64,000 bases of DNA, taken from positions 1,471,850 to 1,535,849 of the forward strand of contig NW_001865041.1 in assembly GCF_000002865.3 (NCBI RefSeq), given 5' to 3'. The notes below the pieces were generated by a model that saw only the letters and a list, made by a program, of their open reading frames with translations, had not been told where the DNA came from and made no database searches. Of this stretch, positions 1-64,000 are shown one piece after another. Both the position numbers and the translations under genes were made by a program. How positions within the stretch are numbered: position 1 is the stretch's first letter; the number at the start of each line of letters is the position of its first letter. This stretch comes from Monosiga brevicollis MX1. Taxonomy: Eukaryota; Opisthokonta; Choanoflagellata; Craspedida; Salpingoecidae.

Positions 1-2878
1 GGCGCTCGGGTGTCGGCCGTGGCTGGATTTACCTACTTGAGCGACGGTGCCATCAACTCAGGTCAGAAACACGCCTTTTATTCACCGACCAAGCTCGTGC
101 TCTTGTTCTGATTTCGCTTAATGCTTTTGTGGTGGCCGTTGTACTACCTCGGCTATTCTGCCAAATCTAACACCTTTCGAACAATGCGCTTGGTTTTGTT
201 GTTGCTGTGTGCGTGTGTAAAATAGTCGAACCGAATGCAGGACAAGCTGGGAGCCGAGTCACCATTCAAGGTGAACGTCTTCTTTCCGGCAGCACCACTC
301 GACCAGACGTGCTTTTTGGAACTGCTCGGGTAGCCGCAGACGCCTACAATGACACCTTCATTGTGGCTACAGTTCCAGCGGGAGCGGGCAGAACCGACGT
401 TGCCGTCGAAAGCGAGTCTGGGGTGGCTATTCGTCTACTGGATGCCTGGACCTACTCGACCATCGCCAGCGTAAACCCCAACAGTGGTCAAGGTTCCACC
501 TTGGTGACGCTGTTGGGCGTGGCATTGCAAGCGGGGGGTTCATCTGTGGTGGGTGTGACCTTTGGCACAACAGCAGGCAATGTCGAGTTTGACAACGAGA
601 CCATTGTCGTGGCTCGCGTTGGTGAGGACGCCGTGTTGAGCGACACCCCAGTAGATATTACCCTGACCATGAACAACGGTCAAGCAGTTGTGTTGAATAA
701 CGGATTTACGTACCGCCCTGCCGGAGCCATCACTTCTTTGACACCTGCCTCGGGACAGCGTGGAACGATTGTGTCAATTCAAGGCAACTCCCTACGTGGC
801 TATGGGGGTGCAGTTGAAGGGGTACAGCTCAATGGCATCGAGGCAACCATCCTCTCTGAGAGCGATAATCTGGTGGTGGTTGCTGCAGGTCACAGCGCTG
901 TTGCTGGGGCTGGGGTCGTGCGCTTAACGGCCGACTCGGGCGCTGTGGTAACGTCTACCGGTGGGACGACGTTTGCGTACGTTGAGCCAGCACAGCTCAC
1001 GGCCGTGACTCCAAACACAGGTGCCAAGGATACCCGTGTTACCATTACTGGCTCATCGTTGCGTCAAGCGGCTAGCACCATCTCCTCCGTGGAACTGGCT
1101 GGCGTGCTGGCCTCAATCGTATATCAAAATGACACTGCCATTGTGGTGCGGGCCGCTGAGGGTGTGGCGACTGGTAGCTCCGAAAATATTACGATTACAG
1201 CTGATTCCGGTGCTTTTGTGACCTTCATCAATACTTGGCACTATGTACCGTACGTCTGCGCCCAGTCGTGAAACTGATTGTTTTTCGTGTGCCTGCATGT
1301 CTGAGTATGTGGGTTTGAAAAGTGGCTGAATTTGATCGTGACTTTCTGAACGGCTCTTTAGCTCGTTCGTGTACCACAGTTGGTCGCTTCTCCTCGTTGA
1401 TCCCACCACCTCATGCATCTATTTTCGCGCTGTATGCAACTCCTTTTTTGTTTTTGTTTTTCTTGCAGGAGTGGCGAGATTGATACCATTACCCCTGCTT
1501 CAGGACAGGCGGGCACCTTCATTACGATCCAGGGCAGTGATTTGCGAGCAAACTCATCAGCCGTGACCTTGGCTTCCATCGGCGGGTCGCCGGTGCAAAT
1601 TGTTTTTGAGAATGAGACTCTGGTCATTTTGCGTGCCAGTGCGTCCATCCCTGTGGGAAGTCAAGATGTCCTCTTGGAGGGTGCCAGCGGCGCTACCATT
1701 GAAGCCAGTGCCTCTTGGACTCAAGCTGCTCCTGGCGTCATCACGAGTGCGTCTTTTTGTCTTTTTATTGTCTCCCGTGTTGAAACAATTGCTCTTTGTC
1801 GAACGCGCCTCTTTCCTCACGCCGCTCGTTCTTGATTTTCTTTGCCAATCTAGACATCTCGCCAAACCAGGGTCAAATCGGCTCGCTGGTCACCTTGACG
1901 GGAACGCAACTCTTGGGCGGGGGCAGCAGTGTGGCTGCGTTACTCTTTGGTGCCACACCTGTGCTCTCTGTTTCAGGAACTGATACGGAACTCGTAGTGG
2001 AGTTGGATGACGCTCCTGCTGGCGCGGTCAACGTAACCGTTCGTGCTGATACAGGTGCTGAGGTGGTGGCTGCTTCAGGGGCATTCACATATCTGCCGCG
2101 CTCCAGTATCGCGGCACTTGAGCCCAGTAGCGGCCAGCTAGGAACGATTGTGACGCTGACAGGCTCAAATTTGCTGGGTGGCGGCAGCAACGTAGTGGTG
2201 CGCTTTGGCAGCATCAATACGACGGTGTTGCAGGCCAACGATACCGTCATTGCAGTGGCTACCGGGGCCAAGCCGGATACTCTCTCGAGCCTTGACTTGG
2301 TCGACGTCACCGTGGTGGCGGATACGGGTGCTCGAGCCGTTTTGGTGGATGGCTGGCAAGTCGCTCCACCATCAGCCATTAGCGCTCTTTCCGTGGCTCG
2401 TGGAACACGCGGCACGCGCGTCAACATTACAGGCACCCGCTTGTTGGCTGATGGTACTGCGATTGTTCGAGTCACGTTGGCTGGTGCGGAAGCCACCATC
2501 TTGCAGGGTAACAGTCAAGACTTTGTGTACGTGGCTGCTGGAGATGCAAATGCTGGCGTGGGTGATGTGGTTGTGGAGTCAAACAATGGCGCTACGACGG
2601 TTCTAGCTGGAGCTTGGAGCTACCTCGAGCGAGGTGACATCACTGCAGTGCTGCCAGCTACGGGCGTGTATGGCACGGTGGTGACTGTGCGCGGTGATCG
2701 GCTCTTGGGTGGCGGCTCTCGCGTGGTTGCTGTATCCCTCAAAAACATTGAGGCTGCACAAATCCTAGTGGATGACTCGGACAGTGAGATCATTGTGGTT
2801 GCAAATCACGGCGATCCAGGCGTGGGCAATGTCACTCTTTACGCCGACACCGGTGCCATCGTCACCACGAGTTGCTAA
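1..2878 (+). CDS. IPT/TIG-repeat protein, C-terminal part (5' end outside window)
   Basis: Seen: four exons (1-61, 226-1249, 1469-1746, 1854-2878) join in one frame with GT-AG introns. They encode about nine repeats of 80-95 residues, each opening with a motif such as TPASGQRGTIVSIQG and closing with a Trp/Phe-Tyr strand, which is the IPT/TIG immunoglobulin-like fold. Known: long IPT arrays occur in plexins, Met-type receptors, fibrocystin-like proteins and giant choanoflagellate surface proteins, where they act outside the cell in adhesion or recognition. The first exon is already mid-repeat, so the protein begins upstream. The frame stops at 2878 inside the last repeat, before its usual closing strand. 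A further 3' exon is therefore likely: there is a possible weak donor at 2869 and an acceptor near 2954. No membrane anchor or kinase is visible, so the molecule's overall type is unknown. Confidence 0.85.
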
Positions 2879-3424
2879 ACCTTGCACTCTTCATTTTCTG
2901 TTTTGTATTTGTTTTGGCTTTTGTTTTGTGTTTTTGACTTGAGCATAAGATGCAGGTACCATGCCTGCGCTGGCTCATCCCCGTGACGTTTACAGTTGAC
3001 TTTTGTACAATGTGGCAGAGTGTTCCATGGTTGGGCATACTTCTCATGATAGCTTTTGAGTTTTAGCTCATCGTGTGTTGTGAAGGTTTTTGACCGAGGG
3101 TGTGCTTGACGTGTCTGACGCGCAAAATGCACACAAAATTGATGGTGGTACATGAACGTGGTTCCAAAATTCAGGCTGGTTAAAACTTATTATAGATTGT
3201 CGGGCTTTCATGTATGTACATGTATGTCTTTGTTCAGCGCTAAAATCTGCTCTGTCACCTCCTGGCCAACCCAAGATGGCACTCTCTTCTCACTCATAAA
3301 ACTCAAACAAAAAGGGGGAAAAAATACCTCACGTCATACACTCATTTATGCGGCTCGAGTCTTCTTGCCTCCGCAAGCAAGCGAATAGGCAAACATCGCA
3401 TGCCACCAGATTCAGACCAACGGT
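2879..3424. other. Intergenic region between convergent 3' ends
   Basis: T-rich DNA follows the IPT gene. A short open stretch after the acceptor-like site near 2954 (2955 to about 3063) could be a last IPT-gene exon, but I cannot confirm it. Nothing else is recognisable up to the 3' end of the minus-strand gene. Confidence 0.4.
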
Positions 3425-10405
<6,981 letters not shown>

Positions 10406-11404
10406 GGTCTGAATGCAAACGTGTGGTTCTGGTTGCTAGCATCCAAGCACCCGGAACGGGCCTTGATCTGGGTCAAAAAAAAAAAAATCGAGTCGGCGTG
10501 TGCCCGGTCCAGGCGCTAGGGCGAGTGAGGGCGGGTCAGGGACGATGTACGGAAGGCGGTGGCCTACATGTCCGTTTCCGAGACCAATGCAAAGGAGCGC
10601 GCTTTTGCCTGCAAGGGGGGCGGATCGTGGAGCAGCAGCGGCGGGATAAGACAAGAATTTAAATGCAAAGCCGTGTTTAGGGATCAACAAACAACCACAT
10701 GAGCGTCAACATCTCTCCATCTGGGGTGAAGACGACGCATGGCGCGCGATACAGGTCCGAAATAACCTGCCTTTGGTGTCTGGTGCATGAATTGTTGACA
10801 GCTTGAGCCGGGGGGGTTGAGTCCAAGACCCATGGAGCTCAATGCACACTGCCAATGCCGGCGCACGGGCCACACTCTGTCAAGGAGCATGCGAGGGTGA
10901 GTCGCAGAGAGTTGAGGCCAAGCCAGCCGAGCTGAGCCAGCCAGAAGAGTTGTTGGTCCAACAGATCCCCTTTTGAATGTCCCACGGGTCCCTGCAAAGG
11001 GTGTCCAGCCAAGTCCACAGAGGGTGCGCGCAGCGGGGCCAAGTCGTCAGTGTGTGTTTTGAGGGTTTTTGAGGTCGAGACAACGACAGCAACAACAAGG
11101 ATCATCACAAAAAATGACAGGACGAATTTGGCGGTCAACGTCACGCACATAAATGGGAGCAGGGACAGTAATAAGTAAGCTTGACTCTTGAACAAAACGA
11201 CGATAAGTGCCCCGACTGCCGCAATAACTACCCTTCAACACAACCGAAAGGGCACAGTTTGGATGTGCACTTGTGCACAACACCAGTTGCGACCTCTAGG
11301 CTTCGCCTGCTACCATGTGTGAGATGTTCTGGGAAGACCAGCCGCTCGACAAGATCCGGAGCTAATTTGTCACCCTTTTGTCAGCCAAAATGACTCATCT
11401 ACTT
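10406..11404. other. Intergenic region, no supported gene
   Basis: Upstream DNA of the minus-strand unknown gene. There are open stretches on the minus strand, including a hydrophobic one near 11195-11060. None shows a recognisable domain or a convincing exon chain. Confidence 0.35.
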
Positions 11405-11748
11405 TTAGCAAAAGTCATCGTCCATTTTTAGCTTTTGGTTCCGTCTGACATCGGGTACCTCCAGATCGTCCAGATCACCTGATTCTGATCTCGTCGCTAC
11501 CAAGCGTATTTGATACGTGAATGACCCCGACGAGCGGATGCGATGGGGGGAGGGCGCAAACGGCAGATAATGAGATCGACACGATCTGAATGCTCGTGAC
11601 AGCGGTGGCGGGAGCCGTCGCAAAGCAGCGCGTCCGTGTAGGCAGGTGTCTTACCAGTGCACAGCGCGATGCGTGATGTGTGAGCCGCTCGAAACAGCTC
11701 CAGACAAGAAGAGGCCATCACACCGCACAGTTTCATATGCAACCCCCC

Positions 11749-11803
<55 letters not shown>

Positions 11804-12240
11804 TTGTTCTTAAAATCTCCATGCAAAAGTAGCTGTTGTCTCATAATGTAACAACACAACATACACACACACACATGGTGTCAGAGCTCTCTCACCTTTC
11901 TCCTCATGTGCTGCTGTGAAGAGGAAGAAGGGGGGAGGTGTTTTCCAGCTCGTGTGCGGTACGTGAACACCCCCCCATCGTGATCCGCTCAACACCCGCC
12001 AGAGCTTTGGCTAGCAGGCATAAGTAAACACGGGATCCAAGTTCTGGTCGCTCCTCCTCCTCCCCCTTCACCCCCTCCCGACATGGCACGGGCCATGGAG
12101 ATTCCACATCTCGCTGCCTACAATGCTGCCGGCGCCACAAACCGACCGTTGACCCACCCATCCCAACCACGCACGCACACACGCAAGCCTGAACCAGACA
12201 GGAGCTCAACACACACACACACACACATCCGCGCGCGCAT
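11405..12240 (-). CDS. Possible minus-strand gene fragments, unrecognised
   Basis: Two short minus-strand stretches look exon-like. One, near 11740-11655, reads LCGVMASSCLELFRAAHTSR and runs into a good GTAAGA donor. The other, near 11515-11405, reads SGDLDDLEVPDVRRNQKLKM and ends at a stop. A (CT)n microsatellite and simple sequence lie between and upstream. No start, domain or full frame could be put together, so this may be noise. Confidence 0.2.
11751..11802. repeat. (CT)n microsatellite
   Basis: About 45 bases of alternating CT, preceded by a run of eight C and followed by a T-rich tail. Confidence 0.95.
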
Positions 12241-12349
12241 AAACTCCTCCTCTTTCTTGTTTGTGGCACGGGCCGTTAGACAAACAAGTCAAATGGCTCA
12301 ATTGGCGCCTTGTTGGGTTGTCCTCTGCCCCCCCCCCCCCCCCCCCAAA

Positions 12350-12399
12350 NNNNNNNNNNNNNNNNNNNNNNNNNNNNNNNNNNNNNNNNNNNNNNNNNN
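12350..12399. other. Assembly gap, 50 N
   Basis: Exactly 50 N between a poly-C run and homopolymer-rich sequence. The round length suggests a placeholder and not a measured gap. Confidence 0.98.
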
Positions 12400-12518
12400 T
12401 TTGGGGGGGGAAAAAAATCCCCCTTTTTTTTTTTTGGGGCCGGGGCCTTTAAAAAAAAAAGTAAAAGGGCCCAATGGGGCCCTTTTGGGTTTTTTTTTGC
12501 CCCCCCCCCCCCCCCCCC
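12400..12518. repeat. Base-smeared duplicate of the sequence left of the gap
   Basis: The stretch right of the N run can be aligned base by base with 12237-12347 if neighbouring bases are collapsed into homopolymers. Both contain a GGGCC(G/T)TT-like segment, then GT(C/A)AAA, then a CCAAT/TCAAT core, then TTGGGTT, and both end in about 18 C. This looks like the low-quality tail of a read placed as if it were new sequence, not genomic DNA. Confidence 0.7.
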
Positions 12519-12852
12519 GACTTGATTTGACTCGGTGACATGTACTTATTTGACATTATCCGTTTGGCTGCCTCAGCTGACAGGATTTGGCTTTTGCCGG
12601 CGAGCGCCTCTGGATCTTGCGTCGTGTGCAGTTTTTGTGCCGGCCCTCCCCTAGCTGCCTGCCCTCGCGATTCAATTTTTTTTTTCCTTGCTGCCCACCA
12701 CCTCATCAATTTGTACGCACTCTTACGGCTTGTCCCATGCTCACAAACAACTTATGCCCCCGCGTGTCAGGCGACAGGCGACTCACTTCTGCTCCTTATC
12801 CCGCTCGCTGCACGCTAGCTCCTATTTTCCTTCCCCTTCTCCGCACCGCAAG

Positions 12853-15800
12853 ATGGCGGTGTGCGCACGGCTGGCCCTGATGGGGCTGGTCTTGCTCGTT
12901 CTGCCCTCTGTTGCGCCTGTGCATGCCAGCCACCAAGTGTCCTTCAGCAAGTGGCTCTTTGATCTACAGATTCCTCTACCTGCCGTCACGGTCATCAAGG
13001 GCGTCGATCTGACTGATGGTGTCTGCACCCACACTGTGATTGCCAACATCTCCACGGACGTCCAGGGCCTGGCCTACGGATTCGAGGGCTCGGGCATAAG
13101 TCTCAACTGTAGCCTCGCCTTCAAGGCTGAGGCCCTGCCTCGCTTCAACGAACGTGTCACCATGGTTGTTGATCACTCCATCCTCGGATTTGTCCTTCAA
13201 CTTGAGAAGGACGACCAGCAACGTATTACAAACCTCACTCTAGAACAGCCGACTGCGATCTTTGAGGTGTCCAACATGATTGTCGATGGGACTATCCCCA
13301 CGGGCGGCTTCTTCAACTCATCTATGATTCGCACCGCCATGGCTGACGTTCTTCAAGCTCAATTTCGCAAGCTTGTTCCCGACCTCGTTGATCACATGCT
13401 TGCTCCCCTCCTTCGCAACATTTCTTTCGCGCTCTACGCCCAAGGTCAAGCCGTTATGCATCGTCCTCCCCCGTGCCCCCATGAATCAGGTACGTGCCCT
13501 TTGACTTTTTTTCTTTTTGGTTTTTTTTTTTTTTTTTTGGTTTTTTTTTTTTGGTTTTTTTTTCCCTTGTACCATCTCAAAAAAAAATTTGCCTCGCCTC
13601 ACATCCCAAACCCCTGTGTCCCCCTCACTGCAGGCATGGCCGACCTGCGCACCTCACCCGTCATTCAGCTGGTCGAGTTTGTCAACTCCATTCTTTCTCT
13701 GAATGACACTGATAGCTTGCTTCTTGACGGTCTCGTGGACGCGCTCACCAACCACACGGGGCGTGTCGCCCTCGATCTCAACCTTAGCACCGTCCTCGAT
13801 CTCCCAGGCTTGGGTACCGTCGGTCTGGGCTTTCAAGATGTTGTTGTCGCAGGCCTCGACACGTGGAATTCGATTGAACTCTTCAATGTAACGAGTCCCT
13901 GTCAGCTGGAAACCACCTCCAATCTCGCAAACCTGAGCATCAATATTAGCCTGACCCTCGACATTCAGCTCGCCAACTCGAGCGATATCTTGCACGAGGA
14001 GTTTACGGTGGTCTTTGCCATGGATCATGGCACCATGGACCTCATCCTTGACCTTGATGTCAGCCAGGCCAAGACTGACGCCCTTCGCTCTCTGCAAATT
14101 TTTCAGCCCGGCTGCCTTGCTGAGGCTGTCGACTTTTTCGGCTTGACCTTCCTCAATCTCGACTTTCAACTTGACGACCTAGAACTCGTCCCTGCCGCCG
14201 GCACCCTCGAGCAAGACCTTGACCTTGCCCTCAACAATCTCATGCACCTGGTTGTCGTCAACTTTGACGACCTGGTACCGATGGCCCTCAACGTTCTCCT
14301 CAACGAAACTTTGGCCCCGATTAATAAGGCCATCAATCAGAGCTTGTCCAACCAAACCTGCACCCCTGCTCGAAGCACCGCTCCTCCGGGCACGAACATG
14401 ACCATCACCTACATTGCCGTCTCCACTGGCCTGGCCCTTGCCTTTGTCTTTGGTCTCTGGGTCTTCCACGCCAATGACAAGCACGCAAAGCGACTGAGCG
14501 CGTATTCCCTCAACAGTCCAGATGAATCCGCGCCCCTCCTGGAAGGTCGCAACCCCGCTCCTTGCCTGGCTGCCGAGCCTAGCGTGGGAACATGGTCTCG
14601 CTACCTCATCCCCATCACGCTGCTCGGCACCATTGCCCTTCTCATCAACTCGAATGCCAGCGCTGGTGCATCCGTCTACCCTTTTCTCATTATTGGCAAC
14701 GATCGCTACCGCTTCGATCCCACCTTTACTTTCAGCCTCATCAACACGGTGCACGATATGTGGCAGGCTCATGTGCGCCCCTTGTCTGTCGTCATCGCCC
14801 TCTTCTCTGGCGTTTGGCCCTACCTCAAGCTTGTGCTGATGCTGACGGCATGGATCATGCCCGTGCGTTGGCTCGGCGAGAGCTCACGTGAAACTCTCCT
14901 CCGCGTGCTCGATGCCCTTGGCAAGTGGTCCCTCATTGACACCTACGTCATGGTCATGATGCTTGTCGCCTTCCGCTTTCGGCTGCCACTGCTTCCCGCT
15001 GACATGGAAACGGAGAAGGACACCTCACTGGACATCTTTGTTCAGCCTGATGTTGGCCTCTACACCTTTGTTCTGGCCACGATCATCTCTCTCATTATGG
15101 GCCACATTATTTTACACATGCACCGCAAGGCAGCAGATCAACATCGTCAGCCTACCCCGGACCACCTCAAACGTTCCTTTGGCAACCACGTCTTTGTTCG
15201 TGACGATATAACCTACCGCTTCACTCGCTGCGGCTACTTTTCCATCCTCCTGCTCCTGTTGGCCACCATCGCTATTCTGCTCGTCGGCTCGGTCATGTAT
15301 GCTTTCAGCTTCAACTTTAAGGGCCTGGCTGCCGCGGGCTTGGACCTGGAGCATGACTTGATGGGTTATAATGACAGCTTCTCTTATCGAAACTACAGTC
15401 TTGGCACGCTAGGCACTGCCATTCCAGAGTCTTCCATCGAACCAAATTCTTTTCTCACTCGCATGCTGCAGGCTACCTTCTACATCTTTGCCATTGTCAT
15501 GCCTTGCTTGCACGTGCTGGTCATGATCACCGTCTGGGTAGTGCCGCTCTCCGTGAATGTGCAGGCTCGATGGTACACCATTGCCGAGGTCCTGAACGCG
15601 TGGTCGGCCCTCGACGTCTTTGTGGTCTCTATCCTTGCCGCCATTCTCCAGATTCAACGATTTGCTCTCTTTATCATTGGCGATTATTGCGATGGCATCA
15701 ACAAGATCATTCAGCAACTGCAGGATGAGGGCCAACTGCCCCACGATTACGAAGCCAAATGCTTTGATGTTATAGCCACCCTTGACAATGGTTGCTGGTT

Positions 15801-16023
15801 CTTGTTTAGCGCCATGCTCTTGTCCTTCTTTACGGCTGCCGTCGTTATGCCCCTCTGTCATCGAGCGCTCCAGGATCGTTTGCATTCAGAGAGATCAACG
15901 AAGTTGCACACCGTCAACTCCATGGGCCAGACCCCGAGCGAACCTCGCTCGTGTCAGTGCTTTGACATGCTTAGCATGGGCCGTTGGCTGGGCCTGGTTC
16001 AGATGGACGATGTCTTTGTGTAG
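12853..16023 (+). CDS. TULIP-like ectodomain fused to two PqiA-like membrane domains
   Basis: Two exons (12853-13489, 13634-16023) give 1008 residues. Residues 1-28 are a signal peptide. Residues about 30-460 are a secreted, Asn-glycosylation-rich region with openings like IPLPAVTVIKGVDLTDGVC, which resembles the paired barrels of TULIP (BPI/LBP) lipid-binding proteins. A first helix at about 468-492 is followed by two four-helix blocks: 536-710, with the motif LDALGKWSLIDTYVMVM, and 747-955, with LNAWSALDVFVVSIL. The Trp-Ser-x-x-Asp-x-(Phe/Tyr)-Val pattern after a Pro-Lys helix is typical of bacterial PqiA. Known: PqiA works with the MCE protein PqiB in lipid transport between membranes. Inferred: a one-chain lipid handler at the plasma or an internal membrane. 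The zinc-ribbon cysteines of PqiA are not obvious. I chose the ATG at 12853 because the signal peptide follows directly; the same frame is open upstream. Confidence 0.8.
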   Translation: MAVCARLALMGLVLLVLPSVAPVHASHQVSFSKWLFDLQIPLPAVTVIKGVDLTDGVCTHTVIANISTDVQGLAYGFEGSGISLNCSLAFKAEALPRFNERVTMVVDHSILGFVLQLEKDDQQRITNLTLEQPTAIFEVSNMIVDGTIPTGGFFNSSMIRTAMADVLQAQFRKLVPDLVDHMLAPLLRNISFALYAQGQAVMHRPPPCPHESGTCPLTFFLFGFFFFFLVFFFWFFFPLYHLKKKFASPHIPNPCVPLTAGMADLRTSPVIQLVEFVNSILSLNDTDSLLLDGLVDALTNHTGRVALDLNLSTVLDLPGLGTVGLGFQDVVVAGLDTWNSIELFNVTSPCQLETTSNLANLSINISLTLDIQLANSSDILHEEFTVVFAMDHGTMDLILDLDVSQAKTDALRSLQIFQPGCLAEAVDFFGLTFLNLDFQLDDLELVPAAGTLEQDLDLALNNLMHLVVVNFDDLVPMALNVLLNETLAPINKAINQSLSNQTCTPARSTAPPGTNMTITYIAVSTGLALAFVFGLWVFHANDKHAKRLSAYSLNSPDESAPLLEGRNPAPCLAAEPSVGTWSRYLIPITLLGTIALLINSNASAGASVYPFLIIGNDRYRFDPTFTFSLINTVHDMWQAHVRPLSVVIALFSGVWPYLKLVLMLTAWIMPVRWLGESSRETLLRVLDALGKWSLIDTYVMVMMLVAFRFRLPLLPADMETEKDTSLDIFVQPDVGLYTFVLATIISLIMGHIILHMHRKAADQHRQPTPDHLKRSFGNHVFVRDDITYRFTRCGYFSILLLLLATIAILLVGSVMYAFSFNFKGLAAAGLDLEHDLMGYNDSFSYRNYSLGTLGTAIPESSIEPNSFLTRMLQATFYIFAIVMPCLHVLVMITVWVVPLSVNVQARWYTIAEVLNAWSALDVFVVSILAAILQIQRFALFIIGDYCDGINKIIQQLQDEGQLPHDYEAKCFDVIATLDNGCWFLFSAMLLSFFTAAVVMPLCHRALQDRLHSERSTKLHTVNSMGQTPSEPRSCQCFDMLSMGRWLGLVQMDDVFV

Positions 16024-16242
16024 AACCAGACCCACCACTACGCTTTGCCTGCTTGCCTCTTGCTCCCAGAAATGCGCCGCCGAGCGAGCGCGTTCTCGTA
16101 ATCCTGAGGTAGCCGCTTGCAGGCGAACGGGGTCAAGGTCCTTGTATCTGTCTACGCTTGTCTTTGTGGCAGGTTTTGCTAGTAGAATGCTCGTGTTGAG
16201 CCCTTTGTATTTGTTGCTATTTTTGTAATCCCCCGATCGCCT
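16024..16242. other. 3' flank of the TULIP-PqiA gene
   Basis: Non-coding, increasingly T-rich. No further gene is visible before the LTR-like block. Confidence 0.4.
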
Positions 16243-16930
16243 TGTTGTGACACATGTTTGTGGGTGAAGAGAATCATCATAATATGATAATTTGTTTTCG
16301 ATACGACTATGAACTGACTGCCATCTCTAGTCCTTGTTTGTCTGTTTCGCTCCGTTGACCCGTTGTTGTTTCCGTTTCGGTCGCTTGCAGACTTTTGGAT
16401 TGGTGAATCGTCTGCTTTCGTGCTCTTTCCATTAATCGACTCTTTCTTTTAATTTCGTCATGAGTTGCAGTCAATCGTCGCAAAGTCACAGATTGTCTCA
16501 CCAATTTTCGTTCTTTTTGACTCAATTTTTGTCGAATTTCAGCTCTTATCTTAGATCTTAGTTTGTTTTTCCCTTGCGAGATAGGATTTCAGACAAGCCC
16601 ACGACAAGCAACCCGGCTGCGTATATAAAAAGAGACCACCTGCCGAGTGCGGTTGGCGTTCCACAGTCACACGGATTCAATTTTACCATGCGCCCTTCGT
16701 TTACGCAGGTTTATTTCGCTAGGGTGCTGATGCTGATGACCTTTCAGCGTGGAGCCTCCTGCATATCCTATTTCGAGAAGAGAAATTCAATTTCGTTTCT
16801 CTCAGCTGTGTAAATAGGGTGGCGCCGACAAGGCAGAACAGAAAGCGAGAAGAACGACAGAGCGCTGCAGTCAAGATCGCGCGAGCGAGACACTGCCCGG
16901 TTGCAACTTTTTCATGAATAAGGCACAACA
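16243..16930 (+). mobile_element. Possible solo LTR fossil
   Basis: An AT-rich block of about 690 bases stands out from its surroundings. It begins TGTTGTG and ends CACAACA, the inverted TG...CA ends typical of LTRs, and has a TATA box (TATATAAAAAG) near 16621 in the middle. No matching target-site duplication is visible and no internal retroelement region is present. The family cannot be named. Confidence 0.25.
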
Positions 16931-17070
16931 GAGGTGTGTATTCGTTGTAGGGTCCCACGACTAGTGGAGGGTTGCCCCTCGGTTGTAGTCAAGCATGGCA
17001 AACGTTTGTGGTGATAACAAGGTGGATAGCCATTTTATATCCTTGTAAAGTTCGGGTTCTTGTTGGGCAT

Positions 17071-20000
17071 CTACGACTTGCACTTCCACACAAGGATGCT
17101 ACGGAACACACGAGAACAAACAAGCAGTGTGAACAATCGTCGACTCAAAAAAACAAAGAAACAGTCACGCATGGAAGCCTTTGCGTACCAGCAATCCTCT
17201 CGGCCAATGGACACCAGATGACTATCATCGGCCGTGAAGCACAGACGTGTCACGTGATCCGAGTGTCCGACATAGGACTTGTGTTTGCTCTAGGGATCAC
17301 ACACGCAGCACGGTCAGGTGCATAGGCGCACGCGCACACGCGGAGGGCCAAGAGTGCAATGACCTACATGGGTGCTCGGAACGGGCATCTTGAACAGCTT
17401 CACAAATCCACCGTCATCGCCAGTCGCAGCCACGGAGCCGCCATGTGCCACGGCCACCCAGTTGACATCCGCCTGCGCACGAATGTGAATGACAGGGTTG
17501 GTCAGCGTCCCTTAGTTCAAGTGGGCAAGATACGCTCGACACCTTCAGTCTAGAAATCGCTCATTCGTACACCAACCTTGTTGGCATCTGGGGGCCAAAT
17601 GCCTGCCATATGCGGCTCTAGGATGCCATTGTTGTCTACAAAGCTGGGCTGCGCACATGCAAGCAGGGATTCAGCTTACATCAGATTACTCGCTTCAGCT
17701 GCGGCAGATGCCCGCCAACCGACTCACTTCACCATCCAGGTCATCGGTACAGACTGCGCCCGTAGCGGCATTCACGACCACTGTGACATATTGACTGGTC
17801 TCAGCCTTGACGAAGCGGCTCTGTTCTTCCCAGTCCACGTGCGTCACTGCGCCAGGGATGTCTTTGGTGTAGGCCTTGCGTTGCATGTCTGTCACTCTGA
17901 TTCACCGCAGCTAATAAGAAACAAGCAATGCAAGGTGTGCAAGGGCGGGCAGAACGAAGCAACTATGACGGTTGCAAGACTGACTGATAAATGTCGATCG
18001 TCTGATCATTCGAGCCAACAGCCAGAAGGCGGCCATCAGGGCTGAATTTTAGGTCCTTTTTGTATTCATACAAGCACATACGTATCATGTGTTATGGCAG
18101 AACATGTCCGAGGCACATGCGGTTGTCTTCCTGTGAACACGGCTTGCTCACTCCAGATTGCATGCTTACCTGAATAGACTTGCCACGGTCACGCTTGCAC
18201 TTTGGTGCGGCACTCTTTGCCTGCAAGTCATACAGCTGTACGGTGCCATCAAAGAGACCCGCTGCCAAGAGGGTGCCATCCGGCGAGAAGCATAGCGAGC
18301 TATAGAATAGAACAAAGACACAGCATGGGTCAACTGGCTTCTTCGCTTGTTCAACGCAGCCGACCGACGCTGCATGCAGAACACCGTACCGCACAGCTGC
18401 CGTGGTATGAAAGACCGCGAGCTCCTTGGGCGAAGTCACGTCCCACAGACGGATGGTTTTGTCATCACCGCCCGTCGCAAATGTGGTGGGCGAGAAGAGT
18501 TTGCCCTGCAGGGTCCAGGGAGGCTTTCCTGTGAGCGAGGCCTCAAATCAAAGACGCACATGACGCAAAGATGGCGGGTACGCACCTTGCCCGGGTAAGG
18601 CGCCAGGCCCCACAGCTCACCCTCACCATGTCCATCCACCACGACCTGTGGAGTGGTGTCGTTTCCGGCAATAAAGAGCTCACTACATTTGTAAAATCGA
18701 CCCATCACCACCACAGTGCAACATAGCAGGATGAAGGGCAACAACAATGAAAAGCGGGCAAGGCACACCATGGCTCCCGCGCGTCACGAGCGTTTCCTGC
18801 AAAACAGCTGGCGTAGGTAGTCGGGAAACCAGCAGCATACCTTGATTCTGTGCCGACCAAAAAGGCACCACCACGAGCTGGAGCAACAGATCGCAACTCC
18901 TTGCCACGCACTTCAGCTTCCTGAAGCTGCTTGAATGTTGATGCATCCCACAGCTTGATTTTGCCATCCTATACAAGGCCAGCCACCAAAATTAAAAAAA
19001 GAGAGGCAACCGAGCGGTTCAATGGCAGGGCGAACGACATGCCCGATGCAATGAAGCCTGCTTCTTCAAATGCAAACATGGGCCTCACCTTTGCACCAGT
19101 AAGGATGCGCCAGTTTTTGGGACTGTAGAGCGTGCTCATGGTGAAACATGGCTTGGCATGTGCTTCGATGATGCGCACATGGCGGTTTTCCTGCCACTGC
19201 CAGATGGCACCGCTCATGGCTGCTGTGTACGTGGTGCGCTCTGGTCCAAAGGCTACTGCTAACATAGTGGTCATCTTGGCTTCCCGGCTCACTAGACCGC
19301 GCTTGCTCAACAACGCGCTGCCCGCCAAAGTCCAAAAGCGCACGTGCTTGACGCCAACAGTCACAAACTTTGGCCGTCAGTCCAGTAGGAAAGAGTAGTC
19401 AAGATGAATACCAACAGTGAGGATCGTGTTTCCCCAAAGTCAGACGGTCTGGGTTCGAAGCGTGTGGCGCACCTCGTGTTCTGAATCGGGGCGGCAGGCC
19501 ACAGCGAATAAGCGGTGATGGCTGGCCGTGGTCGAGGCGACGCGCGTTCCGGTTTGCCAGCGGTGGACGGCCAGCCTGCCAGCATGGATTTGAAGTCACG
19601 CCCAAGGATCATGATCAGCAAGACAGAGATTCGTTTGAAGGGCATCATGACAGTCAACCACATGGCGGACAACACAAATCCACAATCTTCCTACCCCGAA
19701 TTGTTGCAGGCATCAATGGATACCAGGTGCTTGCCGGAAGCACTGAAATCGAGAGAACAGACAGCAGTCTTGTGAAAGCCCCGGAGGACAGCGGCTGTGG
19801 CTTGGTCCTCAGTGTTCCTATGCAAAGGATATGTAGGCCCGAGCGACAGGTGAGTTCGTAAGCAATGCTGAGGTTCAGAGCACATTTAAGCGCTTGCTCT
19901 GCGCATGTAAATTTCGTGGCGTACCAGACGTGGATGTCAGCCACTACACCCACTTGTCCCGTGGCGACCATGTTCGGCAACTTTGGATGCACTGTGCACG

Positions 20001-23000
20001 AGCCCACATGTGTGGAGCAAGGTGACAGATTCAGATCACACAATACCATTTTAGTATCGTCAAGCACGAAGTTTATTTGACGGCAGTAACGAGTGGTGCG
20101 CACCTGCCAGGCATAAGATGTCATCCGTATGCTTTGTGTAAAAGCGCTATCAGGTCGGGGATACCATGCATCCAGGCGTGAGGCATCAACGTCACACAAG
20201 CGAGGAGATGATTTCATGAGAGGTTGTTCGGGTTATTGGATGCTTCAAGACCAAGCACCGACCTGGGTATTACGCGACACGTTGTGCACGATGCCCAAGC
20301 CCGCAGCATGGTACACGATACGATCTGCAGTGCGTCATTGCAGAGAAAAAGAACAGCAACGCATAATCTGATATGAGCTATGTTAGAGCACAATAAATCC
20401 GGGTGGGGTGGGAGGGACAGAGAAAGATGGAGCAGCCAAGGAAGCAGCAACGAGGCGAGGGGCCGAGGTTCGGCCGGCGCACATGTGCAGGGCAAGCCAC
20501 ATACGCTCATCAATCATTCGGGCATTGTTGCGGGCATCAAAGCCTCGGTAGCCATGACAGTATGCCAGTGACAAGCCCACGATGGCCGCAGCTAGATCAT
20601 GCCATTTCAAAACAACGCGCGTTAGTTAGCACTTGAGCTTGGCTCAAAGGCCCTGCGCCATCGTCTGGAAAGTACGGTCCGCATGAAAGACTCACCACCC
20701 TGCTTGCGTCCTCCAGCTGCAGCGACCTTGCGCGTCATGCCTTTTGTCTTGGTGCGGACCTTGCGGCGCGCACTCTCGCCTTGTGCGGGGCGCAGTTTTT
20801 CGTCAAAAGTTTTCTCCGTGTAGTCAATGGCTTGCTCACGGGCGACGTCCGAGTCATACCTAACGCAAACACCCCACAGTTGAGGCCAGAATGGTCCAGG
20901 GGGAAAGAAATTATCAATCATTTGGAAATGCACAATGTGCCGGGACCAAGTCTATTGCCCACGCCCGTCTAAAGCATGACCAACCCATCTTCTTCCGAAT
21001 CACTGAGCGAGTCGTCGCTGTCTCCAGCTAGCCCAACCGTGCTAGTCGGGTCGGAGGCTGTGATGGCTGCGCTTGCCGCGCTCCGCCCTACATATTCACG
21101 CAGCAACAACAAGGTCAATCACCAAACCCGGACCCCGTGTATCCCGTCTTTAACACAAAGGCTCGCCGATGTCCGCTTTACGTACCATAGTCCCAGAGAA
21201 TGACAGATGTATCGTTGCCACCCACAGTGACCAGATAGGCGTCATCAAAGGAGAAACGCGTATTGGTGACATGGGCCGAATGCCCCTAAGAAAAGCACCG
21301 TTGACGCAGGGCCCGCACAATATTGACATGAGGCGTGTTGTGAAGCCATCTCATGCTCTTGGAATCATTTTGATTTGGGGAACAAACCATGTACTTCTTG
21401 AACTTGCTGTACTGGCCTGTGGCCGGAAAGTCAAAGAGCTTTACAAGCCCAAAGTCATCTGCCGTGGCCAACACCTGTCAATAACGTGACGAAGAGCGAC
21501 GCGTTACAAAGGTGACAAGTTTACACAGTCAAGCCATGCGGCATTCAAAGACATTGTGCTGCATTGGCCAGGCCAGAGGCAATGCCTGCCCAGGTGTCTT
21601 GGGGCATGATCCTCGAGCAATTAAACGTACTGATTTGTCCCGGGTGAGGCAAGCAGCATTGACGTCTGTCACGTCGGAGCTGGGGGGCCAAACGCCAGAC
21701 ATTTGATCACCAAGCACACAGGTCCACGTGTGCCACTGGATTTGTTTGGAAACGGCAGTGGTCAGGGCTTGCCGCTTGCCGCTGGGGGCCTCAAAATAAA
21801 GCAGTTCCTTGGCGCCCGAATTGACCATGAGCAGTTGACCACTTTGATTCCAATCAACGTGAGTGATGTAGGATGATGCGCCCTTACAGACACCCACGCG
21901 CTTCCAGGTACCAGTTGCGTAGATGTCCACAAAATTATCATGGGTGGCCACTGCTACAAAAGCACTCTTGTGTGCCTCACCCGTGCCAGGGGCGAACTTG
22001 ATGTCAGAGACATTTTCCTTGCGGTGATGTGCCGTATGTACCGGTGCAGCACCTTCACCCAGCTGATCTAGCGCATACACGCTCCAGCTGCCATCTTTGA
22101 ACCCGACTGCGATCCATTGGCCATCAGGCGATGCATGTACCGCGCGCGCTGGTTTGGCAAGATGGGTCAGCGACAACTGCTCGGTTCCAGTGCCGCAATT
22201 GAAACAATGAGAACAAGGCAAGCTTGAGCTGTCGTGCGCAAAGTACCAGCAGGTCTGCGAGCTCACCTGGCGGCACTTGTCCAGATCCCAAGCGATCAAG
22301 TGCTGATCATCAGATACGGTGAAGGCCTGACTGGCGCTGGGATGCATGGCCAAGCCCCACAGCTCACCTTCAGCGTGGCCCTGTGTAGCGAGAAATCAAG
22401 CGTGTACCCAATTCAAGAGTAAGCCGACCTGTGTCAGTCAAAATGATCAGAGTATACTATCCAGAGGCAGTTCTTAGCCCCATCGACTACATACAGATAC
22501 GATGACATCAACGGCGCCATTGGACGAAGTAATCTGTGCAATTTGCCCAGTAGCAAGGCCGGCATAGACGGCATGCTACTCGGGCGCCATGATTATCGAC
22601 AAGGTTAAGAGAGGCTTGAGTCTTTTGGGTCAGAAGTGTGGGAAGAAGTGGCGGGGGCCCAGGTGGTTGTGCGGCACGGTCGTTGCACGCAAAGACTGAC
22701 CTGTGCTAGAGCCACGGCTCGAACGGGCGGTGTGTCACGGGCCAGTGCACACGAATCGGTAGTGCACTTGTCCTGCCTGATACAACAAAACCTCGGGTAA
22801 GCATGTGGATACACGTGCACTTTTTTTGGTGCAAAGTCACAGCTGCTCTTATTTTAATCATTTCTTTATTTAGCATGAAGAGAATTCTCACCGAATTGTA
22901 TAGGTTTGCAGTTTGGAAGCAAAGCTGTTGGACCAGAGAGATACCTCTCCTTTCTTGCTGCCACTGACAAAGCCATCGCCCATGGCTACACGACAGTCAA

Positions 23001-26000
23001 AATACAGCAGTCAGCCCGCTTTGAGCGAAATATCGAGCTCTCTCTATATGCAATGGAAGGCCGTCGAACACAAGGAAGGACACTCGGACCTTTGAGAGTA
23101 AAAATGGGAGAGGCGTGGCAGTCGTAAACGGCGCGCAAATTGCGATCTGCACCCCACCTGTTCAATGAGCACAAAGGTGCGTGCGTGCGTGAGAAAGAGA
23201 GAGAGGGAGAGAGAGGAGAGAGGGAGAGAAAGAAGAAGGAGAAGAAGAAGAAGAAGGAGAAGAAGAAGATAAAGAAGAAGATGAAGAAGAAGAAAGAGAA
23301 GGAGAACGATGATATACCCGTAGACTTTGCCATTGGCGCCACCAGTAAAGCACTGGCCGTCAGCAGAGAAAGTTGCGCATAGCATTGTGTCCTGCACATC
23401 AAACACAAAAGGCAAATTTTGGTCACCGTGGGCAGAGAGCAGCGATGGATTGACACATGGATAGGAGCCTCGAAAAGTCTCATGTACAGCATACCTGGGG
23501 GCCAACAGATCCAAAGACGCCGCGTTTGCCCGTCAACGTGCTGCCCTTTTGCTCCCAAAACTTGATATGCTTCACTCCTACGGAAACAAGCTGCGCATGG
23601 CATGGGAGAGGCAACATTGCGCGTGAGAGCCAAGGCATCAAATCCAAGCAGTTGGATGTAAAGTATACAAAATCACACACCGACTCCGTGGCTTGAGGGT
23701 GAAAGCACACTTCAAAGATCTTGTCCTTGTGGCCACGCGCTGAAGCCAGCTGAGTGCCGCGTTTCCAGTCCCAGATGCAGATGCTGTCGTGTCAAAGGTG
23801 TTGTAATCAGAGGGCTGCTGCAATCGCGACGGCCTCAAGGTGAACAGGACTCACCTGTGATCGTTATCCAGGCCCACCGAGGCCAAGAGTTTACCATTGT
23901 TGTGAAAGGCCAGTGCACACACGCCCCGCTCATGAAAGCCTAACCAGACCCAAAGGATGAGGCGTCAAAGTGCTGGGCCAGGAACAGTCTGGGCGAGCTC
24001 TCAAAATCAGCCAGCCACAGAGCCGAGAGCAATTGATCCCAGTCAAGCGACTGACCCTTCAAAATCGACTGAACCTCCATCGTCTGCAGGTTCCAAACGT
24101 GGATGACGGGCTCCTTGCCCACCTGTCCCGTCGCGATCAGATCCAGCCCTTCATGATGAGCCATGCATAGGATATCATCTGTGTGCCCCACGTAAAAGCG
24201 CTGCTCGCCCGTGCTGTAGGAAGCGGGCCAGCATCATGTCATCAGTCATGCCGAGAGAAGGCGGTCAAATCGGCGCTTACCCACTGTCATGCCACAAACA
24301 AAGAGCACAAAGGTCACCTCTTGCTTACTTGAAATCGTGAATGACGCCGACAGCCGCCACGTGGTAGATGAGACTGTTGAGGGTCTCATCATAAAAGACG
24401 TTATTCCGCGCATCGTAGCCGCGATAGCCAAAGACGCGTCGCATGCGTAGGCAACGATCTGGAGGGGGAGCCCGGCGAACCTATTGGAACAACGAGTCCA
24501 AAAAAAGCATGCATATGATATTACAAATGTCAACACGCAGCTAGCCACAGCGTGTGTCCCAAAAGACCCAATGAAGAAGAAATTAAATTCAAACTAAGAA
24601 AGATATGCTAGGAGAGAGCATAGGGTCGCTATCAGCGTGCCTACCGTCTTCATAGCATCTCGAGCAGCTTGTTCTCGCTCAAAGCTGCGATCCTTGACCG
24701 TGTCATTGCGGCGTGAATAGTCGGCGCGCGCTTCACGTTCAACATCAGAATCAACCTCATGGGCCCCCTCGTCCATGTCCAAGCCCGTTTCATAATCGGA
24801 CTTGAACATGCATAGTGGGTGGGTCAAAATGAAATCCACAGGTGAGTTGTTCCAAGCAGACCAGGATCACGTTGATTTGATCCCAAACGAGAAAAGCGTC
24901 GAGGTCAAGAGATAATTGCATGTGCAGGTACAGGACACGTCAATGTTCAGGGCCCACCTCTTCGTCGGCACTGGCGTACTGGTCAAACTCGTCAGGCTGG
25001 CCACCGGAAGGATGCACCCGCCATTGAAAAACCGAGTGGTCTGCACCACCACTGGAAATGATGCTGAGTAGTCGTAGTCGGGACAACCGCAACCAACCAA
25101 AATGAGTGCTCGAGACCGAATTGAAGTTGACCCTAACGGTGCCGATGGACTCAGCCAGCACCGCTTCGTTGAGTCACAGATCTTTGGCACAGCACATACC
25201 GCGATGAAGAAGGCGTCACGGCTAAATTTGTCACATGCGCAGAATGACCGCGGTAAACTCGATAGGCCGCGCTGCATTGGAGAAAACAAAGCACGCGCCA
25301 GTGAGACACGTTCTTCGGATACAGTAGGAAAGCCTGACGCGCACTTGCCCTGGCTGTGGTGAAGGGTAGGTGAAAATCTTCACTCGGCCGTAGTCATCAC
25401 CCGTCACCACTGTGAAACGTCCGCATGAACATGCGTGAGTTGGGTGTGAAGCTAGTCGTGCGCACTACATCCGTCTTGCATAAATCGCGCTGCAATGGAA
25501 TCTGGGTTGCCTGTTACGCACCCGTGTCGTTGAGAACGGCAACGGCGTTGATGTCATTAGCATCGGCATACTTGCCCCAGATGCCCTGGACGTCCTCCCC
25601 AATAGGCATGGAGCGCATGTGCCATCTGTCAATTGCAGGCCAACGCGTAAATTATGAGTGGAGTTCCGGCCAGGGGTAGGAGAAAACAATATCCACGTAC
25701 GCAATGTTGGTGGGTAAGCTGGTCGCATGTCGACCGGTGCTGGCCTCAAGCACAGTCAGGCTGCCGTCGCCGCATGTCACTGCCAAATACTGGTCGTCCA
25801 CGCTAAAGTCAAGGTGGGCGATGAACGTCGAGCGGACACGCTCGTGGAAAACCTGTGGCATGTAAACAGTGGTAGAGCAAACCGCTTTGCATGAGGCGGA
25901 ATGAGGGCAGGCACCACGTGATTGCGCAAGGTGTGGATGCGGTCAAACCTTGCTGCACCTTGCACCATCGTTCTCGATGGTCATCAAGAGAACATATCCA

Positions 26001-26534
26001 TCGTTATAGCCCACGGCCAGGCGATTGCCACCGGCGCTGAAGCGCACGACATTAACGGCCTCGTTGGTCTTATGACGCGCAAACACCTGTCAATTCCAGG
26101 CAGCCGATCCCCGATCCGAGGAACGTGCAGTGGTGGTCAATGCTGGCCGAAGGATGTGGACTGCGAAGCTCAAGTCTGGGTCTTACCTCTTGCCCATCGT
26201 TTCGAAGCAAGCAAAGACGCCCATTGCTGGCGCCAACAGCAATCAGCTGGTCACTGGGGCTGAAGATGAAGATAACAGTGTAGCCAGTGAGACGTTGGCT
26301 TCTAAATGTGCAAGCAAGAAACATTTCCGGTACCATTTACCAACCTCATGGCACAGGTGCGAAGGCCGGCACCCAAATTGAAAACGGCTTCACAGGCGTG
26401 GGTATCACAATTCCAGATGCGGAGTGTTTGGTCATCGCTGGAATGGACACACGTAAGCATTATAAGAAAGTGGGATCCTGCGCAGAGTGTGACCTAAACG
26501 AGACAGGCAGGAAGGCAGGCGGAGGGGGGGGGGG

Positions 26535-26627
<93 letters not shown>

Positions 26628-28811
26628 CGACACAAAGCGGCTTGTAGAACAGCGACCTACCTGGCCGTCACGAAGCGCTCAGTAGAGTGCATGGCATCGA
26701 GTCCCCAAAGCTCACCGGGCGCATGTCCCTATTTAGTAGTTTATAGGATTGAGTCTTGTGACCACTGAATGCTATTTCTTGAGTGGCCCGCCTTTGAGCG
26801 ATAATAATCAAATCTTCACGACCAATTTGCAAGGGAGGCTTGGTGCACGAGGCAAGGTAGCAGAGTGCATACACGGGTGAGAAATTGTGGGTGCTCGCGG
26901 TCGCGACCATTGATGAGGATGAGTTCAGAGTCCTTGGTGCCGCAGATGATAATGTCGTTATGCCAAGCGACCGAGCGAAGGACCATGCCTGTGTATGAAC
27001 AAGGAAAAGAAGAAAGAAAAAAAAATAAAAAAAAAAATAAAAAAATTGAGGCTGGATCAACCCATGGCCAGGAACAGCTAGTCTTGGACGCCGATTCGGC
27101 ATTGTGCACCAGTGTAAGTTTGGAATAGCGGTTCGTACCCTCGTAGCCAATTGGCGTTGTCGCCAGATCTACTACAATGACAGGGGAGAAGTCACGCTCC
27201 CACATCCGCACCAATCCGTCCTGCAAAGAAATGAGTTGGGCAAAGGAGGAGTGCTTTCAGACATGCTTAAAGGTAAAACTAGTGTCTGCGAATTTGAGTC
27301 CCATACCTTGCCCGCAGAGACGAAACCGTCAGTGCTGTTGTGCAAACAGAACACAGGTCCCTGGCATGCGAAATCAAGCACGGCAAGGGGTCGTAGCAGT
27401 GGTGAGGGTTCTGGTCGTCAAAGAGACACATTCAAGTGTACAGCTCAAATGCAAGACCAACGAAACGAGCTCAGGCATCAGAGGCCGGCTTAACAAACAT
27501 ACGGTGTGGGCTGGAATGCTTTTGACATGATTGCCACTCTTCCATGCCAAAATCTCGCCACTGAGGCTGCCTGAATAGGCAATGCCTGAGGCGCCGTACG
27601 CAATGCTAAGCTGCGTCTGGAGGTTCTGAAGAGACGCGGGAAGGATGAGCAGTAGCAAAACATGCAGTCAAACGAAAGCACCACTGTAAAAACCAAAGCA
27701 AAAACTACAAAGGTGCATGGGCAGATTCGGCGAGAGCCGCGCGTCACCAACTTCGTTATCACTCGTGGGCGAGGAGAGGGTGTTGCCGCTCAACTTCCAG
27801 AAGCGCACGTGTTTCAGTCCACACGTAGCCAATTGTGTGGGATCGGCTGGGTTCATGCGGATATCAAACACCTGACCGGCAAAGCGCACACGATCAGATC
27901 AATGCTTCATTCTCCAATGCCATTGTGGGTGGTATAGTCGAGGACGTGGCGGCGGCATGCTGTAAGCAATGCCCATGGGCATCGGGCAAAACAGCCAAGC
28001 AAGACACTTACCCGTTCACGATGCCCTGAGGTGGTGGCGAGCAGCGTGCCCGTGGCCCATTTCCACACGGCAATGGTGTGGTCGTCGTCCAGTCCAACTG
28101 AGGCCAGCTATGAAAACCATGCATTAGATCATCAGTTTGGCAATTGTTCACAAAAGGAATGGCACACGCAACGGGCCATGGCATGGCGCACCAAGGTGTC
28201 ATCTGCTTCACTGAAGGAGATGGCAGCTATGCCCTGTTTATGCGCCCCGGTAAGAATGGAAACAGTCCGCAAATCGTTTGAGGTCCAGACATGAATGGCG
28301 GCCTCACGACCAAGCTGGCCAGTGGCGATTGTGTTGCGATCGCGGTGCATGGCCATGCTGGAATGGCAGAGGAGAAAGCAATAAAGTAGCCGATTAGGTA
28401 CAGCTCTAGCAAGGTCACGATGGCATGCCCGGCCGAAGCGCTACCTGATAATGTCATCATCGTGCTGGAGATAGAAGCGTTGACGTCGCGGCTCAAGATT
28501 CAACAAGACAGCGGTGCCTATTCACCAAGGAGATCAAGGGGGTGAAAATAAGAATCAGGCGGGGAACGGAGCGACGAGAGCTGGCTTCAGCTTTGTGGTC
28601 TGCTTCACGGGGCGGGCCGCACCGGCGACAAAGTAGATCACTTCTTGCTGGCTGTTGATGTAAATGTTGTTGCGACATTGGTGCCCTCGGTAGCCGTAGA
28701 TCCTATGACCCTGCCTGTGAGATGGGGCATTGATAAAACAGGGCATGCTGTATTCAACAAAGGTGCGGCTCACCATTCCAGGCGCAATTGCGCCTGTGGA
28801 CACGCGGCCAT
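17071..28811 (-). CDS. EML6: EML5/EML6-type echinoderm microtubule-associated protein-like
   Basis: A very long minus-strand gene of many small exons. Its translation follows human EML5/EML6 from end to end. It starts MAACPQAQLRLEW and goes into the first HELP motif GYRGHQCRNNIYI (28702-28623). The second HELP, GYRGYDARNNVFY, is near 24430-24361, and the third, GYRGFDARNNA, near 20565-20521. Each is followed by tandem WD blades such as ATGQVGKEPVIHVWNLQTM and TVGVKHVRFWTLAGSALLSK. Acidic linkers (DSDVEREARADYSRRN; DVAREQAIDYTEKTFDEK) sit where EML6 has them. The last exons 17277-17189 and 17098-17071 end in DCCILVWKCKS. Known: EMLs fold as HELP-containing tandem beta-propellers (TAPE) and bind tubulin. 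Inferred: a microtubule or ciliary role, about 1900-2000 residues. An upstream in-frame ATG at 28865 is an alternative start. Introns hold several microsatellites. Confidence 0.93.
23189..23310. repeat. Purine-only (GA/GAA) tract in an EML intron
   Basis: About 120 bases of almost pure G and A on the plus strand, mixing GAGA and GAAGAA units. It is intronic on the minus strand, where it forms a pyrimidine-rich run. Confidence 0.9.
26537..26627. repeat. (GA)n microsatellite in an EML intron
   Basis: About 85 bases of GA after a 14-base G run. It lies between two WD-repeat exons of the EML gene. Confidence 0.96.
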
Positions 28812-28865
28812 GATGACAGCGTCGGCGGCAGTGTTAGCCTGGCAGATTCCAACCATCGAGAGCAT

Positions 28866-29445
28866 GGTGAGTGTTCAGATCAAACAAGAGTGCGCAGGCA
28901 TTGCGACGGTGATCGGCTGCACGATCCGCAGTGCACATTCCCTCTTATACACTCCTCGCTCCTGGCTTGGCCCCTATCTAATCCAGCTCTCTCACCCTGT
29001 TTGCCCACCCGACAGAACGCCCCCCTCTATGAACGACCCGGCGATGCTGCGCTGTGCTCGTTTGGTCCGAAGGGCGTCCGTACCTCTTCACACCCCCAAA
29101 CGAACCCTTTGAAACTGTGCTTTTCTCTCTCTGTGAGTCTCTGTGTCTCTCTCTGTCTCTCTGTCTCTGTCTCTGTCTTCTCTGTCGCTCTCTCTTTGTG
29201 TCTTTGCTCTTTACTTCAAACCGACCAAACCTGTCTCTCTTCAAAATCGAGTTGTCAGCATCAAGCTTGCTGGGTATGGGCGGTTGTGGATTAAACTGCG
29301 GTTAATTTTGTAGCCCAAGTTATACAAAAATGCGCATGATGATTACAAGATGTAAGCAGTGTTGAAATTTTAGTTTTTTAAAATTTCGTTTTCGGTCTTG
29401 ACCAGGATTGGACGAGCGGCAGTGCCGGGGTAGAACGAGTCAACC
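28866..29445. promoter_or_regulatory. Divergent promoter region, EML gene / LAP1-like gene
   Basis: About 580 bases between the starts of a minus- and a plus-strand gene. It contains a CT-rich (TCTCTG)n-like stretch at about 29128-29200. No TATA box is evident for either gene. Confidence 0.5.
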
Positions 29446-30860
29446 ATGGTGGAGACTCGTAGTGGGCGCCGCACCCGTGCGCCCACAGACAGCCGTGCCA
29501 GCACGGCTGCAGTCAGCAAAGCCTCGAAACAGACACCTATTCGGCCCAAAACACCAAAATCCACGCCGCGCCGACCTCGTGCCTCAACCGTGAAGGCGGT
29601 GCCCGAGCCCGTGTCAGAGCCTTCTAGCAATACCTCGACACCCAAAGCGAAGGCCAAACCCATTCCTCAAGCTGCTGAGGAGGTTGATAAGAGGATCAGC
29701 GAAGCAAACGTTGGTTCCCGCTCGCCCTATCCCACCAAGGTGGAAGCTGCCTCCCGCTCCTCTAGCAGTGATGAAGCAGATTCGGCTGTGCGCTCTCCCG
29801 AGCCTAGCGAGGTCGTGGTCGCGTCGCCGCCTCGGCAAGTGAAGCTACCCTCCCAGAGCGTATCACCACGACACCGCGTGAATACGGAACAGCAAGACCA
29901 AGAGAGTCCTTCCGCCTCAAGTGGTGGGAATGCTCGTTGGGTCGTGGCCGTGCTTGTGCTCATCATCGCGGCCGTGGTGTCAGCGCAGTACCCCGGCGCC
30001 CTGCTCTCCCTGCTCTCTGGACATGCCCATGAGCCGGCACGTCAGACGAGCTCCATGCTCGACAAGAAGGCTTTTCAGCTTGCTGCCGAGCTGGACATGC
30101 AATTCTCGACACCCAGTCATCTCTATAGCTCGCTCATGGGACCCGTACTGGCCAACCTGGCTCTGCACGATACTCACACAGCACCCAAAGTGCCCCTGGT
30201 GATCACCATCATCGGCAACAATCGTTCGAAGCAAAAGGCCCTCCTAAGCGCCATCAACAAGCTACGGGTTCACAGCGAACCACCGATCCAGGTGGCCACC
30301 AACACCCCGGCAGCACTATTGCAAGAGCATCTTGAAACAGCTCTTCGCCGGAATCCTCGCGCAACCATCAATATTCGGGACATGTCCAGCATGAATGGTA
30401 AGCTTTTCCTCTTTGGTTTTCGTTGAAACCTCATGGGGGACGCCATATTCCTTTCAAATTTCTTAATCTGCACAAATGTGACCGCCACAGGAGCATTTGA
30501 GCTGCTACATACTTGCTTAACCGAAAACCACGCTATTGTGGGTTCAACATCCACGCGCCAAAGCGTATTTGTCATCAACTTTCCTGACACTACTTTGGTA
30601 AGTGGACGTACCTGGCTGCCTTTCTGCGCCGTTCGATGGGAATGGCAGCTTCACTTCCAAACACCTGGCCCCCTTTGACCCGTCAGCTATCAAGCACAGC
30701 CTTGGAGGAACTGGAACAAGCTTGCCATGAAGGACCGTTCAAGTGTCAGCAAGCACTGGGCACAATCGCAGCGCCCACGCTGCTGCAAAGCATTTCGCAG
30801 CGCCACGAGGATATTCAAGCCTTGTCGCGTCGCCTTCAGACTTTCGTGCCTGCATTTTGA
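29446..30860 (+). CDS. LAP1-like (torsin-1A-interacting protein-like) membrane protein
   Basis: Three exons (29446-30397, 30491-30597, 30687-30860) give 410 residues. Residues 1-160 are basic/Ser-Pro-rich and disordered, and begin MVETRSGRRTRAP. One hydrophobic helix lies at about 165-187 (WVVAVLVLIIAAVVSA). The C-terminal globular part holds VPLVITIIGNNRSKQKALL, then STRQSVFVINFPDTT. This layout, a nucleoplasm-like tail, one helix, and a lumenal alpha/beta domain starting with a hydrophobic strand, matches LAP1/LULL1. Those are inner-nuclear-membrane/ER proteins that activate the AAA+ ATPase torsin with an arginine finger. The match is by layout and a few strand motifs; I could not place the finger arginine with certainty. 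Other single-pass nuclear-envelope proteins remain possible. Confidence 0.5.
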
Positions 30861-31210
30861 CCAGATTCATATGAGAAACTCTGCCCGTCAACTTGTTTGA
30901 GCTGACACCCCGTGGGTCTCATACCATGGCTCAAACTACAAGTTCGCGACACCTCCTGCCTCTTGTGTTCAAACGCACAGCAACGTAGCTTCGCATCGGC
31001 AGTGCAATCCATCGTATTTCTCAGCTCTCTATGACAACCCAGCCAACCACCATCCGTTTTGCCTTGAAGCCAATCATGTCATGTCACGCATCGATTGTTG
31101 ATAACAGGCTCAGCCTGCTTCGATACATGGGGTGGGATAAGAACCCAAGCTGTGCTTTGCCGAGGCAAGCATGGTACTCTAAAAACGACAAACCTAAATA
31201 AGGCAGGTGT
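30861..31210. other. Intergenic region between convergent genes
   Basis: 3' flanks of the LAP1-like gene (+) and the IRC3-like gene (-). Nothing else is recognised. Confidence 0.5.
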
Positions 31211-33929
31211 CTAAAAGGCTTCCAGCAACGCCTCCGTGGGTTTGGTCTGCTTGGGGCGAAGCTTGGTCAAGACGCGCTTGACCTTTCGTCGGACAAGCAA
31301 GGCGTCAATCTGTTCAGCGGCTTCCAGCTTGGACACTTGGGCGTTCGCTCTACAAGTTCGCCACGCACAAAATCCAAAAGAACAGATGAGCAAAGCCACG
31401 CTCCAGGCCCAGGTTGCGGCTGGCGTACTTTGCCCAAGGCTGAAGGCGACGCAGCAGGGCCAACTGTGCTGGTGAGGCCGGCTCCTTCTTGAATTCATGG
31501 CGACGCTGAAAGAGCTTGTAGGCCAGCTGTATTTGTCAAACATGTTGGAATGCAATGGAGATGACCCGTTTATGTAGACATTTTCATCCTCGGGCGACGA
31601 CGAGACGACCCTGGCACAGCAATATCTTGAACTTACCATGAATTGGCTCGGGGCCACGCGCATATACCACGTTTGCAAGGCTTGGCAGGCGTGTGCCTTG
31701 CTGGTGGCCTGCAGATCAAAGTATCGGACTTGCCCGCGCGCCCCATGCTCCGGAATGAGAAAAGCTTTCCAGGCTAAAGTATAAGAGGTCGTGAGGGAAG
31801 AGTGAAGCCATTGCCAGCAAAGCTCCACGAGTCATAGGGCATGGCCATCAAGACCAGACGGATGACAGACCTTGTTCCTCCTCGTACATGCAAATGATGC
31901 CAACCCCCTTGACGTTGAGCAAGTGATATCCATATGCCCACAGCAGTTTACTCTGGCAAGGCGAACCATGGCTCAGCTGTGAGCTATGGTGTACCACCGA
32001 CTGTTGCCACTGTGCCTATCCGCCACGCACCTCAATAAAAGGGTTTCGTAGCGTGGTATCCTTGAACAAGTCAACCTCTGCGGCCGTCTGATGTCAACAA
32101 ACAGAGGTGCAGGGATGTTATCAACCAAGCCAGTTGTTGCTGTAAACAAGCATTGGGCGGCAAATTTACCATCGTAATGTTGCCGAATGCGCCCGTGGGA
32201 ATCTATGGATAGAGAGGGATCATGGGCCACGAAAGAGGCAGGCATGGAAAACGCGGTGGCGAGCCAGGGCCAGCAAAGGGGCCGTAAGAGAAAATGAACT
32301 GAGTCAGCTTGTGCTTCGCACGGGGAAGGCAGGTGCCGGGCAAGAAAACTTGCCGAATTTTCGACTTGAGGCTTGGCGGGTTCCGTTTTCTTCTCTTGCG
32401 AATCAGATGACTCCGAGGCCTCGATGAGTTCTGTGCAGACATGGAGAAGGGAAGGTGCATATCCAATGCAAACCCATGTGGTCAGGCTCGAGCGCTTTGA
32501 AAAGACAGGACGGAGTCAGGTGATTCTTAGAGCTGTTTGACGTGCACAGACACAGTCACACAGATAGAGGCGCGATCGCGTGTGCATGGGCCGCACCATC
32601 GTCTTCGGCCGTGAATTTGAGACCCATAAGGGTGGCCATGCGGCTACTCAGGGAGTTGCTTGCAAAAGTGTTGGCAACATCAATAACCAAGCAATCCTTC
32701 TTGTCCGGATGGAGGCGGAGGCCACGGCCTAGCATCTGAACAAAAAGAGTGTGGCTCCGCGTGGGCCGGGCCATAATCAAGGCATCGACGCAGGGCAAAT
32801 CCGTGCCCTCCGTCAGAACGGTGCAGTTGAGGAGAACAGGAAACTCGCCGTCGGAAAACGCTTGCAGGATCCGTTTACGCTCGGCGTTGGGAGTGAGAGA
32901 TGTAATGCTCTCTGCTTGGACTCCACCCGACTTGAACTGTTCCTGCAGATCGAGGACGTGACGAATGTCCACTCCAAAAACCAAAGTAGATCGCCGCTCG
33001 TTCTGGCAGTACCGACGCCACTGTTCAACGACAAGCTCGTTCTGTGCGTTGGTATTGACCAGCCGACTCAGCTCTGCGGGGTCATACTCGCCCTTGCGAA
33101 TGCGCACTTGATCCAGTTTGAGGTCAACGTCGACTTTCATGCCTCGAACCGGCGCCAGAAAGCCCTCGTCAAGCAAGGTTTCCAGGGACACGGAGTAGGC
33201 AATAGTATCAAAGACATCGTCCAAGCCCAGTCCATCGTGACGCTGTAGCGTGGCGGAACAGCCCCACAGCTTGACATCATAGGGGTTGCTGCGGTTTTCG
33301 TCGAAAAAGTGGTGGAGGATGCGCTTGTAGGTTGAGGCAGCGGCATGATGGGCCTCGTCAATGATGATCAGCTTGAATTCGGCTGGGTCGAAGCGGCTGA
33401 GGCGCACGGAGCTGGGCCGCCCGAGTGTGGGTACGGAGGCCACGATCACATCAGCAGCATCTACATCAGCATGTGCATGTCCTCCCTCAATGTCGACGCG
33501 CAAGTTGGGGTTGTGGGCCTCAATTTGTCGCTTGGCCTGTGCCAGAAGTTCGGTGCGGTGTGCAAGCACCAGCACTTTGTGCTGTGATGGCGTTGGGGCT
33601 GGAAGGCGGGCGAGAAGGTGGCTGAACACAACTGTTTTACCCGAGCCCGTGGGCATGCTCACGGCCACGCGGTCGTGCTGCCCAAAGGCAGTCAGGGACT
33701 GCTCTATGCAGTCCGTTTGATGCTGATAAAGGGTTTTGGCTGACGCGCTCGGTGAAGCAGCAGTTGCAATCCAACGGGCATGGTCCAGCCGAGCAGCGGC
33801 TACGCCTGAGCGAGCCAGCTGGCTGCTGTAATGGCGCCAGGGGTACAGATCCCTCCACGGACCATGAGGTACACGGGCCATTCGAATGCCCTGGACCCAT
33901 GTGTGCCAACACGATCTTCCAGCCCCCAT
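31211..33929 (-). CDS. IRC3: Irc3-like mitochondrial DEAD/DEAH-box helicase
   Basis: The first exon (33929 to about 32602) carries a full superfamily-2 helicase core. Walker A MPTGSGKT is at residues 92-99, motif II DEAH at 191-194, motif III GCSAT at 223-227, a helicase C domain follows, and motif VI QMLGRGLRLHPDKKD comes near the exon end. Smaller exons follow (about 32430-32290, 32204-32171, 32084-32030, 31950-31872, 31773-31636, 31530-31430, 31346-31211). Segments such as HEFKKEPASPAQLALLRRL and IPTGAFGNITM resemble the Irc3-family C-terminus. Known: yeast Irc3 is a mitochondrial branch-migration helicase needed for mtDNA stability. The first 60 residues are Arg-rich with almost no acids, which suits a mitochondrial presequence. 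Borders in the 32.4-32.2 kb region are uncertain. Confidence 0.82.
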
Positions 33930-34496
33930 CCTGGCAATGTCCCAGCTTCTCCCTTTTTCTCAAATTGTAGCAGTCCTACTTTCCCCTAGCCACTCTTATC
34001 ACCACCCCCACGCCACCTCTGTCAGCCCAAGGTCCTGGTCACGATCAACCCCTCCCCCACCCCTCTGCCACAGTCGTTCGTGCAGAGAAAAGATAAATTA
34101 AATTTCAGCGAGCAAGTGTGTGTGTGTGTGTGTGTGTGTGCGTATGTGTGTGTGTGTGTGACAGCCTTCACATGCTGACAATTCACTTGTCTGACTTTTC
34201 CTGGTTCCCCCCTCTTTCATGAATTTGTGCAACTCGAAAGTATAAAGCCACGAAAAAGGGTCTTTTTCAGTTCCCGAGCTTTTGGAAGGACCTGGAGCCG
34301 GCGGCGTGACACGGACGGGCTCAGTTCGCGCCTCGGCAGAGGGAAGGAGGGGTGGTGGTTTTATCTGGTGGAGTAGCAAAAGAGCACTTTGCTACCTGCT
34401 CAAACTTTGGCTCGAGGGTTGCGATTCAGATTTGAGGGCGTACTCGATAGCGCCTGCCGCTGTACATGTGTATCCTCTGCGCGCCGAGGCAACGTG
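33930..34496. promoter_or_regulatory. Divergent promoter region, IRC3-like / SH3-PTB gene
   Basis: About 570 bases between divergent starts, including the (TG)n tract at 34117-34161 and a GA-rich stretch near 34335-34355. No clear core-promoter element is seen. Confidence 0.45.
34117..34161. repeat. (TG)n microsatellite
   Basis: Two TG runs split by CGTA, in the intergenic region between divergent genes. Confidence 0.95.
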
Positions 34497-36750
34497 ATGG
34501 CGACGCACAATCAGAAAGCGCGCCGACCCTCTGGATGGGACAACCCGTTTGGCAAGCCCTCGCCTCGGGGATCTGAGGGTTTACCATCAGCTGGCGGTGG
34601 TGCAGGCGCTGAAGAAGAGTACGAGGTGACAGACGAGCAGGACGCGTTTGAGATCGAGATTGACCCCGAAAAGGCCGTACCCAACTTTGTTGCTGCGTAC
34701 CCCTATGATGCGAAGGAGGTGGATGAGCTGACGCTGAGAAAAGGTGCGCTTTGAGCCAATGCCAGCTGATTGCGGAACACCTCTGCGTTTGATCATGAGG
34801 GTCGATTCATGCCGCGTACTGGGTGACTAGGCGATCTCATCTATGTGACTGAGCAAGGCGAGGACGGCTGGTATATCGGTGAGACTAGCAGGGAGGGGGA
34901 CCTTTCCTGGGTCCTTTTTCGATTTTATCAACTTTGACTTTTCGACCTGCAGTCAGGAAGGAGGGAGCGTGTGACCTTCTGCGGCATTTCGTGTCGTGGC
35001 TGCCTTCTCATTGTTTGTCTACCCACCGCAGGTGCTAACCTGACAACATCACAAGCCGGCACCTTCCCGGGCAATTTTGTCGTGGTGCTACAATCTGAGC
35101 CTGACGTTCGTCCTGACTGGTGCTACGACTTTTCAATCACGCATGCCAAGTCCAGACCCGATCATTTCATCTTCCCAATGGGTCCACACGTAGGGTGATG
35201 AGGAGCTGGCCCGGCGTCTGCAGGAGGAGGAGGAGCGTGCAGCGGCTGCGAGTGCCAAGGGCGGCGAAACACATGGCAGGGTGCGAGCTCGTGCTCGTCT
35301 TGGCCTTGCTTTGATTCACACGCTTTGTGGGCACAGCCTGGCTGCTTCCCGGATGCGTGCAAGTATTTGGCCATCTCATCAGGACAATCGGGACATGCGT
35401 GTTAATTTCTTTCTTTTGGGGTTGCGAGCGTGCCTGTAGGCTACCGCTGCATTGACGGCCGATGAAATGTTGGCGCGTAAGCTACAAGAAGAAGAGGACA
35501 TGCGTTTGGCCCGGCAAGCACAGTCTCAAGCCGTGGCAGGGCAGGCCTCATCTGGTCGGCGCGTGGGCCGTGGGAGTCAAGATATGGCTACTAGCTTGCG
35601 GGCATCCACGATATCCCGGGGTGGGTCATAAGCACCAACCTTCTTATCATAGCGCGACATGAATTCTATATGCATCAGCTGATCAGTGACTCATGCATGT
35701 TGATAGGAGCCCTCACGGAATTTGATCGCTACACACGCGACTTTGAGACATTTTCTGTCGGGTGCGTCAGCAGGATTGGGCGCTGTTTTACCTTTGCAAC
35801 CCCAATTTTTGTGCAGAAGTGCGTTGTTTAACTTTGGCCAACCCTGGACGACTTTGCCATGCGGCAGCTTCCTCGGTTCCGTCTCTGTCAATTCACTTCG
35901 AAGTGACGAGCGAGTTCAGCTTGCCATCCGCGAGGTATCGCGTAGCTCCTGTTCCACGACTACTGTTCTATGGCCTGTATCAATAACAACGAGCACACTG
36001 TTGTTGGTATTGACCGCTGCGCCCCGACATGTGCTGCTAGGTCTTGCGACTGCGAAAGGAACGCCGAATCAAAAAGCCTACCCCTTATGAGCTGCAGGTC
36101 CAAATTGCACACCCCTCCAGTCACTCTCTTTGTCCCTCTCATCTCATCTCGTGCCCAACCCATTCAGCCCAAGCTCTGATCATGTTCCTCTTCTGTGCTC
36201 ATCCCTTACTCAGGTGTCCCCAGCTGGAATTCGACTGGTTGAGCAGGAAATCATTCAGGTACGCCAGAGCCTGCAGCGCACAACAAAAGCGTTACGCCAT
36301 CCTTGAATCAAGCTGTTGAGGCGACACACAACCCAACCGCCGACGTGATGCCCTGAGCTGCACGCGCGCCGGTACATGCCACCATGCTTATTGCATGGAT
36401 TGACCTCACAGAAAAAAAGCATCCGGCGGCGATCGTCTGTGCAATCAGCCAAGCCAGGCGGCTCTTTGCAGCACTTCCCGCTGCAGCGTATCAGTCAATG
36501 CGCATTTGATCCTTCCATGCATACGTGAGCGCTAAGGCCTGATACACCTTGTGTCCATGCGCCTCGTGTGCAGGCTGCCCCCTTTCTTCTCACAACGTTT
36601 GATCTGCGTAGACATTTTGGTTTCGTGATTCGTCAGCACAATGACGAACACATCTGCCACGTCTTTCAGTACGAACAGAGCGCATCTCAGATTGCCAATG
36701 CCTTTCGGTACGTTTTGCATGTGAATTATGTCGATGGAATTAGCAGGTAG
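34497..36750 (+). CDS. SH3 and PTB domain adaptor with ubiquitin-interacting-motif-like helices
   Basis: Starts MATHNQKARRPSGW. Exons 34497-34743, 34831-34878 and 35032 to about 35089 encode one SH3 domain: AVPNFVAAYPYDAKEVDELT, then KGDLIYVTEQGEDGWYIG, then AGTFPGNFV. Next come two Glu-rich helices, DEELARRLQEEEERAAAASA and LTADEMLARKLQEEEDMRLA, which look like UIMs or short coiled coils. From 35708 on is a PTB domain split over several exons: TRDFETFSVGFLGSVSV, QLAIRE, VSPAGIRLVEQEIIQ, RISQCAFDPSMHT, then HFGFVIRQ and ICHVFQYEQSASQIANAF. Known: PTB domains bind NPxY tails and SH3 domains bind Pro-rich partners, so this is a cytoplasmic adaptor, perhaps in endocytosis. The C-terminus either reads through to the stop at 36750 or is spliced at a GTACGT donor near 36709. 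Confidence 0.82.
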
Positions 36751-37344
36751 CAGGGGGTTTAGGCTAGGGCAGGAAGCTCCTCAGACGGGCTCGGCCCAGA
36801 TCCGAGAGTTTCCTCGCCACATTGAATGCAGCGAGCCGTTGTGCACGCATACGTCCCCGCCTCCCCCAAGAAAAAAACAAAACAAAAACTAAAACAGAAG
36901 GAGCCAGAGGCACACAACAAAACGCCTGTCAAGCTTCAAAAGACAACATGGCTCTGGCTTGATATTTTATTTTTTTATTCTTCCTCCAGGAAGAACAAAA
37001 TAAATCACAAAACGCTGACGCACTCACGTTTGACTTGATCGGCTGGGTTGGCAGACGGGCTTGGAATGAAGTCCAAGAGCGCCAGCGTCGCAGTCAACGA
37101 TAGACCAAAGTGTGATGTTTGCAGATGCCACCCGGAAAGCCGTCACTCTAGGTCTGGCGTGATTGGGCAGTAGTCGCAAAAGCCTCTGCAACCTTGTTCA
37201 CAGCATTGTCTTTGTCGATTCCGGCGCTAAGAAACATCCAGAATTTAATCAACACTTGATGCGTCAGCACTGCTGTCTGGGTGAAGGTTGCTGGGAAAGG
37301 CTTGAGGGTGGAGAGAGGGAGTTCAAACAATTTTGAAAACCAGG
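36751..37344. other. Intergenic region between convergent genes, with a poly(A)-signal match
   Basis: Contains AATAAA at 36999-37004, suitable as a poly(A) signal for the plus-strand SH3-PTB gene. On the minus strand, 37303-37148 is open and protein-like (IKFWMFLSAGIDKDNAVNKV). It could be a further exon of the receptor-like gene or a small unannotated gene. Confidence 0.4.
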
Positions 37345-38558
37345 TTATACCATGGACTCGGACTCTGCGGTTGGGGCTTGATAAAGCGAGCCACCCTGAA
37401 TCATCCAGTAGTCTTCCGATTGGGAGGCACGCATCGCATGACTTGAAGGCGGTGCGTAGTGGGGATTCTGCACAGGCTCGAGGCGGTGGAGCGCTTCGCT
37501 CAAGCTGTAATGGGCATCAAAAACGTAATCACCAGCCGCATCCAAGTCCGCCTCGTTGAGAGTGCGAGACACGAAACCCATCTCCATGCTTTTTTTCGCG
37601 CTGGGTTCTTTCTCCGCGGGCAAGGCGACAAGCTGGCGGCGCTCCGAACGCAGGCGACGGTAGAGCACGACAATCACGATCAAGGAGATGCACAAAAGGG
37701 CCAGGCAAATCATTTCAAGGGCCAAGCGAACATCGCTCCAAGATGCATGGGCGGTATCAAGTCCACTCTCGGTCTCCGGCGTGGTTGAGGCGGGCGTGGT
37801 AGGGGCAGGCGTGGTCAGGCAGGCAGCACAGGAGGCAGCACAAAGCTTGCGCACTACATCACGCTGGCAAGTCTCGGCCTGGATGAGGGCGCCGCACCGC
37901 AGGGTGGCAGTTTCGGAAGGAAAATACATGTGAAGGGTTTCTGCATCTGCGTCCCGGCAGTCGCGCTGGTAATCGCTGTTGATGGTGGCGGGTTGGATGT
38001 CAATGCCTGAATTGGTCGTTGAAGGATTGGGGTCGGCGGTGGGGGTGGGTTCGACGGCCTGGGCCTGGCCGCTGATCTCATCTGCTAGGCCACAGCCCGT
38101 GAGACAGGCCTTGATGTACTCAGCGTTGACGAGGCCAACCGACGTGTAGCAGTTGCAGGAGCAAAAGTCGTGGGAGACGGTATGCACATAGAGCGAGCAA
38201 GCGGCACGGCAATAGCGCGCCTTTTCTTCCTGTCCCAGCGCGGTCGAGAAATATTCATTGCAGGTAGTATCGCACTCCTCCTTGAAGCCTGTGAGGCAAG
38301 ATTGGCGGACAGCACGGGATCCATGAGCTGCGGTTCTCATGCGACACCCTTTTCTGGGCGAGCGATGCGGAACAAGGCACGCTTACCGTCGGGGTCAGCG
38401 AGCGCCGTCGTCTCAGTTGGCATCGCGCACTCGTCGTTGATGGTAGCGGCGTTGGCCATCATGGGTGAGCTGAGGCTGGCCGCGATCAGCCACAGCAAGC
38501 CAAAGGACATGGCTTTTGCAAGCGTGGCGTCTTGGGTTCTGAGCTGAAGTCGCGGCAT
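37345..38558 (-). CDS. Cys-rich type I transmembrane receptor-like protein with NPxY tail
   Basis: Two exons (38558-38387, 38288-37345) give 371 residues. The ATG at 38558 or the in-frame ATG at 38510, which directly precedes the signal peptide MSFGLLWLIAASLSSPMMA, starts it. The ectodomain has about 20 cysteines: a first cluster (FKEECDTTCNEYF ... CSCNCYTS ... CLTGCG), a Thr/Pro-rich linker, and a second six-Cys module (DYQRDCRDADAE ... CQRDVVRKLCAASCAAC) resembling a ShK-type domain. One helix (ALEMICLALLCISLIVIVVL) is followed by basic residues. The tail of about 110 residues has five tyrosines, including NPHY (PTB-binding type NPxY), YWMI (YxxPhi sorting type), YSLS and YQAP. No kinase. 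Inferred: a surface receptor or cargo receptor that signals or is endocytosed through tyrosine motifs. The ligand is unknown. Confidence 0.72.
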
Positions 38559-38919
38559 GACAGCGGCTTGTGTGTACATGTGAACTTTGACGGGATGACG
38601 ACCCAATTCTTTCCTCAGAACACAGCACCAAGGCGGGGATGATTGCTAATCGCTGGCACAAAGTCTAATACTTCTCTGCCCCTCCGTTCGGGTGCCACCT
38701 CTCACGAGGAACAGAACGCGTCTGGTACAAAGACCACAATGGCAGCCAAGAAGCCACACAGCCAACGATCTCTCTACGGGAAAAAAATCAAAAAAAAATC
38801 AAACAACAAGAACCAACCACACACACACGCACACATATAAAGTCATAAGGCGGCATGGGCTTTTACACCAAACACTCCAACAACACGCCCACACATGAAT
38901 TTTGATTGTTGTCCAACAC

Positions 38920-39065
<146 letters not shown>

Positions 39066-39625
39066 AAGTGAAAAAATCAACGAAACAAAGGAGTGTTCAG
39101 AATGAAAAGATGGGGACAGGCGATTGTTTCGCAGATGAATGGGTCAAAAGCGCTTTGCAGACCTTTGGGCTATGGCCTTAAAGAGGTGGTTGGGTCCAAA
39201 CGCCAGCGTCAGCAAGTAGCCATGGTGTTGTCGAAGCTGCCTTCTCCAACTGCCTCTCAGCAATCTGCTGCTCACGATGATCGTTTCCTGGCCTGGCCGC
39301 CGCCCTCTGCCCCAACGTGCGACTTGTGGTCGGCCTTTTGATCATTTTGATGGCGGCGCTGGCACGGCGCGGGGGTCACCACCATTTTCGCTGACGTTTT
39401 GATACTCTACGCTTAATTACACTTTGAACATCAAACATTGAGCATCGGTTTGCAATAGTTCAACGCCGGTTTTTACATGCCTGCTCTATTCAAAGTTCTT
39501 CCTCATGCAACTCAACGTGGGTGAACTGCGGACCATAACGGCCACGAGTGCGCATACAAGTGCGGCCTGCAAGGCTGCCAGTGGCATTTTTCAAGCCCAA
39601 CAAGCACGACTCTCATCAAGGTCGG

Positions 39626-39682
39626 GAATGGCGGTTGCCTTTCATCGAGTCATTACGAGTCGATGAGGAGCAACCGCCATTC
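39626..39682. repeat. Strong 57-base inverted repeat (hairpin)
   Basis: Arms GAATGGCGGTTGC (39626-39638) and GCAACCGCCATTC (39670-39682) are perfect complements. After a 3/3 bulge that can form two G-U pairs, an inner stem TCATCGA/TCGATGA closes on an 11-base loop. In total there are 20 Watson-Crick pairs in intergenic DNA. It could be a small structured RNA, a foldback element remnant, or a cruciform-forming site. Confidence 0.75.
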
Positions 39683-40529
39683 TCAATGGATGGCTAGCTG
39701 CGCCGTGTTCTTGTGGTGAGTTGAACTTGTTTATGTCGAAACTCTCCGCCCATTGGCTCGCACGTGTTTCTTGTTTGTGATGTCTGGTGAGGCAGTTGCT
39801 ATGAGGAAACAGTTGAAGACTCTGAAACACAAACCAGTCAACGCTGCTAACAGGACGTCTCCGCGTGAGCGCCTCTGGAATAGCGGCGGGGCTAACCTGT
39901 GTACTTGTCGATTACCAAGGCCCCTGAGCATTTTACTGCCTCACCACTTGTACTTTGTGAACATTCTGTTGCTTTTTCCAATTCTTGGACCATTCATTGT
40001 CTTGGGTCTGGCTTTTTGCTCACATTCACTTCGCCTGTTCTGCTTCATAGGCATTATCCGAGAGACGGACATCTACAAGAACTCGGCACAGCTAAAAAAG
40101 AAACGCTTGATTTTTTTCTTTTTCTTTTTTCTTTTTCTTTTCATGTTACGTCTTTAAAAATTGAAAACGTAGCTTGATTCGGTTTTTTTTACTGTAGCAC
40201 ACAACACGCCTGCGCGCGGTCATCACGAAGTGATGGAAAGGGCAAAGAAAAACGTCTTTTCGTTTATGTTTGCTGTGCGCGATGGACATGGAGAACAGAA
40301 CGTTCGCACACTGAGAAAGAGAGGGAGGAGAGGGAGGAGAGGGAGGATGTGTCAAGAACAGAGGAAGGGAGGAGATGAAGAATCATGAGCTTCTCAGGCT
40401 AAATTGCAAATATGGGATGCAGGTAGTAATGCGGAGGATGGATCACAGGACAGCAATCAACAGAACAGGGGGGCTAGACCCCTGTCACGGCACGGCCGAC
40501 ATGGGTGGGAGAGCGGCTAACAGAGCCTT

Positions 40530-41423
40530 TTACTGCTTGAGCGTTGCGGCCACCGTCTCGGCAATGGGCGTGGTAGGCTTGCCCGTCAGTGCGCTCAACG
40601 TCTTGCTGTTGTCAAACAGACCACCTTGGGCTGCACCGTTGTCCGAGTCGGCGAGCATCTCCGCAATGGGCTCGGGCAGGCCGATGGACTCGAGGGCCGC
40701 CTTGTAGGCATCGCGATCAAGAGGCACATACTCGACCGTCTTGCCACTCTGCTTCTGCACCTCGCCGGCCAGCTCAGCCAGCGTGTACGCCTCATCACCA
40801 GCCAGCTCGTATGTCTTGCCGGCATGCTGTGCAACGGCATCGTCGGCCAGCAGCACAGCTGCGGCGGCATCGGCATAATCGGCACGGGACGCCGACGCAA
40901 TCTTGCCCTCAGCCGAAGCACCCATGAGCTTGCCCTGCGCCACGGCACCACCAATCGAGCTCTCGTAGTTCTCGTTGTACCAGCCGTTGCGCAGCAGCAC
41001 GTGGGGCACGCCGCTGGCCTTGAGGGCGGCTTCGGTCGCGTTGTGCTCTGCCGGCAGCACGGTCAGGGCCGACGTGTCGGTATGCAGAAGGGAGGTGTAG
41101 GCGATCAGCTTCACACCCGCCGACTTGGCCGCGTCAATGACATGCTGGTGTTGCGCCGCGCGCTTGCCGACCTCGCTCGACGAGACGAGCAGCAAAAAGT
41201 CGACGCCCGCGAGGGCGCTGGCCAGCGTGGTCGCGGGCTGCTCAAAGTCAAAAGTGCGAATCGTGACGCCCTTGGCCTGAAGCGCAGCGGCCTTGGACGG
41301 CGTGCGAGCCAGGCCAACAATCTGGGACGCCGGCTGACCGCGTGCCAACAGCTTCTCAACGGCCAGGGCACCGAGATTGCCGGTCACACCAGTGACAGCG
41401 ATCGTGTGGGTCGTGTTGGGCAT
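40530..41423 (-). CDS. qorB: QorB/YtfG-type NAD(P)H:quinone oxidoreductase (NmrA-like SDR)
   Basis: A single intronless frame of 297 residues. The N-terminal Rossmann motif is GVTGNLG (12-18). Further segments match Escherichia coli YtfG/QorB nearly word for word, e.g. SSSEVGKRAAQHQHVIDAAK, IAYTSLLHTDTSAL, LLRNGWYNENYESS, YELAGDEAYTLAELA and MLADSDNGAAQGGLFDNSKT. Known: QorB is a cytosolic NADPH-dependent quinone reductase of the atypical SDR (NmrA) group. In this intron-dense region the missing introns and the bacterial-type sequence point to horizontal transfer, probably from bacterial prey. The start at 41423 (MPNTTHTIAVTG) is the usual family start. The gene shares an upstream region with NOP10, which argues for true integration. 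Confidence 0.93.
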   Translation of the reverse strand: MPNTTHTIAVTGVTGNLGALAVEKLLARGQPASQIVGLARTPSKAAALQAKGVTIRTFDFEQPATTLASALAGVDFLLLVSSSEVGKRAAQHQHVIDAAKSAGVKLIAYTSLLHTDTSALTVLPAEHNATEAALKASGVPHVLLRNGWYNENYESSIGGAVAQGKLMGASAEGKIASASRADYADAAAAVLLADDAVAQHAGKTYELAGDEAYTLAELAGEVQKQSGKTVEYVPLDRDAYKAALESIGLPEPIAEMLADSDNGAAQGGLFDNSKTLSALTGKPTTPIAETVAATLKQ

Positions 41424-42128
41424 GGTGATGGTTGTGGTTGTTCTGTGGAGTGATGGTCAAGTATCGAGTCGAGCTCCTTGATTGCAAGTGAGGTCGAGAG
41501 TTGAAAAATGACACTTCCGGGCCGGGCCAAACCACTTGACTGGGGGGTGGGGTGTGTGTGTGGGGGGGTGGGGGATTAAGAGGCGGGCGCAGCGACAGGA
41601 CACTGGCGCCCTGATTCCAATTGCAGTCAGGCAAAAGTCATGTGGCGCCTGCCATCCACTGACCTCGTCAAAGCATTATTGAATGACGTGACGCCAGCGG
41701 GCTATCCACTTGCAATCAAGGCTGCTGCGGCCAGCAAGGGACTGGCCATCATGTGGCACTTGCATATCAGTTGTAGGGGGTGGGGTTATCCAGAAGGAGG
41801 TGCAGAAAGCTGGACAGTCCAAAAGACTCCAGCCGTACACCGGAAAAGTGACGTGCTGCTTGAAATGACGACACAGCTGGCTTCGTCATCTTCGCAACTC
41901 ATGACACACGAGAACTTCTGACATTTATAGCTGACATGTATATCTGACATTTATAGCTGACATTCGCGGGACACCCACACGAGAGACGTTGCGATACTTT
42001 TTGAATCGTTCACACCAAACTTTTCCAGTCATAATGATACACAAAGTGGCAGAGGAAACGGCGCTTCCACCACCACGCGTATCGGGGCATTTTCGTATCG
42101 GACCGCATTCTCTCGACGACCCGTCAAC
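41424..42128. promoter_or_regulatory. Divergent promoter region, qorB-like / NOP10
   Basis: About 700 bases between divergent starts. It has a GT/G-rich stretch near 41540-41575 and a 26-base tandem duplication at 41921-41967. Confidence 0.5.
41921..41967. repeat. 26-base tandem duplication in a promoter region
   Basis: TCTGACATTTATAGCTGACA is present twice, 26 bases apart. Each copy also carries an internal CTGACAT echo. It lies about 160 bases upstream of the NOP10 start. Confidence 0.85.
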
Positions 42129-42780
42129 ATGTTCTTGATGTACTACCTCAACGAGTCGGGCGACCGTGTGTACACGCTCAACGTAAGCTTACTATGCTTT
42201 GTGCTTTGATACCTCTCGAATACGAGTGATTGGTTGCGAGATCTTTGCGGGAGGGTGCGGGCTTGTTTCTTGCCATGCCATGCGGCATGGCATGTCACAC
42301 CGGCCTCTCTCGCGCTCGCGAGCCTGTACATCATTTGGAAGGGCAACGATGTTTTTACACATGTTAGACCCTGAACTGGGGCGGCGATGGTCGTCCCTGT
42401 GTAGTCAACTTTTTCTACTGAGCCCTTCTGTACTCCTTGTGTACTCTCCTCCTTCCTTCACTTTCAGAGCCGCTTTGTAATCATGGTCCGATCTTTGGCT
42501 GATTTCTCCGGTGTATGCGCTCATCTGTTTAGAAGACCGACCCCAAGGGCCAGCCCACCATCTCGGCGCATCCTGGTAAGCCGAGTCTTGCCATAGATCA
42601 GGCTTGATGAATGACTGACCGTCAAGTTTGTTGTTTCACGTTGACGGAGCTCACCATGTGAATTGTGTGTTTGCGTGTGTAGCTCGTTTCTCACCCGATG
42701 ACAAGTACAGCCGCCATCGCGTCACCCTCAAGAAGCGCTTCAACATTCTCATGAGCCAGCAGCCTCCTACCGAGATGTAA
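42129..42780 (+). CDS. NOP10: NOP10, H/ACA ribonucleoprotein subunit 3
   Basis: Three exons (42129-42182, 42533-42575, 42683-42780) join to 64 residues, exactly the human length. The sequence runs [18 protein letters not shown], then [14 protein letters not shown], then [18 protein letters not shown], and is nearly identical to animal NOP10. Known: NOP10 binds dyskerin in H/ACA snoRNPs, which guide rRNA pseudouridylation, and in telomerase RNP, in the nucleolus. The N-terminal zinc-ribbon cysteines of archaeal Nop10 are absent, as in other eukaryotes. All splice sites are GT-AG and the frame closes cleanly. Confidence 0.98.
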
Positions 42781-43499
42781 AAGAGCACCTGCTCCACCCT
42801 CCAACCCCTCCCTGTGGCCTCACGAGGCCCAATTCCTTGCCCACGCCTTAAAACTCAAGGCTATGATGGGCTATCCCTTTTGTGTGTTTTGCTAATGTTA
42901 CCGGTCCAGTCGTTTGAGTAATCGTGTTGGTCAAAGAGCCATTCTGCTCGAGCACGGCTGTTCTTGACCAACTCTGTTGGCTTCTTGACCGATGCATTGG
43001 TTGGACTGTCACGCGCTAAGCGCCCCTTTTCTTTTTTCCTGTATCCTGTGATTCTTTGTCATGTGTGTCCGCGCGAGCTCACGATTCGTTGGTGGGAGTT
43101 GTCCAGCTCCAAGGGTGTCTCGCCTACTGCCACGACTATTGTTCCCCCCTTTTTTTGCCTGTTGCTGTTGCATCTCGTTCTGTAGTTTTTTTTTTATCCT
43201 TCCATCGCTGCCTGCTGGTTTCACGTTTTGTTGTTGCTTCTTACCTCTGTGCGGTAGCGTTGGTCGGAGCGGGGTTGTTTTAGTCCCTGCCTCCACAGGC
43301 ACCAAATTCATTATTCAAGCAAACAATTTGCTTTGTTTCAGTACAGCGGTATTCAGAACATCATCATCATCATCCAGCTGGCTGTGATTCGAATTTCAAG
43401 TTTCACGGGTCAAAATAAAGAAAAAAAAAGTTACTCCACGATGACAAGGACAGGCCAAGGCGTTGGCGCACCAGCACACCCCAAACACTACGCTGCTGC
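42781..43499. other. Intergenic region between convergent genes
   Basis: 3' flanks of NOP10 (+) and the PH-BTK gene (-). T-rich with short open stretches; a (CAT)n run of about 5 units near 43361-43375 is the only repeat. No gene is supported. Confidence 0.5.
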
Positions 43500-44487
43500 C
43501 TAAGCTGAGAATAATATTTTGATCAAACATATGTGACCTTGGCTGGTCGAAGCAAGATCGGTCTAATGTGCACACATACGTTTTGTATCGTGAGCATGGA
43601 CCCGCGAGGCAGCTGGTGGAGGCCCGCGATCAACTTACCGGAGAGCGTCTTGAGAGCTGCGCTTGTGGGGCGGGCGGGGGTCAACTTGTTCAACGTTGGT
43701 GGCACCACACGAGTCGACCGATTTGAGGCGATGCTCCTGATGATTGACGGCGTGCCGTTGCTGATGCTTGCGCTCCTCTTCTCGAGCACGTGCATCGGCA
43801 GCGTGGGCTTCCTCAACAGCCGCACTCGAGCTGATACCGCGCTTGGCTTGGGGCCGTGTCTCGTCGGCATCGAGTTCCTTCCGGATCGGGGAATAGTCAT
43901 GGGCGGTCAAGCAGCCTTTGAAGTCTCGGCTGGGGATGCCGCAGCACGACCAGACCTTGTCGCGCTCATCGAAAAAGCCGGGGTGGAACTTGGGATGCAA
44001 AAATGTGTTGTGGGCTACCAACTTGCGCAAGGTCGAGACCCACTTGTCGCACTCGCGTTTTGTGTTGCACTGAATGTAAAGGAGCGAGGTGTGAACCAAC
44101 TGAAACATGTGCGCCTTGGTAAAGGCATCGTAGCTAACGTGCTCAACCGCGTGAATGGAGGCCAAGTCAATGGCGCCTTTGAGCTCGGCTTGTGTATTGT
44201 AGCGTCCACCCTCTGCCGACCACCACTGCAACTCATTCTCGTACAGGACAAACCACCTAGTGAAAAAGAACAGCGTGTCAGCGAGCGATGGCCAATGGCA
44301 AGTGATGTCTCACACCTCCTTCCCTCGTTGGGGAATGCCCAGAGCAGGAAAGAGGTGTGCGTTGCTGGAGCTTCGGAACGCACCGCTGTTTCCAGTTCAT
44401 CCGTCCAAAGGTGCTCTTCCCCTGTGCGCGCTTGAGAAGCGTGCCCACCAGGACAGGTTCGGGATCAACTTCCAGATTCTCCTTCAT
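43500..44487 (-). CDS. PH domain plus BTK-type zinc finger protein
   Basis: Exons 44487-44384 and 44256-43639 are firm; a last exon of about 50 bases ending at 43500 is likely. The start MKENLEVDPEPVLVGTLLK leads into a PH domain (KRAQGKSTFGRMNWKQRWFV ... MFQLVHTSLLYIQC ... CDKWVSTLRKLV). Directly after is a BTK motif with His, then Cys-Cys, then Cys: HPGFFDERDKVWSCCG, then FKGCLTAH, which binds zinc in Tec kinases and GAP1-type RasGAPs. The rest is a charged, Ala/Glu-rich helix (AVEEAHAADARAREEERKHQ) and ends without SH3, SH2 or kinase domains. Inferred: a phosphoinositide-binding membrane adaptor. The Tec homology region is normally part of a kinase, so this is either a natural stand-alone module or one whose remaining exons I failed to see. 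Confidence 0.82.
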
Positions 44488-45534
44488 GGTGATGATGGTG
44501 GAGGCTGAGTCGGGCTGGCTGATGGTGGTTGGTGTGACAAGCCCGGAGACAGGAGAGAGGGAGAGAGGGAGAGAGAGAGAGAGAGAGGGAGGAAGGAAAA
44601 GGGTCGTGGCGCCAAGTTGTGGCTAGTCCTCGCACGTCGCGGGCACGGCAATTCAGTGCAGAAAAGAAAGCCCCGGGAAGGGCTTGCTTGGCGCACAAGC
44701 TCAAATCCGAGTTCTGGCGACCGACCGTGAACAATCCAGCAAGACTGGGAGGCAGAGAGCTGTAGAGCAAAGAATCAAAAATCGCCAAGAACCACGCAGA
44801 GCAGAGCAGAGCAAATGGGTAAGAAGAGCAGATCAAGTTGGACACGGCAGTCGAGCACACATAGACGCCAAAGGGCGGGCAAAGGGGGAATTGCCGCGCC
44901 GAGCGCAGGTAATCGAACCGGACAAGGGCGGTATCAAGTGCAACCCACCGGCGATGGTTACCAACGAGCCCCAGGGGCAAGCGGGTCAGCCCTGCGTCCT
45001 AAATTGACGATGATGGCGGGCGGCCAGGGGCGACGCAGCGGCAAGGAAAAGTGTCGATGGGCGACGTTTGGCGATGGTGGTGGGCGCGTTTGCATGCCAG
45101 GCGCTAAGACTACCCTTCAACCACTGGGAGAGGTGGGCATAGAGGTATGCAGTCCACCACAACAATGCGAGCGTCAGGGTGTGGCCTGACGCCTGTACGC
45201 TTGTAGCGCTTGGAGGATGCGAGTGTGGTAGAAGTTACTTGTGTCGTGAATGCTGAGCTGTTCAAGCCAGCCGCCACATGGCCATCTCCTGCTTGGTTTG
45301 TAGGGTTGTTGGGCGGGAGGCGGGACCCTGTCACAGCGGGCGGGCGCTGGCACGTCAGGCATGACGACCGGCTTGTCCTCTTTCCCGCATCGCATGTCCG
45401 CAAATATGAACCTGTCACAAATGACCTTCCACAACACCCGTTCTCCTCTCCCGAGCCAAATGTCAGAAAACCCTGCTCTTCTCGGCGACACGAGCCACGA
45501 GTCTGTGCAGAGACTTGGAGACTGCAAGGGACAC

Positions 45535-45614
<80 letters not shown>

Positions 45615-46162
45615 CAGCAGCAGCACAAGGTTGCAGCGTGAGACATTTGTGTGACGACAAGACTTGTTGGTTGAGCCCTGCTGTGCCAAAAGGGCAGCGA
45701 GCAAGAAGACTGGTAGTTGGGCCAGTGTAGAGGTGTTGAGGGGGTAGGAATTGGTGTGATTCCTGGTCTGGTGCCTTCTTGATCCGTTGGTCTCCGTGGG
45801 CTGGTCTTGACTGCGGCCGGCCCAGCATCCGAGTTCACGTGTTGCTCGGGCGTGCCTCGAGGCTGTCCATTCAATTTGCTGGCTGGGCTGCCCGCTGGGC
45901 GCGAAGCGGGCTTTTTTCTTTCTTTTCTTGTTTTTTTTTTGACATCTCGATCAGGTCAAGAGTTGGTTTACCCCTCCCCCGTCGGGGCCACTGGCACCCA
46001 CGGCCTCGCAGGCCCAGCATGGACAGCAGCTCTGCAACGGCCCGCTTCAGCTCATTCCCAGCTCAACGCCTGCACACACGAGACACATCAAACGAAGCAT
46101 AGTCGTCCGCTTGCCGCGCTCGAGCGTGCCTGAGCTGCATCTTTATTGGCCAGACCGGCGCC
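44488..46162. promoter_or_regulatory. Divergent upstream region, PH-BTK gene / ANK-MYND gene
   Basis: About 1.7 kb. GA-rich near 44548-44590 and a (GA)n tract at 45536-45613. Long open stretches on both strands are products of the repeats and show no domain. Confidence 0.45.
45536..45613. repeat. (GA)n microsatellite
   Basis: About 76 bases of perfect GA in the divergent intergenic region. Confidence 0.97.
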
Positions 46163-49100
46163 ATGGCGGAGGGACTCGATGGCTTTGTGCGTCAGGCGCT
46201 CAGGACTCGCCTCACATTTGCCTGCCGCACGCTATTTCAATGAACCCTCTTCGGATTCTCTCTTGCATCTCATCTTACCACATGCGCTGGCTGCCCATCG
46301 TACCGAATCGCAGGAGCGCGAGGCCTGTACCATTGTGCACGGTGCGGCCCAGCAAGGCATTATGATTATTCTCGAAGAGCTCGTCACACCCGCCAATGTC
46401 AATGATACTGATGAATACGGCCGCACGGCCTTGATGAAGGCTAGCGACTTTGGCCAACTCAAAGTCGTTCACTTCCTTCTTGCCAAGGTGTGCTTCTTGT
46501 CTTGAAGCCACTCCATGTCGCATTGCCGACCATCTGTGCCCTCAAACAACTCACCTTTGCCCATGGATTGGGCCCGGGCCTTGGGCGCACAGGGTGCTGA
46601 TCCTGACCTCAAGTGCGTTGACGGTTGGACAGCGCTCCATTACGCTGCGGGCAACAATCGTGATGCCATTATCCGAGCCTTGCTCAAGAACAAGGTGGAG
46701 ATAGATGCGCGTACCAAGTATCATGAGACCCCGCTGATGATAGCTGCCAGCTACTATCGCGATGATGCCGTCTGTGCCCTTCTCGAAAACGGTCTGTTAC
46801 GTGCAGCCCCGCTTTGCGCAGTGCGCGATGAATACGTCTGGGGACCTGTTTGTCTGCCCCTTGATGCCATGCCAACTTTTACCCGCATTGTGTGCAGCTC
46901 TATGTGTGTGTGTGTGCGTACGCGTACATAGTTGTGTCATGTGTTCTCTTTATTTTTTTTTCATGTCAACTCCAGCTCAAAGGCCACTCTGACGCACCCT
47001 GCCTATTCCGCTGCGACTAGGTGCCAATGTTCTCTTGACTGACTGGCTTGGTCGGTCAGCCCTAGATTTTGCCATGCACGTCTCCAGCATTCCCGTGGTA
47101 CGTTTTGTTCAAACCTGCCCTGCAGCTGTGAGCTCCATTTCTCGCAGCGTGGTGGTCCACCACAATCCGCCCTACCTGCGTGACCGCCCTGCGTGGCCGC
47201 CCTGCCGGCCTTCGTTCCACCTTTCCACTCGTACCCGACTGCACGGCTGACCCTGTCCTTTGACCAATGCAGCAATCCGTGCGAGCCGGAGTTGCCCAAC
47301 GTATCCAGACCATGCTACGCCGCAAAGCCAAGAAAATACTCAGCCGTTGCCGCCTGCCCGGGGACGCCCGTACCTGTGGCCAGGTAGGACTTGACATCTT
47401 TTCCCCGACCCCCGTTGTTGTCGCGGCTCTGCTGCATGCATTTGCCTGCCTCACCGCACGCTTGCCGGCCTCATTTTCATCCAGTGTGGCCGCACTGGGA
47501 CGATGATGGTGTGCTCGTGGTGTCGGCTGGCCTACTTTTGCTCCAAAGCCTGTCAGCGAGAGGCGTTTGCCCACCATCGCTTCATGTGTGAGCAGGTGGG
47601 GTCATCGGATGTGATTGATTTGATCACGGCTCACAGCGCATTGCCCCAGCCTCCCGGATCTCATCTTTGGGTGTTGCCATGCTCTAGGTGGGGGCAATCA
47701 AAGCTGCCATCAAAACCTTGGTTTTACGCACTTCACCTTATGCCGCTCGCCGCTCGGCGGCTCAACGAATCTTGGCCAACTACCAAATTGCGCGCCGGTG
47801 TGATGCCATTAAAGCCATTTCTGCAACCTTGCTGGGGCATGTGACCTGTCAAAAAGGGTTCACGGCGCCGCCACTTTACACCAACGAAGACGGCAAAGAC
47901 CTTGTCTATCCGCGCCCCGAATCAGCCGACGAGCGTGCCCCCTTTTTTACCGGCGATGCCGCGTCCTCGCTACCTGACTTTCTCGTCGAAGACTACAACC
48001 TCGAGCTCTCAGTTCTGCGCGCACTTTTGGTCAAAGACCCCTGGGTTGAACTTGGGCCTGGCGAAGGTGCGCCTGCTTGACTTGCTTGATCAGCCCGTCA
48101 GCCACTTTGTGGTGTTGAGAGGCCGGCGCGTTGCCTCCTTGCTTGCAGTCCACGCGAAATCTTCTTTCGCAATCATCTCACCTCGTCGCTTGCTTTCACA
48201 AACGCGCTCTTTCTCAACCGTGCAGTCTTGGCGGTGGACGTGGAAACGGTCGAAGAGTTACTGGCCTCACGAGGGGCACTCGCATTGATTACCTACATTT
48301 ATTTCCTGCCGGTGTCCGACGCTGACGTATGTTAAAACGCGCTGCTGTTTGGCAACCAGCTAGCATTATCCAGAACTAGATACACTTCTCATTTCGCTTC
48401 TCCTTTCATTTGGATAGTTGATGGCGGTTCTGCAATGTTTCGAGAGTATTGTGGTGGTGGAGCGCCTGGCACAGCGCATGCTCAAGGACTCGTCGGTATG
48501 CTGCATATCTTGCTCGTGTGGAGGCGTGTGCCCGTTGGCCGCTCCCGCTCTGGTCCTCGACCTTGCTTTACTTAATTCACAAGTGCCTCGGTGCGTTTTT
48601 TGTGGCTCGTTTAGCGCCTGTGCTTGATGTTGGCAGCCCTTCCGCAAGTCGCTCGGCGCCCAGTCATTGAATCCCAGCTCACACACATTTGCCATCTGAT
48701 CATGGCGAGGTCAGTTTCAATCATCCTTCTTTGTTCATACCTGTCCTCGTCTTCCATTTGACGAGTAAGTTATAGAGTGTCTCATTGGGATCCCTGGCTT
48801 GTTTTTGCCTGCAGCTTGTGTACCTATGCCATCACTTCCAGTGCCACTGTTGCAATGCGGACTCGCTTTTTACGAGCAGTGGTGGACGTAGTGGACGTCA
48901 TGTTCGTGGTGCATGCCGCCCAAGTTGGCATTCCAGGCTCCGTTGAGTTTTTGACCATCCTTTGTCAATTGTCCGTCATCGAGGCCAACCTTTTCACCGC
49001 CGAGGGAGACATCCTGGGCGTGGCCGACGTGTTACTTCAGCTCTTGACGCGGCAACATCGCACACTTTGGGCCGCTGCCCTCAACGCACTATCATTTCTC

Positions 49101-52100
49101 GTCCGCGAGACAGATTTCACGGCCCGTGGACTAGTCCCCATCCTGCAGGCCGACGGCTGCGGTAGGCAATGCTCGCTTCTTCGCCTTCGGGCACCGTACG
49201 GCTGAGCCTCATTGTTGCATCTCGCTGATTTTGGTTTCCCTGTCGTATGGCCTGGGCTCGGTTCTCCAGAATCATTCACACAAAGCCTGCGCCTTTTGGC
49301 CACGCGAGAATCAAACACGCGAAACACCACGCACACAACCTGCAACGTCCTCAACCTGACCGTGGTGTATCGAGCATGTTTGCACGATCCGGGGCTGCAA
49401 AAGTTGCTGTTTCCCGCAGGATCCGCCAACGCACAGGTATGGCCAAGGCTGCGCCTACATTGCTCTCCTTCAGCTGGTCAATATCCTCGGTGTCGGCTAT
49501 TCCTGCTGACCTGACCTCGTCTCTTCCCTTTCTGTTCTCTTTTCCTCCTCGAATCTTGATCAGCCGTCTGAAGCAGCGCAGTGCATTTGGGAGGGCATCA
49601 AGCTCTGTCGAATCCGCCAAAGTGAAGATGCCTCAGGACAGACCAAGACTCTGCTCGACGAGCTGGCCCCGGTGATCCGTGACCTGCTGGTGCGTGTACT
49701 TTGTGCAGTGAGCTAGGCAAGGCTCGGGAATATACATCTTTGGGTTGCTATCATGCCTTTCAACGATCCCCTGTTCTCAACGGCATTTGTCCGATAGGGG
49801 GCAAATCCTTGGCCTCACGTCAATTTCGAGGCCGTGTCTCTTGCTGAGCGCATGGCTGTTGCGAGCGCCGCTACAGAGTGGGCACCCATCGCGGCAGCTT
49901 CCATCCCCACGCTATCACTTGATCAGGCATGGTCCAAGGTGCGCCGTCCAGTCTTGCAGGAAGTTCTGGAGGCCATGGACGGCATCAGTCCGGACACGGC
50001 ACGTGCTTCTGCGACCCGTCGGATCCGCTCGTTTGCTGCTGGTTACCCCGGCCTCATGGCTGGGGCCGCCGCTGCCGCTCCCCCGGATACCACGCCACCG
50101 CCTGCGTTTCAATTGGACGTATGTACTTTCTCATTGCCAACCGCTCTATTGTCCAGCACCTGCCGGATTGCGCGCCAAGCCCATGTCCGTGAAAAAGATA
50201 CTGTCTTTGTTCTCACTCGATCCTGCCATTCACGACTTTTAAAAACACCCCTTTGGAACGCAGGCGGACACCCAACCACCAGGCCTTTCAAGCTTAGTCG
50301 CGGCTCCCGCTGCGTCTAGCAGCTCAAAGCCTGCAGGAGCAGAGAAGTCACGCTCTCGCTCACTACTAGCCCGAGCCTCTGAGGCTGCTTCCATCCGCGC
50401 TTGGAACCGTCCCTTCTGTTCATCTCTCATGGATTACCACGTCGTGGCGAGCCTGCAACATGGTCACCTGTCGCCCGCGCTTCCACTGATGTCCAACGTG
50501 GCACTATCCGTCGATGTGCGCCAACTCCCCACTTCAAAGGAGGATACACCGACGACGCCTGCCCCTGCCATGCAGCGTCAACTGGACAATCTCGTTGCTC
50601 GATTTTTGGCCCATGTCAAGGCGGCAAGTACCGCTCAACCCAGTTTGGCAGATGGTTTGCTGGAGCAGCTCTTTCAGTGTCCGCCTCCCAAGCAAGAGCC
50701 TTCAGAGTCCGTACTTTTCCACATGAGCTTTGGATTTGCTGTGGATGAAGGTCCCACCGCGGAGCGCATTCAGCTCAAGCTTCGAGTGCAAGTTACCCCT
50801 TCGGGCGACCTGCCCGTAATGGCTACCAAAGGCACCTTTGAAGCCCCTCAGCGCTATGCTGCAGACTTGCAGCTAGGGCAGATCGTGGATAGCCTGGCTG
50901 ATGCACTGACGGAGCTTCTGCAGAGTTCTTTCGGGGCTGTGAGCATCTCAAATCTTGGCCCTGAAGCAAGGGTGGCCTGGTTACTTGCTACCGGAGCAAC
51001 GTGGTTGGCAGCCAATCTACTCCATCGCTGCCTTGTTGCCCTCAATGTAGAAATGGCAGGTGTGCAGGTGCGACGTGCGCTGCGCGAATCTACTGTACAG
51101 CAGTTGGCCACCCTGCAACCCTTTCTGCAAGTGCTGCAATTGGCCAGTCAATATCGTGATGGCGTGGTGCATCCGCGCTTCAAACGCTTCCTCAACTTGC
51201 TCCGGACCCAGGCGCATCCGGACTTCGCCCGCGTTCTTTTGGAAGATATGATGCCCAGTCGCATCAAACCCATGACCTTATCTTCCGCGGCCCAACCTCC
51301 CAGCATGCCGCGCACCGCTGTGCCCACGGCTTCAACCGCCTCCCTCGGTATCGACACTACTGCGTCGACAGCTGCAATTCCTCCCGCAGCCAGTATTTTA
51401 GCATCCGGTGGCTCAATCCCTGATCGCAGCGGGCACGCTACGCCAGCTCCGTCAGGGGGATCAAGAGCGGACCAGCTCGCGGGCAAGGCGATGATTGCTG
51501 CGAGCCAGCAGGATAATGCCGGTGACGCAATGTGGGATAAAATGGTAGCCACACTGAATGAACGCCTTCGTTCGTACGCAGCAGCACCTTCTGGGCCGAC
51601 GATGTCAACTGCAGCCGGTATTGGACCTGAGGCAGAGGCACAACTTGACGCAGGGGACCGGCATGTTGCCTCTCCTATGGCAGAGATGCCCATGAGATCG
51701 GTGAAGGCCAAGAACACGGACCGACCAGGCACACACTTTCCTGGGCCAGCAGTTTCTCGTCGGGCTGACCCCCATCTTGATAGCCGCGCTGAAGCTCGAT
51801 CAAACGATGTTGTGCCCCCACCTACAGCAGCATCAGCATCAGCAGCAGCTTCCGAGCAAGCATCCGCGTCCAACTCCATGACAGGAATGGCGTTGAACAA
51901 TCCGATGGACCTGCAGGATTTGGCCGCTTTGCAACTGGCCGACTTTGATCAAGAGCTGTACGATGTCTTGGGACGAGCCTTTCAGGGGCATCATCGAAAA
52001 ACGGTGGAGACAATCATTGCCAACCGCTTTGCCAAAGAAGCCATCGATGGGGTTTTCTCAAACTTTGACGACTATTCGGCGGAAGAGCGGCCTGAAGCGG

Positions 52101-52813
52101 ATCTGAATGCAATGGCCGAGCGCGTCATCCGGTCGTGGGTAGACGACAAACTGGACAGCGCTGTCACGCGCGTTCTACAAGGAGTCCTATCCGATTTGGA
52201 GCTGGACGGTCTCTTGCAAAAGGCTGAGCACAACCTGTTGTCTCATACCGCGGCCTCAGGGACCGCAGGTTCCGGCATGGCCACAACTGCAGCTCAAGAA
52301 GGCAGCGACCTCCCGCATGGCGTGTCGGCACAGGCGCGTGAGCTGGTGCGAGCTTTGAGCAGCGATTCACTCGAGGCGGCAGCTGCAAACACGGCGGCGG
52401 GGGAGGCTGTCTCTGAATCAATGGACTGGGATGCCAACTCTTGGATCGATGTGGTCAACTTTGAGCGCCTGCGCGCGCAGCTCGAGGCCAAATTTGACGC
52501 CATGACACCGGAACAGAAGGCCCAGCTGGAATCCATTGTCAAGGAGGCCTATGAGCGGACTGCAGAATTCGACGGGTCTTCAAGTTCTCTGCTGGCCGCA
52601 GCCTCGCGCCAGCCAGGCCCTAGCAGCGGCCCCGAAGTTCCCAACTCACCAAACGATCTGAGTGATTCACACAGCCTAGACGAGGAGGATGAGCCCATAC
52701 AACCCATTGACTTTAGGACGTTGGACCGCAGTCTGTTCACAGAACATGATGCCCTGCGCGTGTTGCGTGGCCTGGATGGTCAACGCACACCTCCATTAAC
52801 AAAGGCGTCATAG
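46163..52813 (+). CDS. Ankyrin-MYND zinc-finger protein with long Ala/Ser-rich C-terminal region
   Basis: Start exon 46163-46186 (MAEGLDGF), then 46314-46487, 46593-46791, 47021-47097, 47273-47383, 47485-47595 and more, all in phase. Residues about 10-165 are ankyrin repeats (EYGRTALMKASDFGQLKVV; DGWTALHYAAGNNRDAI; HETPLMIAASYYRDDAVCAL). Next comes a MYND finger made across two exons: TCGQ, CGRTG, VCSWC, YFCSKAC, HHRFMC. Then follow helical, armadillo-like exons (for example 48815-49160). An exon ending at 50119 is in phase with one starting at 50265, which opens into a 2.5-kb frame to 52813. This last part is mostly disordered and Ala/Ser/Pro-rich and has a possible helical end near EQKAQLESIVKEAYERT. 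Known: MYND fingers bind Pro-rich peptides, and ankyrin repeats also mediate binding. The 5' and 3' halves could be two genes; the phase match favours one. Confidence 0.7.
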
Positions 52814-53117
52814 CTCAATAATGGGGCGGGGAGTAGGTGCATTGGGAGACGGTCTGGTCCAATTATTGTCGTCCGGCCACCTCGGGTTGCTGGCTGCGTT
52901 TTCCCTCAAACTTTGAAATTAATGAAAACTTACACCGTCATGCCCATGTACATATGCACCCAAATGCATTCATGACAACTTTGCTAGGCACTCGCAAAAC
53001 AGCAGTGGGGGGGGCAGACGACCCGGGAAGCCCGGTAGGGCCACATACAAGAGGCTACTCATCGCACTACCCCCCCTTTTATGATCACCATACGGTTACT
53101 ATTCAATTCTCCCACCC
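52814..53117. other. Intergenic region between convergent genes
   Basis: 3' flanks of the ANK-MYND gene (+) and EEF2KMT (-). No gene or repeat of note. Confidence 0.5.
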
Positions 53118-54191
53118 TCAGGGCGAGGCTCGAGTTAACTCATGGAGAAACACATCAAACTGGTGATCACTTTGTAGATCTACATGCCCAGCGCGCAGCG
53201 CTCGTAGGTCATGTGTGCACACAACCAGGTCAGGATGGGATTCGAGTAGGTTGCACCAAGTCGCGAACGTGTCCGGGTTGCGCACTGTTGTGGCAATGAA
53301 AGCCCGGCTCTTGGAGCCTAGTGCTGCTAGTATAGTGTCCAGGAGGTCAGGAAGAAGCTGAGGATCAAAGACGACGTCCGCAGCAACCACCCAATCATAT
53401 CCTTCCGGCCGTGCCAAGTGTGCAGGCATGGGATTTCGCCAGTCAATGCTAGCACACGTGGGGCGAGGCTCGGGCTGCAATGTCCAGTTGAGGTCGGCAT
53501 TGCGCGTCAGGTTTGCCAGGACGGCCTCGTGGTAATCAGTCAATACAACACACGGCTGCGCATCCTTAGGATGCCATTGTTTGTTGAGGGTTCCCGCGAG
53601 TAGGAGGCCAACCACACCAGTGCCAGCACCCAGCTCAAGAATTGAGGAGGGGCCTGTCGGACAGGTTCGGGCTGGTGAGGAGCAGAGCGTGTCGCAGAGA
53701 TGGTTGGCAAGCATGACGGCGGCGTCCCAGGTTCGCAGGCCTGTAGTGCCCTGTTGAGTCAAGGCCGTGCACTCGTGCAAGGTAATGCTCGTGCCAGCCG
53801 CAGCGCGATCCTTGGAAGGGGCAGGGCAATGGCGAAATGTACGAAATTGGAAGCCGGGCTCAGCAGGTTTTGTGCTTTCGCCGTCGCTGAGCAGGTTGTA
53901 CCAGCCCTCATCAGGTTCAGCTAAAGTGCCCTCTATACGTTTGAGTAGCCGCGACCGATAGGCAGCGGCAGCCGGATAATATTGCCACACGTCTTGCACA
54001 GCGCGGACGACGGCTGCCTGGTCACGCGCACTTTCTTCCGTCGCCTCTTGACACCAATCAGCTGGTAAATCCAGTCGTAGCACTGGTACAGCGGCCAAGA
54101 TCTGCAGTGCCAGGGAGTGAGTTGTTTCTGCTATCCTTCCGGCACCGTGGCCATCGCCACCACTCTCAAGCCCTTGTCCCGAGCTCGCCAT
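53118..54191 (-). CDS. EEF2KMT: EEF2KMT (FAM86-type) eEF2-lysine methyltransferase
   Basis: One exon, 357 residues from MASSGQGLESGG. The family signature TLHECTALTQQGTTGLRTWD precedes the Rossmann core; human EEF2KMT has TLSESTAIISYGTTGLVTWD. The SAM-binding motif I is ILELGAGTGVVG, followed by VVLTDYHEAVL. Later DWVVAADVVFDP and FIATTVRNPDTFATW parallel VVIAADVLYCPE and VAFTVRNPETCQLF in the human protein. Known: this seven-beta-strand enzyme trimethylates a lysine of elongation factor 2 (Lys525 in human) in the cytosol. The frame stays open 20 codons further upstream through a poly-T stretch, but that reads as Phe repeats, so I start at 54191. The intronless structure is normal for a short family member. 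It shares an upstream region with the SDR gene. Confidence 0.93.
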   Translation of the reverse strand: MASSGQGLESGGDGHGAGRIAETTHSLALQILAAVPVLRLDLPADWCQEATEESARDQAAVVRAVQDVWQYYPAAAAYRSRLLKRIEGTLAEPDEGWYNLLSDGESTKPAEPGFQFRTFRHCPAPSKDRAAAGTSITLHECTALTQQGTTGLRTWDAAVMLANHLCDTLCSSPARTCPTGPSSILELGAGTGVVGLLLAGTLNKQWHPKDAQPCVVLTDYHEAVLANLTRNADLNWTLQPEPRPTCASIDWRNPMPAHLARPEGYDWVVAADVVFDPQLLPDLLDTILAALGSKSRAFIATTVRNPDTFATWCNLLESHPDLVVCTHDLRALRAGHVDLQSDHQFDVFLHELTRASP

Positions 54192-54400
54192 CGCGTGGTC
54201 AAGTCCCGCAAAAAAAAAAAAAAAAATAAAAAAAAAAAAAGAAGAGTCCACCTCTACATCGACAACAAATGCCTATTTCTCTACATCAACTACCCAGTGT
54301 GTGCCTAAACAGCAGCGGCTTAAGGGAAGAAACTTCTACAAAAACCGACCAAGAGTTGACATCATTCTCCGAGCTGGGAGGCTGGTGTGAACCAGGAGCG
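54192..54400. promoter_or_regulatory. Short divergent promoter, EEF2KMT / SDR gene
   Basis: Only 209 bases between the two start codons, including two A runs (54211-54240). Both promoters must lie here or overlap the 5' exons. Confidence 0.55.
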
Positions 54401-56130
54401 ATGGCGCTGGAGACGGCAGCGTCCTCGATTTCGATTCTCGGCGACATTCTCTTTGGACGGCTCTTGAGTACTGTGTACCATGGCAAAGTCCCAGAGATTC
54501 CAGATCACTGCAAGGACAAGGTATACCTCTCTATCCCTCGGCCGCTTCCTATTTTTCTTCCTTCCGCCCTTGCCTCTCGCTGGCAAGGGCGGAAGCGTGG
54601 CAGAGGGCATGAAGGTCGTCCGCGTCGCGCAGCTTGAACAGCATTGACACCCGAATCTGCATATGGCGCGGGGGTGATGTGCCCTGCTGTTCGTGTAGAT
54701 TATCGTGGTGACCGGGGCTTCGGCTGGCATCGGAGCAGAAACAGCGCGCCGTCTTCTCCTGGCTGGGGCTGAGGTTCGGGATGCTGCACCCAGCAGGCAA
54801 TCAACGGTGACAGCGACCCCTTGCATCCTCACAGGCTCGTTTGGTCCTATTATCAGGTGGTGCTGGCTTGTCGAACCACCAGCAAAGCAGAGGCGTTGCT
54901 GGACCAATGGCGCCAGACCCATGGCCCGCTGCCCAATGCGCACGTCATGGCTCTGGACCTCTGTTCCTTTGATGCCGTGGACGCCTTTGCAAAGGATTTT
55001 ACGGCTCGATTCCCACGCCTAGATGTGCTGATTAACAATGCTGGAGTATATCACATGGGCACGTCTGAGCGACGTCAAACACCCGATCGATACGAAGAGC
55101 ACCTACAGGTTAGGCCTGGCACATGTCGATCACATGCCCTTCAGCCCGTCCGTGCCATTGTGCCGTGCTGGTGGTTTGCAGCACCCACACGCAGCAAGCT
55201 TTGGCTTTTTGACCGTTGGGTGGGTGGCTTTCATCTCATCGTCCTATCACTGGGGAGCTGCTATAGGTCAACTTTTTGAGTCCGGTGCTGTTGACGAACC
55301 GGCTTCTGGGCTCACTGCGCAATGCTCCATCGCCTCGCGTGCTGTTTGTGGCAAGCTCCATCCACAAGCTCGGCGGATACAATTGGGACGACTTTAACAT
55401 CACTCGGCGACCCTATTCATCTTTTTTGGCTTATGCCGACAGCAAGCTCTACACGGCAAGATCTTTCCCCTGACCGGGCTACATCCGTCACCCAGGACAC
55501 GAAGCCTAAGGGACTGGGCATTTGTCCCGGGGGATCGTGCTCATCGGCGTGCTGTGCATTCGATAGGTCATGTTTGCGCGCGAGTTGCAACAACGGCTGG
55601 CTGCCTTTTCCCATGTCAAGGTGCACCTTGTTAAGGCTCAGCCCTCACGTTTCAAAGCATTTCAATTTCGAAGCGCTCATCCAAATGTGCCTGCGCAGGT
55701 ATATTCGCTGCACCCAGGCAACATTGTGACGGATGTCACGCGCACGCTGCCCTCATGGGTTCGCTGGGCACACAAAACGGTCGTCGGCTTTATGTTTTTG
55801 AACGCTCGCCTTGGCTCTGATACCACAATCTGGGTAGCGACCGATCCCGATTTTGATGGCCGAGTGGGAGGTGAGCACAGTTGCGGGGCGGAGCCTGTTC
55901 CCTGTTGTTGCTGCGTTGGGCACCCTGTGTTGCAAAAGCAGCGCTTGGCTGCGTGCAGGCTGAGTGACTTGATGTCGTGTTTTCCATGGGTGGCATCCAT
56001 AGGCGATTACTTGGCCTATTGCAGTGATGCACCGACCGCATCCTTGGTTAACAACGAGAAACGCCGGCGCCATCTGTGGGTGGCTGCGTGCGATGAGCTT
56101 GGTATGAACGAAGATTGGTCCCGGCCTTAG
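54401..56130 (+). CDS. Short-chain dehydrogenase/reductase (RDH/WWOX-like)
   Basis: Seven exons (54401-54520, 54699-54773, 54857-55108, 55267-55455, 55567-55620, 55699-55870, 56003-56130) give a clean 329-residue frame. The cofactor motif TGASAGIG is at 45-52, with the ACR after strand 2 favouring NADP(H). NNAG is at 125-128, the catalytic Ser at 179/180 and Tyr205-x3-Lys209 (YADSK), followed by a family-typical LYTVMFARELQQRL and VYSLHPGNIVTD. Known: these enzymes reduce or oxidise retinoids, steroids or other lipids. The hydrophobic N-terminus (about residues 7-30) suggests ER or membrane attachment. Intron 4 starts with GC (GCAAG), a GC-AG intron, needed to keep the frame. The substrate cannot be told from sequence. 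Confidence 0.93.
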
Positions 56131-56525
56131 AGCTTCCGGCCGTGTTAAGGCTCAGGGCCTTGCCAACGATCAGTCTCGGCTGCAGCAATATCCCAACGAC
56201 AACGCCTGGACAAATTAGCGCGGGCATTTTTGATGGGATTGTTTGACTTGGCGACTTGATCAAGACTCTTTTCGATGCACGATACGCAAGGCACGAACGC
56301 CACACACACACACATAGACGCCGTTCGGTGTATCCACCAAGCCAACAAGGCCCACAGACTGACAGGCACTCGCATGGTCCATCCAGCTTCCAGAAGCCAA
56401 TACGATTAGTGTGTGGTGTTGTCAGATAATTCACAACTTTCATCAGATTTTTCATTTTTTTCATTTTTTTTTTTGTTGAAGCGAGCGTGTTGAGGGTGAC
56501 GGCGCTGTTGGCAGACCTGTCCAAC
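56131..56525. other. Intergenic region between SDR gene and Kish gene
   Basis: About 400 bases between tandem plus-strand genes. A T-rich stretch (56440-56475) lies shortly before the Kish start. No TATA box is clear. Confidence 0.45.
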
Positions 56526-56857
56526 ATGGCAAACATCTTTCATATGGATGGCATGGTCATCTTCGTGCTGCTGGTTATCTGCACCTGTGCCTACATGAAG
56601 CGCGTGCCACGACTCAAGCAAATGTTCCTCAGCGAGAAGAAGGGCTTCTTTGGCGCATTATATAAAGGTATCCATCGGCTTCCTTCCGACTGCGCCCGGA
56701 TGCTATCTGAAGCATCTTGTTTGTGTTTGGCTCTTTCCTCACGTGGGCTCGTGCACGGTGCGCGTCGATCATAGCTGCCGTGATAGGAACGCGACTACAT
56801 CTCTTTGTCTCACTCACAGCCGCAGCAACGGGCTTCTATTTGCTCTTCATCAAGTGA
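56526..56857 (+). CDS. TMEM167: Kish (TMEM167) small Golgi membrane protein
   Basis: Two exons (56526-56667, 56775-56857) give 74 residues; the animal protein has about 72. The first helix GMVIFVLLVICTCAYMK matches the LLLICTCAYI core of TMEM167A. Then come a basic loop, KKGFFGALYK and a second helix (TAAATGFYLLFIK) ending at the C-terminus, as in the family. Known: Kish proteins reside in the early secretory pathway/Golgi and are needed for constitutive secretion in fly cells. The start ATG directly precedes the conserved ANIF block. Confidence 0.95.
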
Positions 56858-57120
56858 TTGAGGCTTGGTCTGAGCCGCAGATCATGGTCATGCGGGCCAT
56901 CTCATATCGTTGGTGTGCTTTTGATGACACTGTTGATACCATTTTTTATTGGCTTCGAGGAATAGAGTTCAAGAGGAAGGCACAAGACATTCTATTGTGT
57001 TATCCCAACCGACTTGCGTGATTTATGCAGGGTCAGTTCTATTGTCAATGTTGCCGGCCGGGAGGAATCATGCACGGCTCGGTCAGTTCCTAGCCTGACA
57101 AGCTCTGTGGACTATGTCCT
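56858..57120. other. Intergenic region between convergent genes
   Basis: 3' flanks of Kish (+) and the cyclin gene (-). Nothing recognised. Confidence 0.5.
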
Positions 57121-59493
57121 TTACTCATCGTCCTCTGCGAGGGCAAACACGCGCTGCTGGGCCTTCAAATGAAAGCGTGCGAGCGTGCGTGCGAGCGTGC
57201 GGATGAGCTCATCGCGACTGATGCTTTGATTGGTTGACCTGCCTTGTGCTCCCCATCATGCGGAATTCTCAAACCCTGCTTTGCCCAGCAATCGAGTCAC
57301 CGTTGGCATGTGTTTCCTTGCTGCTGGCCCGCTTCCCTCACAATGCCAGGGGCTTCAGGGTGGTTTCATGGGGGAGGAACACACCTTTTCAAAAACGGAA
57401 AACTCGTTAGGGGCTGTCTGCTTGTGAATCATGGAGCCGTCGCCCTCGTGGGGCCAACGCAACTATGGGACGGTCAATGTTCGTCCGCGCCGTGAGTGGT
57501 GCGACGGTGGATATGCACGTCAATGAAATGTAGAGAGGTTCCTGACCACGGTATCGAGGTGTGCATGGGCTGTGGCCTCATTGGCCAATTCACGGACAGC
57601 TCGCGCATACGGCTTCATCCACCGAAAGCACCTACGCGTGGCGCTCGCCTCATCTAAAGCGTTCATGCCGGGTTAGCCTTGTCAGAAATTTACACGGCAA
57701 CAGAGCATTGATTCGTGGCAGGCTATCGCGGGTCTGCATGCGCAAGTCCCGGGCAACCGTTTCAAGCCTACCTGGGCACAGCAAAGGGGTGGCCTGTTGG
57801 TCATGGTGCGCGAGTGCAGCAGCAACCAAGACGGCGGGTCGAAATCGAAGACCGTTCATATCCAGCGTGGCCACATCCAATAGCTGTCGATTCAGTGCAA
57901 TCAGGTGTAGACGATGACCCTGGATCAAAGGACAGGCGGCAACAAGAGGAGCCAGATAGAAACAGAATTGGAACCTGGCTGATGCTGAGATATAGTTTCT
58001 GCAGTTTGGGTGTGGATAGCGCCATGGGCGCCAGAGCTTGGCCCAATCGATGTTCAGTATGCCCCATGAAGAGTTGAAGCCAGTCGTGCACGGTCACGGC
58101 CAATGGGTTCCACTCCAAGAGCTGGGACAGAGCACATTCCCCTTTGTCAATGAGCGTTCGTCTGCGAGGAAAACACAAAAAAACAAACAAACAAACAAAA
58201 AAAAAGAAGATCGTTATCACGACAAATTCTTACCATCATCACCCGGCGCTCAGTGCAAAGGATTTCTTTGGCGGAACAGGCATGCTTGGTCAGCGCACAG
58301 AGGCGATCAAGCTTGATGGGAAAAGTCTCCTGAATTGACGCGCCCAGAGCTGTGAATTTGCAGTTTCGCTGAAGCACGAGCTTCTTGCTGACATGATCAG
58401 AGTACCGCAGCCCGTGCTGCATCAAACAGGCCACACGACATTGGCAATCGAGATTTCTCTCGCTGAGCCAAGGAATCATACCTCGAGCTTGTTAGCAATC
58501 CAGTAGGCAGTGGCCGCAAAAAGCTGCAAATGCTGTACTTGCAATTTGGGCACGAGACCTATGCGCGCCAAGCAAATCGTCCACACACGTCGGGCATGTA
58601 AGCCCGGTTTCATAGCAAGGCGTCGCAGTTCTCACGCCCCAGGCTTGTCACATGTTTAAGTAAGACAGCGTAGCTTACGGGCCACGGAGGCATTGAGAAT
58701 GTGTTTGGCCAAGTAGTAGGTTTTCCTGTAGCTGCCGTGGTCGGCTGCGACTAGTTGCAGCCAATCGTGCACAATAGCAAAGTTGCTTGGGCTCATGCCG
58801 GGATGTTGGAGCAGTGCAGAGGGCTGAGGATTTGGTACCTCCATTTGACAGAGGGCGTCCCGATCTGGTGGTGCAGCCACCGAGTTTAAGGCGCTATGAG
58901 TGGGCGGTTGCGAGGTCTTTCTCGTCTGGCTCGAGGCGAATCCAGGCGTCTCGGACGTACGGGCAATAAGAAGGTTTCGGTGCTGTGAATAAACTCGCTC
59001 GGGGCTGCAAGGCATGGGCTTGTTGCGCTTTTCTGGCGGTGACACGGTGCTGGCAATGGCATCATGCTGCAAGCGCTTGCTACTTTGGCTCTGTTCATCC
59101 GGAGTGAGCCCAACAGCATGAGAGTGGGGGGAGGGAGTGACACTCAACAATCTCCTGCATTTTGAGGAGCCTTGGCAAGCTACTCACTATCGTTGCGGGT
59201 GGCAGCGAGAAATGCAGCGGCGCCGGAGTAGGAGGTAGACTATCGTGGCCAGATGCAATGGCGTCGTGTGGTGAGAAGTAGAGGCGAAGAAAGCCCGGCA
59301 ATGTGCCCAGCCTGGGCAATGCGCCCAGCATGCCCTGTACTTGGTTGGCGAATGCTGCAGTAGGCGTGTACCTGTCAAAGACGGCCACGGGGGCGTCATC
59401 GGGGACGTTGATGGCCAATGGATCGTTCTCATCGTGGCCAGACCACCAAGCTTTGTCTACCAAGCCAGAAATGCTGGTCTGATCAGTGCTCAT
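57121..59493 (-). CDS. Cyclin (A/B/E-like cyclin box)
   Basis: Several minus-strand exons. The start at 59493 reads MSTDQTSISGLVDKAWW. A Ser/Pro-rich N-terminal part leads to the cyclin box: MSPSNFAIVHDWLQLVAADH, KTYYLAKHILNASVA (exon ending near 58675), then LQVQHLQLFAATAYWIANKL (near 58550-58490). The next exon gives FTALGASIQETFPIKLDRLC. The second fold includes LSQLLEWNPLAVTVHDWLQ and LLDVATLDMNGLRFRPAVLV. A last exon ends DELIRTLARTLARFHLKAQQ ... EDDE with a stop at 57121. Known: cyclins bind and activate CDKs through the first box. The HP-x-M-x(5)-(V/I)-x-DWL pattern and IA(N/A)K(L/Y)E suit a mitotic or G1/S type, but no clear class motif or destruction box was seen. The junction near 59190-59130 is not resolved. 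Confidence 0.75.
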
Positions 59494-59712
59494 GGCGGCG
59501 GAGTACGATGGGCGATGGCAGCCAGTGGGCGGATGTGTGTGATCGTGTATCTCCGCTGGAATCGCTTTGGGGCGAGGAGAAAAATGGACTGTCTCCATGC
59601 CCTGCTGAGTTGGCTGAGGACGAGCATGCTCCACGTTCTCCAAGCTCAGTGAATGCAATAGCATTCAAAGCGCCTGGCAGGCATTTGTGGTACTGCAGCG
59701 ACACGAAGCCCG

Positions 59713-59765
<53 letters not shown>

Positions 59766-60051
59766 GGCAATCGTTTGTTTTGGCGGGAAAGTCCTTTTTA
59801 TCTTTCCCGCCAAAAAGATCATGCTTGCATGCACGCCATCCATCCCATTTTGTGCGATTTGTTGACCGTTAAGAAGAAAAAATCTGAGAGAAATCTTTTG
59901 GCTTCGCTTCAGCAGTCGCTCAAGCTGTGAACGACCAGACTTGGAACAGCAACAACGCGCATGGTAGGATCGGGTTCATGTTCACAAGGCTTTGCCAAAA
60001 CGAGGAGAGTGCACATCAATTCAGCAAAAAATCCAATGCAGTCAATCAGCT
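59494..60051. other. Intergenic region, cyclin 5' flank / CMTR2 3' flank
   Basis: About 560 bases between two tandem minus-strand genes, including (GC)n-(GA)n simple sequence at 59713-59761. Just after it, CTTTTT is framed by a perfect inverted repeat, GGCGGGAAAG / CTTTCCCGCC (59781-59813). Confidence 0.5.
59713..59761. repeat. Compound (GC)n-(GA)n microsatellite
   Basis: A short alternating GC run passes straight into about 36 bases of GA. Confidence 0.95.
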
Positions 60052-62920
60052 CTACCCTCCCGACTTTGGCGCTTCGCCCTTGGCTAATAAAGATGCCAGT
60101 GGCCACGGCAGCTCAAGGCTAGACATGAGGGTGGCGGTGCTTTCTGCCGTCAGGTTCAGTGGGTGGTTCTCGGCGGCTGCCGATTCACTCTTGCTTGCTT
60201 GTTCTTGCTCACCCAGTTGCTCAATTGCTGCTGCCTCGCGTTGCGCATAGCGCTCGTTGGCCAAGGTCAGGTGTCGAAAAAAGTCTCGCTGCAAAAGCCC
60301 AGTGACGGTCACAAAGCTCGTCACAGTGTGCTGCTCTGCCTCGGCCGTGTCCAGGGCAATCGCCACCTCCTCGAGATATTTCAGCAATGCCGCTTCGGTC
60401 TCTTTGGCATTCTCACACACCAGAAAGCGATCGCTCCGCAGCGGATGCGAGACGGCTGGCTTGCTCAAGCGCACTCGGGCGAAGGACCTATGCAATATCG
60501 GATTCCACCCCGAGTGAGACAACATAGCGCCTGCACGCTCGCTACGACACGGGGTGAAAAGGCCAGAGAGCCCGCTTCAAGCCCACTACCCACCGGTAGC
60601 AAATGTACACGAGCGCTGTCGTAAAGCGGGTCATGGCTTCTGGCAAGACAAGTACGAGATTGCCACCGAGCTGCAGCGCGCGTAACGCCGTCATCACTTG
60701 AACAATCAAGGGTCGCCGCGCATAGGCTTCAACAAAGGCATCTTGCGCAGCCACATCTGGCTTCACAGTGCTCCCAGCCAGCACCACAGAGGCGCAGCCC
60801 GGCGGCACAGCACGGGCAGCTGCAAGCAAGGTCACCGAGTCTGCGGCTGGCTCTGCCAGCTCCTAAAAGCAACGAAAATTCCAGGAAACGAAAATGAATG
60901 AGGCCGGGTTTATTGAGATTACACGCAGCGACTGGCAGGGAGTGAGAAGAAACAGTTGGATGGCAAATGAAATGGTTCAAAGCAGCAGAAGAAACAGAAG
61001 CAGAAAACAGCGTATCGAAAAGTAGGCCAGGGGACAAAGCAAAGAGCGCGATAGTGTGTTCTCTGACGATGATGACCACGACGACGAAGAGGAAGAGCAA
61101 CGGCTTTTTCCATCAGGCTTACAAAAGACTCAAGGCGGTCATTGGTGACGGCGCGCTTCATGCCCTGAACAATGTCGCTGGTTCCCAGGGCCACGACTGG
61201 CCCTGACGCCTTAGTGTTAAGAATGCCAAAGGCGCTGTGAAGAGAATGCAATGCCAAAGCCCCCTCTGCAACTGCAGGCGCACAGTTTGCAAAGCGTGCA
61301 TCCTGAACCAGGGCGTGTTGAGCTACCCCAGCAACAATGCCAGCTCTTTGCTCCAATGCGGCCCAGTCTAGGGGTGGGTGCTCTGCAGCTGCGGCTAAAA
61401 CGTGACGGAGCTGATTCAGCCGATCTTTGTGAAGACGCTGTAGGATTTCAACGCGACAAAACTTGCTCATACTGAGCGCGACCAAAGGGGCTTTTACGAT
61501 GCGCCATCGCTTCACCTCCGCCGCTGTGATGCCGGCCTCGCGATCTGTCAACCAAAGGACGCCTGCATCATCAGTCTCATCATAGAACCAAGGACCGCCG
61601 GGGAGGGTATCCCCAACGCTCAAGACGAGATGATCTTGGAACCCAAGGCCATGGGTTGAGGTCTGCGAAGAGCTCTCCACTGGCTCAGCCATGCCCTGAG
61701 CCTGCGCACCCAGACCCTGGCCTTTGCGATAGCCCATCTTGCGCATCATTTTCTCAGCCACGCTCAGTTTGGCATCTGTAGCAGCAGCGATGGCGTCGGC
61801 TTGATCTGCTTGAGCACCACCTGCCTCATCCTTGGGACTATTCACCTGGCCCTCAGTCAAAGGTGGTGCTGGAAGTTCACCTTCTTCAGGTGAAGCAGGA
61901 CGGGGTAGGGGCGCTGGCTTTGCTGCTTCCTCCTGTAACTTGGGTCGCTGCGCGCGAGGCTCACCGGTGGGACTCCCACGCCCGCTGGACTGCGGGGATC
62001 TGGGTTCCGGTGAACCAGCTGGGCCGCACGGACGACGAGGCGTACCAGCGATGCTGCCTGCCTTGGACGCGGCGCGCGACATCTCACGAGTCATGTCAAA
62101 CTCTTGACGTTGAGCCTGGCGTGCCTCCAAGGTCTGGCCCACGTGACTGCGCCGGTGATCCCCTCCATGGTGGGAGGAAATCAGATGGCCCGTGCTGTAG
62201 CCACTCTCGACAGTGGGGTCAGGCACGACTTTCCAGTGCTTGGGTATGCGCTGGATGTGGTATCGGTGCAAAAAGTCGTCGGCAACTTGCCGCTTGGCGT
62301 TGTTAATCAGCTATGAACTCAACCGAGCATGACATCAGAGGCGTGTCAGCACAGTGCGTGCAGACCGAGTTGATGGCCGAGAGGGAAGCACACCTTATCT
62401 TCCAGCCTTGTTTTGCGCTTGTCAAGCTCCATGTTACGCTCAATCATCTCCGTGAACGCGTGTGCAAAGTAGTCAGCCAACTATTTTTTTTTTTTTTTGG
62501 TGAGGGGGATTTGTTGTTTTTGCGTAGGTGTCGTGGTTGCATACGTCCAATGAGGCTCTGGCCGTCATTGAAAGTGCACCGGCTGCGACAGGACGTAGCA
62601 AGTAGCAAGCGCCAAAGACACACACACACCTCAACAATCTTGGTCTGAAAGGCCTCGGGGATAGCGGCAGGGTTGATGAGGCTCAGATACACCTGGCCAT
62701 CGCTCTGCACATGAGCCGGCGAGGCCCATAATTCCTGCAAATGAACCAAAGCCACAACGGCACTCGATCGAGGATGTGAGCGTGGTGCATCATGCTGTCA
62801 CAACTGCACTGATTTGGCACCCGCAAATCTCATCAACTCACCGCCGGGGCCAAGGGCTTGGCAGAGTCCACAAACATGATCAACCGATCCAACAGTTCTT
62901 GTTCAATACCCTTGAAGCCT

Positions 62921-62980
<60 letters not shown>

Positions 62981-63906
62981 CATAGACGCAGCGGGGTGAG
63001 GACTGGGTCAAGCCTTGCTTAATCAGGAGTGGGTAGACTTGCACAACCGACCTTTGCAGACAAGATAGGTCTCGGCATTGGAGGCACGCGAGCATGCTGG
63101 TTTGCTGATCCACACCTTGGGTGGTCAGGTGGAGTCAGAGGCTGCCCTTCACGGCATAGACCGGCAATGCAAAAGAAATAAACAATCAATCAAACGTTGC
63201 CAACCTCATCAAAATGAACGCCCAGTAGGTACACGAGCTGGTTGGTACATGCTTCAAAAAAGGTAAAGGTCTTGAGCACCATGGCGCCGCCTGAGTGCGG
63301 GAATGGGGTGCAAGAAGTTTTGTATGGGAGTGTAAGTCAACAGGCGCGAGATCAATGGACAGAGTGGGCTGACCCCTGTGAGATCAACAAACCTCGACGA
63401 AGGCACCCTAGTCCGGCAACGGCTTCACAGTAATGAAGCATCGCAGTGATGTTCTCTTGTTCGTTGGGATCGTGCTGGCAATCAACGCTACCATCGCCCG
63501 TGAACAAGTCCACCTGCCAGGGGCTCACAAGAAACATGCCGTGCAATGGATGAGACGCTGAGCGATGCAGCGCGCGCGAGGGTGACACTCCAAAAAAAAA
63601 AAGTAGCACAGGGACTTGTGAACGCAGGTCCATCAGGAAGCGGCGCATTGCACATGACCATGGGTGTTTTGAAGCCCCATGGGCCAATTGTTGGCCATGC
63701 TCTGAATTATGGCGGGTCATACATACCTTGCCGATCTCTGCCACCCGCGCCCACAAGCTGCGCACGTTGTCTGCCTGCATCAGATCGCCCGAGTCGTCTG
63801 CTCCAAAATCCCAGTGCTCAATGGTGTCACAGATCCACGCGTCACTATCCACCATGGCGACGGGATTGTTGTCTTCGTAGTGGGGGTTCAACGTCATGCC
63901 CACCCA
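60052..63906 (-). CDS. CMTR2: CMTR2-type cap2 mRNA 2'-O-methyltransferase with internal G-patch (5' end outside window)
   Basis: The visible first exon starts at 63906 with WVGMTLNPHYEDNN, matching human CMTR2 WVANTLNPYHEAND. The FtsJ-like domain then gives the catalytic Asp in FTGDGSVDCQHDPNEQE, the catalytic Lys in GGAMVLKTFTFFEAC, and the catalytic Glu in ASNAETYLVCKG. The first catalytic Lys must be upstream of the window. After a linker (LHRYHIQRIPKHWKV) comes a Pro/Ser-rich stretch and a G-patch at 61764-61639 (MMRKMGYRKGQGLGAQAQG). The degenerate second methyltransferase-like domain (RALQLGGNLVLVLPEAMTRF; VRLSKPAVSHPLRSDRFLVC) ends at 60052, as in CMTR2. Known: CMTR2 methylates the ribose of the second transcribed nucleotide. 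Human CMTR2 lacks a G-patch; CMTR1 has one at its N-terminus. Intron borders around 61.1-60.9 kb are approximate. Confidence 0.87.
62922..62978. repeat. (GT)n microsatellite abutting a splice acceptor
   Basis: On the minus strand this is (CA)n, followed at once by CCAG and the exon that reads GFKGIEQELLDRLIMF. The repeat thus takes the place of the usual pyrimidine tract at the 3' splice site of a CMTR2 intron. Confidence 0.9.
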
Positions 63907-64000
63907 CTGGAATGAACGGTGCGGGCAAAGGAGCGAAACCGTATCAGCCGGAGTTTTGCGCAGTAGGAAGCGACAGGCAGGGTCGCAAACTAGCAGACAT

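Follow-up and report, generated by a model that had tools for sequence, protein, structure and literature searches.

A choanoflagellate gene joining a predicted TULIP ectodomain to tandem PqiA/LetA-type membrane modules: a candidate single-chain lipid transporter

To our knowledge, PqiA/LetA-type transporters have been studied only together with MCE tunnels. In Escherichia coli, LetA (YebS) of the LetAB system (PDB 9n8w) consists of two tandem four-helix modules and has an MCE partner, while PqiA of the PqiABC system is a PF04403 protein. Passages of a paper on the Pqi pathway call it a putative phospholipid transport system, in which PqiA, if it is a transporter, could act passively, through an unidentified ATPase or by the proton-motive force (PMC10897342). 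As for eukaryotes, passages of a 2017 review of TULIP proteins state that most CETP/BPI proteins are secreted and have no membrane domain, that some protist and amoebal members bear a C-terminal PqiA domain behind the N-terminal CETP/BPI domain, and that the two fused domains may have common ligands (PMC5507252).

A protein with the same domain order is encoded in the window, a stretch of 64,000 nucleotides from the choanoflagellate Monosiga brevicollis, and it joins a domain combination that is already described: the earlier note had taken the system to be undescribed, which has to be withdrawn because the review passages name both the domain pair and the common-ligand idea (PMC5507252). What this locus adds to those passages is an individual gene with predicted structures and with tandem modules that match solved LetA, extra barrels in relatives, invariant residues and a possible sorting motif; the passages on "repeat", "multimer" and "tandem" mention neither extra barrels nor a dileucine motif. 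No functional study of TULIP-PqiA fusions was found in a literature search that was largely without subscription papers and bioRxiv preprints. The window protein is composed of a signal peptide, two TULIP barrels, an anchor helix, a predicted cytosolic linker and two tandem PqiA modules (Table 1). Beyond the domains, predicted folds, conservation and motif enrichment described below, we infer, with a probability of about 0.55, a single-chain lipid carrier and membrane transporter that would face the outside or the lumen of an organelle.

Table 1. Positions in the window of the gene, its predicted domains and its conserved residues
Feature	Position	Strand	Details
Whole gene, ATG to stop end	12853-16023	+	open frame; 1008 aa spliced, 1056 aa unspliced
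Exon 1	12853..13489	+	residues 1-212, plus first base of codon 213
Intron (best reading)	13490..13633	+	144 nt, GT..AG, T-rich tracts
Exon 2	13634..16023	+	remainder of codon 213 through residue 1008, plus stop
Signal peptide, ~residues 1-25	12853..12927	+	hydropathy peak 2-20; model helix 2-19; end judged by eye
TULIP-N barrel, ~residues 30-199	12940..13449	+	family profile to BPI 1bp1; LBP, BPI, CETP fold matches
TULIP-C barrel, ~residues 217-459	13645..14373	+	
Anchor helix TM0, residues 472-490	14410..14466	+	hydropathy 1.99; helix in model
Acidic-dileucine ESAPLL, residues 510-515	14524..14541	+	in predicted cytosolic linker, TM0 to module 1
PqiA/LetA-type membrane module 1, ~residues 532-715	14590..15141	+	four predicted helices; PF04403; LetA match
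Lys611	14827..14829	+	second predicted helix of module 1; 150/150
Asp648 of GKWSLID	14938..14940	+	third predicted helix of module 1; 150/150
His703	15103..15105	+	fourth predicted helix of module 1; 149/150
PqiA/LetA-type membrane module 2, ~residues 744-962	15226..15882	+	four predicted helices; second PF04403 match; LetA match
Cys898 and Cys922	15688..15762	+	predicted exoplasmic loop of module 2; 147/149 and 148/149

The TULIP assignment is based on family profiles and predicted structure and not on single-sequence Pfam matches. The window protein alone had no match to a TULIP Pfam model, PF01273 included, at E<=10, and no PDB chain was found by phmmer. PF01273 was detected in 9 of 39 hand-chosen relatives, and the TULIP family profile matched human BPI (1bp1) with an E-value of 8.3e-16 across profile positions 19-193 and LBP with 1.5e-10. 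In a structural check fixed in advance, the ectodomain of the window model matched the folds of LBP, BPI and CETP (Foldseek and structure comparison), and the model of a homologue agrees, its ectodomain also giving TULIP fold matches. Both an N and a C barrel fold are thus predicted, as the earlier note had proposed for this ectodomain. BPI, LBP and CETP have their two barrels in the same N-C order, although the placement of the barrels relative to each other is unlike that in the models. A second BPI-like N-domain was observed elsewhere in the same genome (L003:1501-1950; 47.1 bits, above the PF01273 cut-off), which possibly comes from a soluble partner.

The PqiA assignment follows from Pfam, family conservation and the predicted match to LetA. 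PF04403 was found in two stretches of the window protein (E 4.9e-14, 52.9 bits versus a curated cut-off of 23.8). The two PF04403 matches in its genome both fall in this gene, one in each half, and all of the 39 relatives scanned match the same model at E<=0.01. Profile comparison relates module 2 to module 1 with 93.5% probability (E 2.3e-7). The helices of the window model match LetA, a solved PqiA relative, over both modules in the preset structural check; LetA was missing from the 50 rows that Foldseek listed for this model, and was the top Foldseek row for the homologue's model. Tandem four-helix modules with the LetA fold are therefore predicted, which agrees with the two PqiA-like membrane blocks proposed before. 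The motifs quoted for these blocks are present, with the correction that the second block has Pro-x-x-His (VMPCLHVLVM) and the first WPYLK. Among 19 N-glycosylation sequons, 16 lie before residue 470 and the others at 553, 792 and 799; under the predicted topology all are read as exoplasmic or, for 553, as lying at the outer end of a helix.

The window protein differs from its E. coli counterparts in several respects. LetA has four CxxC motifs and PqiA five, the pairs of which we take to be zinc ribbons, whereas the spliced window protein has none. A TULIP head is fused here, and an exon-by-exon search of its own genome, which may be incomplete, yielded no match to the MCE domain (PF02470) at E<=10, the PF02470 control being matched in 4 of 14 genomes. 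The suggestion that a built-in carrier stands in for PqiB fits the lack of an MCE match in this genome; import or export of lipids by such a protein is putative. When bacterial and archaeal genomes were scanned once for peptides that the eukaryotic core conserves, two loci emerged, both in Planctomycetota MAGs (L007:3857-4855 and L008:3842-4849). Their products, 332 and 335 aa long, are tandem PqiA proteins that, like the window protein, have no CxxC and, unlike it, no ectodomain; inspection by eye of the neighbouring ORFs listed showed no recognisable MCE gene. With the HMM of the eukaryotic core these proteins scored 56.5 and 42.9 bits, compared to 26.7 for E. coli PqiA and 26.3 for LetA, a lead that is partly due to choice since they were found with eukaryotic-core peptides; four reversed controls all scored below 0. 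This suggests, but does not show, that the eukaryotic core descends from a bacterial PqiA that had no zinc ribbons.

With residues 500-1008 as the query, 7994 candidates with lengths between 0.55 and 1.75 times 1008 aa were scored and 153 of them matched (120 listed), and a second query with the core of a long member (7993 scored; 38 listed, 29 of them new) brought the total to 149. Names among the matches listed include Balamuthia, Pelomyxa, Histomonas and Nitzschia, and taxids include Gymnochlora and Proboscia, together with "Opistho-2" and an entry starting "Ochromo". Family HMMs detect a TULIP barrel in 93 of 99 representatives at 60% identity, the window protein being one of the 99, a proportion that is compatible with many TULIP-free relatives because bare eukaryotic PqiA cores of ~450 aa were beyond the reach of this length-filtered search. 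At least two C-type barrels were found in 27 of the 99 representatives, and in 30 of 150 sequences at E<0.001 or 31 of 149 at E<0.01, counts that hinge on the merging rule used; reversed sequences gave no barrel match at E<0.01. For the barrel HMMs, 54, 50 and 60 rows of a 61-row alignment were used, and these rows match by construction; one of the 27 multi-barrel representatives belongs to that alignment; the alignments of 61, 39 and 78 rows (one id entered twice in the last) were hand-picked from the 120 listed proteins. The N and C barrels number two each in P0102, and two and three in P0122, for five in all.

Several other architectures were observed in this family. In P0102, P0122, P0013 and other homologues, the extra TULIP barrels precede the same PqiA core. 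The 2284-aa P0129 has ~1740 residues ahead of its core, in which no barrel copy passes the length rule and two fragments match the ectodomain HMM (501-566, E 0.00056; 1305-1470, E 2.6e-7); it is likely to carry a long, divergent TULIP array. Three proteins (P0146, P0148 and P0149, the last labelled Batrachochytrium) showed no barrel by family HMM and no Pfam match above cut-off in ~residues 1-240; in P0149, these ~240 N-terminal residues resemble, by eye, a small multi-helix membrane domain in place of the TULIP head. In addition, a eukaryote-type TULIP-PqiA protein occurs in a record labelled "archaeon" (P0097), perhaps a mislabelled eukaryotic MAG.

In the proposed mechanism, the signal peptide would direct both TULIP barrels to the exterior or the lumen. 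TM0 would follow, then the cytosolic linker and the pair of four-helix PqiA/LetA modules, for a total of nine membrane helices. The barrels would then lie at the face that corresponds to LetA's contact with its MCE tunnel LetB, and could collect or deliver single lipids, passing them to or from a PqiA core that puts lipids into the membrane or takes them out; one chain would thereby do the job for which bacteria use two proteins, LetA with LetB or PqiA with PqiB. The plasma membrane and/or the endolysosome is the likely site, with the dileucine motif as a sorting signal, and uptake from digested or environmental material would be the favoured direction. Acidic-dileucine motifs bind clathrin adaptors in eukaryotes, and endolysosomal cycling of the window protein is therefore a fair prediction from its linker sequence. 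The pattern [DE]xxxL[LI] was found in 32 of 98 non-redundant linkers, compared to a mean of 7.2 and a maximum of 18 in 2000 shuffles (a linker could be taken from 147 of 150 sequences, and filtering at 60% identity left 98), whereas C-terminal tails had it in 6 of 83 versus 7.4 expected; in an earlier tally of 61 rows, some of them redundant, 25 linkers had it versus 5.2 expected. The reverse direction, in which the PqiA core would extract membrane lipid and load the barrels for export to the surface, a coat or a partner membrane, appears unlikely. It would be in line with a Pqi pathway described, in the passages cited above, as a putative phospholipid transport system (PMC10897342), and the product of the second BPI-like gene in the genome could serve as a soluble acceptor or donor. 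Nothing here fixes the direction, but the dileucine motif hints at endolysosomal cycling, with which lipid uptake would be the more natural.

The conserved residues bear on whether the membrane core would do more than hold the protein in place. Trp607, Lys611, Pro622, Lys643, Asp648 and Trp869 are invariant across 150 eukaryotic sequences, a set that includes redundancy (99 at 60% identity) and from which chosen residue types kept at >=90% were listed. Lys611, Asp648 and His703 have predicted intramembrane positions. Opposite Lys611 and Asp648, the alignment has a Lys and an Asp in the second (C-terminal) module of E. coli PqiA and in the two Planctomycetota proteins. For E. coli LetA the alignment covered module 2 alone, and no residue from any bacterial protein stands opposite His703. 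BPI and LBP bind LPS, and the TULIP head might accordingly act as a receptor or tether that senses bacterial lipids such as LPS, with PqiA as just an anchor or signalling module. Leucine-rich repeats ahead of the TULIP head in Pelomyxa P0083 could be taken in the same sense, yet a simple anchor would not need such residues as the Lys/Asp pair, which is kept in all 150 sequences and in the bacterial proteins, and we hold this alternative to be about as improbable as export. As an architecture, P0083 has leucine-rich repeats (by Pfam), TULIP at 298-746 and PqiA.

A broader and more speculative reading, itself doubtful, is that several distant protist groups have a eukaryotic single-chain lipid machine in an endolysosomal or food-vacuole membrane. 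In it the Lys-Asp pair and His would use the proton gradient across that membrane, from its lumenal side, to drive lipid movement, and the number of barrels (two to five seen) would set its reach, as the number of MCE rings sets the length of the bacterial tunnel. A natural version with a TULIP carrier would allow a test, in one purifiable protein, of whether the PqiA core moves lipids in general and works with unrelated carriers, and could bear on lipid uptake or movement in bacteria-eating protists. The extra-barrel arrays, the Lys/Asp/His set, the absent MCE partner and the sorting motif make the system more testable than before.

The two-exon structure is read from the gene sequence. As the intron length is a multiple of 3, the frame is unbroken across it, and its removal yields exactly the 1008-residue product claimed in the earlier note. 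The 61-row alignment backs the intron in part only: unspliced positions 209-241 have residues opposite them in none of 60 relatives, whereas residues from 35-53 of the 60 were placed at 244-260, the final third of the stretch of 48 residues (213-260) that the intron would encode; 13490-13633 is nevertheless best read as an intron. A gap of 50 N lies at window 12350-12399, ~450 bases upstream of the gene, and is probably an assembly flaw; its flanks are homopolymer-rich and resemble distorted copies of each other. An artefact in which a wrong gene model or a chimeric assembly fused two genes could be imagined from the intron inside the ectodomain and this nearby gap, but is extremely improbable, as the TULIP-C/PqiA junction lies within exon 2 and the same order recurs in proteins with transcript-assembly names (such as P0002 and P0006) and in contigs of several sources.

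Elsewhere in the window, two ORFs at 207-1271 and 1796-2878 contain four and three TIG domain stretches, respectively, and are perhaps parts of one large surface protein.
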